From Deltaproteobacteria bacterium (GTDB lineage: Bacteria; Desulfobacterota; Syntrophobacteria; Syntrophobacterales; Syntrophobacteraceae), in NCBI GenBank assembly GCA_012517315.1, contig JAAYVE010000003.1, positions 1 through 64,000 of the forward strand: a stretch of DNA of 64,000 bases, in the 5' to 3' direction. A model generated the notes under the pieces. That model did not search any database. It was not told the origin of the DNA and saw nothing but the letters and a program-made list of their open reading frames with translations. Both the position numbers and the translations under genes were made by a program. The first letter of the stretch is position 1. Every line of letters begins with the position of its first letter. This document shows positions 1 through 64,000 of this stretch, piece by piece.

Positions 1-908
1 CTCACCTTGCGGCAGTAGATGAGCCGGCGAAAGCGCTTCCAGGTCCCTCTTCTGTCTCCAAGCTCCACGTACTCCCAAACCGTGCGCTTGTGCTGGTATC
101 TCTTCCAGCCCTCGAGCTTTGCGGGAAGTTCCCTGAGGTTTTTGACGACTCTTCCGGCACAGATGTAGCCGATCCCAAGGCGCTCAAAGCAGTCGAAGAG
201 CTTCTGGTCGAAGAATCCGGAGTCGGAGCGCAGGACAATGGGGACATCAGCCCGGTAGTGCTTTCGGATCTGTCTCACGACGTGTTCGACCATCTTCTCC
301 ACTGTGTCCGAGTGGTTGGAGTGGTGGTCTCCCGCCCGGAAGACGGCATCGATCACAAACCGGCCCCAGCTCATCTGAAGTGGAGCAAAGCCTCTCACCT
401 TCTTGTAGGTGGGCTTCACCCCGTGGCGTTTTCTGGCCTCGTCGTTGTCGAGGACCACCACGTCGATGCCCAGAACAATCACCCGTGGCTTCTCAAGATG
501 GAGCCTCCAGAGGAAGAGCTATTGCAGGAGACGGCGAAAGAGATAAATCCTCGGCCACCAGAAGGCGCCAAAGAACCGCTTGACCGCGTGCGAGGAAATC
601 ATCTGGTGGGCTTCGATGGTCTGTGCGTATCCCATGTCCTCGCCAAGCTGATCGAAGTAGCTCAGGTGCCGACTCGTCCCGTCCACAAAAAAGCACAGGA
701 CCTGCTTGAAGATTTCACCGACGGGTTGACCTTTACAGATCTTGCGCATCGAACCGAAAAGGCGCTCAAGGTGCGGGAAAATTCCAATCCCAGTGAGGTA
801 GCGCACAAAAAGGCTCAGACCACCCCGGCCGCTGAGGGTCTCCCCAGTTGGTTGAGCAACATCAATAGTAGCTTTGGTACAAATATGCTCTGTGGTAGAC
901 TTCTTCAC
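1..908 (-). pseudogene. IS1380-type transposase, interrupted by in-frame TAG and cut by window edge
   Basis: This is a DDE transposase of the IS1380 / transposase DDE group 1 type. The N-terminal 129 residues run from the ATG at 906-908 to a TAG at 519-521. The same frame then stays open to base 1 and encodes the catalytic core, with a segment like VLGIDVVVLDNDEARKRHG, a GVKPTYKKVRGFAPL-like stretch, and RSDSGFFDQKLFD, which resembles the second catalytic Asp region of the family. Because the reading frame is unbroken on both sides of the stop, this is one nonsense change and not a frameshift. The 3' end lies outside the window, so terminal repeats cannot be checked. The element is probably inactive unless the stop is suppressed. 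The family call rests on remembered motifs. Confidence 0.75.
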
Positions 909-1305
909 GTAAACCTCCCACCCAATGGGTTAAGTGTGTGGAAGCCGTGCTGGCCGCACTTTCTTCCATCTAATGACAGCCCGCCTGCTCGTGACCCTCG
1001 GCCACGCGGGGTGTGCTTCCAGAGGCCATTTGAGTGATATGAGGATGGGACCATCACAGACAGATGGGCAGACGTATTGTTGTGCAATGGGGGGGGCCAT
1101 CGAACTACCTTACTCCTAGAAATCAAAGGAACAAGCGCTTCCTGCGGCATTTTTGGAACGGTCTACAGGGATGTATCCAGCCGACCTCTGAATCCTCACC
1201 GGCTGCACTCAGGTCGCTTGACAACATCACCGAGCAGATACACCCATCGAGGAGGGGTCCGTTTATTGCCCCAGCGAAAGGATCGAGATGGGAGGGAAGA
1301 AGCCC
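909..1305. other. intergenic stretch between transposase and decayed export operon
   Basis: About 400 bases hold no gene I can support. The stretch should include the right end of the IS1380-like element, but without the left end I cannot define its terminal inverted repeat. A plus-strand open frame from 1064 enters the next pseudogene, but its first 110 or so residues resemble nothing and probably are not coding. A run of eight Gs lies near 1090. Confidence 0.4.
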
Positions 1306-2098
1306 ATGCGATCTTTCCGGCCACCCGTCGCACTGCTGGAAGCCATTTTTCTTGGCGTCCCCTTCTCCATACATGCCCTGGAGCGGTCCCCCTGATACCT
1401 TTCTCAAAGACGGCAAACTGGATATCGACGCCGTCGTAAAGCATTTCGAAGACATCTACCGCTCCGACAGCAGCATTGTCATTGTCGAAGTCACTGTCAC
1501 CCGCCCGCGCGGCGCACGGAACATGACCATGAAAATCTGGACCAGGGGTGGTGACAAGGCCCTCATCGTCATCCAGCAACCCGCCCGCGATGCAGGGACG
1601 GCGACGTTGAAGGTGGACACCAACTTGTGGATCTACCTGCCGCGCATCAAGCGTACCATCCGCATTCCCCCCTCCATGATGCTGGCTTCCTGCATGGGTA
1701 CTGATCTGATAAACGACGACCTCGTCCGGGAAACGTCGTTCAGTGAGGACTATGGCTACCGGCTGGTCAGCCCTTCCGTTGACCCCCCGGGCTGGCTGGT
1801 TCGATTCGATGCCAGGCCCGGGTTCGTCGGCTTATAGAACCACGTCGAGTTGGTCTTTTCGGAGGACGGCACGATCCCCCTTCAGGGCCGCTATTTCGAT
1901 CGGAAGGACCGCCTGGCGCGTACAATCCACTGGGACGACGTGCGTGAGTTCGACGGCCGGCGCCTTCCCCTTCACATGACACTTGTGCCCGAAGACGATA
2001 AGGGATACAGGACCGAGATGCGTTACCAGGCAATCCGGTTCAACGCGGACGTGACGGAGGACACCTTCAGCCTCTCAAACCTTGAGCGGCACCGCTGA
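1306..2098 (+). pseudogene. LolA-like outer-membrane lipoprotein-sorting protein, degraded
   Basis: The original start was probably the ATG at 1306, behind a GGGAGGGAAGAAG ribosome site. It opens a short signal-peptide-like segment (VALLEAIFLGVPFSIHAL) that ends at TGA 1393 just after a C5 run. The rest continues in the +1 frame from about 1390 (DTFLKDGKLDIDAVVKHFED onward). It includes a typical LolA-like stretch with LWIYLPRIKRTIRIPPSMMLAS and ends TFSLSNLERHR. That second part has a TAG at 1835-1837, where relatives appear to have Trp, and then reads on in the same frame. One frameshift plus one nonsense codon make it a pseudogene. Such periplasmic proteins usually sit with MacB-type permeases, as here. 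Confidence 0.72.
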
Positions 2099-2112
2099 TC
2101 GAAAGACAAGTC

Positions 2113-3363
2113 ATGACGATCTTGCGCATCGCCTGGCGAAACCTCGGTCGCAACCCAAAGCGCTCGCTCCTGTCGCTGGAAGTCGTCGCTCTGGCCCAGA
2201 CAACCCTGATGTTCGTCAACGGTCTGATGGCCGGTTCTCACGACCAGATGCTCCAGACGATCACCGGACCCATGCTCGGCAATGTGCAGGTGCACCATCC
2301 AAGATGGGAAGAAGAACGATCCATCGACCTCACCATCGGACGCCTCACGGCGGTGCGGAGCCAAATCGCTCCACTGCCATCCGTGGAGACGATTTTGCCG
2401 CGCATCTATGCACCGGCCTTGGCGGCTTCAGGTGAAAAGAAGGACGAACCCGCCCGCGCCGAACCGGCCATGACCCTGGGAATGGAGATTGTTGCGGAGT
2501 CCGAAAAAGGCGGCCTCCTGGAATCGTTGCCCGACCAGGCACATCCCCATGGAAACAGGGTGGTCGTCGGCCGTATCCTGGCTAACCGACTTCACCTGGT
2601 CCAGGGGCAGCAACTGGCGGTCATCGGCCAGGATGTGGACGGCTTTCCCGTGAGCGATCTCTTCACCATCAGAGCCATCATGGAGAGCCCCGTGGACCTC
2701 GTTAAGACGCGCGGCGTGGTGATGTCCCGGGAAACGGCAGCGGAACTCATGAGATTACTCGACCAGGCGCATGAGATCGTGATCTGGGGATCGAGTATTG
2801 CGGGAGCCGACGCCCCTGGCCGGTGAAATCGCCGCTCTTCCCGCCGTTTCGGAAATGCAGGTTCTCTCCTGGAGGCAGGCGATGCCGGATTCAGTCGCAT
2901 GATCGAAATGAAGAACCGTTTCCATCTGATCTTCCTTGCGATTGTGCTCGCGGCCGCCGCCGCAGGCATTGCCAACACCTCCATGATGTCCACCGTCGAA
3001 AGGACACGCGAATTCGGCATGCTCTTGGCGAGCGGCCTGCGCCCGGCCCGGGTGATACGCATGGTCTTGATGGAGTCGGTCCTGCTGGGATTGATTGGAG
3101 TCCTCATGGGTTCCCTTGTTGTCGGTTCGCTTCTCGTGTTGTTCACGGGGCGAACGGGTATCAACTACGCACTGCTGGCAGGGATGGAGTCGGCGGACAT
3201 AGCCTTCGGCGGGGTGAGCATCTCTTATGTCATCTACCCAAGGTTCGGACCCAGGCAGTTGCTCTTGGGATTCCTGGCAGTGACACTCACATCCGTTGTG
3301 GCGTCCACGTGGGCCGCCTCCCTCACGGGGCGACTGGAACCAGCAAAGGCGATGCGCCCGTGA
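2113..3363 (+). pseudogene. FtsX/MacB-type ABC transporter permease, two frameshifts
   Basis: This is an inner-membrane permease of the LolE/MacB type. It has an N-terminal transmembrane start (MTILRIAWRNLGRNPKRS), a periplasmic domain, and the C-terminal FtsX core (IVLAAAAAGIANTSMMSTVERTREFGMLLASG). The first frame stops at TGA 2824. The expected linking segment (AGEIAALPAVSEMQVLSWRQ) lies in frame 2 from about 2813 to 2899, and the C-terminal core returns to the original frame at 2899. Two compensating indels, near 2800-2815 and 2890-2899, therefore break the gene. It would have worked with the LolA-like protein upstream and an ATPase that is not in the window. Confidence 0.78.
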
Positions 3364-4020
3364 CGGGAAGGAATTCCGCGAAATACGCTCTGCGCAGCCT
3401 GTGGCGCCATCCGCAGCGGACGATTCTCTCCATGCTCGGAGTCGGAATCGGAGTCGCTCTAGGTGTGACCGCCACCTGCTGGATTCGCGGCGGGGCGGAA
3501 ATGCAGATACGGGCCGTATCCGAGAGCGGGACGGGTCATCTGCGCATCGTTCCCATGGGCTGGAGCGCCGAACGGGAGAACACGTCGAGGCTCCCCGACG
3601 GGCAGGAAATCGCCGGGGGCGTCCATTCTACCCCTTTCGTGATGCACGCCGCTCCCCGCAGGCGAGTGAACGGACTCCTCGCTCTCGGCAATCGCAGCGT
3701 AGGCGTCGAAATCCTAGGCGTCAAGCCGGATTTGGAACGCCAAGCAAATCGCATTGTGTTCAGGAGCGTAATCGCCGGACGCTATCTGAACCGGGAGGAC
3801 CCGGGTAAAGTCGTCATCGGGCATACCATCGCCGAACGACCGCGCGTCGATGTGGATGACGATCTCTACGTGACACTCTCGGGTGCGGATGGAATTCGCG
3901 GCGCCATGCTGCCCATCGTGGGCATCCTGAAGACCGGTTTGCGAAACCTGGACACCGGCAATTTGCCACGTCACCCTTGAGACCCTGGAGGAGATATCTG
4001 GCTACCCAGGGACCGGAGAA
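3360..4020 (+). pseudogene. second FtsX/MacB-type permease, 3'-truncated
   Basis: The gene starts at a GTG that overlaps the end of the previous gene. The protein opens TGRNSAKYALRSLWRHPQRT and has one transmembrane stretch (ILSMLGVGIGVALGVTATCW) and part of the periplasmic domain. The frame ends at TGA 3978. The homologous sequence (CHVTLETLEEISGYPG) continues one frame away from about 3961 to roughly 4015, so there is a frameshift near 3955-3960. The C-terminal FtsX core with its three membrane segments is missing. At about 4015-4035 the sequence changes to unrelated coding DNA. This is the remnant of the second permease of a heteromeric exporter. Confidence 0.75.
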
Positions 4021-4356
4021 ATCCGCAGTCTGGAAGGCATGATGCAGGATGATGCCCTGATGGGGAAGGTGGCTGCGCGTTCTCCCAAGGGCGAGGCTCT
4101 GATGCAGGACCCCGAGGCACGCCGGCATATCGCGGATACCATCAGAACACACTGGAAAGCCTGGGTGGACGAGAAGCTACCGGCTCTGGGCGGCAGGACG
4201 CCCCGTGAAGCGGTAACAGACAGTGGCGGCAGAGAAGCGGTGGAAGCTTTGCTCCTCGATGCCGAACGACGAGGAAAAGAGGATCCCACCACGGGAGAGA
4301 TGAATCGAGACGGGATTCGGTTGGCCAGGAAGCTCCTCGGGCTGATCAAGTCCTGA
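4021..4356 (+). pseudogene. C-terminal fragment of an unrelated protein (possibly MbcA/ParS/Xre or SEC-C associated domain)
   Basis: The open frame that holds the end of the second permease runs straight into about 110 residues of different character, ending LLGLIKS and TGA. The core HWKAWVDEKLPALGGRTP followed by REAV and a GREAVEALL stretch resembles a domain I associate with MbcA/ParS/Xre-type antitoxins or SEC-C motif proteins; this recall is weak. No start codon with a convincing ribosome site precedes it except ATG 4039. I read it as the 3' end of another gene joined to the truncated permease by a deletion. Confidence 0.4.
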
Positions 4357-4599
4357 CCTGGCGAACAACAACCAGACGCTTGAAAAAGGGCGGTATCAGT
4401 TTACCAAGCCCCTGTGTATCGTTGCGGGAAGCTGGAGGAAACCTTTCTGGTTCACCCAGACGGTGAGGGTTCTTGTCTTGCTGAGAGAGCTCCCCTGTGC
4501 AGGCAACGGTCGACGCACGATCCAGTTGAAAGAAAACAAATCCGAAATACCGATCTGGACCTTATCAGTGATATAACCGGCTTGAATGTCAACATATAA

Positions 4600-4952
4600 T
4601 GGTGGAGGCGGCGGGAGTTGAACCCGCGTCCGAAAGCATTCCACCCAAGCGTCTACATGCATATCCCGCGTTTAAAGTTTCGCTGCGGCGATCTCCCACG
4701 GGCAGGATTCCATCGCAGCTAGCCCACGAAGTTTCATCTCCAGTGCTGCAGGCGACGCACCGGAAACTATCCCGCTGAGTCGACGCTCCGTATGACTGGG
4801 CGGGAGCCAGCCAAGGGAACGGCAGCCGCTTAAGCGGCTACGGCGTACGCATAGTCGTCTGCGTTTACTTTGTTCCCAGATGTTTAACGAGCACCCAGGA
4901 CCTCGGCATGCAACTTGAGCTTCTCTACCCCCGTCGAACCCGTTTCGCCCCC
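4600..4952 (-). ncRNA. ssrA: tmRNA (SsrA), one-piece
   Basis: tmRNA rescues stalled ribosomes. The minus strand has the 5' end GGGGGCG (4952 downward), pairing with CGCCTCC before the 3' CCA at 4600-4602, in a seven-pair acceptor stem with one G-U. The 3' T-arm contains GGTTCAACTCCC. The 5' part has AACGGGTTCGACGGGGG, as in the tRNA-like domain of tmRNAs. The tag frame at 4830-4862 reads ADDYAYAVAA then TAA, a normal degradation tag. The length of about 353 nt fits a one-piece tmRNA. A promoter lies just upstream at 4982-5009. Confidence 0.96.
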
Positions 4953-4981
4953 ATAAATTGATCACTCGCTCGACTGATTCC

Positions 4982-5009
4982 ATTATAGCCTCGCACGATG
5001 AACCGTCAA
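4982..5009 (-). promoter_or_regulatory. sigma-70 promoter of ssrA
   Basis: Reading the minus strand, TTGACG (5004-5009) is separated by 16 bases from TATAAT (4982-4987). Transcription would start near 4975, giving a leader of about 23 bases that RNase P would remove to form the tmRNA 5' end at 4952. It is close to consensus, as expected for a strongly expressed stable RNA. Confidence 0.75.
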
Positions 5010-5362
5010 GTGGTCAAAAACAATGTGAACCAGCTGGCAAACGGAAGGCCCTTCCGCAGGGTTTTCCACATTGTAGGCATTCCACCACAGATTGGGCAGG
5101 ATCATCGGTTGCCCTGTTGGAGCCAAATTGATATGCTCCGTCAACTCTTGCGGGATGAGGAAATGTGAGCGATCCCCATGTACTCGGCGAATTGGGTCGC
5201 ATTTGAAAAGTGCACACCCCGCCTCGCCAGATGCCACCAAAGGCGGGGGCCATCGAAGGCGATTTCCCCTCCGGATCCGCGCTTCCACAGCGAATTGGGC
5301 AATACGTTGACCGGAGGAGATCCTCCGACCCCTACTGCAGCACAAATATTAAGCGAGCCTTT
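5010..5362. other. divergent intergenic region between ssrA and the AsmA-like gene
   Basis: About 350 bases have no gene I can support. A minus-strand open frame (4983-5345) and a plus-strand extension of the next gene cross it. Neither has recognisable protein features, and both run into the ssrA promoter or the gene leader. The stretch probably carries the promoter of the downstream AsmA-like gene, but no clear box was found. Confidence 0.5.
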
Positions 5363-8300
5363 ATGCCGATCCACAGGAAAACCGTTTTCACTCTCATGGT
5401 GATCTTTGCATTCCTCCTGATCGTCGCCGGAGGGTTTTTTTTCACCGTGCCCCCCATCCTTGACTCGAACCTGGTGAAGGAACGGCTTCTTGCCGAAATC
5501 GAAGCCCGGACCGGGACGCGCGCCAATTATTCCGGCGCGGTTACGCGATTCTTCCCCATTCCTTCCGTCACCCTGCAAGAAGGCAGTCTGGATGCACCCT
5601 ATGGTGTTCGCGTCTCCTTTCGGACCCTGAAAGTCACCCCGAAGATTCTGCCTCTGTTCGTCGGAAGGCTTCGGTTGGATGCGTTGCATCTGGACTCCCC
5701 CATCATCGGAATCCGGCTATCTCTGAAAACATCCCCGGACCAAGAAGAAGAGAAGTTTGCCGCTGACTCGCCCCCCAGAAGAGACCTCCTAGCCTTTGGG
5801 GGGGCCATTCTGCCCCTTGCAGTCCATGACGTCTCCTTGTCGCTTGCAAACGGAGAAATTCATGTGGACAGAGGGGAAGGAACCTTTTTGTCCGTGGCGG
5901 TAAAGGAAGGATACTTGGCCAGTCGATCGGGAAACCTCTCGTTCCGTCTGGACTCCGCATCGAACGTTTGGAAACGATTGGCACTGGAGGGGAAATTCCA
6001 CCTCACAAAATGGACCGCCCGTGGACAACTGGTGCTTGAGGGTTTCCTCCCGGAGACTCTTGTCCCTGTCGTTTTCCCTCGATTGCCTCTGGCATTTCCC
6101 CGGTCGGAAATCAATTTGAAAACAGTGGTTGAAGCCCTGGCTCCGAGAGATTTCCTGGTGACTTACAGCGCTTCCGTCCCATCCATGACGCTTCGCAGAG
6201 GCGCCGTGGAGGAACACCTCTCCGGGAGCAATCTCCAGGGAAGCGTCCGCTTCCAAGCCGGCAGGAACCTAGAAATTCTCCTGGAACAAGCGCACTTCGA
6301 CGCCCCCCGGTTTGCACTGAGCGGCCGGTACTCCATGGATTTCACGGCTCCCGACACACATCTTGAATTGAAGGGAAAGGACGTGGATGCCGAAGGATTC
6401 GGCAGGGTGTTCCTCGTGCTCTTCGGCAACAACCGGACGATCCAAAGAATCTTTGAGATCATCCGGGGAGGGCGTGTGCCTTCCATCGAGTTCGTGTCTC
6501 ACGGCAGGAATCCAAGGGAGTTGCACAAGACGGAGAACTTCCTCATCCGCGGCAACATGACGGATGGCAGGATCTTCGTTCCCGAGGTGGAGTTGGATGT
6601 AGAGGAGGCGAGCGGGGACGTTGTGATCTCCAAGGGAGTGATGGAGGGCACGAATCTACAGGGGCGGTCGGGAAAATCCCTGGGAAGGAGCGGAAGTCTT
6701 ACCATCGGCTTCAAGAGGGACCGGTACGGCAATGCCCCCTTCAAGCTGGACATCGAGTTGGATGCGGATTTGGCCGAATTGCCGCCTGTTCTGCAGCGGG
6801 TGGTGCGAAACGAGGACTTTCTCCACGAAATCGGCCTCATCGAAAAGATTCAGGGAAGGGCTCGGGGTAGACTGCTTCTCGGGGACAGTTTCAAGAGCGT
6901 GCAAGCCCGAGTGGAGGCAAAGGAATTCGCCACATCGGCTCTTTACAAGAGAATTCCTTATCCAATCGATGTGCGCGGTGAGGACTTTGTATATGAAGAA
7001 GACCGGGTGAGCATAGGTCTTGCGCAGGGAAGCATTGGTCAATCGAAGCTTTCGGGTGTCTCGGGTTCTCTGAACTGGCACGAGGAATCCACCCTCCACA
7101 TCTCTGCCGCATCCCCATGTTCCGTCTCACTGGAAGATGTCTTCCTTTGGCTTGTATCCTATGAGAATCTCAGGGAACGCCTCAAGAATTACGATTTTCT
7201 GAAAGGCATTTTGCACTTGGAGACCCTCGACCTCAAAGGACCGACGAGGCGTGCTCAGGAATGGAGATTCGTGGGGAGGGGAAGTCTGGAAAACTTCATT
7301 GTCTCATCCAGTTACGCGTCCAAGCCCCTCGAGATAAGAACCGGCAGAGTGGAGGCCACCCAGGACCAGTTGCAGTTTCAGGATTGCAACGCCTCGCTCC
7401 TTGACGCGTCTCTGTTGGCTTCAGGTATTCTCAAGGGGTTTTGGAGTGATCTGACCGAGATGGACCTCTCCGTGGGCGGCACCGTGAGTCCATCATTCAA
7501 TCAATGGCTCACGACGATGATACCGGGAAAGCACTATGTGGAGCTGCGCAGTCCTTACACGATTTCACAGGGAAGGTTCCTCTGGTACAAGGAGGGTCGG
7601 TTCGGTTTTGCCGGAAGCCTCACCACGCCGGAAGGAACTGTTGCCCAACTGGACCTGATGAAAGACCGAGAGGGGCTCATCATGCGCCAGGTCCGCATCA
7701 GCGATCCAGACTCGGAGGCGGAGATCTCCGCCGCCCTGAAGGAGGGGCTTCTAAGCATCGGCATGGACGGAAACCTTTCCAGCGGGAGCCTCAGTCGTCT
7801 GCTGGTAGACAACCCCGTGCGAGGGGGCCGCTTTCATGGCAGCCTCCATGCGGTGATCTCCCTCGAGAACCCGGCAGAATCCCAGGTTCACGGCGATTTC
7901 AAGCTCCAGGGGTTGCAATACTCTGGTTCTCAACTTTCCCCCCTTTTCGTGGAACACCTTTCCGGGTCCGCAGCAGGGAACTCCTTCAGGATCCAGCAAA
8001 GCCGCATCTCCTGGCAGGGAGTACCTATGGAGGTCAGCGGCCGCGCCTCTTTTTCGAGAGGCGCCTGCAACCTGGATCTTGACCTGAGGGCGGATCGCCT
8101 GGAATGGGATGTGCTCTTCCCGACTCACGAGACATCCAAGGGCGATGACATGAGCGGTGAGAAACCGAGGAGGCAGTCGGTCCACCTGCTGGGAACCGTG
8201 AGGGTGACGTCCGGTTCCTTCATCCACGGAAAGACCCGCTGGGAACCTTTCAAAGGTGAACTGCAACTGAACCAACACGGCTTTCTGGTCACCGTTGCAG

Positions 8301-9019
8301 ATTCCAAGTTGTGCGGCATTCCCCTCCAGGGACAACTGGAGCTCTCAGGACAGGACGTGGAGCTAAAGGTGAAGCCCTTGGCGAAACACGATGATCTGGA
8401 CGCAACGGTCAGTTGCCTTTGGGACAAGCCCGGCCTCGTGAAAGGCACATATGGGCTCACCGGCGACCTGGAAGCGAGAGGCGACAAGGAGACTCTCAGA
8501 GCCAATGGAATCCTACGTTCCCTCAAAGGGAATCTTCAACTGGACGCCGAGGGAGGAAGGATCTATCGGCTGGGGCTGTTGGCCAAGATCCTTTCCGTTC
8601 TGAATGTGACGGAGATCTACAGGGGAAAGCTCCCCGACCTGGTGGAACAAGGGTTCGAATATGACACAATCAAGGGCCGCGGTGCGTTGGAAGGGGGAAA
8701 GCTGCACCTGGAGGAATTCATCATCGCAGCCCCTTCCATGAAGATGTTTTGGCAGGGTGAGGTGGACCTGGCGAAAAACGAAGTGAACCTCACCCTGCTG
8801 ATCGCTCCGCTTAGGACTTTCGATCGGGTCATCGACAACGTCCCTTTGGTGGGGAGCCTGATCGGAGGTTCCGTCATTTCCATCCCGGTGCAGGTGACAG
8901 GCAATGCAGACGATCCCACGGTGATTCCTCTCTCCCCCAGCGCAGTGGGTTCGAAGCTCCTAGGCCACGTGAAACGGGTCTTCCGGCTCCCCCTTCGGTT
9001 GATTCAGCCGCTCCGCTAG
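5363..9019 (+). CDS. AsmA/YhdP-like envelope protein, 1,218 aa
   Basis: This is a large membrane-anchored periplasmic protein of the AsmA/TamB/YhdP superfamily. These long beta-groove proteins bridge the envelope and are linked to phospholipid transport to the outer membrane. An N-terminal membrane segment (about residues 8-30, VFTLMVIFAFLLIVAGG) is followed by an AsmA-like N-terminal part and long repetitive beta-rich sequence. The C-terminal AsmA_2-like domain includes LLAKILSVLNVTEIYRGKLP, a VDLAKNEVNLTL stretch and a final VPLVGSLIGGSVISIPVQVTG. I chose ATG 5363 because the anchor follows directly; the open frame extends further upstream without any feature. It is transcribed alone, convergent with cooS. 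Confidence 0.85.
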   Translation: MPIHRKTVFTLMVIFAFLLIVAGGFFFTVPPILDSNLVKERLLAEIEARTGTRANYSGAVTRFFPIPSVTLQEGSLDAPYGVRVSFRTLKVTPKILPLFVGRLRLDALHLDSPIIGIRLSLKTSPDQEEEKFAADSPPRRDLLAFGGAILPLAVHDVSLSLANGEIHVDRGEGTFLSVAVKEGYLASRSGNLSFRLDSASNVWKRLALEGKFHLTKWTARGQLVLEGFLPETLVPVVFPRLPLAFPRSEINLKTVVEALAPRDFLVTYSASVPSMTLRRGAVEEHLSGSNLQGSVRFQAGRNLEILLEQAHFDAPRFALSGRYSMDFTAPDTHLELKGKDVDAEGFGRVFLVLFGNNRTIQRIFEIIRGGRVPSIEFVSHGRNPRELHKTENFLIRGNMTDGRIFVPEVELDVEEASGDVVISKGVMEGTNLQGRSGKSLGRSGSLTIGFKRDRYGNAPFKLDIELDADLAELPPVLQRVVRNEDFLHEIGLIEKIQGRARGRLLLGDSFKSVQARVEAKEFATSALYKRIPYPIDVRGEDFVYEEDRVSIGLAQGSIGQSKLSGVSGSLNWHEESTLHISAASPCSVSLEDVFLWLVSYENLRERLKNYDFLKGILHLETLDLKGPTRRAQEWRFVGRGSLENFIVSSSYASKPLEIRTGRVEATQDQLQFQDCNASLLDASLLASGILKGFWSDLTEMDLSVGGTVSPSFNQWLTTMIPGKHYVELRSPYTISQGRFLWYKEGRFGFAGSLTTPEGTVAQLDLMKDREGLIMRQVRISDPDSEAEISAALKEGLLSIGMDGNLSSGSLSRLLVDNPVRGGRFHGSLHAVISLENPAESQVHGDFKLQGLQYSGSQLSPLFVEHLSGSAAGNSFRIQQSRISWQGVPMEVSGRASFSRGACNLDLDLRADRLEWDVLFPTHETSKGDDMSGEKPRRQSVHLLGTVRVTSGSFIHGKTRWEPFKGELQLNQHGFLVTVADSKLCGIPLQGQLELSGQDVELKVKPLAKHDDLDATVSCLWDKPGLVKGTYGLTGDLEARGDKETLRANGILRSLKGNLQLDAEGGRIYRLGLLAKILSVLNVTEIYRGKLPDLVEQGFEYDTIKGRGALEGGKLHLEEFIIAAPSMKMFWQGEVDLAKNEVNLTLLIAPLRTFDRVIDNVPLVGSLIGGSVISIPVQVTGNADDPTVIPLSPSAVGSKLLGHVKRVFRLPLRLIQPLR

Positions 9020-9132
9020 CACCGCTGGTTTTCTGCAGCATTCCCCAGGGCGGGCCAACCCTTCACCACTCCGGTCAGGAGACAGGCGGGCACCAGCTTA
9101 GATAGATCTGCCAACCCACGGGTCATTCGACT

Positions 9133-11028
9133 TTAGACTTTCACAAAAGGAAGGCCGAGGGCCTCACGACGGCCTTCAATGTGACGCCGGATGAACACCG
9201 CTGCCTTTTCAGGATCCGGTTCCACCGCAAAGGTGGCCCCCACCGCATCCCTGAGTCCCTCTGTGAGAAGTTTCACCACGTTCAAGCTCCCCGTCACCGG
9301 GGGAGTGGGACCAAGGACCGTCGTGACACCTGAAGCAACAAAATAGGTGCCGATGGCCACAGCTTTTTCCGAGTACCATTCGGGAGCAGCCCCGGCAACC
9401 GGAAGATCGCTGATATCCGTCCCCAGGGCGTTGGCCAGGCCTGCGGCCAGGACCAGGATGCGTACGTTGTCCACACAACTGCCAAAGTGAAGCACCGGCG
9501 GAATCCCCAGGGCCCCGCACACCTCCCGAAGCCCCGGCCCCGCCAGCCTTGACGCCTCGACCATCTCAAGCCCCGCCTTGGCATTGGCCACCGCAGCGCA
9601 CCCTGTTCCCAAAACCAGTATGTCGTTTTCGATCAGCCTCCTGGTCAGTGTCACATGTCCATGGTCGTGGCGGATCTTGGGGTTGTTGCACCCCACGACG
9701 CCTGCGGCCCCTCGAATTTTGCCGGCCTTGATGGCATCGATGAGAGGTCCCGGCGAGCCACCCAGAGCCTCCAGGACGGATTCGACGCAAAACCCCGCCA
9801 GGAGTTCCACCGGTTTAACAGGCAGATAAACCCCGTTTCCGTATCTTCGGCCGTAGTTTTCCACCGCTTCTTCCACGAGCCCTCTTGCCGTTTCAGAGGC
9901 ACTTTCCGGATGGAACTCCCGGTGTTCCATGCCGGGGAAACGGGCCTTGTCACTGGTGGAGATCATGCGGGTGTGATAGCACTTCGCCACCTCTCCAAGT
10001 GCAGGCATGATGCACTGGTAGTCCACGATGACCATCTCCACGGCCCCCGTCACCAGGGCCAGTTCGGTCATGAGATGGTTCCCCGCCATGGGAATCCCTT
10101 TGCGCATCAAGAGTTCGTTGCCCGTGCAGCAAAGGCCGGCGAGGTTGATTCCTTTCGCCCCTTTTTCGTGAGCCAGGGACAAAAGACCGGGGGATTGGCA
10201 GGCTTCCAGGATCGCCTCCGAAACGATGGGATTGTGCCCGTGGACCAGGATGTTCACATGATCTTCCTTGAGGACGCCCAGATTTACTCTGGACGCCACC
10301 GGCTTGGGTGTTCCAAAGAGGATGTCGGAGACCTCGGAGGCAATGAGAGAGCCGCCCCAACCGTCGGAGAGGGCATTGCGCATCCCGTGGAGGAGGAGGC
10401 TTTGCCAATCGTTGTCCACCCCCATGTGGGTTCGGTGCATCATCTCGGAAGTCTCCCTGTCGATGCCCCTGGGAGTGATTCCCAGCCTGTCCCAGATTTC
10501 CCTGCGCTTTTGGGGAGCTCGATTCAAGAGCTGAAGCCTCTCCTTACGCGTCCCGTAATCCTCCTGCATGGCGTGGGCAAGCTCCCCTGCTATCCGGTTC
10601 TCTGTCTTGCCTTCCGTGGAAATGCCATACTCCGCCGCGAGCCTTTTGAGTTTTTCCGCATCGCGCACGGCATAGCCGGGGGCCCTTCCCTCGGCCACCT
10701 TGGCCAAAACTTCCACGAGGTCGCGCCCGTGATCGGAGTGGGAGGCCGCACCCGCTGCAATCATGCGACCCAGGTTACGGGCTACGATGATATCTGCATC
10801 CGCTCCACAGACGCCTTTGCGGGGTCCCTCCCCGAAAGGGTCGATACGGCAAGGTCCCATGGAACAGATGCGACAGCTGAGCCCCATTTCACAGTAGCCG
10901 CATTGGGGGGCCTGGGCCTGGTGACGGTCCCAGGCCGTCTCCACCTGATCGGTTTCAGCCTTTCTGAGCAACAACTGGCCATCTTTCGTGATGGTTTGCC
11001 TTTCGAACCTGCTCTCGTTTCCACTCAT
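9133..11028 (-). CDS. cooS: anaerobic Ni-CO dehydrogenase catalytic subunit CooS, 631 aa
   Basis: The enzyme interconverts CO plus water and CO2 at a Ni-Fe-S C-cluster. The N-terminal Cys motifs are C43-x2-C46, then C52, C55, C60 and C74, which by family alignment give the D- and B-clusters. C-cluster motifs are present: HGHNP, GLCCTGNE, VVGCNNPK, GTGCAA and GSCVDN. The usual paired CC of the B/D region reads SC (Ser51), with a Cys instead at position 46, so the D-cluster has the CX2C form known from the Desulfovibrio vulgaris enzyme. I chose ATG 11028 (MSGNES), behind AGGGAGA, over the in-frame ATG at 11061. It lies 283 bases downstream of the ferredoxin gene on the same strand. No nickel-insertion ATPase (cooC) is in the window. 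Confidence 0.96.
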   Translation of the reverse strand: MSGNESRFERQTITKDGQLLLRKAETDQVETAWDRHQAQAPQCGYCEMGLSCRICSMGPCRIDPFGEGPRKGVCGADADIIVARNLGRMIAAGAASHSDHGRDLVEVLAKVAEGRAPGYAVRDAEKLKRLAAEYGISTEGKTENRIAGELAHAMQEDYGTRKERLQLLNRAPQKRREIWDRLGITPRGIDRETSEMMHRTHMGVDNDWQSLLLHGMRNALSDGWGGSLIASEVSDILFGTPKPVASRVNLGVLKEDHVNILVHGHNPIVSEAILEACQSPGLLSLAHEKGAKGINLAGLCCTGNELLMRKGIPMAGNHLMTELALVTGAVEMVIVDYQCIMPALGEVAKCYHTRMISTSDKARFPGMEHREFHPESASETARGLVEEAVENYGRRYGNGVYLPVKPVELLAGFCVESVLEALGGSPGPLIDAIKAGKIRGAAGVVGCNNPKIRHDHGHVTLTRRLIENDILVLGTGCAAVANAKAGLEMVEASRLAGPGLREVCGALGIPPVLHFGSCVDNVRILVLAAGLANALGTDISDLPVAGAAPEWYSEKAVAIGTYFVASGVTTVLGPTPPVTGSLNVVKLLTEGLRDAVGATFAVEPDPEKAAVFIRRHIEGRREALGLPFVKV

Positions 11029-11311
11029 GGTTCGTCTCCCTTGCTTATTTTGATTCTTCATGAATCGTTTACCGTTCGTCCTTTGGGACCAAGAACCCTT
11101 GGCCTGACCATGAAATCAATTGGGTCAGGTCTTTTCCTCTGTTGGTCTGCTGCTATGCTACCCTTGGTCGCAGGCGCGAGAACGGAGAATCCGGCTGAAG
11201 ACGCGGCGGTCCAAGACTTCGGCACGCCTATGACAGCGAGGAGGAGCCCGGGGGCGGGGGTCATGTCATACGGATTCGAGGTGTCTTGTCTTCACTTCAT
11301 GAGGAGTCTGA

Positions 11312-11923
11312 TCACGGGCGACGCTCATTCACCTCCCTCTGTGCGCGTTTGAAGGCGTTGAGGAGTGCCAGCGCCGGCGCATGAGCGAAGTCCCCTTCGA
11401 CAGCCCCCAGGGAAATCCTCCGGGCGATCTCGTCGGTCTTGTCCTTGAGGTCCGCAGCCGGTTCCTCAAACCTCAAGGCCCCGCTCTTGCACACTTCGGC
11501 GCAGGCAGGAATCAAGCCCTGCAGCTGCCTCTCCAGGCAGTTGTCGCATTTCACTGCAATGCATTTTCCCGGCGGAGCTGCCCGGTCCTCGTGGTACCGA
11601 ATGACGCCGAACGGACATGCCATGGCACACGAAGCGCAGTTGATGCACCGGAACGGATCGATGAGAACCGTCTCCATGGAGTCATCGCGGTAGATGGCTC
11701 CCGGCAGGCATGCGAGCATACAGGGCGCAGGGTCGCAATGTCGGCAGCGGTTGGGGAACCCTTCTCCGTAAATACCGGATCCCACGTGGATCCTTGGTTT
11801 GGGGATGGGGAACTCCAGAACGGCTCCATGGACGGATTTGCTCCGTGAATGGGCTGCTGCACAAGCCGCCATGCACTGCATGCAACCCACGCAGCGTTCG
11901 GGGTGGACAATGACCTTCTTCAT
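11312..11923 (-). CDS. cooF: CooF-like iron-sulfur electron carrier, 203 aa
   Basis: This polyferredoxin takes electrons from CO dehydrogenase. Cys motifs for about four [4Fe-4S] clusters are visible: CVGCMQCMAAC near the start, CRHCDPAPCMLAC, CINCASCAMACP, and CDNC with PACAEVC. This is the HycB/DmsB/CooF family pattern. The start ATG overlaps the end of the flavoprotein gene by four bases (ATGA at 11920-11923), so the two are translationally coupled. Together with the flavoprotein upstream and cooS downstream it forms a CO to NAD(P)+ electron route. Confidence 0.92.
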   Translation of the reverse strand: MKKVIVHPERCVGCMQCMAACAAAHSRSKSVHGAVLEFPIPKPRIHVGSGIYGEGFPNRCRHCDPAPCMLACLPGAIYRDDSMETVLIDPFRCINCASCAMACPFGVIRYHEDRAAPPGKCIAVKCDNCLERQLQGLIPACAEVCKSGALRFEEPAADLKDKTDEIARRISLGAVEGDFAHAPALALLNAFKRAQREVNERRP

Positions 11924-13185
11924 TTGCCTGTCCTCCTTGCCTGTAAAAAACCTCGTTGATGGGGAAAAAGCCTTGCAACGTTGAAAGAAGGCTCAAGAAC
12001 CGCCTCTCCTTCAATTGGAAGGGTATGGCCTCCATGAATCAGGGAGAGAAGGACTCCCCCTTGTTCAATTTCGTTGACCATGACCAGGCCGACCAACCTG
12101 CCGTCCCGGAAAACCAGTTTCCGATAGGTTCGGCGCCGCGGATCCATCCGGGTTAGAACCAGGTAGCTGTCGTCGGGTGGGTTCACCAGGCCGCCCGTGA
12201 GGACGTCCAGGTCAAAAATACGGATGACGTTCCGGCTGAGGCTCCCCTTGTAGGACACATCCCTTCCCGCCATGTTCATGCCGGCGACCCGCCCCTGCTC
12301 GACGGCCACCGGCCAGATGGCGTTAACCCAACGGCTTTTCCGGGCCACATCGTAATGTTCCGCCACATCCCCCGCAGCAAAGATGCCAGGCACACTCGTC
12401 TGCAGCCGTTCGTCCACGAGCACCCCCAGGTCAACGGCGATTTGTTGCGTGCGAAGAAAGGAGGTAGCCGGGCGAACCCCCTTGCCGATGACAACCATGC
12501 CACACGAGATCGTGCTCCCGTCTTCCAGGTGTGCCGCCCGCACAAACCCATTCCCCTCGAACGCAATCACCTCCGCACCTACGCGCACCGTCAGCCCATT
12601 TTTCACCAGCTCGTCCAAAATCATGCTGCCGGCGTGCGCATCCACCTGCATGGAAAGGGGATAGCCCGATCGGATGAGCATGGTCACGCGAACTCCGCGC
12701 TTCATGAGACTATAGGCCGCTTTAAAACCAACCAGTCCGCCCCCCAGAACCAGAGCCTCCTCGACGCCGTCCAGAGAAGCGATCATGTCGCGCACATGCA
12801 TCTGGTTCCTCATGAAAAAAATCCGGCCGAGCTCCAGTCCTTGGGCCTTGATCCTTCTTGGGTTCGCCCCCGATGCAATGAGAAGCCTGTCAAAGAGGAT
12901 GTTTCTATTCCTGTCCGTGGTGAGGACCCGCCGCTCTGCGTCAAGGTCCACAACGTGCTCCCCCACAAAGGCCTCCACTCCAAGAGCTTCATAGAAATCG
13001 GGACCACGGACCGGCAGGTCCTCTTCTGTCAGGCTCCCATCAAGTACCAGGCTGATCATGGGGCGACAATAGGGGGGAAATGTCTCGCCGGCTACCAACG
13101 TGATGGAACCATTGGGGTCCAGCTTTCGGATCGTCTCCAAAGCATGGACCCCTGCAATGCCGTTTCCGATGACAACATATCGCAT
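11920..13185 (-). CDS. FAD/NAD(P)-dependent oxidoreductase linked to CODH, 421 aa
   Basis: This flavoprotein belongs to the pyridine-nucleotide disulfide oxidoreductase fold, like NADH:rubredoxin reductase and nitrite reductase NirB N-terminal parts. It has an FAD-binding GNGIAGVHALE near the N terminus, a second dinucleotide site VLGGGLVGFKAAYSL near residue 150, and GIFAAGDVAEHYD near residue 270. No redox-active CXXC pair is evident. In anaerobes such a gene beside cooF and cooS is known as a CODH-linked FAD-NAD oxidoreductase, so it likely passes electrons from the ferredoxin to NAD(P)+. It is the first gene of the minus-strand module and overlaps cooF by four bases. Confidence 0.85.
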   Translation of the reverse strand: MRYVVIGNGIAGVHALETIRKLDPNGSITLVAGETFPPYCRPMISLVLDGSLTEEDLPVRGPDFYEALGVEAFVGEHVVDLDAERRVLTTDRNRNILFDRLLIASGANPRRIKAQGLELGRIFFMRNQMHVRDMIASLDGVEEALVLGGGLVGFKAAYSLMKRGVRVTMLIRSGYPLSMQVDAHAGSMILDELVKNGLTVRVGAEVIAFEGNGFVRAAHLEDGSTISCGMVVIGKGVRPATSFLRTQQIAVDLGVLVDERLQTSVPGIFAAGDVAEHYDVARKSRWVNAIWPVAVEQGRVAGMNMAGRDVSYKGSLSRNVIRIFDLDVLTGGLVNPPDDSYLVLTRMDPRRRTYRKLVFRDGRLVGLVMVNEIEQGGVLLSLIHGGHTLPIEGEAVLEPSFNVARLFPHQRGFLQARRTGK

Positions 13186-13455
13186 GGTCGCTCCCTCTTG
13201 GTGGAAAAACGCAGCACATTGGAAAAACTTGGGAAAAAGCGGTCAAAGCATTACTCTGCCGCTGCAGTGTCGACGAATCCGGGCCTGTGAGCAGTAATTA
13301 TAATAGTCTCACGTGCGCCCATTTCTCAAGGTCGGCCTGAGCAGGGGACCATGGGAGGGGAGGATCCGGGGCACGGTACGGTCCTCTCTTGCAGGGCATC
13401 GTTTACGTAAGGAAAAGAGCCGGCTTCATAGGTCTGTCATCGAAAGGCTGTCCAA

Positions 13456-15657
13456 ATGCATCGAATGGAATTTCACATCAAGGGAATGTGCTGCGTGGAC
13501 GAGATTGGACAACTGAAGCGCGAAGTGGGTCCCCTGGTGGGTGGAGAGTCCAGTCTCTCCTTCGACCTGCTATCCAACAAGATGACCATCCTTTCCTCCG
13601 GCTCTCTACCCAGCAGCGCACAGATCATGGAAGCGGTCGCAAGAACGGGGATGGAGGCGACTCCCTGGAAGGAGCAATGCGCACGGAGCTCCTGCGAGCA
13701 GCAAGGCAACTTCTGGGTTCTCCACGGCCGTTTCATCCTCTCCATCCTGAGCGGCATCCTGACCCTGTCCGGTTTTTTACTGCAGTCCTATTTCCAGGGC
13801 GGCATCCTGCCCGCCCCGCTGGATGGGAAAGAAGGCAGCCTGGAGATCCCCCGCGTCTCCATCGCCCTTTACCTTGCAGCCATTGTCTGCGGGGCCTGGC
13901 TCGTAGCTCCCCGTGCCTATCATGCCCTTCTGCGGCTGAAGCCAGACATGCATCTTCTCATGTTTGTTGCCGTTTTCGGAGCCGTCGTCATCGGCCAGTG
14001 GCTGGAGGCGGCATCCGTGACTTTTCTCTTTTCCCTCGCCCTCTACCTGGAGTCGTGGAGTCTGTGTCGGGCACGGCGGGCCATCATCTCACTTCTGGAT
14101 ATTTCCCCAACCACTGCCCGATTCCTCTGCCCTCACGACGGGGACATCCAGGAAAAGCCCGCGGAAGAAGTTCCCATAGGTGCCATCGTCCTCGTGAGGC
14201 CGGGCGAGAGAGTCCCCCTTGACGGGATCATCACCCGGGGGGCCACATCCATCAACCAGGCCCCCATCACCGGAGAATCCATGCCTGTCTACAAGGGCGA
14301 GGGAGACGAAGTCTTCGCAGGCACCGTCAACGGGGAAAACTCCTTCGAATTCCGCTCCACGCGACTTGCCTCGGACACCACTGTCGCCCACATCATCCGA
14401 ATGGTTGAGGACGCCCAGTCAAGAAGGGCCCCGGCTGACCAGTGGGTGGAAAAGTTCGCAAGGGCGTACACCCCCGCCATGCTTTTTCTTGCATTCGCCG
14501 TCTTCCTCATCCCCCCCTTGACCCTTTCCACCCCATGGTCCAGTTCCCTCTACCAGGCCCTGGTGCTCCTCGTCATCGCCTGTCCCTGCTCCCTGGTCAT
14601 CTCAACCCCCGTGACCATCGTCGCCGGCATCACCTCTGCAGCGCGAAAGGGAGTCCTCATCAAGGGGGGCGCTTACCTGGAAGCCCCGGCAAAACTCAAG
14701 GGCATCGCCTTCGACAAGACGGGAACGCTGACGGAAGGCCAACCGGCAGTGCAAGAAATCATCCCGCTGGGCAATCACACAGAAGAGGAACTGCTCTCCT
14801 TTGCCGCAGCCCTCGAGTCTCACAGCACGCACCCTATCGCCCGAGCCATCATGAAACATGCAGCAGGGTTGGGACTGGAGGTTCTGCCTGCAAGGGATTT
14901 CACCGTTTTGCCCGGCCAAGGGGCCATGGGAATTATTGGAACCAAGACCTACTGGATTGGCAGTCATCGACTCTCGCACCAACTGGACCATGACGATCCA
15001 CAGTTCAATCAGATGGTGGCTAGGCTTGAGGCTGCCGGCCATTCCCTTGTGGTCATGTGGTGCGAAGATCACGTGTGCGGAGCCATGAGCATCTCCGACG
15101 TGGTGAGAAAGCAGGCTCCCGGCGTCATTCGGGAACTCAAAAAGCTCGGCCTGAATAAAATCGTGATGATTACGGGGGACAACCGGCAAACGGCCAAGAG
15201 TGCATCAGCACAGCTTGGAGTGGATGAATGGCACGCGGAATTGCTTCCCCAGGACAAGGCCGCAGTTGTGGCCAAGTTGCGGGGCGAACTCGGCGAAATC
15301 GCCATGGTTGGCGACGGAATCAACGATGCACCTGCAATGGCGGTGGCCGGAGTCTCCATCGCCATGGGAGCCGCGGGAAGCGACACAGCCATCGAAACGG
15401 CCGACGTCGCCCTCATGGCCGACGATCTCGAAAAGATTCCCTGGCTCATCCGGCACTCCCGAAAAGCCCTTCGCATCATCCGGCAAAACATCCTCTTCTC
15501 CCTCGGCATGAAAGGGGCATTCGTCGTCCTGACTTTTGCCGGCTACGCCAGCCTCTGGGCGGCCATCGCCGCAGACATGGGCGCTTCCCTGACAGTGATC
15601 TTTAACGGTCTGAGGTTGCTGCGAGTCTCACGGGGCAGGGACGACGCTTCCCCTTGA
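13456..15657 (+). CDS. P1B-type heavy-metal ATPase, Zn/Cd/Pb subgroup, 733 aa
   Basis: This metal-exporting ATPase has an N-terminal HMA-like domain with GMCCVDE in place of GMxCxxC, a CC-DE metal site typical of some Zn/Cd pumps. Membrane helices follow, then the TGES actuator motif (APITGESMPV), the CPC membrane motif (IACPCSLVIS), the phosphorylation site DKTGTLTEG, the nucleotide-domain HP pair in STHPIARAI, and GDGINDAPA. The last helix contains DMGASLTVIFNGLRLLR, and this Asp is the ZntA signature. It is transcribed away from the CODH module across a 270-base gap. The likely role is efflux of excess zinc, cadmium or lead; nickel cannot be excluded. Confidence 0.9.
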   Translation: MHRMEFHIKGMCCVDEIGQLKREVGPLVGGESSLSFDLLSNKMTILSSGSLPSSAQIMEAVARTGMEATPWKEQCARSSCEQQGNFWVLHGRFILSILSGILTLSGFLLQSYFQGGILPAPLDGKEGSLEIPRVSIALYLAAIVCGAWLVAPRAYHALLRLKPDMHLLMFVAVFGAVVIGQWLEAASVTFLFSLALYLESWSLCRARRAIISLLDISPTTARFLCPHDGDIQEKPAEEVPIGAIVLVRPGERVPLDGIITRGATSINQAPITGESMPVYKGEGDEVFAGTVNGENSFEFRSTRLASDTTVAHIIRMVEDAQSRRAPADQWVEKFARAYTPAMLFLAFAVFLIPPLTLSTPWSSSLYQALVLLVIACPCSLVISTPVTIVAGITSAARKGVLIKGGAYLEAPAKLKGIAFDKTGTLTEGQPAVQEIIPLGNHTEEELLSFAAALESHSTHPIARAIMKHAAGLGLEVLPARDFTVLPGQGAMGIIGTKTYWIGSHRLSHQLDHDDPQFNQMVARLEAAGHSLVVMWCEDHVCGAMSISDVVRKQAPGVIRELKKLGLNKIVMITGDNRQTAKSASAQLGVDEWHAELLPQDKAAVVAKLRGELGEIAMVGDGINDAPAMAVAGVSIAMGAAGSDTAIETADVALMADDLEKIPWLIRHSRKALRIIRQNILFSLGMKGAFVVLTFAGYASLWAAIAADMGASLTVIFNGLRLLRVSRGRDDASP

Positions 15658-15746
15658 CGGTTTCCATCCATTGGCATAAATGCAGTCTGGAAAAATCGAA
15701 GCGGAAAGCGGCAAGTGCCTGAAGCCGCATCAAACAGCGAAGGAAA

Positions 15747-16643
15747 ATGGAACGCCGGCTCATGGAATTGCAAACCTGCGACACCAGGGGCTCCAACGAA
15801 AGTCCCCTCAAGAGACCGCTCGGCAACAAGCTCCTCCCCTACACCGCCGATGGATACCGCACCGTGTCACGTGAGATCTCCCTCTGGGCCAGGAGTTTTC
15901 CCTCTCTGGGATTCTACGCTCGCCTGATCGTGCTCTTGTGGAAATGCAGCTCTCTCGCCAAGCGCAGCCGTTACGACGACGAAGCTTGGGGGAGGAGCAG
16001 TCTCGCCGTTCTCCATGCGTTGGAAAACGTGGGGGTGAAGGTGGAGATCACCGGCGCGGAGCACCTGCAGCGCCTCAACACCCCTTGCGTGGTCATCGGG
16101 AACCACATGAGCCTGCTGGAAACCCTGGTTCTGCCCTGTATCATCCAACCTGAAATGAAAGTGACTTTCGTGGTCAAGGAGAGCTTGCTGCGCTACCCTG
16201 TGTTCCGGCATGTCATGCGCTCCCGCAATCCGATCGCAGTCAGTCGGAACAACGCCCGCCAAGACTTCAGGACGGTCTTGGAGGACGGGATGGAGCGACT
16301 GGCGCAGGGTGTCTCCATCATCGTGTTTCCCCAGACCACACGCACTCTCTCCTTCGAACCGGCACAGTTCAACACTATGGGAGTCAAACTTGCCCAAAAG
16401 GCCGGCGTCCCCGTCGTTCCTCTGGCGCTTCTGACACACGCCTGGGAAAATGGAAGATATTTCAAAGACTTAGGAAAGATCAACCCTTCAGAGCGAGTCC
16501 GATTTGCATTCGGCGAACCGCTTCCTGTTCGTGGACGCGGAACGGACGAACACCAGGCGATCCTCCGTTTCATCCAGACCAAGTTGAATGAGTGGGGCCT
16601 GGAAAGGGACAGCTGGCAAACTGGCAAGCCATCGGGGAAATAA
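15747..16643 (+). CDS. plsC: PlsC-like 1-acylglycerol-3-phosphate acyltransferase with variant motifs, 298 aa
   Basis: This is an acyltransferase of the PlsC/LPLAT fold, probably acting in phospholipid synthesis at the inner membrane. The block I motif reads NHMSLLET, so the usual H-x4-D is H-x4-E. Block III reads FPQTTRT where most members have FPEGTRS. The order, spacing and surrounding hydrophobic pattern (TPCVVIGNHM, VSRNNARQDF, AQKAGVPVVPLAL) are normal, so I take it as a divergent active subfamily and not a relic. A second in-frame ATG lies at 15762. It ends 22 bases from the convergent nitronate monooxygenase gene. Confidence 0.8.
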   Translation: MERRLMELQTCDTRGSNESPLKRPLGNKLLPYTADGYRTVSREISLWARSFPSLGFYARLIVLLWKCSSLAKRSRYDDEAWGRSSLAVLHALENVGVKVEITGAEHLQRLNTPCVVIGNHMSLLETLVLPCIIQPEMKVTFVVKESLLRYPVFRHVMRSRNPIAVSRNNARQDFRTVLEDGMERLAQGVSIIVFPQTTRTLSFEPAQFNTMGVKLAQKAGVPVVPLALLTHAWENGRYFKDLGKINPSERVRFAFGEPLPVRGRGTDEHQAILRFIQTKLNEWGLERDSWQTGKPSGK

Positions 16644-16664
16644 ACCGGGAGGAGCTGCGAATGC

Positions 16665-17750
16665 TCATCGACCGGCGAGTTCCGCCATGACCTCTTTCAC
16701 AGGAAGAATTCGGTCCACTCGATAGGCGTTCGTGCCTACGGTGTAAAGCTCTTCGCCTCCATCCACATCCACGCCGCAAGACTGAAGCAGCCCGCTGCAG
16801 ATGCAAAAGTGGTTCTCATTGCTGTTCCTGGCGGGGCATATAGTGTAGTGACCTTCGGCATCTTTGTGGAGGAGGTACCCGAGCCTGCATTGGGGCTCTC
16901 TCCCACGCTGGAGGGCCGTCACAAACATGGGAGAGTGCTTGATGACCCTGAAGGGCAGCCCGCACGGGGAGCCGGGGCGATGGGCGACGATGATATCTTC
17001 CCGCGTTGCCTGAACCACGGCCTTTTTATAGGAGTCGGAGGCGCTGCTTTCCTCTGTGGCCAAGAATCGTGTACCCAGCTGTACGCCGTCGGCACCCAGC
17101 CCGAGAAAGCGGCAAATGTCCCCGTGGGTGAAGATCCCACCCGCCACGATGACAGGGAAATCTCCATATTTTTTCGCCACGTCCTTCACCGGAGGAAGAA
17201 GTCTTTCCAGCTGGTATTCTTCTGCTTCGATCTGATCGGGTTTAAATCCCAGGTGCCCACCAGCAAGGGGGCCTTCGAGCACCGCCGCATCGGGTCGGTA
17301 GCGGTGACGTTCCCACTTTTTGCAGATGACCTCCAGGGATCGTGCGGAAGAGACGATGGGAATGAGGGCTGTGTCGCGTGGCGGATGTATGGCGGGAAGA
17401 TCCAAGGGCAGTCCGCCGCCGGAGATGATGGCGTCGGCACCCGCATCGATAGCCGCCTTCACTGAATCACGGTAGTCGCGGGCCAGGGCGACCATGATGT
17501 TCACCCCGACAAACCCGCCGTCGGTATGGGCCAGGGAGACCTCTTCCTCCAGAGCACTGTAGATAGTGTGCTTCGTGCCCGTTCTTTTGGACACGATTCG
17601 GTCGAGAGCGGCGCTGGAGATGACCCCGCAGCCCCCTTCCCGGGCCACGGCTCGTGCCAGGGGATGGAGAGAAACACCGATTCCCATGCCCCCCTGGATG
17701 ATGGGAAGACGACTCGTTTTGCCTTTGATACGTAAGGGAGAGAGCATCAA
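16665..17750 (-). CDS. nitronate monooxygenase-like FMN enzyme, 361 aa
   Basis: This TIM-barrel flavoprotein belongs to the 2-nitropropane dioxygenase/nitronate monooxygenase family. The N terminus shows the glycine-rich PIIQGGMGIGVS, and the phosphate-binding part has VIVAGGIFTHGD and LGADGVQLGTRFLATEES. These match the class that includes FabK-like enoyl reductases and NMO. A C-terminal stretch has CPARNSNENHFCICSGLLQSC with several Cys, common in the anaerobe versions. The in vivo substrate is unknown. It is a single-gene unit on the minus strand. Confidence 0.85.
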   Translation of the reverse strand: MMLSPLRIKGKTSRLPIIQGGMGIGVSLHPLARAVAREGGCGVISSAALDRIVSKRTGTKHTIYSALEEEVSLAHTDGGFVGVNIMVALARDYRDSVKAAIDAGADAIISGGGLPLDLPAIHPPRDTALIPIVSSARSLEVICKKWERHRYRPDAAVLEGPLAGGHLGFKPDQIEAEEYQLERLLPPVKDVAKKYGDFPVIVAGGIFTHGDICRFLGLGADGVQLGTRFLATEESSASDSYKKAVVQATREDIIVAHRPGSPCGLPFRVIKHSPMFVTALQRGREPQCRLGYLLHKDAEGHYTICPARNSNENHFCICSGLLQSCGVDVDGGEELYTVGTNAYRVDRILPVKEVMAELAGR

Positions 17751-17961
17751 TTAGAATCCATTCTGTTTTCTTGCAGGTCCATAGTTTGTGCTATCTTATA
17801 CCTGTTTGGCTCCACAATCCTAGTCTTAAGTATGGATCAGCGGGCAAAACAGGGGAAAATCTGCCCACGGATCCCTTCGATGGGCCCTCCTCGCGGAAAG
17901 GGCGCCCTGCCACATCTCTCTGATTCCGCGCAAAGCCTTAGCCCCATAGGATTCACCACAT

Positions 17962-19812
17962 TCAAACGGTTTCCCAGGCCAACTCCCAGACCTCGGGAGA
18001 ACGCCACAGGCGGGACTTGAGAAGTTCTCGGTGGTGTAGGAACTCGCTGGGAAGGCGGTCGTAGAAAAGGTCAAACAATTCCTCGTGGGACCTGGCCTCC
18101 TTCACCGCCTCTTCCCGATCCACGGACATGAGTTCGTAAAAGATCCTGCGGTCGAAATCCAGTCCCTTCCAGCATATGTCACGATATCGGGGCACATATC
18201 CCACCGGGCTCTCCACGCCGTAACCCCGCCCGTTCACCCGCTCCACGATCCAGTGAAGGACCCGCATGTTCTCGCCAAAACCGGGCCAGAGGAACTTTCC
18301 GGTCTTGTCTCTCCGGAACCAGTTCACGCGAAAGATGCGCGGAGGATCGGGCAGATGGCGGCCGATATCGAGCCAGTGATTCCAGTAACTGGCCATGTTG
18401 TAGCCGCAAAATGGGAGCATGGCCATGGGGTCGCGCCTCATGGGTGGAAGGCTCTCCTCCGCCGCCGCCGTCGCCTCGGACCCCATGGTGGCCGCGATGT
18501 ACACCCCGTGAGACCAGTTATATGCCTGAAACACCAACGGAACGTTGCGGCTCATTCTTCCCCCGAATATGAAAGCCTTGATGGGAACCCCATCGGGGTT
18601 GTCCCACTCCGGGTCAAAAGTAGGGCATTGAGTGACCGGTGCGGTGAACCGTGCATTGGGATGGGCGGCGGGGCGTCCGCAACCGGGCGTCCAGTCCTCC
18701 CCCGTCCAGTCAATGAGGTGGGCGGGGGGTTTTTCGGTCATCCCCTCCCACCAAACGTCGCCATCGTCTGTGAGGGCCACGTTGGTGAAAATGCAGTTCT
18801 TGTTGAGGGTCATCATGGCATTGGGGTTGGACTTGAAGGAAGTTCCCGGAGCCACCCCGAAGAAACCGGCTTCCGGGTTGATGGCCCGCAGGGTCCCATC
18901 GGGTCCGGGCTTGATCCAGGCGATGTCGTCGCCTACAGTGAAGACCTTCCAGCCTTCGAAACCGGCCGGAGGAACCATCATGGCGAAATTGGTCTTTCCG
19001 CAGGCACTTGGGAAGGCCCCGGCAACGTAGGTCCGCTCCCCTTCAGGACTCTCCACCCCGAGGATGAGCATGTGTTCGGCCAGCCACCCCTCATCCCTGG
19101 CCATCACCGATGCGATCCGCAGGGCAAAGCACTTCTTGCCGAGGAGCGCATTCCCCCCGTACCCGCTTCCAAAGGAGTAGATGGCCCTCTCGTGGGGAAA
19201 ATGCGTAATATAGGTGTTGTCCGGATTGCACGGCCAGGGGACGTCCTTCTGGCCCGGTTGGAGGGGAGCTCCCACCGAGTGAAGGCAGCGCACGAACGGC
19301 CCTTTTTCACCCAAGACATCCAGAACGGCCTGGCCCATTCGAGTCATGATGCGCATGTTCACAACGACATAGGGAGAGTCCGTGATCTCGACGCCGATGT
19401 GGGCGATGGGCGAACCCAGCGGACCCATACTGAAAGGAATGACGTAAAGGGTTCTGCCCCGCATGCATCCGTCGTAGAGTGCCCAGAGCTTCTCCTTCAT
19501 TTCCCTCGTGTGCATCCAGTTGTTGGTCGGTCCCACATAATTCCGGTTAGTGGAGCAGACAAAGGTGCGGCTCTCGACCCTTGCCACATCCCGGGGATCC
19601 GAGCGGCAGAGAAAACTGTTGGGACGCTTTTCCTCGTTCAGCCGGACGAAAGTCCCTTGGCGGACCATTTCTTCGCAGATTTCCGCATTCTCCTTCTCTG
19701 AGCCGTCACAGATATGAATCCGCTCAGGTCTGCAGGTCTTCGCCGTGTCACAAATCCATTGCATCAATTCTTCATGCTTCGTCCTGGCACCGGAGATCGG
19801 TATCTGATCCAT
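17962..19812 (-). CDS. pckG: phosphoenolpyruvate carboxykinase (GTP), 616 aa
   Basis: The enzyme converts oxaloacetate plus GTP to PEP, GDP and CO2, or the reverse in anaplerosis. GTP-PEPCK motifs are clear: [18 protein letters not shown] (kinase P-loop), [20 protein letters not shown], and RVNWFRRD. I chose ATG 19812 (MDQIPISG), behind GAGGAA; the open frame begins 31 codons earlier but that part is unlike the family. The length of 616 aa is normal for the GTP type. It stands alone, divergent from the large P-type ATPase across a 460-base region. Confidence 0.97.
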
Positions 19813-20272
19813 AGGATTCCTCACGGTTCGTTGGGTGGGAAGAGGGCAAAAGGGCATCCGACGCAAAAGCCTCCACCCCCGACCGGTTTCTTTTATGGAC
19901 TTCAATCACCCTTGAGGAGAGGAGACTGTTCCAGAGAATCTCAGATTCACGCGAATCAATCAAGTGACACCATGCAACCGGGACAACAACTGTTCTCACA
20001 TTCTCCGGCGTTCGTCCCAAACTATGGGAACCATTCTCCTTGAAGCATGATATCTCGAGCACCGGTGCCGTCGCTGCAGGACCCTTCCACGCAAAGCGCC
20101 CAAATGCCGGCATCGAGCGGCAGCCTCATTCCAGGCCCGGCAATTTATCATTGACACTTTGATCCCCTTTTGCATAGCCTATGTCTGCTTCCGCTTTGAT
20201 GTGAAAACATCAAAGGCGCTGCGACGCCCTCTCACGTCTTCCTCTCATCGCCCATCATCCCTCGAGGCGGCC
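19813..20272. other. divergent intergenic region between pckG and the large P-type ATPase
   Basis: About 460 bases contain no convincing gene. They include a small GATTC-acgc-GAATC inverted repeat at 19944-19957 and a longer perfect inverted repeat at 20194-20215, listed separately. The ATPase open frame extends upstream to 20159, but I place its start at 20273. Confidence 0.5.
20194..20215. promoter_or_regulatory. perfect 9-bp inverted repeat upstream of P-type ATPase
   Basis: CTTTGATGT (20194-20202), then GAAA, then ACATCAAAG (20207-20215). The arms are perfect, the loop is a GNRA-type GAAA, and the site lies 57 bases before the chosen ATPase start. It could be a repressor operator or an RNA hairpin in the leader. 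There is no T-run after it, so a terminator is unlikely. Confidence 0.5.
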
Positions 20273-23200
20273 ATGGTTCGATTGGTTCATCAATTGAGGG
20301 GTAGAGCCCGGTTCCATGTGACGGGGCTTCGCGGCTCCAAAGCCTGCGCAGAGCACCTTGAGCGGACACTCCCCCGTTTCGGCGGCATATTTCAAGCGTC
20401 GGCCAACTCCATCACAGGCAATGTGCTCCTGTTCTTCGCGCCGGAACACTCCTTGGAAGCAATTGCACGCATCGTCGAGAAAGCTCTTCGGGGTCTTGGG
20501 TCCGAAGTTGCTCAAAGCCTTCGTGTCGATAGCGTTTCCATGCCCCAGGAGAGGTTTCGCCCCTCCACGTGGGAGGCAACTGCCCCCGATAGGCACGGAA
20601 GAGACCTGAATCTACGGGGAAGATCCGAGGCTCTTCCCATTCCATGGCACGCGCTCACCCCTGAGGCAATTGCGTCCCGACTGGAAACATCAACGGAGAG
20701 GGGACTCGGGGAGGAATCCGTTTTAGACCGGCAGCTCAAATCCGGCCTGAACATGCTTCCCGGCTCCTTCAAACGCTCCTTTTCACACATCCTCAAGAGC
20801 CAGATCCTCTCCCTGCCCGTGATGCTCATCGGTGCCGCAGCGGGTCTCTCCGCAATCACCGGAAACTGGCTTGAAGGTTTGCTTTCCATTGGAGTCGCCT
20901 GTGTCAACGCAGCCATCAGCGCTGTGAGTGAAAGGAGGGCGGAGCGCATCATCGAGGTCGTGAGCGAAGCGGTCGACCTGAGGGCAGGAGTCTTGCGGGA
21001 GGGCCGATTGAGAGAAATCACCTTCTCACAGATCGTACCAGGCGACATCCTGGATTTGCAGGTGGGATCCCGCGTCCCGGCCGATGCCCGGCTCATCCAA
21101 GCAGAGCATCTCAGCGTCGATGAATCCGCCCTCACCGGTGAAAGCGTCCCCGTCAGCAAGTATGCGACCACACTGATGGAGGAGACAACTCCCATCACGC
21201 GTCAGGTGAACATGGTTTTCAGGGGCACTCTCGTAGTGGAAGGCCGTGGGCGCGCAATGGTCGTCGCCACCGGCGCGGAAACGGTCCTGGGAAAGTTGCA
21301 GGCTTTTCTGGGGGAAGTGCTTCCACCGGAAGCCCTCATGGTCAAATACATGAGGAGCGTGGCCAACCATCTCATCACGTTGGGTACCGTCGCCTGTACC
21401 GTCTTCGCCTCTCTTTCCCTCCTGAGAGGACGGGCACTGATCGCCGTCCTCTGCGACAGCATCGCGGTCGTGGCCAGATCCGTTCCTTCCGGTCTCGCCA
21501 CCATTGCCTTGAGTGCTTTCGCCCTGGGGCACCGGGACATGCGCAGAAATCGCATACTCGTGCGCCGGCTTCGGGCGTTGGGGAGCCTGGCCGACATTGA
21601 GGTCGTCTGTTTTGACAAGACGGGCACACTCACCCTCAACCGCATGACCCCGACCCAACTTTGCGTGGGCGCTCGCCATATCAAAATCGATGACTATGGG
21701 TTCACCGCTGGCGAGCGTTCCATTGATCCTCTCAGGGATCCCGATCTCCTCTGGCTCGTCAAACTTGCCGCTCTGTGCAACACGACTGAGGTCTTCGAGG
21801 AGGGGGGGCAGCGATCCATCGAGGGGTCCTCAACGGAAAAAGCCCTCATCGATCTCGCAGAACGGGCCGGCATTGACACCGCTGCCTTCCGGAGCAGGCA
21901 TTTCATAGAAGAAATTGAGCATCGCACGCACAAACGGCATTTCATGGAAACGCTCCACCACTGGGGGGAAACCCGGAAACTCCTGGCCGTAAAAGGCACA
22001 CCGACGGAGGTCCTGGAGCGTTGCACGCACTATCGTAGGAGCGGTCGGAGATTTCCCCTGGGGGAGGAAGAGAGGCAGTCCATTGAGTCGAATAACCTGC
22101 GCATGGCTGGGACCGGTCTCAGGGTCTTGGGTTTGGCCTACCGCTGGGAAGTGCGCACAGGGCGACTGGATGCCTTCCCTCAAGACCGGGGGCTGGTGTG
22201 GTGTGGTCTCGTGGCCCTGGCCGATCCGGTGCGGGAAGGGGCGCAAGCCCTCATTGAAGGCCTTCACAAGGCAGGAATCAAAACCGCCGTCATTACTGGG
22301 GACCAGAGTCCCACAGCCTACCACATCGGTGAAAGACTGCGCCTGAGCGGTGACCAACCGTTGCGTATCCTGGATTCCACAGACCTGGGAGCGCTGAGCA
22401 CGGGGGGCATGCGAACGGTGGTCACTCAGGCTCATGTGTTCGCCAGACTCAGTCCCACGCAGAAGCTTCAGATCATCCAGGCCTATCAGAGCACTGGAAA
22501 GAGCGTCATGATGGTGGGCGACGGGTTCAACGACGCCCTCGCCATCAGAGTGTCCGATGTGGGGGTCGCCATGGGCCGGGAGGGAGCGGACTTGGCTCGA
22601 TCCAGCGCAGACCTGGTGCTGGAGGAAGACGAACTCCCATCGCTGCTGGTCGCCATAGCAAGTGGAAGGGCCTTCTATGAAAACGTCCGGAAAAGCCTGC
22701 GTTTCCTGCTCACCGCAAACCATGTGGACTTGATGGTGGAACTGGCACAGACTGCCGGAACCCTTCAGCACAGCCAGAGTGTGCTCAAGGAACTGTGGGA
22801 AAACCTGGCCTGCTTGTCCCTAGCCCTGGATCCCAGCACCAATCCCCGACCCCGTGCAGTTTGGGAAGGGGAACACGGAGCATCCCTGTCCGCCGAAGCA
22901 AAGGGACACTCCCTTGTGGATGCCGGAGCACTCCTCGCCGGGGCCTGTGCAGCCGGCGCCTCCACTTTCCTGAAACCCGGCGGGGGGTTGGATGGAAATG
23001 AACTCTTCCTCAGAAGCGCCTCCATCAATCAACTCCTCTACGCCATGCAATGCCGACGCCCGGAAAAAGGCGGACTCGCGGAGCTTCCCCCCAATCCCCT
23101 GCTCAACGTCGTCCTTACCGGCGTGGTGGGGGGGTATTTCCTGACTACGCTCCTGCGGGGAGCGGCAGGAATCCTGGATTGCGCTGCTCTCGCAGCGGGG

Positions 23201-23302
23201 ATCTATATCTCCAACAGTCTCCTTGGCCGGTTCACGAGGGACAATCCCCTCCGGGGGCTCTTCCTGCAAACCTCTGACGCGGTCGCTGGCGCGGCCCCTT
23301 GA
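20273..23302 (+). CDS. cation-transporting P-type ATPase with N-terminal HMA_2-like domain, 1,009 aa
   Basis: The order is: an HMA_2-like ferredoxin-fold domain (about residues 1-80, RLVHQLRGRARFHVTGL), a P-type ATPase N-terminal domain, then ESALTGESVPV (actuator), CFDKTGTLTLN (phosphorylation), KGTPTEVLERC (nucleotide site), TGD, and GDGFNDALAI (hinge, with Leu where Pro is usual). The M4 helix has RSVPSGLATIAL instead of the PEGLP of Ca/Mg pumps or CPC of metal pumps, so the transported ion cannot be inferred. It resembles large mycobacterial-type ATPases such as CtpI in layout. I chose ATG 20273, behind GAGGCGG; 38 upstream codons are unlike the family. Confidence 0.85.
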   Translation: MVRLVHQLRGRARFHVTGLRGSKACAEHLERTLPRFGGIFQASANSITGNVLLFFAPEHSLEAIARIVEKALRGLGSEVAQSLRVDSVSMPQERFRPSTWEATAPDRHGRDLNLRGRSEALPIPWHALTPEAIASRLETSTERGLGEESVLDRQLKSGLNMLPGSFKRSFSHILKSQILSLPVMLIGAAAGLSAITGNWLEGLLSIGVACVNAAISAVSERRAERIIEVVSEAVDLRAGVLREGRLREITFSQIVPGDILDLQVGSRVPADARLIQAEHLSVDESALTGESVPVSKYATTLMEETTPITRQVNMVFRGTLVVEGRGRAMVVATGAETVLGKLQAFLGEVLPPEALMVKYMRSVANHLITLGTVACTVFASLSLLRGRALIAVLCDSIAVVARSVPSGLATIALSAFALGHRDMRRNRILVRRLRALGSLADIEVVCFDKTGTLTLNRMTPTQLCVGARHIKIDDYGFTAGERSIDPLRDPDLLWLVKLAALCNTTEVFEEGGQRSIEGSSTEKALIDLAERAGIDTAAFRSRHFIEEIEHRTHKRHFMETLHHWGETRKLLAVKGTPTEVLERCTHYRRSGRRFPLGEEERQSIESNNLRMAGTGLRVLGLAYRWEVRTGRLDAFPQDRGLVWCGLVALADPVREGAQALIEGLHKAGIKTAVITGDQSPTAYHIGERLRLSGDQPLRILDSTDLGALSTGGMRTVVTQAHVFARLSPTQKLQIIQAYQSTGKSVMMVGDGFNDALAIRVSDVGVAMGREGADLARSSADLVLEEDELPSLLVAIASGRAFYENVRKSLRFLLTANHVDLMVELAQTAGTLQHSQSVLKELWENLACLSLALDPSTNPRPRAVWEGEHGASLSAEAKGHSLVDAGALLAGACAAGASTFLKPGGGLDGNELFLRSASINQLLYAMQCRRPEKGGLAELPPNPLLNVVLTGVVGGYFLTTLLRGAAGILDCAALAAGIYISNSLLGRFTRDNPLRGLFLQTSDAVAGAAP

Positions 23303-23341
23303 GGGCGGCGTTCCTTTCAAACCGTGAAGCCTGGCCGTCCT

Positions 23342-25204
23342 TCAATGCGTGGAGGAAGGCCTTTTGCGACGCTCCATGGCCTCTTTGAGACACCAGTCGT
23401 ATTGGTCCCCGTATTCCTTCAATCCGGGTACAAAAAAGCGATTGACCATCTCCAGTTCGTCCCCGAGGAATCCCAGGAAGGCGTCGATGAGATGCCTGCG
23501 GCCCCAATGCCATCGCTTCACCAGCAGGCCATATCGGTACATGTCCAGATACTGGTCCGCTGATTTGTCCCAACTCACGTCCGTGGCCATTGCCTTGAGA
23601 ACCATTTCCTTGTGGCGTTCGGGATGATTCCGGTAAATGTCCAGGGCCGTGATGACGGCCCCCAGAAACGCCCGCGCCTCCCCTGCAGGATCGCCGATGT
23701 CCTGCCACTCATAGAGATAGGCGCAGTGGCGCACCTTCGTCAGCCCCCCTGTGGCTCGCCCGATCACAACGTTGCCCAGAAGGGAGGATTCGTAATCGAC
23801 GAGTCCGCAGGGTTCGAAACGCGAAGGAATCAGGGAAAAGTCTCCCCCGGCGAGGATAAGTCGCGAAAGGGGCTGGTTGAAAACATTCAGGAATCGGAAT
23901 CGATGGGGATAGAGACCGGCAAGGCGCCAGAATTCCTCCTCTGTCGCTTTTCCCACCGGATCCCCCGGCGGGGCCGAAGCGAGAATGACGAATTTGACCT
24001 CAGGGGCATAGGCAAAGGTCGCCTGGAGAATATCGGCCACGAGCCTGAGATTCTTTTGAGCCACCAATCGACCGACCGCGGTCATGAGAATGACCTCTCC
24101 CTGCGGCTCATCATTAAAGGCCTCCAGGTGAAGGAGTCGCTTCAGCTGGGCTTTCACGTCCAGTCGAAGGGCATCGAAGGTGTGGTCCTTGCGGAGCATT
24201 TCCAATTGGGTCACCGGGTTGCTGAAGAGAGGATTGTGAAGACCGCGCCGTTCCTGCATTCCCCGCAAAACGTCCGCTTTGAGTTCAGGAAGATTTTCCG
24301 GTCGGTTCAGATCGCTCATCCCATTGGTGATTCCGGCCACAGGGAGCTTTTCGAAAAGCTCAAGGTGCCGGTTGGGCACAAAAACCTCCCCCGGTGGGCT
24401 TCCTTTCTGGGCGAGAGCAATTTCCCAGATTTCGCGGTGGCTCATCCGCAGTTCCGCCGCATAGCCCCACGTGCCCTCAAGGTCTCCACTGACCGTAGTG
24501 ATCTTGCCGCCGTTTTGGTGAACCTTCAGCATGCAGGCTTTCATGAGGTTGAGATTGTCGAAGAAGTCGAAATACTTGTGAAAAAGCGGTTCGCCAGGCA
24601 GATTGATTCGCTGGAGGGAGTTGTAGCCGCCTCCGATGAGGGGAACGATTCCCTGGTATGTGGCGTTGTGGATGGTGAAGTGAATCGGCACGTTTTTCAG
24701 GTACTCGTCTCCGAGATAGAAAGGGATCAACCCCACATGGTAGTCGTGAAGATGGATCGTGTGAAAACCCCTTTGATTGATGTACGCGGCCATGGCTTGG
24801 CAAACCGACGCGTAGAGGAGCACAGCCATCTGCGGGTCATCGGGATACACTGCTGCAGGCCCGGTCCAGCTCAGCTGCAAGTTGTCCCAGAAGTAGACGA
24901 CCTTTTGCCCGTCGGGGAAGACATGTTCATAAGCGTCGAAGGTGAAATCCACGTCCAACAGCCGTGCAGGAAGGGACAAGGGAAGCTTCCGAAGACGCTT
25001 CTTGTCGTAGTGAGCGAAACACGGCGTGAGGATTTCGATTTCCAACTGGATTCCCCGCCTGGATGCCGCCTTGACCAACTCGGGAGGCAGTTCCTCCAAA
25101 ATGGTGCCAAGACCGCCTATCTTGACCCCCAGACCACTCTCCACACGCCCTATTTCCCACGCGGCGATGGCAATTCGCAGCTTATCTTTCTCCATGGACA
25201 TCAT
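23342..25204 (-). CDS. glgA: divergent GT5 glycogen/starch synthase-like glycosyltransferase, 620 aa
   Basis: This is a GT-B retaining glucosyltransferase of family GT5. The N-terminal KIGGLGTILEEL matches the KxGGL ADP-glucose site. IHLHDYHVGLIPFYLG corresponds to the HxHDW region, VGRLVAQKN to the start of the C-terminal Rossmann domain, and SRFEPCGLVDYESSLLGNV to the conserved E-x7-E catalytic pair. It is about 140 residues longer than bacterial GlgA and has family-atypical inserts, so a different polymer or acceptor is possible. I chose ATG 25204 (MMSMEKDK); the open frame runs 83 codons upstream into the preceding gene. No other glg gene is near. Confidence 0.8.
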   Translation of the reverse strand: MMSMEKDKLRIAIAAWEIGRVESGLGVKIGGLGTILEELPPELVKAASRRGIQLEIEILTPCFAHYDKKRLRKLPLSLPARLLDVDFTFDAYEHVFPDGQKVVYFWDNLQLSWTGPAAVYPDDPQMAVLLYASVCQAMAAYINQRGFHTIHLHDYHVGLIPFYLGDEYLKNVPIHFTIHNATYQGIVPLIGGGYNSLQRINLPGEPLFHKYFDFFDNLNLMKACMLKVHQNGGKITTVSGDLEGTWGYAAELRMSHREIWEIALAQKGSPPGEVFVPNRHLELFEKLPVAGITNGMSDLNRPENLPELKADVLRGMQERRGLHNPLFSNPVTQLEMLRKDHTFDALRLDVKAQLKRLLHLEAFNDEPQGEVILMTAVGRLVAQKNLRLVADILQATFAYAPEVKFVILASAPPGDPVGKATEEEFWRLAGLYPHRFRFLNVFNQPLSRLILAGGDFSLIPSRFEPCGLVDYESSLLGNVVIGRATGGLTKVRHCAYLYEWQDIGDPAGEARAFLGAVITALDIYRNHPERHKEMVLKAMATDVSWDKSADQYLDMYRYGLLVKRWHWGRRHLIDAFLGFLGDELEMVNRFFVPGLKEYGDQYDWCLKEAMERRKRPSSTH

Positions 25205-25287
25205 GCCTGCTTTACCCCTTTTTTGTCGTCTCAGTTCAAGAGAAAAGTAAAGGGAACGAGAATCGAGGTGTCTGTTTGAACAATGGG

Positions 25288-26340
25288 TCACTCCCTGACG
25301 TTCATCTCTGCTTCCACCAACTGCTTTTTCAAAGGGGGAGATTCCGGGTCCCGTTTCAGCAAGCCGTTGAGCCCTTCCCGATACAGCCGAAAACCGTAAC
25401 GAGTCTGGATCTTCTGGTTGCAAAGGTCCTTGGGCAGGATTCCCCGGCTCCATCTTGAAAGGATCTGCAACTTCCCTTCCACTTCAAGGGTGGACAGGCC
25501 GGCGACGAAACCCACCAGGTAACTCCATTCCTGCGCGGTAGGCCCCCCCCAGCACCTGGCAAGAGAAAAGAGTCGGTAGCATACCAGGGCCGCGTCCCGG
25601 TGCTTCTCGGAAAGGAAATGCCTTCCACTGTAGAGTCTCATGCTTTCCCTGGCCACTTGAGTCACGTAAGTGAGGGTGAACCATCGCAGCATGAGAAAGT
25701 ATCCCTCTCGACTGAGTTCCTTGCCGGCCCAGTAAAGAGGATTCCCGAGGTTCTTGAGGTTCATTGCCCATCTTGCCGCCCTCTGCAGGTAAGGATGTCG
25801 CCGGAGCAACTGGAGGACGGGGCTTTCGTTGATGATGCGGTACATCTGGTAGAAGCGCTGGTATTCGCTCAGTTTCCGATTTACAAGAAAGCTGAAGGGC
25901 TTCCCGGATGCAAGGCGCATCAGTCTCCCGCTCACCCTTTCGATCAGCCGGAGGAGCTCGTGGAGCGACGCCTCGTACTGTGGAGATTCCATTTCGGGGT
26001 GGTAGATCGCCGCCATTTCGCGGATGATTCTCACAGCACGCTGATTCAGCACCTCATAGCTCAGTTGAAGTTCCTGGTCGGGGAGTTCCCAGATCTCCCT
26101 TCGCAATCTGCCCAGTAGAGCCAAGGCCGCTTCGTCTTTGGGTGAGGTGGTAGGGGGAAGATCCAGTTCATTCTCTTCCTGCAGGTCCGCATCGAGGATT
26201 CTCTTCCAGCGCCGCCTGATCCACCAGCGCATGGCGGCAGCGGAGAGGATGGTTCCGAGGGTCAGTCCCAAGAAGAGTGCACTGACCCAGTGTTCAGTCA
26301 GGAAGACTTTCAGGTGCTGCCAGAAGGGGTGGATGCTCAT
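25288..26340 (-). CDS. conserved membrane-anchored protein of unknown function, 350 aa
   Basis: I do not recognise this protein. It has one N-terminal membrane segment (about residues 17-38, VSALFLGLTLGTILSAAAM), a basic stop (RWWIRRRWKR), and then a helical, Arg- and Leu-rich cytoplasmic domain to the end. No catalytic motif is evident. It lies 84 bases upstream of the GT5 gene and 27 bases downstream of rdgC, all minus strand, so the three are probably co-transcribed. The part around residues 90-140 (a long helix with AAIYHPEMESPQYEASLHEL) recalls membrane proteins found with dynamin/Era-like GTPases; this link is a guess. Confidence 0.7.
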   Translation of the reverse strand: MSIHPFWQHLKVFLTEHWVSALFLGLTLGTILSAAAMRWWIRRRWKRILDADLQEENELDLPPTTSPKDEAALALLGRLRREIWELPDQELQLSYEVLNQRAVRIIREMAAIYHPEMESPQYEASLHELLRLIERVSGRLMRLASGKPFSFLVNRKLSEYQRFYQMYRIINESPVLQLLRRHPYLQRAARWAMNLKNLGNPLYWAGKELSREGYFLMLRWFTLTYVTQVARESMRLYSGRHFLSEKHRDAALVCYRLFSLARCWGGPTAQEWSYLVGFVAGLSTLEVEGKLQILSRWSRGILPKDLCNQKIQTRYGFRLYREGLNGLLKRDPESPPLKKQLVEAEMNVRE

Positions 26341-26367
26341 CTCGAAGGGAGGAATCCGGAAGTGCTG

Positions 26368-27516
26368 TCAAATGAGCGGTTTCTCCACCGTTGCGGGCGG
26401 AATCATTTCCCCCATCCACTCCGTCAACCTGGGAAGCGTTTCCGAATCCCATGCCGGGGTGAGCCTTTCGTGGAGAAACCTTCCATAAAGAACGCCCAAC
26501 GCCGCAAAAACCTCTTCCAAGAAATACATTTTTTCCAGAAATCTCCCGTCGACATCCTCAGAATCATAATCCGGAAGCTGCCTTGGCGTCCGCAGACCCT
26601 TCACCGCCCAAAGGGAACTTTCGAGTGTCAGCAGGTACTCGTTGTCGGCAATCCTCAGGAAAATCTGGATCTCTTCCACCAACTTTCCCTGTTGTAAGGC
26701 GGCGCGGGCTTCATACAGGGCACTGGCCTGCGTGGTGCAGACCACCCGTTCCCTCGTGTCCGAGGGGAGCGTGAGGACGAGTCGCTCGCCAAGATGCAAT
26801 GTCATCTGCAGATTGTCGGAAATCCGGATGGGCGATTCTCCTTTTTCCATGAGAAACCACAACCAGGTGAGGAACTCATGCCCAAGAAAACGCCCCTCCT
26901 CCATCGCATTGGGAGAATTCAACGGCACCAGGGCGCTCAGTGTATCCCGGAGACTTGCCTCAAGAGGGAGCAGGTGCATCGCCCATTGGACATGGTAGAG
27001 TGGGACGGGGTAAAGGCGAAAGCAGTCTTCGAAGTGCTCAAGAAAAGCCTGGATCGTCTTGGCGCTGGTGCTGCCGAGGATCATCCACCGGGCCGCCGGG
27101 TTCCATACCGCTTCGCAGGCGGATGGCTGCGGCAGGGCCCGATCGAGCAGCCAGTTGTACACGTTTTCCTGGATCTCCTGCCTTTCCCGCCGAGAAGGCC
27201 ATTTCCCATTATTCTCGCTACGGTACCGTTGTACCGACTGGCGAACATACTGCTTCTTGATGATTCCCGGGACTTTCTTCTGATCTCTCCGAAATGTGAA
27301 CGCAACGTACTCCCCCTTGTGGTAGGAGCCGAAGTTGAAGCTCGAGTCAAAGAAATCCTCCCACGAGGCGAAACCTGAAACGACCTCCCGCCCTTCCTCC
27401 CCGTCCCGAAAGCTCCCCCGTCGGATCTTTTCGTCCACATAGGTCCAGAAGTCACTCACCGTGGCCTCGGGGACGAAGAATCGGGTGAACGTAGCACAAG
27501 AGGACTGTATTCCCAT
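26368..27516 (-). CDS. rdgC: RdgC-like recombination-associated protein, 382 aa
   Basis: The N terminus (FTRFFVPEATVSDFW), the segment with FTFRRDQKKVPGIIKKQYV, and the region WNPAARWMILGSTSAKTIQAFLEHF in two parts match my memory of the RdgC family as it occurs in Deltaproteobacteria. RdgC forms a DNA-encircling dimer and modulates RecA. I chose ATG 27516 (MGIQSSC); the open frame has 18 more codons upstream without similarity. It follows a tiny basic gene and precedes the unknown membrane protein. Divergence from E. coli RdgC is strong, so the function is a family-level call. Confidence 0.7.
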   Translation of the reverse strand: MGIQSSCATFTRFFVPEATVSDFWTYVDEKIRRGSFRDGEEGREVVSGFASWEDFFDSSFNFGSYHKGEYVAFTFRRDQKKVPGIIKKQYVRQSVQRYRSENNGKWPSRRERQEIQENVYNWLLDRALPQPSACEAVWNPAARWMILGSTSAKTIQAFLEHFEDCFRLYPVPLYHVQWAMHLLPLEASLRDTLSALVPLNSPNAMEEGRFLGHEFLTWLWFLMEKGESPIRISDNLQMTLHLGERLVLTLPSDTRERVVCTTQASALYEARAALQQGKLVEEIQIFLRIADNEYLLTLESSLWAVKGLRTPRQLPDYDSEDVDGRFLEKMYFLEEVFAALGVLYGRFLHERLTPAWDSETLPRLTEWMGEMIPPATVEKPLI

Positions 27517-27602
27517 ATTGTCGCTTTCTCGCTGTTGGCCTCCACACCCCCCCTGCCGAAGGGCATGCATACGGCAGCTCTTCCTTCAATGGGTCCAGCA
27601 CA

Positions 27603-27716
27603 TCATTTCTTGACGGTCTGGGAGGCCCGCTCCTTGGCCTGCTGTTTCTTTCGCTTTTCCCTGCGCCGCCTGCGCCGATCCAGCTCTTTTCTTCTCTCTA
27701 TCTTCTTGTGGGCCAT
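27603..27716 (-). CDS. 37-residue highly basic protein
   Basis: This gene is found by direct reading. ATG at 27716 is preceded by GAGAGGATGAAA, and the frame ends at TGA 27603. The peptide starts MAHKKIERRKELDRRRRRRE and ends RASQTVKK. About half of its residues are Lys or Arg, and it is predicted to be a single charged helix. It sits between the bifunctional nuclease gene and rdgC on the same strand, with a good ribosome site. A nucleic-acid or ribosome-binding role is plausible but unproven. Confidence 0.7.
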   Translation of the reverse strand: MAHKKIERRKELDRRRRRREKRKKQQAKERASQTVKK

Positions 27717-27891
27717 TTTCATCCTCTCGTTGGAAAATTAGGCGTTATGAAAGAAAGGAGCTCAAACACCCCTGAAAAATGCGAAAGCCCCCTCCTCCGC
27801 AATACGGCGGAACTCAGTCAAGGGAGCCTCCCTTACAGGATTCCCGGGGCCACGTCAAATGGAATCCGGATTCCCCGAAATCCGTTCCACG

Positions 27892-28347
27892 TCAGAATTT
27901 TACAGTCCTGACGATCATTTCGTATTCCTGGACTTCTTCCGGCGTCAATTCGCGACGCATGAGCTTCTTATGCACGTATATGGGACGCTTTTCCCGCAAT
28001 GCCAGTGCGACGGCATCACTGGGCCGACTGTCGAAAACGACCTCCTCACCCCCAATACTGGCGTAAACTTTTGCATAATATGTGTTTTCATGCATCTCGT
28101 AAATTTCGATTCGATCGAAACAGACGCCGGCCTTGTTCAGAATGGTCAGATAGAGATCGTGGGTCAAAGGCCGTTTGGGTTCCACCAACCCCTTTTCCTT
28201 GGCGATGGCCGTGATCTCAGAATCGCCGACGAACATGAGGAAGTAATGGGTATCCTCCTCGGATTCCTTCAAGACCACCATATTCCCCTGGATCCGGTCG
28301 GTCTTGATAAAAACCTCCTTGGCTTCCACATAGTCCCCTAGATCCAT
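27892..28347 (-). CDS. bifunctional nuclease family protein (DUF151), 151 aa
   Basis: This is a BFN-domain protein (formerly DUF151; relatives show RNase and DNase activity in vitro). The conserved core includes the stretch from LTHDLYLTILNKAG to IEIYEMHENTYYAKV, then DSRPSDAVALALREKRPIYV, the family signature. The length is typical for a single-domain member. It lies 170 bases downstream of cysS on the same strand, and its start is preceded by GGGAGGCAGCC. Confidence 0.9.
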   Translation of the reverse strand: MDLGDYVEAKEVFIKTDRIQGNMVVLKESEEDTHYFLMFVGDSEITAIAKEKGLVEPKRPLTHDLYLTILNKAGVCFDRIEIYEMHENTYYAKVYASIGGEEVVFDSRPSDAVALALREKRPIYVHKKLMRRELTPEEVQEYEMIVRTVKF

Positions 28348-28517
28348 GGCTGCCTCCCCATATGCAAAAGAACCCGTTCCGTCATTTCCACCTGTTTCAC
28401 ACTAATGATCGAACCCTGCCGCATCGCAGCGCGGTCACCGATGACCGAGAGAAAACCTTGCTCCAACCCAGCAGCCGCTCTTCGATAATGAAGTGGGACC
28501 CGCCCTGGAATCCCCCT

Positions 28518-30002
28518 TCACGCCAGTACCCTCCAGCGGGTTCCCTTCGGCGTATCCTCCAGCTGGACCCCCCTCTGGTGAAGTTCCTGCCGATAGCGAT
28601 CCGCCGCTGAGAAATCCTTAAGACTCCTCGCCTGGTCTCGCTTCGTCAGAAGCCTTTCCACATCTTCCCGCGTGAGCCCGATGGCTTTCAGTTTCAAATC
28701 CTTCTGTTCCTCGAAAAACTCTTCCGGGGACCTGGTGAGAAGCCCTAAGATACGGGCATGATCCCGCACCACTGCCGCCCCCTGACTCGCCAGTGTCGCT
28801 GCGGGACCCCTGAGCATTCTTTGTCCGAAACGATCCAGGAAACGTTGAAGGTGCCTCTGCGCGGAGAAAAGGTAACCGATTGCCTGAGCCGTGTTGAAAT
28901 CGTTGTCCATGGCTTCGCGAAACCTCTCAGGAAGGAGTGAAATCTCCCTGAGGAGTTCCGGATCCTGCCTCTCGAGGGGCTCCACGGAATCGCGCGCCCG
29001 AGTCGCCTCCGGTACCCGTTCCATGACGGAACCGATGGTGGAGTAAAGCTTGTCCAAACCCCTTTCGGCTTCGACGATGCTCTCATCCGCATAGTCCAGA
29101 GGACTTCGATAGTGCTTGCTCAAAACGAACAAACGCAAGGCTTCGGGATGGACAGTCTTCAACACATCTCGAATGACGAAAAAGTTGCCCAATGACTTGG
29201 ACATTTTTTCATTGTTCACGTTCACAAAGCCGTTGTGAACCCAGTAGCGGACGAAGGGTCTCTCGAAAGCGGCCTCACTCTGGGCGATTTCGTTTTCATG
29301 ATGGGGAAAGATGAGGTCCTTGCCTCCCCCGTGAATGTCGAAGGTCATCCCAAGGTAACGATTCCCCATGGCAGAGCATTCGATATGCCAACCCGGCCGT
29401 CCCCGCCCCCATGGGCTGTCCCAAGCCGGTTCGCCGGGTTTGCATCCCTTCCACAGCACGAAGTCGAGGGGATTGCGTTTGTTTGCATCCACTTCGACAC
29501 GGGCGCCCGCCATCATGTCCTCCAACTGTCGGCCAGAAAGCCTTCCATATCGGGGGAAGCGATCCACCTGGAAGTACACGTCGGAACCTGCCTTGTAGGC
29601 GAACCCCTTCTCCACGAGCGTCTGAATGACCTGGATCATGTGGGGGATGTTTTCCGTGGCCAGGGGCTCGACGCTTGGGGGCAACACTCCCAAGGAATCC
29701 ATGTCTTGGTGATACTCCGCCACATATCGATCCACGATCGTTCGAAAGTCGACTCCTTCTTCATTGGCGCGACGGATGATCTTGTCGTCCACGTCAGTGA
29801 TGTTACGAACGTAGACCACTTCATAGCCGAGATGCATGAAATAGCGATAGATCACATCAAACACGATGGCGGAACGCGCGTGGCCAATGTGGCAATGGTC
29901 GTAGGCCGTGATTCCGCATACATAAATCTTCACCCTGCCGGGCTCGAGAGGGATGAACTCCTCCTTCGTCTTCGTCAGAGTATTGTATATATGCAATCCC
30001 AT
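28518..30002 (-). CDS. cysS: cysteinyl-tRNA synthetase, 494 aa
   Basis: This class I aminoacyl-tRNA synthetase charges tRNA-Cys. Motifs: YVCGITAYDHCHIGHARSA (zinc Cys plus HIGH-type signature), the zinc ligands in the CSAMGNRYLG and HHENEIAQSEA region, and the KMSKS loop as NEKMSKSLGNF. The C-terminal anticodon-binding part is complete. It is the third gene of ispD-ispF-cysS, a gene order frequent in Desulfobacterota, with 41 bases between ispF and cysS. Confidence 0.97.
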   Translation of the reverse strand: MGLHIYNTLTKTKEEFIPLEPGRVKIYVCGITAYDHCHIGHARSAIVFDVIYRYFMHLGYEVVYVRNITDVDDKIIRRANEEGVDFRTIVDRYVAEYHQDMDSLGVLPPSVEPLATENIPHMIQVIQTLVEKGFAYKAGSDVYFQVDRFPRYGRLSGRQLEDMMAGARVEVDANKRNPLDFVLWKGCKPGEPAWDSPWGRGRPGWHIECSAMGNRYLGMTFDIHGGGKDLIFPHHENEIAQSEAAFERPFVRYWVHNGFVNVNNEKMSKSLGNFFVIRDVLKTVHPEALRLFVLSKHYRSPLDYADESIVEAERGLDKLYSTIGSVMERVPEATRARDSVEPLERQDPELLREISLLPERFREAMDNDFNTAQAIGYLFSAQRHLQRFLDRFGQRMLRGPAATLASQGAAVVRDHARILGLLTRSPEEFFEEQKDLKLKAIGLTREDVERLLTKRDQARSLKDFSAADRYRQELHQRGVQLEDTPKGTRWRVLA

Positions 30003-30043
30003 GAACGAGAATCTCCCTTCTCCCGGACTCCTCCTCTGCCCAC

Positions 30044-30553
30044 TTACTCCTTACGGGCTTCGCCCCCCTTTGCGTCACCGTTCTCTTCGAGCAAAACGAC
30101 GGCATATGCGGCCACGCCCTCTTCTCTCCCCGTAAATCCCAATCTCTCGGTGGTGGTGGCCTTCACGCTGATGCGCGTTTCAGGAAGACCGGTGACTTTG
30201 GAGATCCGGAGGACCATTTGGCGGATGTATGGCGCAAGCTTCGGTTTCTGGAGCACCAAGGTGGCATCGATGTTGTGGATCCGGAAACCGCTTCTCCTGA
30301 CAATTTCCGCTGTACGCTCCAGAAGAACGAGACTTGAAATTCCCCTCAAGTGAGGATCCGTATCGGGAAAATGTAACCCGATGTCCCCCAGTGCAGCCCC
30401 CCCGAGCAGAGCATCACAAATGGCATGGAGGAGCACATCTGCGTCGGAGTGTCCCAGCAGCCCCTTCTCAAAAGGAATCTGCACGCCGCCGATAAAAAGG
30501 GGCCTGTCCATGGCGAAGGCGTGCACGTCATAACCGAAGCCGACCCGCATCAC
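30044..30553 (-). CDS. ispF: 2-C-methyl-D-erythritol 2,4-cyclodiphosphate synthase, 169 aa
   Basis: This enzyme forms MEcPP in the MEP isoprenoid pathway. The N-terminal GFGYDVHAF carries the zinc ligands Asp and His. LLGHSDADVLLHAICDALLG is the family signature, and the C-terminal half has TTTERLGFTGREEGVAA. It lies 15 bases downstream of ispD, the earlier step of the same pathway, and is clearly co-transcribed with it. Confidence 0.97.
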   Translation of the reverse strand: MMRVGFGYDVHAFAMDRPLFIGGVQIPFEKGLLGHSDADVLLHAICDALLGGAALGDIGLHFPDTDPHLRGISSLVLLERTAEIVRRSGFRIHNIDATLVLQKPKLAPYIRQMVLRISKVTGLPETRISVKATTTERLGFTGREEGVAAYAVVLLEENGDAKGGEARKE

Positions 30554-30568
30554 TAGAGTCCTGAACTA

Positions 30569-31303
30569 TCATCCCGCCGTCAAGGTCGCCGACTCCTGGA
30601 TAAACCATTCCGCCCAGCGAAGATCCTCCGGCGTGGTGATCTTGATATTTGTTCTCTCCCCCGGCACGATGGTTACAGGGTGCCCCGTTCGTTCCACCAG
30701 TGACGCATCGTCTGTTGCGGACCACCCAAGTTCTTTCGCCGCCCGGTAAGCTTCCACAATGACATCCGTCCGGAAAACCTGGGGGGTCTGCACCAACCAG
30801 ATTTCCTCCCGTTCAAGTGTCGCCTGAACCTTGCGATCACGCACCCGCTTCACCGTGTCGGTGGCCGGCACCGCAGCGATGGCCGCACCATTGGCCAAAG
30901 CCGCCTTCCAGGTTTCCGTCAGCAGTCGCGAGGAGACAAAGGGACGCACTCCATCATGAATCATTACATAAGAACATGCGGGAGGCAGAACTTCCAATGC
31001 GTTGAACACACTCGCCTGCCTTTCCTCCCCTCCCTCCACCAAAGAAAAATGGGGACGAATCACGTCATTCTGATCTTTCACCGAAGGGCCGAAAAAGCCG
31101 AATCCATGCAGCATCTTCTCCGTTTTCTCGAGCCCCCCCCCTGGGACAACAAGGATAACCTGGTCCAGGAAGTCCGTTTGGAGCAATGCGCCGAGGGTGT
31201 AAACCAGGATCGGAGTCCCGGAGATTTCTATAAACTGCTTTGGATTTTCCCCGCCCATCCGCATTCCGCGGCCGGCTGCGGGTACAACGGCACAGGTTTT
31301 CAC
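30569..31303 (-). CDS. ispD: 2-C-methyl-D-erythritol 4-phosphate cytidylyltransferase, 244 aa
   Basis: This enzyme makes CDP-methylerythritol in the MEP pathway. The N-terminal nucleotide-binding VVPAAGRGMRMGGENPKQF, the IHDGVRPFVS motif, and the C-terminal TDDASLVERTGHPVTIVPG stretch are all typical. It begins about 30 bases after the 3' end of rnpB on the same strand. Confidence 0.96.
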   Translation of the reverse strand: MKTCAVVPAAGRGMRMGGENPKQFIEISGTPILVYTLGALLQTDFLDQVILVVPGGGLEKTEKMLHGFGFFGPSVKDQNDVIRPHFSLVEGGEERQASVFNALEVLPPACSYVMIHDGVRPFVSSRLLTETWKAALANGAAIAAVPATDTVKRVRDRKVQATLEREEIWLVQTPQVFRTDVIVEAYRAAKELGWSATDDASLVERTGHPVTIVPGERTNIKITTPEDLRWAEWFIQESATLTAG

Positions 31304-31335
31304 ATTTTGAACCGCCGCTTTCTCTCAAAAAAGAG

Positions 31336-31731
31336 GGAATCTGGAGCAGGTCATAAGCCGGGTTCTGTTCCTCCCGTCACGATTTGCATCGCACGAGAGG
31401 CAATGATCATTCCTCTAGGCCCGTTGTTGCCAGCGGGCTCAAGCAACCTACCCGAGAGCTCGGACGGGCCGCCCTTGAGCGCTCTCCTATTCGGTCTTGC
31501 TCCGGGTGGGGCTTGCCTAGCTCCCGATGTCACCACCGGGACTGGTGAGCTCTTACCTCACCGTTTCACCCTTACCCCGCCGAAAGCGGGGCGGTTTGCT
31601 TTCTGTTGCGCTTTCCTGCTCGTCACCGAGACTGGGTATTACCCAGCACCCTGCCCTGCGGAGCCCGGACTTTCCTCCCGTCCCGCCGAAGCGGAACCAG
31701 CGATCATTTGCCCTACTCCAGATCCGTTTTC
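31336..31731 (-). ncRNA. rnpB: RNase P RNA (class A)
   Basis: This is the catalytic RNA of RNase P. Reading the minus strand, the 5' helix ATCTGGAG pairs with CTCCAGAT at the 3' end (P1). Near the 5' end is GGGAGGAAAGTCCGGGCTCC, the conserved P4 strand and J3/4. Near the 3' end is ACAGAACCCGGCTTATG, the matching conserved strand. The total length of about 390 nt fits class A. A promoter precedes it at 31739-31766. The 3' end is followed by CTCTTTTTTGAG, which may help termination before ispD. The ends are estimated. Confidence 0.95.
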
Positions 31732-31738
31732 CATTACT

Positions 31739-31766
31739 AAGATATGAACCGCCACACAACTTTCAA
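31739..31766 (-). promoter_or_regulatory. sigma-70-like promoter of rnpB
   Basis: On the minus strand TTGAAA (31761-31766), then 16 bases, then TATCTT (31739-31744). Transcription would start near 31731, which matches the inferred 5' end of RNase P RNA. Confidence 0.55.
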
Positions 31767-31967
31767 TCTTCCCGCCCCCATCCGAAGCCCAGGCAACGCT
31801 GCGCCTCCGGCAAATCTTCACAATGGATTCAGGCGTTCACAGCGGGGCCCCACCACTGCATGCTCCACATTTATCCTGCAAATTCGCTAGCATGCAAAGG
31901 AATCCCATACCAGAGCCGTCTGCACATTGCAAGCACTGAAGGGAGTCTTGTGCTGAAAAGAGGAGTC

Positions 31968-32681
31968 TCATTGGCTATGGGAATAGGCCAGCCACCCTTC
32001 CGCATCCGCCGTGAGGCTGTTCAGGGTGGTTTCCAGGTGACGCTTCAGGACCTCCAGCTCGGCGGGTGTGCAATCCTTTCGCACATGGAGAGGATGACCA
32101 AACGCGAGGACCACTTGGGAAAAGGGCTTAGCCAGGAGCGTTCTGTCCCAACTCCTGAACCGCCAGCAAGGCTTGGCCGCCATGCTCACGGGCACTAGGG
32201 GGCACTGTGTGTGCCTGGCCAGGATGAGGATCCCTTCCTGGGCCACCAGGGCCGGTCCCTGTGAACCGTCGGCGATGAAACCCGCCGAGTACCCTTTGCG
32301 CATGTGCCCGATCAATTGGCGCAAAGCCATCCCGCCTCCTTTCCCCGATGAACCGCGCGCGCTGTGATAACCCAGACTCCTGAGAACGCGGGCCACCCAC
32401 TCGCCGTCTCTGCTTCGGCTCACCATCAGCATTCCGTTCCTGTCCCTGAAGTAATAGATCAAAGCGGGGAAAGCGAAATGCCATGCTGTAAAGATGGGGG
32501 GTTTTCCAGAGCGCAGAGCGTCCACTTCATACTGCGCACCCAAAATGGTAAATTTGCACGTGGCATGGTGCAGTCGTATGAAGGCTGCCACCACGGGGGG
32601 GAGCAAGGCAAAACGGTCGGCTGAAAACCGTTTGCGCTCACTGCTGCGCGGCAATCGAAGTCTCAACGCATCATCCGTCAT
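31968..32681 (-). CDS. DUF374 lysophospholipid/lipid A-type acyltransferase-like protein, 237 aa
   Basis: This protein belongs to the DUF374 branch of the LPLAT/LpxL fold. The segment FTAWHFAFPALIYYFRDRNG holds the candidate catalytic His. RGSSGKGGGMALRQLIGHMRKG and FIADGSQGPALVAQEGILILA are the family's conserved blocks, and PLVPVSMAAKPCWRFRSWD follows. No clear signal peptide is seen. Acyl donor and acceptor are unknown; lipid A or phospholipid modification is likely. It is transcribed away from the shikimate kinase gene. Confidence 0.8.
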   Translation of the reverse strand: MTDDALRLRLPRSSERKRFSADRFALLPPVVAAFIRLHHATCKFTILGAQYEVDALRSGKPPIFTAWHFAFPALIYYFRDRNGMLMVSRSRDGEWVARVLRSLGYHSARGSSGKGGGMALRQLIGHMRKGYSAGFIADGSQGPALVAQEGILILARHTQCPLVPVSMAAKPCWRFRSWDRTLLAKPFSQVVLAFGHPLHVRKDCTPAELEVLKRHLETTLNSLTADAEGWLAYSHSQ

Positions 32682-32713
32682 GTTTCACCTTGAAAAGTCA
32701 AGGATTCGGGTTC

Positions 32714-33271
32714 ATGGAACACAAAAAAAGTATAGCACTCATTGGGTTTCGAGCGACAGGGAAAACGCTCTTGGGCCGCCTCCTGTCAGAGAAGTGTCGT
32801 CTCCGATATGCAGACATGGACGAAATCCTCACCACCGACTTTTCCATGACGATCCGGGAGTGGGTGGAGCACTTCGGGTGGGAATCCTTTCGTGAAGCTG
32901 AATCGAGGTTGCTCTTGGAGCTGGCTGAATCCCCCCCCCTGGTCGTGGCCACAGGAGGAGGCGTGGTTCTCTTGGAGTCGAACAGGCAGATCCTTGCAGA
33001 GCGTTTTCATGTTGTGTGGCTTCAAGCTTCCTGTGAAACCATCCATGAGCGCATTCGGGAAGACCGCCGTTCGCACAGCCAGCGCCCCGCCCTTTCCGGT
33101 CTACCGCTGGAAGAAGAGATCAGGGAACTTCTCGGATGCCGCCTTCCACTCTACCGGCAGGTCGCTCATCTGACTCTCTGGACCGACAAAGAGCCGGTAT
33201 CCAACCTGGTGGACCAGATCATCTCCTTTCTTGATTGTAAGAACCTTGAGGATACTCACCTCCTGCCCTGA
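32714..33271 (+). CDS. aroK: shikimate kinase, 185 aa
   Basis: This enzyme phosphorylates shikimate in the aromatic amino acid pathway. The P-loop is GFRATGKTLLG, the shikimate-binding Asp lies in YADMDEIL, and VVATGGGVVL is the family GGG motif. A lid region contains RSHSQRPALSG. I chose ATG 32714 (MEHKKS), behind AAGGATT; a TTG at 32690 is in frame. It stands 162 bases before the ABC permease gene and faces away from the acyltransferase. Confidence 0.88.
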   Translation: MEHKKSIALIGFRATGKTLLGRLLSEKCRLRYADMDEILTTDFSMTIREWVEHFGWESFREAESRLLLELAESPPLVVATGGGVVLLESNRQILAERFHVVWLQASCETIHERIREDRRSHSQRPALSGLPLEEEIRELLGCRLPLYRQVAHLTLWTDKEPVSNLVDQIISFLDCKNLEDTHLLP

Positions 33272-33434
33272 TGGGGAGGGAATCCGAAGCTATCCGGCAC
33301 TTCTTCACACGCCCCGTTTTCCCTCAAGCCAAGTCTCGCCCTTGCCGATTGAAACCTTGTGGTTCCGGCGCAATGCATCCGCCTTTTGTCTTCCATCACC
33401 CCACGTTGGAGGACAGTCCTGAAACTCGGCGGCA

Positions 33435-34169
33435 ATGGATTTTGTTGATATTAAGAGAAATCTGAAGGAAGCCATGCTCTCTCTGCTGTTGAACGGCACA
33501 GAAAACATGCCTGGTCTGACACAGATCGGAAAAGCTTGCATCGAATTGTCGGGCAACGGCGTTTTGCTCCGCTACAGCGTCGCCAGCTTGTTCCGGGTGA
33601 CTGTGGGTTTTTATATCGCAGCCCTCCTCGCCATCCCTCTGGGACTCTTCCTTGGCCGTCGACGAATCATCAATCGATGGGTAAACCCCTTCATCCAGTT
33701 TCTGCGTCCCATCTCGCCATTGGCTTGGATCCCGTTTGCCATGATCTGGTTCGGTATTGGAGACCGACCCGCTTTGTTCATTATTTTTGTTGCCAGTTTC
33801 TTCCCCATCCTGCTCTCCGCCATCTCCGCCGCAGCCATGATTCCTCCCATGTACTTCCAGGTAGCTGCGAATCTGCAGTTTAAGGTTTGGGAATCCATTC
33901 GGTACGTCATCATACCCGCCACGGCACCCAGCATCCTGCTCGGTTTGCGGGTCGCCCTGGGCGTCGCCTGGATGGTGGTGGTGGCCGCCGAAATGATCGC
34001 CGTCAAAAGCGGTCTCGGCTATCTCATCGTGGACGGGCGCAATGCCCTGAGGATCGACTACGTTATTGTCGCCGTCATGACCATCGGGGTGATCGGGCTC
34101 CTTTTGGACCATACGATGACGCGCATGGAACGTCTCGAGTCAGTGAGGTGGCGGTTTGAACAGTCCTAA
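33435..34169 (+). CDS. ABC transporter permease, nitrate/sulfonate/taurine type, 244 aa
   Basis: This inner-membrane permease has the BPD_transp_1 fold, with about six hydrophobic segments (including FYIAALLAIPLGLFLG and LFIIFVASFFPILLSA). The EAA-loop equivalent follows FKVWESIRYVIIPATAPSIL. It matches the SsuC/TauC/NrtB group. It overlaps the ATPase gene by 14 bases. The substrate is not inferable. Confidence 0.88.
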   Translation: MDFVDIKRNLKEAMLSLLLNGTENMPGLTQIGKACIELSGNGVLLRYSVASLFRVTVGFYIAALLAIPLGLFLGRRRIINRWVNPFIQFLRPISPLAWIPFAMIWFGIGDRPALFIIFVASFFPILLSAISAAAMIPPMYFQVAANLQFKVWESIRYVIIPATAPSILLGLRVALGVAWMVVVAAEMIAVKSGLGYLIVDGRNALRIDYVIVAVMTIGVIGLLLDHTMTRMERLESVRWRFEQS

Positions 34170-34986
34170 AATCTGCTTGGACCAAGTGTGGGTTGAGCAC
34201 ACCAACGGCAAAACCAACGGCCATTTCAACCTTTTCCCATGGTGGAAAAGGAACGGATGCGGCAATGGCAAGTCTCACAGCACGCCGAAGGTGGTGCTCC
34301 ATGACATCAACCTGGAAATCAACGCAGGAGAATTCGTGTGCATTCTGGGACACTCAGGGTGTGGAAAATCCACGCTACTGAGAGTCATAGCCGGATTCCA
34401 ACCACCAACGGCGGGGAAAGTGTGGATCGACGGCCAAAGGGTCAACGGGCCTCGTCCGAAACACGTCTTCGTGTTTCAACAGGGTGGGCTTTTCCCGTGG
34501 TTAACCATCGCCGAAAACATCGCACTCTCCCTGAGGTCTATCCGCGATCCGGGCGAAAGATACAATAAGGCCCAGGAGTATTTGTCCATGGTGGCTCTCG
34601 AGGGTGTTGAAAACGATTACCCTCACATGCTTTCCGGGGGGATGAGGCAGCGTGCGGAAATCGCCAGAGCGCTCGCTGCGGAACCCGACATTCTCCTCAT
34701 GGATGAGCCTTTCTCAGGACTGGACTATTTGACCCGCCTCCATCTGCGAGAAGAGATGGTGAACCTCCACGTGATGTTTCCTGATATGACTATCTTGTTC
34801 GTCACTCATGATATCGACGAGGCGCTTCAACTTGCGAACCGTCTCATCGTCCTCAGCGAACCTCCAGCAAAGGTCAAATGCTGCCGACCCATTCAGGTGG
34901 AGCACCCGAGGGTTCTCACCTGTTCGGAACTAGGAAAAATGCGCTCCCAGATCTACCATCACTTGGGGGTTCACACGGCTCTATGA
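34156..34986 (+). CDS. ABC transporter ATP-binding protein, SsuB/TauB/NrtD type, 276 aa
   Basis: This ATPase subunit shows Walker A GHSGCGKST, signature LSGGMRQR, Walker B ILLMDEPFSGLD, and the switch His in FVTHDIDEA. Between the first strand (CLDQVWVEH) and the P-loop domain is an unusual insert of about 30 residues rich in Asn, Gly and Lys (NGKTNGHFNLFPWWKRNG). It overlaps the permease by 14 bases upstream and the binding-protein gene by four bases (ATGA) downstream, so the three are coupled. Confidence 0.9.
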   Translation: MNSPKICLDQVWVEHTNGKTNGHFNLFPWWKRNGCGNGKSHSTPKVVLHDINLEINAGEFVCILGHSGCGKSTLLRVIAGFQPPTAGKVWIDGQRVNGPRPKHVFVFQQGGLFPWLTIAENIALSLRSIRDPGERYNKAQEYLSMVALEGVENDYPHMLSGGMRQRAEIARALAAEPDILLMDEPFSGLDYLTRLHLREEMVNLHVMFPDMTILFVTHDIDEALQLANRLIVLSEPPAKVKCCRPIQVEHPRVLTCSELGKMRSQIYHHLGVHTAL

Positions 34987-36017
34987 GGCTTTCACCCCTG
35001 CAGAGTTCATCCACTGCCCTGCGCGTGGGAAGCATAGCCTTTCTGTGGCTTTGCGTCATCACGGTGCTTCATGCCGCACTCAATGGCGAAACGCGACAAC
35101 CCAGCACCATTCGCATGGGATACATGCCGGTCATCACCAACCTCGCAGCTCCCCTGGCGGACCACTTTTCCAAGGATGGCACCCCGTCCTTTGAAGCGCT
35201 CAAATTTGGAAGCTTCTCAGAAATGGCTGAAGCTTTCCGCTCCAGGCACATCCAGGCGGCGTTCATCATTGCCCCTGTCGCCATAGCTCTCTACCAGCAG
35301 GGAGTCCCCCTGAAGGTCGTCTACGTGGGCAACCGGCATGAAAGCACGCTCGTCGTTGCAAAAGGTCTGGCCGCTAAGTCTATCGCTGAACTGGCCGGCA
35401 GGACGATTGCAGTCCCCATCCGCTATTCGGGACACCTTCTGGCGTTGAAGCGCAGCCTTCGCCTTCATGGTTTGGGCGATGAGTCCTTGCGCATCGTTGA
35501 ACTGCCACCGCCCGACATGCCCGGTGCTCTGGCTTCGGCCAGCGTAGACGGGTATTTCGTAGGGGAACCTTTTGCCAGCAAAGCGCTTCTGACCGGCACG
35601 GGCAGGGCGCTCATGGATGTGGAGGAAATCTGGCCGGGGTTCATCTGCAATCTCATGATCGTCCAAGAGGATTTGGTGAAAGACCATCCCCAGTGGGTCC
35701 AACGACTTGTCTCCACAGCTGTGAACTCCGGCTTCTGGGCCAGGGACCACATGGAGGAAGCGGTTCAGATCGTCTCGCGCTACTGGGGCCAGGATCCGGA
35801 GGTTATCCGATACGCGTTTTCACGAATTCCGGGTCGCGTCCGGTTTGATCTCTACAGCCCGGTGGAAGCGGAACTGCTGGAGATGGGTCGGGAAATGCTG
35901 CAGGCGGGACTGCTCAACGGAGAACTGCACCTGTCCGGGATGGTGGACGATCGATTTGCGCAGCAAGTAGATCTCTCGAGTAGCTATTCCTTTGAAAATA
36001 TTCAAGCGGTCAAGTGA
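34983..36017 (+). CDS. ABC transporter substrate-binding protein, NMT1/SsuA type, 344 aa
   Basis: This periplasmic binding protein of the nitrate/sulfonate/thiamine-precursor class has an N-terminal membrane or signal segment (about residues 12-33, VGSIAFLWLCVITVLHAAL). The binding fold then starts with TIRMGYMPVITNLAAPLA, and VDGYFVGEPFASKAL follows later. It starts at ATG 34983, overlapping the ATPase stop. The signal lacks an obvious lipobox or AxA cleavage site, so it may stay anchored. No neighbour tells the substrate. Confidence 0.85.
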   Translation: MRLSPLQSSSTALRVGSIAFLWLCVITVLHAALNGETRQPSTIRMGYMPVITNLAAPLADHFSKDGTPSFEALKFGSFSEMAEAFRSRHIQAAFIIAPVAIALYQQGVPLKVVYVGNRHESTLVVAKGLAAKSIAELAGRTIAVPIRYSGHLLALKRSLRLHGLGDESLRIVELPPPDMPGALASASVDGYFVGEPFASKALLTGTGRALMDVEEIWPGFICNLMIVQEDLVKDHPQWVQRLVSTAVNSGFWARDHMEEAVQIVSRYWGQDPEVIRYAFSRIPGRVRFDLYSPVEAELLEMGREMLQAGLLNGELHLSGMVDDRFAQQVDLSSSYSFENIQAVK

Positions 36018-36215
36018 TTTCCTGTCAGCCTCTGGCTCACATTTGCCGAATAGTGATGAGAAATCCGATACGGAGCCCTTATCCCCTGCGCTGCTTCTCC
36101 CTGAAAACACGCGGTGCGGGATGGACTGCAAGACGTCTTGAAAGAGGCTTCGCTAGGAACGAGGCCTCTTTCGGGCATGGTTTTCAATTTCGAGGACGAG
36201 AACGGGACACAGCAA

Positions 36216-38234
36216 ATGAAGATCCTGACAGTCGATCCGGAGGATATCCTTCAGGACAAAATCCGTGAAATTTCATGCACGCTCGATGAAGTGGGGATCA
36301 TCTCTCATAAGGACTTGGGAAGTGCATCCCCGGGTTCCCTTGGGGTTGACGTGGTCATCGGCACCGGGGACTTTTCGCGGCATTCCCCGGTGGGAGAAGT
36401 CCTGCTCAAGTGGCGCACCCATCCGGAGACTTACCTGGTGCCCTGCTGGATTGGAACGAACCGGGATACATTTGAGAAATGCTGTCTGTGGCCTGCTCTG
36501 ACTGTCGATCGATTCGGGGAACAAATGGAGGCATCGTGTCTGTGCGACTGGCTGGCTGAGGTAGCGGACTGGCAGCAGAACCGCATGCACGTGGGAGTCA
36601 GCCACAGTTTCTCCGAGCACTCCCCCCTCGAACTCTTGACATCCCTTTCCCTGCGGCGGGCCTCCGGAACACTCACGGTCTTCGACCAAGAAGGCAACCA
36701 AGGCCGCTTTCACCTCTTGGAAGGCTCTCTCTCCGGTGCCGAACTGAAGCATTTGCGGGACGAGGAAGCATTTGGCGATCTGCTCTCATGGACTGCGGGC
36801 AGCTACCACTGGGAACCCAATGGGTCAGCGTCGGGTCCTTCCCATTGCGGACAACCCCTTGAGCGCCTCATCGCCCAGGGACTTCAGTTGATTCGCGACG
36901 CCAATTTGCTCTTCCACTTCTTGTCCGAACTCGGGCAGAAAATTTCCCGAACCGAATCGGAAGCGGCACTGGATGACGGTGCTGTTCCCTACTTCCAGCA
37001 AATACGCAAGCTCTACCATCTCATCGAAGGTGACATGTCAGCCCGGGACGTCATAGAAATCTCACCCCTCTCCAAGCCTCGCACCATGAATGCACTGGCG
37101 AAATGGCTCTCTCTAGGGGACCTCCAGTCGCGACCTCTGGAGGACCAGCCCCGCAAACACCGCCTCCTCATTGTAGACGACTCCAAGTTGATGTGCAGGG
37201 CTCTTGAAACCGTATTCTCCAAAGACCCCAGGTTCGAAATCGTCGGAATCGGCCATGACGGCTACGAAGCCATCAGGCTTATTGAGGAGAGGGAACCCGA
37301 CGCTGTTACCCTCGACATTCAGATGCCCAACATGGACGGTCTCACTGCGCTCAAACATATCATGATTCGAAACCCGAAACCCGTCGTCATTCTCAGCGCC
37401 TTCACGAAGGAGACATCGCGGCTCACCTATGATTCCTTCAAGTATGGTGCAGTGGACGTCTTTGCGAAGCCTTCAGCCGGAACCCTGGAGGAAATGGCCA
37501 GAAATGCCGAAGAGTTGCGCAACCGCATCATCCAGGCATCGTGTGTCAGGATCGAGGCGGCCCAGTATATTCGACGTGCAAAGGCCGGTAACACTGCCTC
37601 TTCCTCGGACGCGGATCAAGAAGAGGTGAACGCAGGGATCGTGCAGCAGCGAGTGATCATCACCCTGTGCGGAACCGGCGGATTTCCATCCCTTCTCAAA
37701 CTGCTCCTGAGCCTGCCGAGGTCCCAGAGCCTCCCGCCGATAGTCGCCTGTATGGCTCTTTCAGAAAAGGTTGTGGAAGCGCTCATGCCGAACCTTCAAA
37801 AGGACTCCCAACTGAGGATACAGGAAGCTCAGGATGAAGCACCTCTCACCCCCGGCACATGCTATTTGTATTCCCATGAATGCCGCTATCAACTCGAAAA
37901 GATCAAGAAGCATATTCATTTGAAAGCATCCGCCAATGGGAATGGAAAACACCGCCCCTTCGACACCCTCCTCTACAGTGCGACAGAGGCCTTGGGAGAC
38001 CAAACCGTCGCGGTGCTCATTTCCGGGACGGGAGAAGACGGAGTGGACGGGTTGCGATGTGTTAGACAAGCAGGCGGTCAGGCATTGGTCCTTTCCCCCA
38101 GGGCATGTCTCAAGCCTGAACTGCCTCAGCTGGTCCTTGACCAGGGATATGCCCGTGAAGTGAGGACACCTTGTGACTTGGCGAATTTGCTGGAGGGGTA
38201 TCCAAGATCATACCCGGCAGTGGGAGCTACATGA
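36216..38234 (+). CDS. DUF4388-receiver-CheB-like protein with inactive methylesterase site, 672 aa
   Basis: This is the first of three CheB-like proteins in the operon. An N-terminal receiver-like segment (MKILTVDPEDIL) is followed by a DUF4388/PATAN-like domain (about 125-300), a true receiver (316-430) with D321, D322, phospho-site D367 and K418, and a CheB methylesterase-like domain (478-660). The catalytic Ser of the GASTGG motif corresponds to G486 (LCGTGG) and the QHMP His to C512 (ACMALS). Asp608 in GTGEDGVDG is kept. It should accept phosphate from CheA but not hydrolyse methyl esters. The start is uncertain: ATG 36216 was chosen, and ATG 36177 and 36114 are in frame. Confidence 0.85.
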   Translation: MKILTVDPEDILQDKIREISCTLDEVGIISHKDLGSASPGSLGVDVVIGTGDFSRHSPVGEVLLKWRTHPETYLVPCWIGTNRDTFEKCCLWPALTVDRFGEQMEASCLCDWLAEVADWQQNRMHVGVSHSFSEHSPLELLTSLSLRRASGTLTVFDQEGNQGRFHLLEGSLSGAELKHLRDEEAFGDLLSWTAGSYHWEPNGSASGPSHCGQPLERLIAQGLQLIRDANLLFHFLSELGQKISRTESEAALDDGAVPYFQQIRKLYHLIEGDMSARDVIEISPLSKPRTMNALAKWLSLGDLQSRPLEDQPRKHRLLIVDDSKLMCRALETVFSKDPRFEIVGIGHDGYEAIRLIEEREPDAVTLDIQMPNMDGLTALKHIMIRNPKPVVILSAFTKETSRLTYDSFKYGAVDVFAKPSAGTLEEMARNAEELRNRIIQASCVRIEAAQYIRRAKAGNTASSSDADQEEVNAGIVQQRVIITLCGTGGFPSLLKLLLSLPRSQSLPPIVACMALSEKVVEALMPNLQKDSQLRIQEAQDEAPLTPGTCYLYSHECRYQLEKIKKHIHLKASANGNGKHRPFDTLLYSATEALGDQTVAVLISGTGEDGVDGLRCVRQAGGQALVLSPRACLKPELPQLVLDQGYAREVRTPCDLANLLEGYPRSYPAVGAT

Positions 38235-38393
38235 GCAGCCGGTTGGAACTCGACGTCTTGGGCACCGGAATTCGAGGAGGATCCTGCTGATACTCTGTCC
38301 GCGTCTCCACCAGCAGGTCAGTGGAATGGACGGAAAAGTACCGCAGGATTCTGAAAAGAAACGACATTCTGAAAGTCAGTAAAGGGGTCAGCC

Positions 38394-38978
38394 ATGGAAA
38401 TGCCGTCTTTCGTTTCCCGTGTCTCGAGGGCGGAACGCGAGGATTCGGAACAATTCAAACAGTTGGTGAGTTTTCGCATCGGTCAGGAAGAGTTTGGAGT
38501 GGACATCCTCGTCGTCCAGGAAATCATCCGGCTTCCAACCATCACCCCCCTGCCCAATTCTCAGCGCTTCATCCTTGGGATGATCAACCTGCGAGGGAAA
38601 ATCATACCCGTCATCGATCTGCGCAGGCGCTTGAAGATCAGGGGCGGCAAGTCCAGTGTCAGCGACCGAAAAGCCCGCGTTCTCATTGTGGAAATGCAAT
38701 CGAGCGTGACCGGCTTCATCGTGGACTCAGTTTCAGAAGTGATGCGGATTCCCGCGAATGAAATCGAGCCCACACCCCACCTGGTGGTTTCCAACATCGA
38801 CTCCGAATACATCAAGGGTGTCATCAAACTTCCCAATCGACTGGTGATTCTTTTGGATTTCCAGCAGATCCTCAAACCCCAGGAAGTCAAGGAAATCCAG
38901 AGTGCACGCATCCATGCCCTCGAAGGCGATATTCGAGGTGCCAACACGGCCATCGAGTCTCTTTTTGAAACAACATAA
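38394..38978 (+). CDS. cheW: CheW-type coupling protein, 194 aa
   Basis: This adaptor links the receptor to CheA. The CheW fold is evident from [20 protein letters not shown], then [30 protein letters not shown], and [18 protein letters not shown]. Extra residues at both ends (about 20 N-terminal and 25 C-terminal) are charged. It starts behind AAAGGGGTCAGCC. The 159-base gap after the first CheB-like gene shows no other gene. Confidence 0.95.
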
Positions 38979-39016
38979 ACCGGCGCAAGCTCGGAATTGC
39001 AAGGAGGTATGAGAAA

Positions 39017-41593
39017 ATGATCGGTTTCAAAGGAATCAGGCGGTCGCTCCGGGCTAAGTTCCTGGTGCTGCTCTTGTCTGCGACGTTCGTCAACCTCTCC
39101 ATCATCGGCTACATCGGATTTCAGCGTCTCAAGAGTCAGCTGGAGGAAGACCAGAACACCCGTTTGAGCGGCTATTCAAGGCGTATCGCAAGAATGGTGG
39201 ACATGTTCATGAACGAGCGTGTCGCCGACATCTCCGCATGGGCTAAACTGGAAACCGTGGAAAACGCCGCAGACATTGGCGGCGGTCAGGCCGGTGGGAA
39301 CAAGCTCCTGGAAGACTTCGTCAAATCCTACAATACGTTTGACCTTGTGATCCTTTCAGATCGCAATGCCAAATGCATCGCCTCCAGCCTCCCCCAAGTC
39401 ATCGGCCAGGTTTCCGCAAACGAAGGATGGTTCAAGGAGGCCATGTCCGGCAAGGCGTTCATCGGTGACTTCACCACCAGCGAATTCCTCAAGAAATGGG
39501 TGCCCGAATCTAAGGGTTACACCGTCGTCATATCCGCTCCCGTCCTTGTCCATAAGGAAATCCGCGCCGTGTTGACCGGCTTCGTGCGCTTTGAGAACCT
39601 CAGTCAGATCATGGAAGCTTTTCCTGTAGGCAAGACAGGGTATTCATACATGGTGGACCGGGGTGCAGACATGACGGTCATCGCTCACCGTGACCGCGGC
39701 ATAGTGGGTCAGAAACTGAGGGATCCGAACATCAACGTCCCTGCGGCCGCCGACGCCTTCTCAAAATCCAACCGCGGGATGGTCATGTATCCGTTTGCCA
39801 ACCCGGTCACCAAGAAAAACGCCGTGAGAGTGGTGGGCTTCATGGCCAACGAAGGGTACGGGAACTTCGCAAAGAACTGGCTGGTGGCCACCGGTGCAGA
39901 CGACCATGAAGTCTTTCAGGCCATAGCCATTCAGAAATACAACTACGCCGTCATGTTCGGCGTGTTCTTGGTCGTTTTCTCGGCCATCGCCGTCGTCTTC
40001 AGCCGGGCTGTTACGAAACCCGTCGTCAATGCGTCGTCGGCCATGATCAGTATTACTGAAGAACTGGATTTCACCCGAACCATCGAGGTAAAGGGTGAAG
40101 ACGAAATCGCCCAGATGCAGCGGGCGTTCAACAGCCTCATCAGGAAACTCAGGGAAACCTTCGGCACCATCGTGGACGGTAGCCGGCAGGTTTCGTCTTC
40201 GGTTGTCCAAGTGAGAGAAATTTCCGTCCGGATTGCCAACAATGCTTCTGAACAGGCCAAGAGGGCCCAGGACATCCTCAAAAGGATCGAGGTCATGGGG
40301 CAGACGGCCGGGGAAGTGCAGAAGAACGCGCTGGAGAGCCAGCAGTCTTACGATGAAACCACCCTGTCCATCACACACCTGACGACAGGGATCCAGGAAA
40401 TCGCCACCGCTGCCCAGAACCAGGCCAAGCTTGTCGAAGAGGCAAGGAACATCATCAATCAAATGGGTGATACCGCTCAACAGGTTTCCATGCGTGCCTC
40501 TCAACAGAAACTGGCTGCAGAGGAGACAGCCGCCGCGGCCAAGCAGATGGCTCTCTCCATCCAGCAGGTTTCCGATAAGTCGTCCCTGGCAGGCAGACAG
40601 TCCGATCTCTCCTACCAGGCGGCCATAGAGGGCCGGGATGCCGTGGAACAGGTTGTGCAAGGTATGCACAGCATTGCGGAGAGTTCCGAACAGATCACCG
40701 AAATCATCGAAGTGATTTCAGACATCGCCGACCAGACGAACCTCCTCGCCCTCAACGCCGCTATTGAGGCCGCCCGTGCAGGAGAGCACGGGAGAGGATT
40801 TGCTGTGGTCGCCGAAGAAGTGCGGAAGCTGGCCGAGCGAACTGCCGAATCGACCAAAGAAATCGGCACCCTGATTCGGACGAGTGGGGAGCGTGTCAAA
40901 GACGGAACCGACCTGGCCACTTCAAGTCAGAAGGCACTGGCGAACATCGTCTCCTCCGTTGAGCAGACCAACAGCCTCATCCGCGAGATCGACCAGGCCA
41001 TGTCTGAGCAGACGAAGGAAATCGGAAAAGTTGAAGAGGCGATGGGTCGCCTGCAAAACCTTTCGAACGAAATTTCGGAGATGACGGCTCAACAGGTGCA
41101 ACGCCGTGAACGGGTGGGCAATTTGATGAACGAGGTGTTCCAACTGTCACAGGCCACGTCGGAGTCGACCCAAACACAGGTGCACAGCGCCGATCAGGTC
41201 ATGCAGGAAGTCATGAAGTCAAACAGGCGTGCCGAGAACATCACCCAGATGACCACTCAGCAAAAGGAACGCAGCCAAGCCCTGCAACAGGTGGTCAACG
41301 AAATGAGTACCGTCGCACTCACCAATGCGACAGGGGCCAAACACTCGAAGCAATTTAGTGAAAGCCTCGCAGGCGTCGTGAAGGAATTCAACGCCCTCAT
41401 CGCTCAGTTTAAGATCCATTCAGCGCCTGCTACCGTTGAGAACATCCCGCCAGCCGAATCACTCAAAACGAGCGGCAAGGGGGAAACGGCAAAGCCCGCT
41501 TCCGCTGGGAACGGAGGAGCCATGCCCCATCACCCGGGGGAGGGAGCCGTGCCGGCATCTCCTGAGGCTCGCGAGATCCATTCTGAAGTATAG
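39017..41593 (+). CDS. methyl-accepting chemotaxis protein with Cache-type sensor, 858 aa
   Basis: This is a membrane receptor. TM1 lies at about residues 14-36, a large periplasmic Cache-like domain covers about 37-308 ([19 protein letters not shown] and [13 protein letters not shown] are dCache-like), TM2 is near 310-332, then HAMP and a long cytoplasmic coiled coil. The signalling tip is perfectly conserved ([21 protein letters not shown], in two parts). The C terminus ends EAREIHSEV and has no CheR-tethering NWETF-type pentapeptide. Start ATG 39017 lies behind AAGGAGG. It is the only receptor in the operon. Confidence 0.95.
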
Positions 41594-41814
41594 GAGAAAA
41601 ACACCCCCTGAGGCGTCCTGCCCGACCGCAGATCACCCCGGGGGAAAACCGTGAAGTCAAGCAATCCATCTGTCAGCACCCCCTATCCATCCCCCTAGGC
41701 GAGGGTGGACAGGGAACAAACGATTTTCGGCGGCACTGCGTGGGGGCATGACTTCGTGTTCCAAGGTGCAAGGCCACCATTCAAATGAGAAAAACCGGTG
41801 GAGACTTTTGATCC

Positions 41815-42180
41815 ATGACCAAGCGCATTCTCATTGTGGACGATTCCAATTTCATGAGGCATCGCATCTTCCAGTGTCTCTCCGAGGCTGGTCACCAAGT
41901 TGTCGGAAAGGCGAGGGACGGAGAAGAAGCTGTCCAGTTTTACCGCAACCTTCAGCCCGATGTGGTGACCATGGACGTCACCATGCGGGGAAAAGACGGG
42001 ATCGCCGCAGCAAAGGAAATACTAGCCATCAATCCAGTGGCGACGATCATTTTTTACACCCTGCTTGATGTTCCCAACCTGGCGGAACGGATTCGGCAAC
42101 TCCCCATCAGAGACGTGATCAGGAAGGGAGATGAAGAAGGTCTGCTGCGAACTCTGGCGACAATTGGCGGGAAACAATGA
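41815..42180 (+). CDS. cheY: CheY-like single-domain response regulator, 121 aa
   Basis: This is a stand-alone receiver domain. The acidic pair lies in ILIVDDSNFMRH, the phospho-acceptor Asp in PDVVTMDVTMRGKDG, and the conserved Lys in RDVIRKGDEEG. The Thr/Ser switch region reads IIFYTLLD. No output domain is present, so it likely acts on a motor, a pilus or another protein, or as a phosphate sink for CheA. It lies between the receptor and CheA. Confidence 0.9.
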   Translation: MTKRILIVDDSNFMRHRIFQCLSEAGHQVVGKARDGEEAVQFYRNLQPDVVTMDVTMRGKDGIAAAKEILAINPVATIIFYTLLDVPNLAERIRQLPIRDVIRKGDEEGLLRTLATIGGKQ

Positions 42181-42286
42181 CATTGCAAGATCGCAGGCGG
42201 CTTGGAAAACCCCATGCACATCCATTGACATTGGCCGTTGGAAAAAATGCTTCCTCGATCAACCTCCATAGAAAAACGAGGTACTT

Positions 42287-45118
42287 ATGTCTTCTCTGGA
42301 GTTCTTGAATGAATACATCGAAGAGGTCAGAGAACACCTTCAGGAACTCGAAGAATCTCTGCTCACCCTGGAACGTGACAGCCTTCAGAAAAAAGAGATC
42401 GATCGGATCTTCAGGGCCGCTCACAGCATCAAGGGCGCTTCCGCCTACATGGGTTTCGAACACCTCGCCGGATTGACCCATGAACTGGAAAGCTTCATGA
42501 GCAATGTGCAAAGCGGGGATCTGGCCATCACCCCGGAGGTGATCACTACATTGCTCTCTTGTGTCGATGGGATCTCCGGCGCGCTGAAGCATCTTCAGGA
42601 GCACGGGTGCGAACCGGAACTGCCACCCCATCTGCTGGAAGGTCTCCGGTCACTCCGTTCCTGGGAATCCGAAGAAAACACTGAGGAAATCCAAACCATG
42701 GCACCAGCCATGGACGCAGAAGCCGACGGCACGGACGACATCCCAATTGAGCCCCTTCTGCCTCCTGAAAGGTCCGTGGAAGCAACCGGCGAGGAACTCC
42801 CCATCGAGTGGGAGCTGGAAGAGACAGAACCGGTCATTGCCCGGACATCCGACGGAGCTGAGGAAGCCATCGTTGAGGAGGACCAGGAGCTTTTCAGTAT
42901 TTTTCTGAGTTCATTTCAGGAGCAGTACGCACGACTCCAGAACCTGTGCGCAAAATTCCAGGACACGGTTCTATCCGAGGCGGACGTGCAGGCGGTCGTG
43001 GACATTATCGCCAAGCTCATCGCATCTTCCCAATACATGGACTATGAAGTGGTGGTCGGATACCTCCAGGAACTGGAAGCGGATGTGCGCAGGGTGAGTG
43101 CAGCAGGCACTGAGAGCGGCAACCACTGCATCGAATTGATCGAGGGCTCCGCACACTTGTTCGAACAGATTCTTCCGGGCCTGGTACTCTCTCGGGCGGC
43201 CCATCCCTCTCACGACCCCCTCGGTATCCAGGGGATGGGGGAAGCGATCCAGGAAGAAGATACTGAACTGCTGGGTATTTTCACCGATTCCTTTCAACAG
43301 CATATGGAGGAAATCCTGCAGATCGCCGGCGAGGCGAAGGGTCCCTTTATGGATCTGCTTCAAATGGAGAGAATCCGGGAGATACTGAAGAAGCTTCTCT
43401 CTTCCTCTCAATACATGGGCTACGACCCTGTCGTGGACGTTCTCACGGAATGGGACGAAGCGCTTGCCGAGGCCCAGAACAAGGGACTTGTGAGATCCGC
43501 CCAGATCGTTGACGCATTCAACCATTTTTCCGGACCCTTGAAAAAGCTCCTGCCCGGCCTGCAGTTGATGCGTCCCCAAGCGTCCCCCCACCCTGCAGAC
43601 CCTTCTGCGTCCCTTGACGCTCAACCGCAAGCGTCTCGGAACACTCCCCAAGACCCGGTCACTTCCGTGGAAGGCTCCGGCGAAAGCGCTCCTGTCAATG
43701 GCGCTTCCGCTCCGTGCAATATGGGGTCCGCTGAGAATGTGCAGATGTCTTCGGAAGATCCTTCAAGTTCGGTTCTAACCACCCGAAAGGAGCAAAACGC
43801 AGGCTCCACCGAGGAGACTCACACCTCTGCGACACTGCGCGTGGATGCCCAGAAGGTGGACCAACTCCTCAACCAAGTGGGTGAATTGGTCGTGACCCGC
43901 TCGGAGTTCATTCAGACATCCACATCATTCCGGGAAATCCTCAGGGAGCTGGCTGCCCAAGGGAAACTCTCCAAGCAGGAATTGCGCAGGTTGAGGCACC
44001 TCAGCTTCAGGCTCAACGAGTCCACACTGTCTCTTGGGCGCGTGGCCAATGATCTTCAGAATTCCATCATGCGTGTTCGCATGCTGCCTATCTCTTTTCT
44101 TTTCCAGCGCTTTCCCAGGGTCGTCCGTGATCAGGCTCTGAAGCTGGGAAAAAAGGTGAACCTCATCGTGGAAGGCGCCGATACCGAGATAGATAAGCGT
44201 GTTCTTGAACAAATGCACGACCCCTTGGTGCAGTTTCTGCGTAACGCTATCGCCCACGGGATCGAGACCCCTACTGAACGCAAAGCGGCGGGGAAAGAGG
44301 AAGTCGGTGCGATTCGACTGGGTGCCTATCATGAAGGGGATTATGTAGCGATCGAAATTGAGGACGACGGCAGGGGTATCGACACGCGGAAGTTGAGAGA
44401 GTCACTCCAGAAACGCAAGGGACTCAGCCCGGAGCAACTGGACCGGCTCACCGAGAGGGAAATGATGTCGGCCATCTTCCTGCCGGGTATATCCACCCAC
44501 GAACGAGTGGACGGAAGTGCCGGAAGGGGTGTTGGCCTGGACGTGGTGAAGGAAAACCTCGAGAGAATGAGTGGTTCCATCGAAGTGGAGTCCGAGGCTG
44601 GGAGGGGAACCCGTTTCACTATAAGGATTCCCCTAACGGTCGCAATCATTCGGGCCTTGATGGTCCAGGGAGCGGAACAGATCTTTGCCGTTCCCCTGAC
44701 GTCCGTGTCAGAGATCCTGAGATTCGAAAGGGAGAAGGTTCACACCATTGAAAGCTTCCAAGTGATCACATTGCGCGGCAAGACGATACCCTTGGTTCCC
44801 CTGGGGCAGTTGCTCGGCATCGCGCCCGGCAACACCGAGGACATGCACAGATTCATCGTGATCGTGTCGACGAGTTTCAGAGAAGTGGGACTGGTCGTTG
44901 ATGGACTCATGGGCGAGAGGGAAATCGTCATCAAGCCCATCGAAGACAGCACCTATGATTATGAAGGCTTCTCCGGTGCAACCATTCTGGGCGACGGCGC
45001 GGTCTCCCTCATCCTGGATGTATCCGCCCTTCTACGCATGATGAAACAGTCACAAGGTGTGCCCCAAATGAACCGCGAGGGAATGAGTGTCAACCAGGAG
45101 AGTCTGCGCTTGCATTGA
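42287..45118 (+). CDS. cheA: CheA-type histidine kinase with extra degenerate Hpt-like repeats, 943 aa
   Basis: The N-terminal Hpt domain has phospho-His46 in FRAAHSIKGASAYMGFEHL. Two further segments (about 198-300 and 322-425) resemble Hpt helices (ASSQYMDYEVVVGYLQELE and SSSQYMGYDPVVDVL) but carry no His at that position. A low-complexity linker follows, then the dimerisation helix (VDQLLNQVGELVVTRSEF). The ATPase has the N box in FLRNAIAHGIETP, EIEDDGRGID, and GRGVGLDVV. A CheW-like P5 domain ends the protein. The kinase core is intact. Its stop overlaps the TTG that opens the next frame. Confidence 0.95.
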   Translation: MSSLEFLNEYIEEVREHLQELEESLLTLERDSLQKKEIDRIFRAAHSIKGASAYMGFEHLAGLTHELESFMSNVQSGDLAITPEVITTLLSCVDGISGALKHLQEHGCEPELPPHLLEGLRSLRSWESEENTEEIQTMAPAMDAEADGTDDIPIEPLLPPERSVEATGEELPIEWELEETEPVIARTSDGAEEAIVEEDQELFSIFLSSFQEQYARLQNLCAKFQDTVLSEADVQAVVDIIAKLIASSQYMDYEVVVGYLQELEADVRRVSAAGTESGNHCIELIEGSAHLFEQILPGLVLSRAAHPSHDPLGIQGMGEAIQEEDTELLGIFTDSFQQHMEEILQIAGEAKGPFMDLLQMERIREILKKLLSSSQYMGYDPVVDVLTEWDEALAEAQNKGLVRSAQIVDAFNHFSGPLKKLLPGLQLMRPQASPHPADPSASLDAQPQASRNTPQDPVTSVEGSGESAPVNGASAPCNMGSAENVQMSSEDPSSSVLTTRKEQNAGSTEETHTSATLRVDAQKVDQLLNQVGELVVTRSEFIQTSTSFREILRELAAQGKLSKQELRRLRHLSFRLNESTLSLGRVANDLQNSIMRVRMLPISFLFQRFPRVVRDQALKLGKKVNLIVEGADTEIDKRVLEQMHDPLVQFLRNAIAHGIETPTERKAAGKEEVGAIRLGAYHEGDYVAIEIEDDGRGIDTRKLRESLQKRKGLSPEQLDRLTEREMMSAIFLPGISTHERVDGSAGRGVGLDVVKENLERMSGSIEVESEAGRGTRFTIRIPLTVAIIRALMVQGAEQIFAVPLTSVSEILRFEREKVHTIESFQVITLRGKTIPLVPLGQLLGIAPGNTEDMHRFIVIVSTSFREVGLVVDGLMGEREIVIKPIEDSTYDYEGFSGATILGDGAVSLILDVSALLRMMKQSQGVPQMNREGMSVNQESLRLH

Positions 45119-45213
45119 CATTGACCGGCATCTTCAGGGAGATGCTCCGTGAAGGGTTATATTTCCCTCTCTTTTGGAATGAACGAAATTCATCCTCTTC
45201 AGAGGTCCCGGCG

Positions 45214-46866
45214 ATGATCGAAGAAGCTGGAAGACCCCAAGCAGATTCAATGATGAGTGCCCGGCCGATTTCTGGCGGAACTCAAGGGTTCACGGGAACC
45301 ATCAACCTGCATCTGAACGATTTAATCCAGATGGTATGTCTCTCACGTTCAGACCTCACCATCCGGGTAAAATCGACTCATGGAAAGGGCAACATTCTTG
45401 TGAAGGAGGGCGAAATCCAACATGCCGGCACGGATTCGCTAACAGGAGAGGCGGCTTTTTTTGAGATCATGCGGTGGAGAGACGGGCAGTTCGAAATGAG
45501 TGTTGCTCACGAGTTTTGCGCCCGGTCCATCCACAAACCCTGGGAACACCTTTTGCTGGAGGCGATGCGCAGAAGGGATGAGGATACTGCCGAACAACAC
45601 CGCGCTGTGATGGCCGAATTCGAAGAAAGCTGCCTGGATGACTTGCAGGACGATGCGTCGGAGGATATCGACAAAGAACTCGACGGCGTTTTTGACGAAC
45701 TGGCCAAGGCCTCACGGGAATTCACCCAGGATGAACTCGAGGCCATCGAGGAATCGCCTGAGGAGGAACTGCCGGCTTTCGAGCAGGCTCCTGCGCAAGA
45801 GAGGCCTGTCAGGGTCCTCATTGTGGATGACTCACCGTTCTTTTCCCGGCAACTGAAGAGGATGCTCGAACAGGACCCGAACATCCAGGTTGTCGCCACA
45901 GCCAGAAACGGCAAAGAAGCCCTTGAATTCCTGGATGACAAACCGCAAGTCGATGTCATCACGCTGGACGTGGAAATGCCCATCATGCAGGGGGACACGG
46001 CTCTCAAGCATATCATGATCCGGCATCCCATCCCGGTCGTCACCATCAGTTCCTTGCAGTCCGAATCTCTTTTGAAGATCTTCGAGTTCCTGCAAGCCGG
46101 CGCGGTGGATTTTTTTCCGAAGCCCGGCGCAGCAACGAATCTGACAGGCTACGGAGAACAACTCCGGGATCTCGTGGTGAAGGCATCCAAAGCCGAAATC
46201 GGTCACTTCAAGCGGTGGAGAAGGCAGCGGCTGGAAATTCAGCCGGCGGAGGATGCGAAGGATAATGCGGCTGAACCGCTGGACAGGATTCTTGTGGTGG
46301 TGGGTGCGGAAGGTGCCTACATGGATTGGTTCCGCCTTCCGCTGCAAAGACTCTGCTCACGGGGCATCGTCCTGGGGCTCCAGAAAATCGCGCCGCCCTT
46401 CCTGCCCCGCTTTTGCCAACTCATCGAGGACGCCACCGGAACGAGCGTGAATCCCCTCGTTCAATCGGCAAACTTGGGTGCGGGATCCTTTTTTCTGGCG
46501 AATCCTTGCCGGTCGGTGAAGTTTGCACTGGATCAAGACGAAATGGCTCTTGTGGTTTCCATACAACACTCCAGGGAAATGACCTGGAGCCAAGCTTTGA
46601 CACACTGGATCCCGACTCTTGCGGAAGTGGCAGGCCGAAGGCTCTCTTTGTTCTGTCTGTCTGCTGCGACCGCTATTGCGCCTCAGTGGGTCAACCGAAT
46701 CATAGAATGCGGCACGCAAATCATCCTGTCTCATCGAAGCAACGTCATGTGCGCGGATCTCATAGACAGTTTCCACCCCTATGAACTGCTTTTTCCCAAG
46801 CAGGTCACCTGGGGAACGCCCGAAGGCCTGTTGGAGGTTTGGCTGAAAAATGCACCCCTATCATGA
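45214..46866 (+). CDS. DUF4388-receiver-CheB-like protein, methylesterase site lost, 550 aa
   Basis: This is the second CheB-like protein. It has an N-terminal DUF4388/PATAN-like domain (about 25-125), an acidic linker, a receiver (199-310) with D205, D206, phospho-site D252 and K303, and a CheB-like C-terminal domain. The GASTGG motif reads GAEGAY, placing E366 at the Ser. The QHMPPGF motif reads QKIAPPF, placing K391 at the His. The late Asp motif is not recognisable. I chose ATG 45214, behind AGAGGT; the frame opens at a TTG overlapping the cheA stop. It overlaps the next gene by 17 bases. Confidence 0.85.
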   Translation: MIEEAGRPQADSMMSARPISGGTQGFTGTINLHLNDLIQMVCLSRSDLTIRVKSTHGKGNILVKEGEIQHAGTDSLTGEAAFFEIMRWRDGQFEMSVAHEFCARSIHKPWEHLLLEAMRRRDEDTAEQHRAVMAEFEESCLDDLQDDASEDIDKELDGVFDELAKASREFTQDELEAIEESPEEELPAFEQAPAQERPVRVLIVDDSPFFSRQLKRMLEQDPNIQVVATARNGKEALEFLDDKPQVDVITLDVEMPIMQGDTALKHIMIRHPIPVVTISSLQSESLLKIFEFLQAGAVDFFPKPGAATNLTGYGEQLRDLVVKASKAEIGHFKRWRRQRLEIQPAEDAKDNAAEPLDRILVVVGAEGAYMDWFRLPLQRLCSRGIVLGLQKIAPPFLPRFCQLIEDATGTSVNPLVQSANLGAGSFFLANPCRSVKFALDQDEMALVVSIQHSREMTWSQALTHWIPTLAEVAGRRLSLFCLSAATAIAPQWVNRIIECGTQIILSHRSNVMCADLIDSFHPYELLFPKQVTWGTPEGLLEVWLKNAPLS

Positions 46867-47917
46867 AACTTCCAAGAACGGAAAGATCAAGACCCTGATC
46901 GTCGACGATGCTCCCCTCATGCGCAGGGCGATCCAGCACATTTTGAAGAAACAGGACAACATCGAAATCGTCGGCACCGCGACCAACGGGCGGGAGTGCC
47001 TGGAAAAGATCCCCTTGGTCAAACCGGATGTGGTGACATTGGACATCGACATGCCGGTCATGAACGGGATCACGACCGTTAAGAACATCATGGTGCGTCA
47101 CCAGATTCCCATCGTTATCATCAGTTCCCTGGTACAGGATGGCTACTTTGCATTCGAATCCCTGAGGCTGGGTGTGGTGGATTTCATCCCTAAACCTTCC
47201 CGGGTGGGGGGAGACAATTGGGCGGAAGAGGAATCCCTCGTCAGAATGCGGGTAAAAGTAGCTTCCGGCATGCAAGTGAACCGAATGCGGCGAGTACGGC
47301 GCCAAAAGAAACCCAAGAAGCCCTCTCTTTCCTCATCGTGGTCTACGCCTCCCGTCGTTGTTATGGGAACCAATCTCGCCGGCCCCAACACCATCATGCA
47401 CATCGTCACACAACTTCCTCTCGATTTCCCCGGAACGGTGGTGGCCATCCAGGAGATTCATCCTCGCATCCTGGTCCCCTTCTGCGAATACTTTAACGAA
47501 ATCAGCCCCCTTGAAGTGGTCCCCATCCAAGGCCCCTGTCGCCTGAACCCCGGCAGGATTTACGTCGGTTCCACTGCATCGGGAATTCACATCCACCATT
47601 CCAAGGGCAACCCATCGCCACTTTCCGTGAAGACCGGAGAGGCGACACGATCGCCCATCGACACTCTTTTCCAGAGTGCGGCACATCATGGGGGAAAAAA
47701 TGTCTGCGGGATTCTTCTGACCGGGATCGGGACCGATGGGGCAAACGGACTAAACGCTATCCGAAGCCAAGGAGGTCTCACCATCGCTCAACTCCAGGAC
47801 TGTTGCGTCTACCCCAATCTGGTAGAACACGCCATTGAGCAAAACGTGGTGGACTTGGTGATGTCCAATGCGGGGATTGCTAATCGTCTGCAGTCCTGGG
47901 TGGAAAGCACTATCTGA
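46850..47917 (+). CDS. receiver-CheB-like protein, catalytic Ser and His replaced, 355 aa
   Basis: This is the third CheB-like protein, with the canonical CheB layout. The receiver (about 14-125) has D19, D20, phospho-site D65 and K115. A basic linker leads to a methylesterase-like domain in which GASTGG reads GTNLAG (N175 at the Ser) and QHMP reads QEIH (E202 at the His). D296 in GTDGANG remains. The fold looks well kept, but the catalytic triad is gone. It is the last gene of the operon, converging with the DacA-type gene 50 bases on. Confidence 0.87.
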   Translation: MHPYHETSKNGKIKTLIVDDAPLMRRAIQHILKKQDNIEIVGTATNGRECLEKIPLVKPDVVTLDIDMPVMNGITTVKNIMVRHQIPIVIISSLVQDGYFAFESLRLGVVDFIPKPSRVGGDNWAEEESLVRMRVKVASGMQVNRMRRVRRQKKPKKPSLSSSWSTPPVVVMGTNLAGPNTIMHIVTQLPLDFPGTVVAIQEIHPRILVPFCEYFNEISPLEVVPIQGPCRLNPGRIYVGSTASGIHIHHSKGNPSPLSVKTGEATRSPIDTLFQSAAHHGGKNVCGILLTGIGTDGANGLNAIRSQGGLTIAQLQDCCVYPNLVEHAIEQNVVDLVMSNAGIANRLQSWVESTI

Positions 47918-47966
47918 AAGGGGGGCGGCACCCTCGTCGCATCCATTGCGAGTGTATGGGCACCTG

Positions 47967-49379
47967 CTACAGGACTTTTTCTTTTTTCCGCACGGCGTTC
48001 CGAACCTGGGGGTCCGGTTTCGAACAGGATTCCGCCTTCTTCACGGAAGCTTTCGCCTTCTTGCCCGTTGGGTCTTGAGAGACCTTGGATGGCTTGCCTC
48101 CCTGACCGCGGGCAGTGGCAATCTCAGCCTTTCGTTTCGCTCCGATGCTTTCAGACGCTACCGCTTTTCGCACAGCTGCCGTTTTCTTTGCGGATACGCT
48201 TGAGTCACCGCGTGAGACGAAAGAAGCGCTCTTCTGCAATGTGGGCTTGCCGGACTCTGGAGCGGCCGACCTGGCGGGTTTGGGGGACCTCACCACAGCA
48301 CGCGCGGCAGACGCAGGGTGAGCAGTGGATACCGGCACATCCTTCGCCTTCTGCCTGCCAACTCGCACGTTCGATGTTGTTTCTGCCCGAGAACTTCTTG
48401 GTCTGGTCGCTCTCTGGGAAGCAAAACGCCTCTCCTGCCCCTTGCTCGCAACGCGGCCCTCCGCTTGCAGCCTAATTCGACATGCCCCTTCTTCCGGCAG
48501 AATGAACTCAGGCTTGCCATTGATGGCCTGAACATACTTTGTATCCACCAGATGAGGAGCCACCTTATGATAACCATACTCCAGCAGCTTGGTGGTCTCA
48601 CAGGCGCGAATGGACGGGCTTGAAGCCCCCATGAGGACAGCGATGAGCCGAACGTCACCACGTTTGGCCGTTGCAGAGAGATTGTAACCCGAAGCACACA
48701 CGAAGCCCGTTTTGAGGCCGTCGACGCCGGGGCAGTTTCCAAGGAGCCTGTTGGCATTCTTATGGGTGGAGTTCTGATACGTATAGGAGCGCATGGAGTG
48801 TATTGATAGAGAGTCAGGAAAACGCTGCAGGTATGCCAGGGAAAGCTTGGCCATATCGCGGGCCGTCGTCAGTTGGCCTTTAGCGGGAAGGCCGTTGGGA
48901 GTCTTGAATCGAGAGTCCACCATGCCCAGTTCCCTTGCCTGTCGATTCATTCGCGACACGAACTCCTCAACCGTTCCACTCATGTGCTCGGCTATGGCGA
49001 CACAGGCGTCATTTCCCGACACCACGGCCATTCCCTTGATCAATTCCTCTACCGACACGTCCGTTCCCCCCCTGAGCCCCATCCTGGATCCACCCGTCCT
49101 AGCGGCGCGCCTGCTGACGTGAACATTGTCGTGGAGGTGCAGTTCGCCGCTTTTGATGGCATCGAAAACGACATACAAAGTCAGCAGCTTGGTGAGGGAG
49201 GCGGGGGCGATGGGCAGGTCGGCATCCTGTTCAAAAAGGGTCTGCCCCGTGGTCATATCAATGAGGATTGCCGAACGGGCATTGAAGGTGAATGAGGGTA
49301 CCGCTTGAACCCTTGCAGGAAAAGCCAAAACGATGCAAGCCCATAAGCACAGTCCGCCCCAGTACCCTATGCCACGCAT
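47967..49379 (-). CDS. dacA: D-alanyl-D-alanine carboxypeptidase with long basic tail, 470 aa
   Basis: This is a periplasmic penicillin-binding protein of peptidase family S11 that trims pentapeptide stems. It has an N-terminal signal peptide (CLWACIVLAFPARVQA). The active-site motifs are PASLTKLLTLYV (SxxK), AVVSGNDACVAI (SxN) and VDGLKTGFVCASGY (KTG). The catalytic domain ends near residue 290. The remaining 180 or so residues are rich in Lys, Arg, Ser and Ala with almost no hydrophobic residues. The usual C-terminal beta domain and membrane anchor of DacA are absent. Confidence 0.9.
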   Translation of the reverse strand: MRGIGYWGGLCLWACIVLAFPARVQAVPSFTFNARSAILIDMTTGQTLFEQDADLPIAPASLTKLLTLYVVFDAIKSGELHLHDNVHVSRRAARTGGSRMGLRGGTDVSVEELIKGMAVVSGNDACVAIAEHMSGTVEEFVSRMNRQARELGMVDSRFKTPNGLPAKGQLTTARDMAKLSLAYLQRFPDSLSIHSMRSYTYQNSTHKNANRLLGNCPGVDGLKTGFVCASGYNLSATAKRGDVRLIAVLMGASSPSIRACETTKLLEYGYHKVAPHLVDTKYVQAINGKPEFILPEEGACRIRLQAEGRVASKGQERRFASQRATRPRSSRAETTSNVRVGRQKAKDVPVSTAHPASAARAVVRSPKPARSAAPESGKPTLQKSASFVSRGDSSVSAKKTAAVRKAVASESIGAKRKAEIATARGQGGKPSKVSQDPTGKKAKASVKKAESCSKPDPQVRNAVRKKEKVL

Positions 49380-49955
49380 GTCTCATCGTCTCCATAAGGG
49401 TCAACGTCAAAAGGAAAGACGGTTTGAAAAAGGATGGCGTCGCCCTCCTGGGAACAGGCGGGAACTCTTTCCTCTCCGCAAGAACGCAGCGAAAGGGGAG
49501 ACTTTTTCAGCAATGCTTGCCCTGTGCCCAAGATTCAGGGAAGGTCTCCCGATCGCACCCCAAAACCGACCTTTCGATTTTCAACAAGCAAGAATCTCCT
49601 AAACCTCTCGGCGGTCGACTGAACGCACAACAGGCCAGCGTGCCCCAGGGCCCTCAGCTGTCCGACCGTATGCGGTTTTGCCACTGTATCTTGAACAAGG
49701 CTTCGTTTGTCAATAAAAAAACTCCCTGTCTTTTAAAGGGATTGGAGAGAGAGGAAGGGGAGTGAGATGAGCTAACCATATGATTGGATTCATTATCACG
49801 GTTCAGAACCCACGCATTCTCACCCGCCGCAGGAACAAATTGCAAAGTCGTCGGAATGTTTGATATACAGGCATCAATCATTTCGGTTGGGGTGGAATTC
49901 CCATACTTTCCAGCGCGGCGTGCGATTTGACAATTTGACAGAGGTGGAAGTCCTG
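49380..49955. other. divergent intergenic region between dacA and mreB
   Basis: About 576 bases contain no supportable gene. Plus-strand open frames at 49292-49765 overlap the start of dacA and have no protein character. The right half is AT-richer than its surroundings, with an A7 run near 49714, and probably holds the mreB promoter. Confidence 0.5.
49840..49869 (+). promoter_or_regulatory. possible promoter of mreB
   Basis: TTGCAA (49840-49845), 18 bases, then TATACA (49864-49869), about 87 bases before the chosen mreB start. The boxes match sigma-70 only moderately. Confidence 0.3.
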
Positions 49956-50978
49956 ATGCTTGGGCGTATGCGTGACTTGCTCACAAGAGACATGGCCATG
50001 GACTTGGGGACCGCAAACACCCTGGTGTACATCAGGGGCAAGGGGGTGGTCTTAGACGAGCCCTCCATGGTCTGCCTCGATCGGGAAAGCAGGAAGATCA
50101 TCGCGGTGGGCAAGGAAGCAAAAAGCCTAGCTGGACGTCACAGCAGTAAAATGATCATTTCACGGCCTCTCAGGGATGGTGTCATTCACGACTTCGACAC
50201 TGCGACCTTCATGATCAAGAGTTTCCTCGGAAAGGTCTTTCGCCGCATGCCTCTCTCCCGCCCGCGACTGGTGATCGCCGTTCCCGCCGGAATCACTTCC
50301 GTGGAGAAGCGGGCGGTCATTGAGGCTTCTGTCGTGGCGGGGGCGGGAAAAGTGTTCATGATCGAGGAACCGATGGCGGCAGCCATTGGAACCGGGTTGC
50401 CCGTTGAGGATACCAAGGGACAGATGGTTGTTGACATCGGGGGAGGAACCACCGAGGTCGCCATCATTTCCAAATTCGCCGTGGCGTGCAGCGAATCCCT
50501 CAGGATTGGGGGCGACGAAGCGGATGAGGCTATCTGTCAGTATGTGAGGCGTGAGCATCAAATCGGCATCAGTGAAATGATGGCTGAGATCATCAAGATG
50601 AAAATCGGCTCAGCGGTTCCCCTGAACAAAGTCCTCGAGGTCAAACTGCGGGGGAAGGATTTGGGGACAGGAATGCCGAAAGTGGTGACTCTGAACGACG
50701 CGGCCATCCGCGAGTCCATCAAGGAGCCCACCCTGGCCATCGTAGAAGCCGTTCGCAGGGTCCTTGAAAAGGCTTCGCCCGACTTGTCCTCAGACGTTTC
50801 CGAAAACGGAATCTGGCTTGCCGGCGGTGGAGCTCTTTTGAAAGGACTGAGACTGCTTCTCCATCAAGCCACGGGCTTGGATGTGAAGAAGTCCGAGGAT
50901 CCACTCCGCTCCGTCATCAGGGGAGCGGGGGCAGTCACGGAGCATTTCGACCATTACCGGGATGTTTTTGTCAGCTGA
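49956..50978 (+). CDS. mreB: rod-shape actin-like protein MreB, 340 aa
   Basis: This bacterial actin directs lateral wall synthesis. It has DLGTANTLVYIRGKGVVLDEPS (phosphate 1 region, in two parts), VVDIGGGTTEVAIIS (phosphate 2), GDEADEAICQYVRR, and the adenosine-site GIWLAGGGALLKGL. I chose ATG 49956 (MLGRMRD), preceded by GGTGGAAG; the open frame starts 32 codons earlier without similarity. No mreC, mreD or rodA follow, so this may be a second, orphan copy. Confidence 0.93.
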   Translation: MLGRMRDLLTRDMAMDLGTANTLVYIRGKGVVLDEPSMVCLDRESRKIIAVGKEAKSLAGRHSSKMIISRPLRDGVIHDFDTATFMIKSFLGKVFRRMPLSRPRLVIAVPAGITSVEKRAVIEASVVAGAGKVFMIEEPMAAAIGTGLPVEDTKGQMVVDIGGGTTEVAIISKFAVACSESLRIGGDEADEAICQYVRREHQIGISEMMAEIIKMKIGSAVPLNKVLEVKLRGKDLGTGMPKVVTLNDAAIRESIKEPTLAIVEAVRRVLEKASPDLSSDVSENGIWLAGGGALLKGLRLLLHQATGLDVKKSEDPLRSVIRGAGAVTEHFDHYRDVFVS

Positions 50979-51127
50979 TGCCGAATAGTCCCGGGTACAT
51001 ACGGTCCCCCTCGTTTCCTCGATGAAGCCGTCCCGGACGCCATTGAGGATCATTTCCGGTTCCGGCATTGACACCAATCGCTATTGAAAGCTTTCCTCTC
51101 TTGAGCATTTCCCATTGGGAGTAGAAC

Positions 51128-52804
51128 ATGATTATCGGGCTCGATGTCGGTGGAACCCACACCGACGCCGTACTTGTGGGCAAAGACGGCATTCTCCGGT
51201 CCGCAAAGGTAACCACCAATCCCGATAGGCTATTCGAGAGTGTCTGGGGAGCTCTGGAAGAAGTGCTCGGCGACATGGCGCCCGAGAGAATGGTTCGAGT
51301 CGTGCTGAGCACCACGCTCACCACCAACGCCATTGCGGAAGGAAAACTGCAGCGGGCGGGGATGATCGTCTCCAGCGGACCCGGTGTCGACCCGGAGTTC
51401 TATCGAACGGGCCCGGACTATTTCACGGTCTCCGGTTCCATCGACCATCGAGGCAGGGAGGTACAGCCGGTCGATCGCCTGGAAATCGAAGCCATATCCT
51501 CCCGACTCCACAGCCAAGGCATCCGTTGCATCGGCGTTGTGGGCAAGTTCAGCGTCCGCAATCCCGCTCATGAACTGCAGATCTGCGAACTCCTCGACCA
51601 TTCTTTCGACTACGTGGTGCCCGGCCATCGACTGTCGGGCAACCTCAGCTTCCCCCGGCGCATCGCCACCGCTTATCTCAACGCCTCGGTATACACTGTT
51701 CACCGGCAGTTTTTCGAGGCGGTACGGGAGTCCCTGAAAATCAAAGGTTTGGTCGTGCCTATTTATGTCCTGAAGGCGGACGGTGGTACCATGAGCCTGG
51801 AAACTTCGCTGGCCAATCCGGGACAGAGCATCCTCTCGGGACCGGCAGCCAGTGTCATGGGCTCTCTTCCCTTCGCATCGAGGGAAGAGGAAACGCTGGT
51901 GTTGGATATCGGCGGCACGACGACCGACATGGCCGTGCTCATCAGGGGAACACCGCTTCTGGATCCCCTCGGCATCGAGATCGGCGGATACAAGACTCTC
52001 ATCCGCTCTCTCAAGACCCGATCCATCGGTTTGGGGGGCGACAGCTGCGTTCGGGTGGTCCAGGGGAAACTGACGTTGGGACCCGACCGAAAAGGGCCCG
52101 CCATGGCCCATGGCGGTCCGGCACCGACGCCGACCGACGCCCTTTTTGTCCTTGGCAAGATCCAGGACGGAAATGTGGATGCAGCGAAGGCCGGCATTGA
52201 GTCCATCGCCCAGGCCCTTGGGGTTTCTCCGTTGGAAGCGGCCCGTCGCATATTCGACCAGGCCTGTGAGTCGATCCTCGAAACCGCCGCCCGCATGATT
52301 GGGGAGATCAACGACAAGCCGGTGTACACCGTTCACGAGGTATTAGAAGGGCATACGGTGAAACCGACGGAAATCCTTGTGCTGGGAGGTCCTGCACCGC
52401 ACTTCGCTCAAAGGCTGGTTACCCTTACGGACTTTCGGGTGCGCATCGTTCCCAACTGGCAGGTGGCCAATGCCGCCGGCGCCGCTCTCGCCCGCCCCAC
52501 CAGTGAAGTGACGCTCTTCGTCGACACGGAAAGGGGCATTGCCTTGGCCCCTGAGGAGGGTTTTTCCCAGTCGGTCAAGAGGGACTTCGGAATGGATGCG
52601 GCCAGGGAGCTTGCCCTCCGGTTGCTGCAAAGGAAGCACCGGAGAGAAGGGTCTTGCGACGTGGAACCTGAAATGGAAGTGATCGAACAAAGTCAGTTCA
52701 ACATGGTGCGCCAGTTCCATACCAGCGGCCGGAACATCAGGGTGAAGGTGCAGGTGAAGCCGGGCATCCTCACTGATTACGGCGGCTTTTCGCAGAGAGG
52801 GTGA
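51128..52804 (+). CDS. hydantoinase A/oxoprolinase family protein, 558 aa
   Basis: This is an ASKHA-fold enzyme of the HyuA family, ATP-dependent hydrolases or carboxylases such as N-methylhydantoinase and acetophenone carboxylase. The N-terminal IGLDVGGTHTDAVLV is the first phosphate loop, and LVLDIGGTTTDMAVLI is the second. The HyuA substrate domain follows. No HyuB partner is present. The substrate is therefore unknown. Start ATG 51128 lies behind GGGAG. Its stop overlaps the longest frame of the next gene, so the two may be coupled. Confidence 0.82.
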   Translation: MIIGLDVGGTHTDAVLVGKDGILRSAKVTTNPDRLFESVWGALEEVLGDMAPERMVRVVLSTTLTTNAIAEGKLQRAGMIVSSGPGVDPEFYRTGPDYFTVSGSIDHRGREVQPVDRLEIEAISSRLHSQGIRCIGVVGKFSVRNPAHELQICELLDHSFDYVVPGHRLSGNLSFPRRIATAYLNASVYTVHRQFFEAVRESLKIKGLVVPIYVLKADGGTMSLETSLANPGQSILSGPAASVMGSLPFASREEETLVLDIGGTTTDMAVLIRGTPLLDPLGIEIGGYKTLIRSLKTRSIGLGGDSCVRVVQGKLTLGPDRKGPAMAHGGPAPTPTDALFVLGKIQDGNVDAAKAGIESIAQALGVSPLEAARRIFDQACESILETAARMIGEINDKPVYTVHEVLEGHTVKPTEILVLGGPAPHFAQRLVTLTDFRVRIVPNWQVANAAGAALARPTSEVTLFVDTERGIALAPEEGFSQSVKRDFGMDAARELALRLLQRKHRREGSCDVEPEMEVIEQSQFNMVRQFHTSGRNIRVKVQVKPGILTDYGGFSQRG

Positions 52805-52878
52805 AAAAAGGGGCCGTTTTAACTGCACCGGTTCCCCAACCATCCATCCCTGGCAAGAAAGGGGGACATACGCACTTG

Positions 52879-54195
52879 ATGCTTTCCGCAACCTGGAAAA
52901 CAGGCCTTGTCTTCTTTCCTGCTTTCGATTGGGCCATCAGCCCGACGCATCCCGAGCGGGAAGAGCGCCTCCTCTACACACAGGATCAGGTCCTCGAAGA
53001 GGGTCTCTTGGACATCGAAGGGATTGTGGAGCTGAAGCCCGATCTCGCCACCCTGGAAGATATTCGCCGGGTTCATTTCTGCCATCCCGATGAGAGAAGC
53101 GTCGTCACCGAATCGCACCTCATCAGTGCCGGGGGCGCTCTGAAAATCGGGACCGAAGTCCTGGAAGGGAACATACATCGAGGTTTTGCACTGGTCCGTC
53201 CTCCCGGGCACCACGCTATGCGGGTGGTCCACGGGGCTCGAGGCTTTTGCAACATCAACATTGAAGCCATCATGATCGAGCGCCTGCGGGAATCGTACGG
53301 CATCGACCGCGTCGCCATCGTGGACACGGACTGCCACCATGGCGACGGCACGCAGAATATTTACTGGCACGACCCGGACACTTTGTTCATCTCCATCCAC
53401 CAAGACGGACGCACCCTTTACCCGGGTTCGGGCTTCACCGACGAGATGGGTGGTCCGGCTGCACTGGGAATGACAGTCAACATCCCACTGCCCCCAAGAA
53501 CTTCCGAAGAGGGTTTCCTGTACGTGCTGGAAAAAGCCATCGTGCCCATACTCGACGATTTTCACCCACAGCTCATCGTCAATTCGGCAGGGCAGGATAA
53601 TCATTACTCAGACCCCATCACCAACATGAGTTTTTCCGCCCAGGGGTATGCGGAGTTCACCCGTCGCCTGCAGCCGCACATCGCTGTCCTTGAGGGGGGA
53701 TATTCCATTGAGGGCGCCTTGCCCTACGTGAATGTCGGCATCATTCTCGCCCTTGCCGGGATGGACTTCCGAATGGTGCGGGAGCCGGACTACAGTCCTG
53801 AAAGAATCCGCCAGTCGAGGGATACTTCACAGTACATCCAAAAGGTCGTGGAAGTGGTAATGGAATCCTGGTCCTCGGCTTCGAGGGTCCGAGCCTTGAA
53901 CCGAGACAAGGGCGGCTTCGCGGAACGGGATCTGAGGATCTTCTATGACACCTCCGGCATCCTCGAAGCCCAGTCAGAAACGCTGCGCGTTTGCGCCTCC
54001 TGCAGCGGTGCGCTGCGCATCGACTCAAGAACGGACCAAGGCTCCCGCATCCTTGCGGTCCACATCCCCAGGAAGGCTTGCTCCCTGTGCCGGGAGCAGG
54101 GATACGCCTGGTTTGATTCGGGGAAGGGGGGCAAGTATAATTCAATTTACCTGCAGGACAGGACCGAGGATCGATATTTTGTCAAGCGCAAATAG
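52879..54195 (+). CDS. histone deacetylase superfamily amidohydrolase with C-terminal Cys motif, 438 aa
   Basis: This is a zinc-dependent deacetylase of the HDAC/acetoin-utilization/acetylpolyamine amidohydrolase type. Active-site residues are visible: RPPGHHAM, DTDCHHGDGTQ (Asp and His ligands), SAGQDNH (third ligand Asp) and LEGGYS (Tyr). After the domain (about residue 340) comes an extra C-terminal segment with CASC and, 30 residues on, CSLC, likely a zinc ribbon. The start is uncertain: ATG 52879 was chosen, and a GTG at 52801 overlaps the hyuA stop. It lies directly upstream of rlmN. Confidence 0.87.
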   Translation: MLSATWKTGLVFFPAFDWAISPTHPEREERLLYTQDQVLEEGLLDIEGIVELKPDLATLEDIRRVHFCHPDERSVVTESHLISAGGALKIGTEVLEGNIHRGFALVRPPGHHAMRVVHGARGFCNINIEAIMIERLRESYGIDRVAIVDTDCHHGDGTQNIYWHDPDTLFISIHQDGRTLYPGSGFTDEMGGPAALGMTVNIPLPPRTSEEGFLYVLEKAIVPILDDFHPQLIVNSAGQDNHYSDPITNMSFSAQGYAEFTRRLQPHIAVLEGGYSIEGALPYVNVGIILALAGMDFRMVREPDYSPERIRQSRDTSQYIQKVVEVVMESWSSASRVRALNRDKGGFAERDLRIFYDTSGILEAQSETLRVCASCSGALRIDSRTDQGSRILAVHIPRKACSLCREQGYAWFDSGKGGKYNSIYLQDRTEDRYFVKRK

Positions 54196-54205
54196 GACCG
54201 TTTCG

Positions 54206-55351
54206 ATGGAAACCCTCCTCATCAAGGGATGCAGTCTGCCTGAACTGGAAGCCTGGGTCGAAAGCATCGGCGAACGCCGCTTCCGCGCCCGGCAGATTTT
54301 CAAGCATGTATATGGGAGACGGATCGCCAAGTGGGATGAATGCACCGACCTGGGAAGGATGTTTCGTGTGCAGCTGGACTTCGGGACGCGCCTCAATGCT
54401 CTCTCTTTCCAGGAAAAACAAGAATCCAGCGACGGGACGGTCAAGTACCGTTTCGGGCTGCAGGACGGGCATTCCATTGAAACGGTGCTGATACCAGACC
54501 CTCCGCGATACACCCTCTGTGTGTCCAGCCAAGTCGGCTGTGCCCTGGGATGTGCCTTCTGTCTGACGGCAACGATGGGTCTCAAACGGAATCTCAACAC
54601 GGCGGAGATCGTCGACCAGGTCTGCCAGGTGCAGAGGGACACGGAGCAAAGGAATCACATCAGCAACATCGTTTTTATGGGAATGGGAGAACCTCTGGCA
54701 AATTACGATGCCGTCCTCAAGGCAATCGGGATCCTGACCGACCCCAACGGCCTGGCCTTCTCCCACCGCAGGATCACCCTATCCACTGCAGGGCTCGTGC
54801 CTCAAATGATCAAGCTCGGAGATCAAAGCCCCGTCAACCTCGCCGTCAGCCTGCACGCCTCCAGCGATGCGGTTCGAGACAGCATCATGCCCGTCAACAG
54901 GACGTATCCTCTTCCCGTGCTGATGGAAGCCTGCCGCCGATATCCCCTCGCGCCGAGAAAGCGGATCACTTTCGAGTACATCCTCATTGACCGGGTGAAC
55001 GACAGCACGGAAGATGCACGGGCCCTGGTGAAGCTCCTCGACGGAATACGGGCGAAAGTGAACCTGATCCCCTTGAACCCCCGCCCTCAATGCGCGCTGA
55101 GAAGGCCATCCCAGGAGAGGATGCTGGCTTTTCAGGAGGTTCTCCAGAAGGCTCATCTCACAGCCATGATCCGCCAGAGCAGGGGAGCGGACATCTCTGC
55201 AGCATGCGGGCAACTGGCCGTTCCTCACGACGATTCCCCCTCGGCGGATGCGCCCGCAAAAGGAAAGACATCCAGAAAAACGGCCTGTATGGAGAATTGC
55301 CTGAGTGTGCCTGTGGATGGTCAAAAACGGTTCGGACAGAAGGATGATTGA
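54206..55351 (+). CDS. rlmN: dual-specificity RNA methyltransferase RlmN, 381 aa
   Basis: This radical-SAM enzyme methylates A2503 of 23S rRNA and A37 of some tRNAs. The CX3CX2C cluster is [18 protein letters not shown] is the SAM-binding GGE-like motif. The second catalytic Cys lies in DISAACGQL. Start ATG 54206 lies behind AGGA, 10 bases after the deacetylase gene. After the conserved end there is a hydrophilic tail of about 45 residues with two more Cys that most RlmN proteins lack. Confidence 0.95.
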
Positions 55352-55353
55352 CT

Positions 55354-55728
55354 TTGAAACCCGATTTTAGTAAGCATGGTGGACTGATACCCGTGATTGT
55401 TCAAAGTGCCGGCAACGAGAAGGTGCTCATGCTGGCCTACATGAATGAGCTCGCCTGGAACAAGACTGTAGAAACCGGAAAAGCCCATTTTTGGAGCCGA
55501 TCGCGGCAACGGCTCTGGTTGAAGGGGGAGGAATCGGGCCATACCCAGCTGGTCCGGGAGATCCTGGTCGACTGTGATCTCGACACCATTCTCCTGCGCG
55601 TGGAGCAATTGGGTGGGGCTGCATGCCACACGGGCTACGAGAGTTGCTTCCACAGGCGGCTGGTGAACGGGCGTCTCGAATGTATCGCAGAGCCCATTTT
55701 TGATCCCAAGGAGGTATATAAGAAGTGA
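55354..55728 (+). CDS. hisI: phosphoribosyl-AMP cyclohydrolase, 124 aa
   Basis: This is the histidine pathway enzyme opening the adenine ring of PR-AMP. It contains [31 protein letters not shown] and [22 protein letters not shown], with the Asp and Cys metal ligands. A TTG start is needed. TTG 55354 has AAGGA nine bases upstream; TTG 55348 overlaps the rlmN stop. It overlaps hisG by four bases. Confidence 0.94.
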
Positions 55729-56597
55729 ATCAGCTCGTCCTGGGCATCCCAAAAGGAAGCCTTCAGGAGTCCACCATCAATCTGTTTCGTCAGTCGGGCT
55801 GGCGCATATCGCTTTCCAACCGCAACTACTTTCCGGAAATCAACGACCCGGAAATCAGCTGCTCCATTTGCCGGGCTCAGGAAATGTCCCGGTACGTGGA
55901 GAGCGGCACGTTCGATGTGGGACTGACAGGTCGGGACTGGATCATGGAAAACGATTCCGATGTTCACGTGGTGGCGGACCTCATCTATTCCAAGGTGAGC
56001 CAGCGCCCCGCCCGCTGGGTCTTGGCGGTACCCATGGACTCCCCCGTGCAGGACGTTGCCGACCTGCACGGCAAGAAAATCTCCACGGAGTTGGTGAATT
56101 TCACCAAACGCTATTTCTCCGATGCCGGAGTGGACGTTCGCGTGGAATTCTCCTGGGGGGCAACGGAGGCGAAAGTGATCGCAGGGCTTTGCGACGCCAT
56201 CGTGGAAGTGACGGAAACGGGTGCCACCATGCGCGCCAACGGCCTGAGGATCATCAAGGAACTCATGTTGTCCAACACCCAGCTGATCGCCAACCACAAA
56301 TCCTGGGCCGATCCCTGGAAGCGCGAGAAGATCGAGCAGATCGCTCTTTTGCTTCAGGGGGCGCTTCGTGCCGAGGATCTGGCCGGTCTCAAACTGAACG
56401 TTCCAGAAGCCCGGTTGAACGACGTCATCTCCATCCTCCCCAGTCTTAACGCCCCAACCATCGCCCACCTTTATAAGAGCGACTGGTTGTCGGTGGAAAC
56501 GGTCGTTTCCAAGAACCTGGTGAGGGAACTCATCCCTCAGCTGATCAAGCGTGGAGCGGAAGGAATCATTGAATATTCATTGAACAAGGTGATCTGA
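55725..56597 (+). CDS. hisG: ATP phosphoribosyltransferase, long form, 290 aa
   Basis: This is the first step of histidine synthesis. The length and C-terminal ACT-like regulatory domain (from about residue 215, starting [19 protein letters not shown]) identify the long HisG-L form, which needs no HisZ. The catalytic part includes [20 protein letters not shown] and VGLTGRDWI. The GTG start at 55725 lies behind a strong AAGGAGG and overlaps hisI. Feedback inhibition by histidine is expected for the long form. Confidence 0.94.
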
Positions 56598-56599
56598 TC

Positions 56600-58195
56600 A
56601 TGCCCAGTATGCGTGTCGCCCTGGCAGGCATGGCGTTGCTCCTGACGGTTGCAGCATGCGCCACCACTCCGAAGGACCCCATGGAGAGGCTCTCGGTCGA
56701 GCAACTGCAGCAGATGGGAGAGAGTTATCTGGCCGCGGGAGATATTGCCAAGGCATTGAAATTTCTCACCATGGCTCACGAAAGGAGCCCCAACGACCCC
56801 ATGATTCTGTACGAACTGGGGCTTGCATACGACGAACGGGGACTCCAGGATCAGGCAATGGCCCAGTATGAACAAGCCCTGAAGATCAAGCCTGATTTCT
56901 CGGACGTCCACAATGCCATGGGACGGCTGTATGCGTCCCGCGGACAGCTGGACAAGGCCCGGGCGTCCTTCGAACAAGCGTTCAACAACCCGTTTTACGG
57001 GATGCCCTACATTTCCTTGTACAACCTCGGCCTGGTTTACGAAAAGCAAAACGATCTGCCCTCGGCTCTCAGGCAATATGAAGAGGCGGTCCGCCTTCAA
57101 CCCGCATACGGGATCGCCCACTACCGCATGGGCCTTGTCCTGGAGACCATGGGAAGGACGGACGAGGCGAGGAGGGCTTACGGCAAAGCGGCCCGCTACA
57201 GTCCCAACATGCCCGAAGCCCATTTGCGATATGGGGTGTTGAGCTATAACTCTGGGGACATCCAAAATGCCCTCTACTCTCTCAACCGGGTGGTGAAGCT
57301 GTCCCCTCACACGGATATGGAGGAAGAAGCGAGGCGCTACCTGGCGCAACTGCAGAGCATTGTGGGCCCCGGTTCCCTGAGGGGAGGTTACGGGGGAGAA
57401 CCAGGCAGGCTGGCGGAAATGGAAATCGTCAGTTCCCAGGAACTCAACCACATGAACAGAAGCCTCAAACCACCTCCTCTTCCCAAGATGCCTCCACCAC
57501 CGAAAACCCTCTCTTCCGTATCCGGCATGTCCCCGACGGGACCTTCCAGGGAAGTCCTTCCCTCCCAACCCTCGATGGATGGAACCAAGGCTTCACGCGA
57601 AATGCCGGCTTCCCTTCCTACCAGGGGACCTCAGCCGGCAGCAGGTAAAGGAGAACCACCCTTGACAGGAAGTGGAAAAACATTGCCTGCCCCCCCCGAG
57701 ACTGAGGCTGCCCTTAAGCAGGGGACCACGGAGATTGGGCAGCCCCCCCCCATGCCCGAGGGAAAAGCCGCAGAGACAAAGGAGCGTGAGTCTTCGTCTC
57801 TTCCCGGCGACGCTTTTTCCACTTCCGAAGGCTCCTCACCCGCTCCAACGGAGGGCTCCCCCCAGGAACCGTCACAACTTGTCTCGTCACAGGAAGGGGA
57901 CACGACAAAGGGTTCCTCCACGGATTCCTCCCGGCGGCGCCGATGGGCGTACATTGTTCAGGTGGGGTCTTTCCTCGAGAGGGACAATGCCGAGAGCGTG
58001 AGACAAAGACTGGAAAAGAAGGGATACAGCGCCGTCGTCAAACCTTTCAGTCATCAGACCAGGGGAAACATCTACGTGGTGCAGTTGAGCCCTGTTGAAG
58101 ACAGCGCTGAAGCGAGTTCTCTCCTCAATCGCATCGAAAGCGAGGAAAAGCTGAAGCCTCTCGTCATCAAAATTCCTTCGGGCGACCAACCGTGA
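56600..58195 (+). CDS. TPR and SPOR domain lipoprotein, 531 aa
   Basis: This is a predicted lipoprotein with signal and lipobox LLTVAAC (Cys near residue 20). About five to six TPR repeats (residues 35-260, for example DPMILYELGLAYDERGLQDQ) follow. A Pro-, Ser- and Glu-rich low-complexity linker (about 290-440) leads to a C-terminal SPOR domain (WAYIVQVGSFLERDNAESV and NIYVVQLSPVED). SPOR domains bind denuded septal glycan, so a division- or wall-associated role is likely. It starts two bases after hisG. Confidence 0.88.
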   Translation: MPSMRVALAGMALLLTVAACATTPKDPMERLSVEQLQQMGESYLAAGDIAKALKFLTMAHERSPNDPMILYELGLAYDERGLQDQAMAQYEQALKIKPDFSDVHNAMGRLYASRGQLDKARASFEQAFNNPFYGMPYISLYNLGLVYEKQNDLPSALRQYEEAVRLQPAYGIAHYRMGLVLETMGRTDEARRAYGKAARYSPNMPEAHLRYGVLSYNSGDIQNALYSLNRVVKLSPHTDMEEEARRYLAQLQSIVGPGSLRGGYGGEPGRLAEMEIVSSQELNHMNRSLKPPPLPKMPPPPKTLSSVSGMSPTGPSREVLPSQPSMDGTKASREMPASLPTRGPQPAAGKGEPPLTGSGKTLPAPPETEAALKQGTTEIGQPPPMPEGKAAETKERESSSLPGDAFSTSEGSSPAPTEGSPQEPSQLVSSQEGDTTKGSSTDSSRRRRWAYIVQVGSFLERDNAESVRQRLEKKGYSAVVKPFSHQTRGNIYVVQLSPVEDSAEASSLLNRIESEEKLKPLVIKIPSGDQP

Positions 58196-58201
58196 AAAAA
58201 G

Positions 58202-59362
58202 GTGACCACCGTGGTTTGCAGACGCGTTGAGGATCTCAAGTCGTTCATCGTCATGGACGTCCTGGAGAGGGCGCAGGAGATGGAGAGAGCCGGGGAGTCG
58301 GTCATCCATCTCGAGGTGGGCGAACCCGACTTTGACACTCCAGAGGCGATCAAGGAGGCCGCTATCGCTGCAATCCGGCGGGGAGAGACGCATTACACCC
58401 ACAGCCTCGGTACCAAGATGCTGCGCGAGGCCATCATCGCCTCCTATGCCGAGAACTATGGGGTCCGGCACCTGGAGCCCGACCAGGTTCTGGTAACATC
58501 GGGGACTTCTCCCGCTTTTCTCGTGGCCATGGGAACCCTTATCGATTGCGGCGAGGAAGTCATTCTTTCCGATCCTCATTATGCCTGTCATCCCAGTTTC
58601 GTGCGCTTTGTGGAGGGCATCCCCCGCACCATTCCCGTGTCCGAGGAGGACGGGTTTCAGTATCGGCCGGAAGCCATCCGCGCGGCGCTCACCCCCCGGA
58701 CGAAAGCCATCCTGATCAATTCCCCGGCGAACCCTACAGGAAACCTTCTGTCGGAACAACGCATGTCGGAAATCGCAGACATGGGCCGTTGGGTGTTGAG
58801 TGACGAAATCTATCACGGTTTGGTTTACGAAGGGAAAGCCCATTCGATGCTGGAATTCACCGACCGCTGCATTGTCTTCAACGGTTTTTCCAAACGCTAT
58901 GCCATGACCGGCTGGCGCCTGGGCTATCTCATCGTCCCAAAAGAACTGATCCGCCCCATGCAGAAACTCCTCCAGAACTTCTTCATTTCCGCCAACTCCA
59001 TGTCACAGGCCGCGGGCTATGCGGCCCTCACGGATCCCGGGGTGAAAAAGGACATCCGGAGAATGTGCGATGTCTATAACGAGCGCAGGCAGTTCATGAT
59101 CCGCCGGTTGAAGGAGATGGGCTTCGGGATCACGGTGGAGCCCACCGGGGCCTTTTATGTGTTTGCCAACGCAAAGCCTTTTTCAGGGGATTCATTTGCC
59201 TTCGCCTTCGAGCTCCTCGAGAAAGCGCGTGTGGGTGTCACGCCCGGAGTGGATTTTGGTCCCAACGGAGAAGGCTATATTCGTTTCAGTTACGCCAACT
59301 CCATGGAAAATATCGCCGAGGGCCTCAATAGAATCGAAACATACCTGAAACGCCGCTCGTGA
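58202..59362 (+). CDS. class I/II pyridoxal-phosphate aminotransferase, 386 aa
   Basis: This is an aspartate-family aminotransferase. The N terminus has IHLEVGEPDFDTPEAI. SGTSPAFLVAMG matches the phosphate-binding turn, LINSPANPTGN holds the conserved Asn, SDEIYHGLVY holds the Asp-Tyr pair, and FSKRYAMTGWRLGY holds the PLP Lys. A C-terminal Arg lies in EGYIRFSYANS. The substrate pair is not evident. It starts with GTG 58202 (GTG 58211 also possible) and its stop overlaps engB. The position next to his genes does not prove a HisC role. Confidence 0.9.
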   Translation: MTTVVCRRVEDLKSFIVMDVLERAQEMERAGESVIHLEVGEPDFDTPEAIKEAAIAAIRRGETHYTHSLGTKMLREAIIASYAENYGVRHLEPDQVLVTSGTSPAFLVAMGTLIDCGEEVILSDPHYACHPSFVRFVEGIPRTIPVSEEDGFQYRPEAIRAALTPRTKAILINSPANPTGNLLSEQRMSEIADMGRWVLSDEIYHGLVYEGKAHSMLEFTDRCIVFNGFSKRYAMTGWRLGYLIVPKELIRPMQKLLQNFFISANSMSQAAGYAALTDPGVKKDIRRMCDVYNERRQFMIRRLKEMGFGITVEPTGAFYVFANAKPFSGDSFAFAFELLEKARVGVTPGVDFGPNGEGYIRFSYANSMENIAEGLNRIETYLKRRS

Positions 59363-59997
59363 GTGCTGCCTACCCCATGTCGCCATCCCTTGTGATCACG
59401 TCGGCAGAGTTTATCAAGGCGGCGACCCAACCTTCCCACTTCCCCGTGGGAACACTGCCCGAAGTCGCTTTCGCCGGCAGATCCAACGTGGGCAAGTCTT
59501 CTCTCATCAACTGCCTCGTACAGAGACGCAAACTTGTGCGCACCAGCCGCATCCCCGGCCGCACCCAGACGATCAATTTTTTTTGCATCAATGGTGCCTG
59601 GCACTTTGTGGACCTCCCGGGATACGGTTTTGCCAAGGTTCCTGAAAGGGTCAGGGCCGCGTGGCGTCCCATGGTGGAGGCCTATCTCACGGCTCGCGCA
59701 AATTTGAGAGGGATTGTCCAGATCATGGATGCCCGGCATCCACCCACCGCCGATGACCTGCAACTCTGGATTTGGCTGCGGGACCGGCGTATTCCCTCCA
59801 TTGCGGTCCTCACCAAGGTGGACAAGGTTCCCCGTTCCCGCCGTCAGGCGAAACGCCGTGAAGCAGCCTCAAACCTGGGTATCGAGGACGGGGCAATTGT
59901 GCTGTTTTCATCGGAGACAGGAGAAGGGCGGGAAGAACTGCTGCACCATCTCGCTCGTTTGATCGGCCTTTTCTCGGACTCCCCCGAGAGCATTTGA
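59359..59997 (+). CDS. engB: ribosome biogenesis GTPase EngB (YsxC/YihA), 212 aa
   Basis: This GTPase is needed for 50S subunit assembly. It has G1 FAGRSNVGKSSLIN, G2 RTQTINFF, G3 FVDLPGYGFAK, and G4 VLTKVDKVPRS. The length is normal. The GTG at 59359 overlaps the aminotransferase stop by four bases. ATG 59377 is an alternative with little loss. Confidence 0.95.
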   Translation: MSAAYPMSPSLVITSAEFIKAATQPSHFPVGTLPEVAFAGRSNVGKSSLINCLVQRRKLVRTSRIPGRTQTINFFCINGAWHFVDLPGYGFAKVPERVRAAWRPMVEAYLTARANLRGIVQIMDARHPPTADDLQLWIWLRDRRIPSIAVLTKVDKVPRSRRQAKRREAASNLGIEDGAIVLFSSETGEGREELLHHLARLIGLFSDSPESI

Positions 59998-60000
59998 ACC

Positions 60001-61713
60001 ATGGAAGACATTCTGCGTTATGAATTGCGTCTGTCGGCGACACGGGCAGGAACGGGCCATTTTGCATGCCGTCCTGTTCCGGTGGGTACCCTTGAATCCA
60101 ATCTCTCCATTCTTCGCCGATGTCCCATGGATGAATTCATGCACTCCCATGTTCTGGAAACCATCGGGGCGATGGAAATCGAAACGGTTCAGGGCTTGCT
60201 TGAAAACGCCAAGGGGTCCGATCCTCTGTTGGAAGCCATCATCCTTGAGGCGGCAAATTCGTACGAAAAACTGGCACCTCTTCGGGAGGCGTTCGATGAT
60301 GAGAAGGCCGCAAGGCTCCGCAGCCACAGTCCCCTCATCGTGATCAAATGGAGCCTTCTCAAGGATCGGGAGACCCATCAGGCCTGGATAGACATATTCG
60401 AGGCGAATATCTTCCAGCACCGGGAACTTCCACCTCCCCATAAGACCAGCCTCCCTTTCCCATTCCTCCCTGAGGAACTCTCCACCAAGGCGAAGCCTCC
60501 TGTTCACATTGGAGAGCTTTTCAGCCGAACGGCAGGGAAGCTCTCCGCCAAAAGGGAGAACATGCCCTCTGCAGGGGAGACCGCCAGACGAGCCCTGAAA
60601 GCGCTGAGAGAAGCCGGTGCCCTGGCAGGGGGAGAAATGAGGCACATGGCATCTCTCAGTCCGCATGGGTTTCACAGAAGATGGCGGTTCGGGATACGAG
60701 TGAGGAACGGCAGGCACGCCTTCACCTTTTCCGGAATCCAGACCGGCTATGGAAAGGGCCTCACCGCAGATGCGGCCAGGGCTTCCTATGCCATGGAGAT
60801 TGTGGAACGGATCTCCGCATTGGCGAGTTTTGGTCCGGGGGGGGCCCTTGACTATGCGAGGGACTATCCCTTGGTGCACGCAAGCCTCTCCGGCCTGGCA
60901 GGTGCGGACAAACCTGCATTGGATCCGAATCACCTGGGACTCGAGATCCCTTATAATGACGAACCTCTCCACTGGATGGAGGGCACTGAACGGGGCGACT
61001 CCGGGCTCAGGCCCATCCTTATTCCCGCCCAAACCGCGTTCCTCTTCTGCAACCTGGACGAGGTGAACCTTTTCAGTGGACTGGGATCGACGGGATTTGC
61101 CTCCGGAAACACTCTGGAACAGGCCAAGCTGAACGCAGTGTTGGAGGTGCTCGAGCGGGACTGCGAAGCCACGACCCCTTACGACCCCGCTCACTGCTTT
61201 CGACTGGAATCTCGAGACCCGGTGGTGGGATCCATCCTTGCAAGCTGCAGGACAATGGGCCTCGGGGTGCAGTTTCAGGATCTCACCGGAGACTTGGGGA
61301 TTCCCTGCTACAAGTGCTTCATCAAGGAATACGGTGGACGCATCCTCAAGGGCACAGGAGCTCACCTGGACGGAAGAAAAGCGCTTCTCTCCGCTCTCAT
61401 GGAAACCCCCCGCCCATACGCTCCAGCCCCCCGATCGACGGAGTTGCCTGAGGCACTCCCGGTCTTGCCGTTGGAGGAACTGCCCAACTTCAGCACGGGC
61501 GATCCCGGCCAGGATCTCGAAATTCTCGAGACGTTGCTTCAGGCGAACGGTTTCCGCGTCGTCTATGTGGATCTCACACGCAGGGACCTGGGAATTCCCG
61601 TGGTGAGAGTCCTCATCCCGGGATTGGAAATCATGGCCGATTTCGATCGTTATTCCCGGGTGAGTCCCCGGCTCTTTCTCAAATACTTACGCGCCTTTCC
61701 CTCTCTCAGCTGA
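60001..61713 (+). CDS. standalone YcaO family protein, 570 aa
   Basis: This is an ATP-dependent YcaO-fold enzyme. Members activate amide bonds to make azolines, thioamides or amidines, or act in RimO-linked ribosome modification. The N-terminal 200 residues are unrelated to the YcaO core. The core begins near 220 (RRWRFGIRVRNGRHAF). It carries the ATP motifs SYAMEIVERIS (Sx3ExxER) and QAKLNAVLEVLERD (Qx7Ex2E). No TOMM precursor peptide, dehydrogenase or TfuA partner is near. It begins three bases after engB, so it belongs to the same transcript. Confidence 0.85.
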   Translation: MEDILRYELRLSATRAGTGHFACRPVPVGTLESNLSILRRCPMDEFMHSHVLETIGAMEIETVQGLLENAKGSDPLLEAIILEAANSYEKLAPLREAFDDEKAARLRSHSPLIVIKWSLLKDRETHQAWIDIFEANIFQHRELPPPHKTSLPFPFLPEELSTKAKPPVHIGELFSRTAGKLSAKRENMPSAGETARRALKALREAGALAGGEMRHMASLSPHGFHRRWRFGIRVRNGRHAFTFSGIQTGYGKGLTADAARASYAMEIVERISALASFGPGGALDYARDYPLVHASLSGLAGADKPALDPNHLGLEIPYNDEPLHWMEGTERGDSGLRPILIPAQTAFLFCNLDEVNLFSGLGSTGFASGNTLEQAKLNAVLEVLERDCEATTPYDPAHCFRLESRDPVVGSILASCRTMGLGVQFQDLTGDLGIPCYKCFIKEYGGRILKGTGAHLDGRKALLSALMETPRPYAPAPRSTELPEALPVLPLEELPNFSTGDPGQDLEILETLLQANGFRVVYVDLTRRDLGIPVVRVLIPGLEIMADFDRYSRVSPRLFLKYLRAFPSLS

Positions 61714-61732
61714 AGACCATAGCCTCTGGCAT

Positions 61733-61757
61733 AGCGCTGTCGCCATGTAACAGCGCT
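61733..61757. terminator. hairpin between convergent ycaO and typA genes
   Basis: AGCGCTGT (61733-61740) and ACAGCGCT (61750-61757) form a perfect 8-bp stem with a 9-base loop. It lies between two convergent stop codons, where a bidirectional terminator is expected. It lacks a T-run on either side, so intrinsic termination is uncertain. Confidence 0.4.
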
Positions 61758-61788
61758 CTCCCAGAAGAAAGGAAAGCCGCCAAACTCA

Positions 61789-63579
61789 TCAAGAGTTTCT
61801 GAGCTTTGTTTTCCGCAGGCGGACGGACTTGGGCGTCACCTCTACCATCTCGTCCTCGTTGATGAATTCCATGGCCTGCTCGAGGGTGAACTGGCGGGGA
61901 GGGATGATGCGCAAGGCGTCATCGGAGCCTGATGCCCGGATGTTGGTGAGTTTCTTTTCCTTGGTGATGTTGACATAAATGTCCTCCGAACGGGAGTTTT
62001 CGCCCACGATCATTCCACCGTAGACAGGATCCCCGGGGTTTACAAAAATGGTTCCCCGGGGCTGCAGGTGATGGATGGCATAGGTCACGGCCTTGCCTTC
62101 ACGGTCGGAAACGAGGGCACCGTTGGGGCGGCCGGTGATTTCCCCCGCATACGGCGTGTGCCCGATGACCAGGGTATTCAGAATGCCGGTCCCTCGAGTA
62201 TCCGTGAGAAACTGGTTACGGAAACCGATGAGGCCCCGGGTGGGAATCTGGAACTCCAAGCGCACACGGCCGAAGCCGTTATTGATCATCTTGGTCATCT
62301 GGCCCTTGCGGGACCCCATCATTTCCGTCACGATCCCCACGTATTGTTCCGGTACGTCCACAACGGCCAGTTCAAGCGGCTCCACCGTCTGCCCTCCCAT
62401 GGTGCGGCTGATGATTTTCGGTTTGGAGAGGGAGAGTTCAAAACCCTCCCTGCGCATGGTTTCCACCAGCACCGCCAACTGCATTTCCCCACGGGCGCTC
62501 ACCCGGAAGGAGTCCCGGTTTTCCGCCTGCTCCGCCCGGATGCTCACGTTGTAGAGCATTTCCTTTTCCAGCCGTTCTTTGATGTGTCGGGAGGTGAGAA
62601 AACGGCCCTCCTTGCCCGCCAAGGGTGAAGTATTGACGGAAAAGACCATGGAAATAGTCGGCTCCTCCACGGTGATGGCGGGCAGGGGCCGTGGGTCGAC
62701 CGGGTCGCCCAGAGTGTCCCCGATGTAAATGTCGTGCACCCCGGCTACGGCCGCGATGTCCCCTGCTTCCACGACTTGTCGCTCCACCCGGTTGAGTCCC
62801 TCATAGGAATACACGACACTCAATGCGGCCCTTCGGGGCGGCTCTCCAGGCTTGAGCAGGGCCGCTTCCTGGTTGTACCGGAGGGACCCGTTAACCACCT
62901 TTCCCACGGCGATCCGACCCACGTAGTCGTTGTGCTGCAGGGTTGTGACCAGGAACTGCAGGGGCGCTTGAGGATCGAAGGTCGGCGGGGGAATGTGTTC
63001 CAGAATCGCCTCAAACAGGGGCACCAAGTCCTTCCCTTGCCCCGAGGGCTCATTCAAGGCAATGCCGGCCTTGGCATTGGTGTAAAGCACGGGAAAATCC
63101 AGCTGCTCTTCGGTTGCGTCCAAGTCAATGAACAAGTCGTAGACTTCGTCCAGCACCTCCTTGATGCGCCTGTCCGGTCGATCGATCTTGTTGATCACGA
63201 CTATGGGAGGGAGTCCCTTGGCCAGCGCTTTTCCCAGGACGAATCGCGTCTGGGGCAGGGGACCCTCCGTTGCGTCCACAAGGAGCATGACCCCATCCAC
63301 CATGTTGAGTGTCCGTTCCACTTCCCCGCCGAAATCTGCATGGCCGGGCGTGTCCACAATGTTGATCTTCACGCCCCTGAATTCGATGGCCGTGTTCTTC
63401 GCCATGATGGTTATGCCCTTTTCCCTTTCGAGATCCAGGCTGTCCATGATCCGCTCATCCACTTGCTCATTCTCCCGGAAAACACCGCTTTGCCAGAGCA
63501 TGGCATCCACGAGGGTCGTCTTCCCATGGTCCACGTGGGCGATGATGGCCAAGTTTCTCAGCTCTTGACGCTGCCTCAT
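61789..63579 (-). CDS. typA: translational GTPase TypA/BipA, 596 aa
   Basis: This is a ribosome-associated GTPase used in stress and 50S assembly. It has G1 [14 protein letters not shown], switch [18 protein letters not shown], and G4 [10 protein letters not shown]. The EF-G-like domains II, III and V and the BipA-specific C-terminal domain are complete ([17 protein letters not shown] is a BipA signature). The length matches the family. It is a single minus-strand gene with no same-strand neighbour in the window. Confidence 0.97.
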
Positions 63580-64000
63580 GCTGGTCCTCTCTCAGTCGGA
63601 TCAGGCGTGCGCCGTGAAAAGCCCCTCCCGGCAGAACCCCTGTCAGGGCCTCTCTCCCCCATTCTCAGGGGCGGCATATCAGCCAACAAAGGGAGCCTCG
63701 CGGGAGGGGGACGCATCGCGCCTGTCAATATCTCACGTGAATTGAAACGGCCTCAGACCGATGCAAAGTTTGTGATCATGATCCAACGGCACTTCCCTTG
63801 TCAACAGGCAGATGAGGTGCACGAGGGAGGAGCCGTTTTCATCCGTCCGGCCGGGCCAAGCGTACGGAAGGAGCAGGACTGCTTTCCGGCGGCAATACAT
63901 GCAACTTGACACTTTCCGCTCATTGAAGGCAAAATCATGGGGAAAATGCAGAGCGTTCCCCACGCCGCCGGTGCGAAGGCCGCCGAGAGCTCTGCGACCA
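63580..64000. other. window end, no supportable gene
   Basis: The last 421 bases hold no gene I can support. A minus-strand frame at 63733-63963 has no recognisable protein and no good ribosome site. A TTGACA at 63906-63911 could begin a plus-strand promoter for a gene outside the window, but no good -10 box follows. Confidence 0.45.

Follow-up and report, generated by a model that had tools for sequence, protein, structure and literature searches.

Why should a single chemosensory operon carry three CheB proteins, each with a broken catalytic centre? The operon in question lies at positions 36216–47917 of the window, the 64,000 nucleotide stretch of DNA analysed here, and its three CheB paralogues are termed X1, X2 and X3 (together the trio). 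The host's own family is denoted f1. An earlier note, made from the letters of the window, had proposed that the three are CheB duplicates that have lost the methylesterase triad and are maintained by selection.

The genes follow one another on the + strand in the order ABC permease, ATPase, binding protein, and then X1-CheW-MCP-CheY-CheA-X2-X3. The transporter comprises a permease (BPD_transp_1; 33435–34169) and an ATPase (34156–34986), both assigned by Pfam and both with relatives that adjoin trio operons, followed by an NMT1/SsuA-type periplasmic binding protein (34878–36017; Pfam NMT1_2, 5.5e-25) that scores 111.5 bits with the NCBIfam model SsuA_fam, below the cut-off of 163.5. X1 (36216–38234) contains an N-terminal region, a DUF4388 domain, a receiver with Asp367 and a CheB domain, as found by Pfam and alignment. 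It is followed by CheW (38394–38978; Pfam, 2.4e-39), a chemoreceptor with dCache, HAMP and MCPsignal domains (39017–41593; Pfam), a CheY-like single receiver (41815–42180; Pfam, 5.1e-19) and CheA (42287–45118; Pfam and alignment). X2 (45214–46866) has DUF4388, a receiver (Asp252) and a CheB-fold domain, and X3 (46850–47917) a receiver (Asp65) and a CheB domain, in both cases from Pfam, alignment and a structural model. The next gene 3′ of X3 is convergent, and encodes a putative DacA-like peptidase.

By Pfam each member of the trio has a receiver, and X1 and X2 also have DUF4388, in agreement with the earlier proposal that two of the copies carry this module. CheB_methylest is matched by X1 (E 1.2e-27) and X3 (E 7.5e-36), and X2 has no Pfam match to this domain. 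Neither Pfam nor a search with the genome's CheR found a CheR in the operon; not every CheB cluster includes one. The CheA has one intact Hpt (AAHSIKG); alignment reveals two further Hpt-like segments that have another residue in place of the His and keep the motif YM[DG]Y in 10/10 sequences.

The three open reading frames, their origin as CheB duplicates and the receiver Asp and Lys of each are as first described. A Ser–His–Asp triad is named for a solved CheB (PMC7698151). The Ser–His pair is gone from X1, X2 and X3, and the Asp is kept in X1 (Asp608) and X3 (Asp296). In X1 the Ser is replaced by Gly486; the His is missing, as had been claimed, and MAFFT places Ala514 in its column rather than the Cys512 originally named. 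In X2 Ala365–Glu366 replaces Ser–Thr, Lys391 stands for His, and there is no Asp. The absence of Ser from X2 holds whichever alignment is used: one places Glu366 in the Ser column, a second Ala365. Neither alternative, Ala514 in X1 or Ala365 in X2, brings back Ser or His. X3 has Asn175 for Ser and Glu202 for His. Gly486 of X1, Glu366 and Lys391 of X2, and Asn175 and Glu202 of X3 are all residues that the earlier note had listed.

These substitutions recur throughout the host's own family (12 genomes including the window, with X1 absent from one short contig). All 11 X1 sequences carry Gly in place of Ser and retain the Asp; at the His position six have Asp, four Ala and one Gly. In all 12 X2 sequences the Ser column holds Ala and the next residue is Glu, the His is replaced (by Lys in seven, Arg in four and Gln in one) and the Asp is absent, so that none of the three triad residues is present. 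In X3 Ser is replaced by Thr (9) or Asn (3), and Glu replaces His and Asp is kept in 12/12. Every trio row of the family retains the receiver Asp and Lys; over all families the Asp is found in 96/96 and the Lys in 95/96 trio rows. Where rows are labelled as trio or canonical by profile score (three of them by the tree), and with L167 and L206–L209 left out as copies of existing rows, the triad is intact in 37/37 canonical CheB rows (28 distinct proteins and nine repeats; these are the highest-ranked search matches rather than a random sample, all of S-H-D type), 3/35 X1 rows (two repeats from double fetching, L183 and L190), 0/31 X2 rows and 0/30 X3 rows (one repeat each, L183). Of the 30 X3 rows, 19 have Glu and nine have Asp in the His column, and in f51, f58, f68, f80 and f85 the Asp of X3 is lost too. 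The earlier note had named homologues in the same operon with Ser and His as evidence against its reading. Such evidence exists in part: no X2 or X3 row has the whole triad, but three distant X1 homologues from two other families (L153, L155 and L197; f45 and f40) keep Ser, His and Asp. X1 therefore probably lost the triad inside its own group.

In a tree of 113 rows, calculated by a quick method without bootstrap, canonical CheB forms one branch (SH-aLRT 99), as do X2 (99) and X3 (87), and X1 may be a grade. With the initial labels the four groups take six changes on the tree; three rows were then reassigned in the light of it (L199_X1_9133 to X3, and L155 and L197, at first taken as canonical, to X1), and with these labels the groups take three changes, the minimum. 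Fourteen distant full-length loci (L020–L034 without L030) were rejected as trio members, all having Ser, His and Asp as read in the listed part of the alignment; the six that were entered in the tree are all on the canonical branch.

The NCBIfam model PRK00742 (cut-off 293 bits) scores X1 at 217, X2 at 131 and X3 at 235 bits, all below the cut-off, and three canonical controls at 440, 389 and 442 bits. A second CheB model (cut-off 342) also leaves one of the three canonical controls below its cut-off, at 317. Because the triad is missing, the three proteins cannot be filed as CheB methylesterases; they may still work like a CheB-type phospho-switch.

AlphaFold models cover X2 and X3, and were built on shallow alignments (11 and 13 sequences). 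Domain modelling, proposed earlier as a check, recovers the CheB fold for both, with Z = 32.3 for X2 and 37.5 for X3 against full-length CheB (1a2o; Salmonella). The C-terminal domain of X2 is mostly at pLDDT 85–93 (averaged in blocks of ten), and comparison of the model with 1chd, the CheB domain on its own, gives Z = 19.8 (187 residues, 13% identity). X2 is thus predicted to have the fold of CheB despite the missing Pfam match. The possibility that active residues lie intact elsewhere in the fold was considered and appears to be excluded, with none in the motif columns and the X2 and X3 models aligning along the whole CheB domain.

The pseudo-CheB trio is confirmed as real, its gene order and substitutions recurring in the family far beyond chance. 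The whole order X1-CheW-MCP-CheY-CheA-X2-X3 is found in 11 own-family genomes (the window, nine of ten own-family loci, namely L009, L011–L017 and L030, and G033) and in part in a 12th, L010 being a short contig with CheA-X2-X3 only. Substitutions are conserved where the order is, with Gly for Ser in X1 (11/11), Ala–Glu for Ser–Thr in X2 (12/12) and Glu for His in X3 (12/12). Comparison with L168, the nearest relative, gives dN/dS values of 0.071 (X3) and 0.120 (X2), or 0.094 (X3; dS 1.35) and 0.154 (X2; dS 1.76) when restricted to the CheB domains; with dS of 1.35 to 1.90, near saturation, these figures are only rough. The dN/dS check proposed earlier thereby yields rough values in favour of selection for X3 (∼0.07) and X2 (∼0.12; dS 1.5–1.9), and no value for X1, where synonymous changes are saturated (pS 0.76, dN 0.19). 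Over 11 sequences the three motif stretches of X3 have a mean conservation of 0.85, against 0.66 in the rest of the domain, with 19/30 motif columns invariant against 43/154 elsewhere; the motif loops may also be retained for the fold. Conserved order, low dN/dS in X2 and X3 and X3 motif columns conserved above the level of the domain bear out the claim of selection and not decay.

Decay is also hard to reconcile with X1, X2 and X3 each having a substitution pattern of its own, and decay or assembly error as the source of the substitutions was ruled out by the open frames and the recurrence of the changes. Against this, one stop was flagged inside the X2 match in each of G013 and G033; the X2 reading frames found there are open in both (548 codons in G013, L209; 547 codons in G033, L164).

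The window by itself could not show how old and widespread the trio is. Of 39 genomes from the order, 12 have a full-length X2 match (E below 1e-200) and a further four have a more distant one (1e-74 to 1e-86). At least 21 of 297 genomes sampled from the phylum have trio members, judged by score plus gene context or motif. These fall in at least eleven families (f1, f3, f17, f40, f45, f51, f58, f64, f68, f80 and f85), with further members in loci L018 and L019. The arrangement varies, with a block X3-X1-X2-CheY-CheA in f51, f58, f64, f80 and f85 (L199, L160 and L201–L204) and X3-X1-X2-CheA in f68 (L200), where no CheY was found. X1 and X2 were found without X3 or CheY in f3, and X1 and X3 without X2 in f17.

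Two kinds of neighbouring genes recur beside the trio. The binding-protein ABC transporter that adjoins the operon was not part of the earlier note. Every own-family locus with sequence far enough upstream of X1 has transporter genes there (11/11, namely the window, L161–L166, L168 and L206–L208, some of which include only part of the transporter); in L155, L156 and L018 the transporter is downstream of X3. L197 has a binding protein like that of the window upstream of an X1-type gene. A different binding protein is located upstream of X1 in 4/4 loci of f3 (its Pfam family taken from L150 alone), and two transporter genes lie ∼3.7 kb away in f58. The stretches retrieved for f17, f51, f64, f68, f80 and f85 showed no transporter. 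Beyond the binding protein of one f3 locus is a gene with a protein kinase domain (L150:16833–18674).

The second kind relates to polarity and pili. In six genomes spanning f51, f58, f64, f80 and f85 (L160, L199 and L201–L204) the trio adjoins HDOD and then MglB (Robl_LC7), MglA (Arf/Ras-like), a protein of 520–587 aa and a T2SSE/MshEN PilB-type ATPase, the HDOD, MglB, MglA and ATPase families being assigned by Pfam in L203 only. The 520–587 aa protein lies between MglA and the ATPase in all six, and the copy in L203 (4446–6149) has no Pfam match at E 0.01. In L200 HDOD was the only one of this set to be found. MglB and MglA follow X3 in two of 12 own-family genomes (G033 and G013), one of the 12 loci, L208, having almost no sequence 3′ of X3, and one of the four f3 loci has both genes ∼4.4 kb away from X1. 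The genome of the window has two MglA homologues, with MglA and MglB located on contigs other than that of the window locus, and seven T2SSE matches. ParA-like ATPases are found beside the chemosensory cluster in loci of other families (L153, L155, L156, L018, L157 and L159); of these the genes in L153 and L018 were scanned, and both begin with a zinc-ribbon match, below the cut-off in L153.

A single CheR of the host genome exceeds the Pfam cut-off, and a single CheB other than X1 and X3 was found, its triad intact; the two genes lie on contig C7, where a gene encoding a Flagellin_N domain is ∼11 kb away. When this CheR served as the query, the f17 loci (L157–L159) were the only ones to show a CheR beside the trio; there X1 and X3 sit with CheR and an intact CheB is present in two of three loci. 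Some relatives of the trio thus appear to work beside methylation. In a motif scan the operon receptor (39017–41593) lacks the methylation motif where seven other host receptors carry it (first motif 7/7, second motif 6/7; an eighth, C56:122903, was not recognised by the tip pattern), and has one match elsewhere, at −117 from the tip. Among 21 operon receptors including that of the window (in L017 the tip was not found), eight have one motif match, at places unlike those of the seven host receptors. The f17 receptors have no match although their loci have CheR, so that motif absence is weak evidence and compatible with methylation.

The explanation that we favour, with somewhat better than an even chance of being correct, is that X1, X2 and X3 are phosphorylation-controlled, non-enzymatic binding modules, most probably acting upon polarity or type IV pili and perhaps guiding movement over surfaces. 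They would be long-established response regulators of the CheB family that have ceased to be methylesterases. The dCache receptor, perhaps responding to a ligand handled by the adjacent binding-protein transporter, would drive CheA; the transporter linkage points to input by binding-protein sensing. Since the receivers are intact and the operon is shared, CheA probably phosphorylates X1, X2 and X3, and phosphorylation would open the receiver–CheB interface as it does in CheB. The exposed former active-site face would then bind a partner rather than cut receptor methyl esters, and DUF4388, which we take to be the PATAN domain, could give X1 and X2 further contacts. The output would most likely concern where the type IV pilus motor is placed, or how active it is, and would run via the MglA/MglB polarity switch. 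This last step is suggested by gene neighbours in relatives, which do not prove function. Points that count against the explanation are the location of the host's MglA and MglB on other contigs, the convergent gene next to X3, the f17 loci in which relatives accompany CheR, and the three X1 homologues with a whole triad.

The earlier note had instead suggested a clamp or scaffold, in which the phosphorylated CheB fold docks on the receptor helices and tunes the array without chemistry. The CheB fold predicted for X2 and X3, the intact receivers, the single receptor gene of the operon and the lack of a methylation motif at the usual places of that receptor (all seven other recognised receptors having it) are consistent with such a clamp. 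Yet it leaves unexplained the DUF4388 of X1 and X2 and the HDOD, MglA/MglB and PilB-type neighbours, and three divergent copies seem excessive for one receptor. We consider it unlikely, and the MglA, MglB, HDOD, PilB-type and ParA-like neighbours together with DUF4388 make an output to polarity or pili the more likely. The invariance of X3 motif columns (19/30 against 43/154 in the remaining domain), together with an His column of Glu (19) or Asp (9) in 30 rows and Glu in 12/12 of the own family, could also reflect a new chemistry in the old pocket. This would apply most strongly to X3, where Ser becomes Thr or Asn, His becomes Glu or Asp, and Asp is kept. However, no known enzyme motif was recognised, the Asp has gone from X3 in f51, f58, f68, f80 and f85, and own-family X2 lacks all three residues, and we regard new chemistry as improbable.

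With four receivers to one CheA in the operon, X1, X2 and X3 might just be phosphate sinks that drain CheA, with the CheB domains as passengers; passengers would not be expected to keep both fold and constraint, as these domains do (dN/dS ∼0.09 for X3 and ∼0.15 for X2; dS 1.35 and 1.76), and the probability of this explanation is very low. Regulation of the adjacent transporter in place of movement seems to us just as improbable. It would account for the position of the transporter genes, upstream of X1 in the own family (11/11 loci that extend there) and, in L155, L156 and L018, downstream of X3, but not for the fetched stretches of f17, f51, f64, f68, f80 and f85, where none was found, or for f3 with only a different binding protein, and the linkage is equally compatible with sensing.

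Non-enzymatic binding modules directed at polarity or pili thus remain the preferred reading. A broader version, which we offer tentatively as possible but short of probable, is that the trio is a phylum-wide pseudo-CheB set and a new type of chemosensory output, the three proteins working together and their reshaped pockets serving as phospho-gated docking sites that connect binding-protein sensing to the control of polarity and type IV pili by MglA and PilB-type proteins, in place of adaptation by methylation. CheB is treated as an enzyme of chemotaxis adaptation, and annotation based upon Pfam would call X1 and X3 CheB; counts of Pfam CheB domains can therefore overstate methylation-based adaptation. 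That a trio lacking the catalytic centre is conserved suggests re-use of a phosphorylation-gated fold, with a different pattern of substitutions in each of the three. The trio offers a compact, testable case for studying how pseudoenzymes arise within two-component signalling, and is a candidate for connecting chemosensing with the MglA/type IV pilus machinery in bacteria other than myxobacteria. Among the matches listed from the open-licence PMC literature, no title or abstract opening describes a non-catalytic CheB family.

A likeness to the cyanobacterial PATAN regulators PixE and PixG depends on DUF4388 being PATAN, as we have assumed. Those systems are chemotaxis-like, with a receiver protein that has a PATAN module reaching PilB (PMC7690835, PMC10519157) and a PATAN domain that is reported to bind PilB (PMC10519157); unlike the trio, they are set out in the available descriptions with no mention of a CheB domain. 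The Frz – FrzZ/RomR – MglA/MglB pathway of Myxococcus xanthus (PMC3441718, PMC4546325) is similar in having a chemosensory kinase and several response regulators acting on MglA/MglB polarity. Its outputs FrzZ, with two receivers, and RomR are not described as CheB-fold proteins in the accounts available, and the trio is set apart from them by those descriptions. From CheB methylesterase itself (1a2o; PRK00742) the trio differs in the loss of the triad and in PRK00742 scores below the cut-off, and shares with it the receiver followed by the CheB fold, with the phosphorylated Asp and the Lys both kept.
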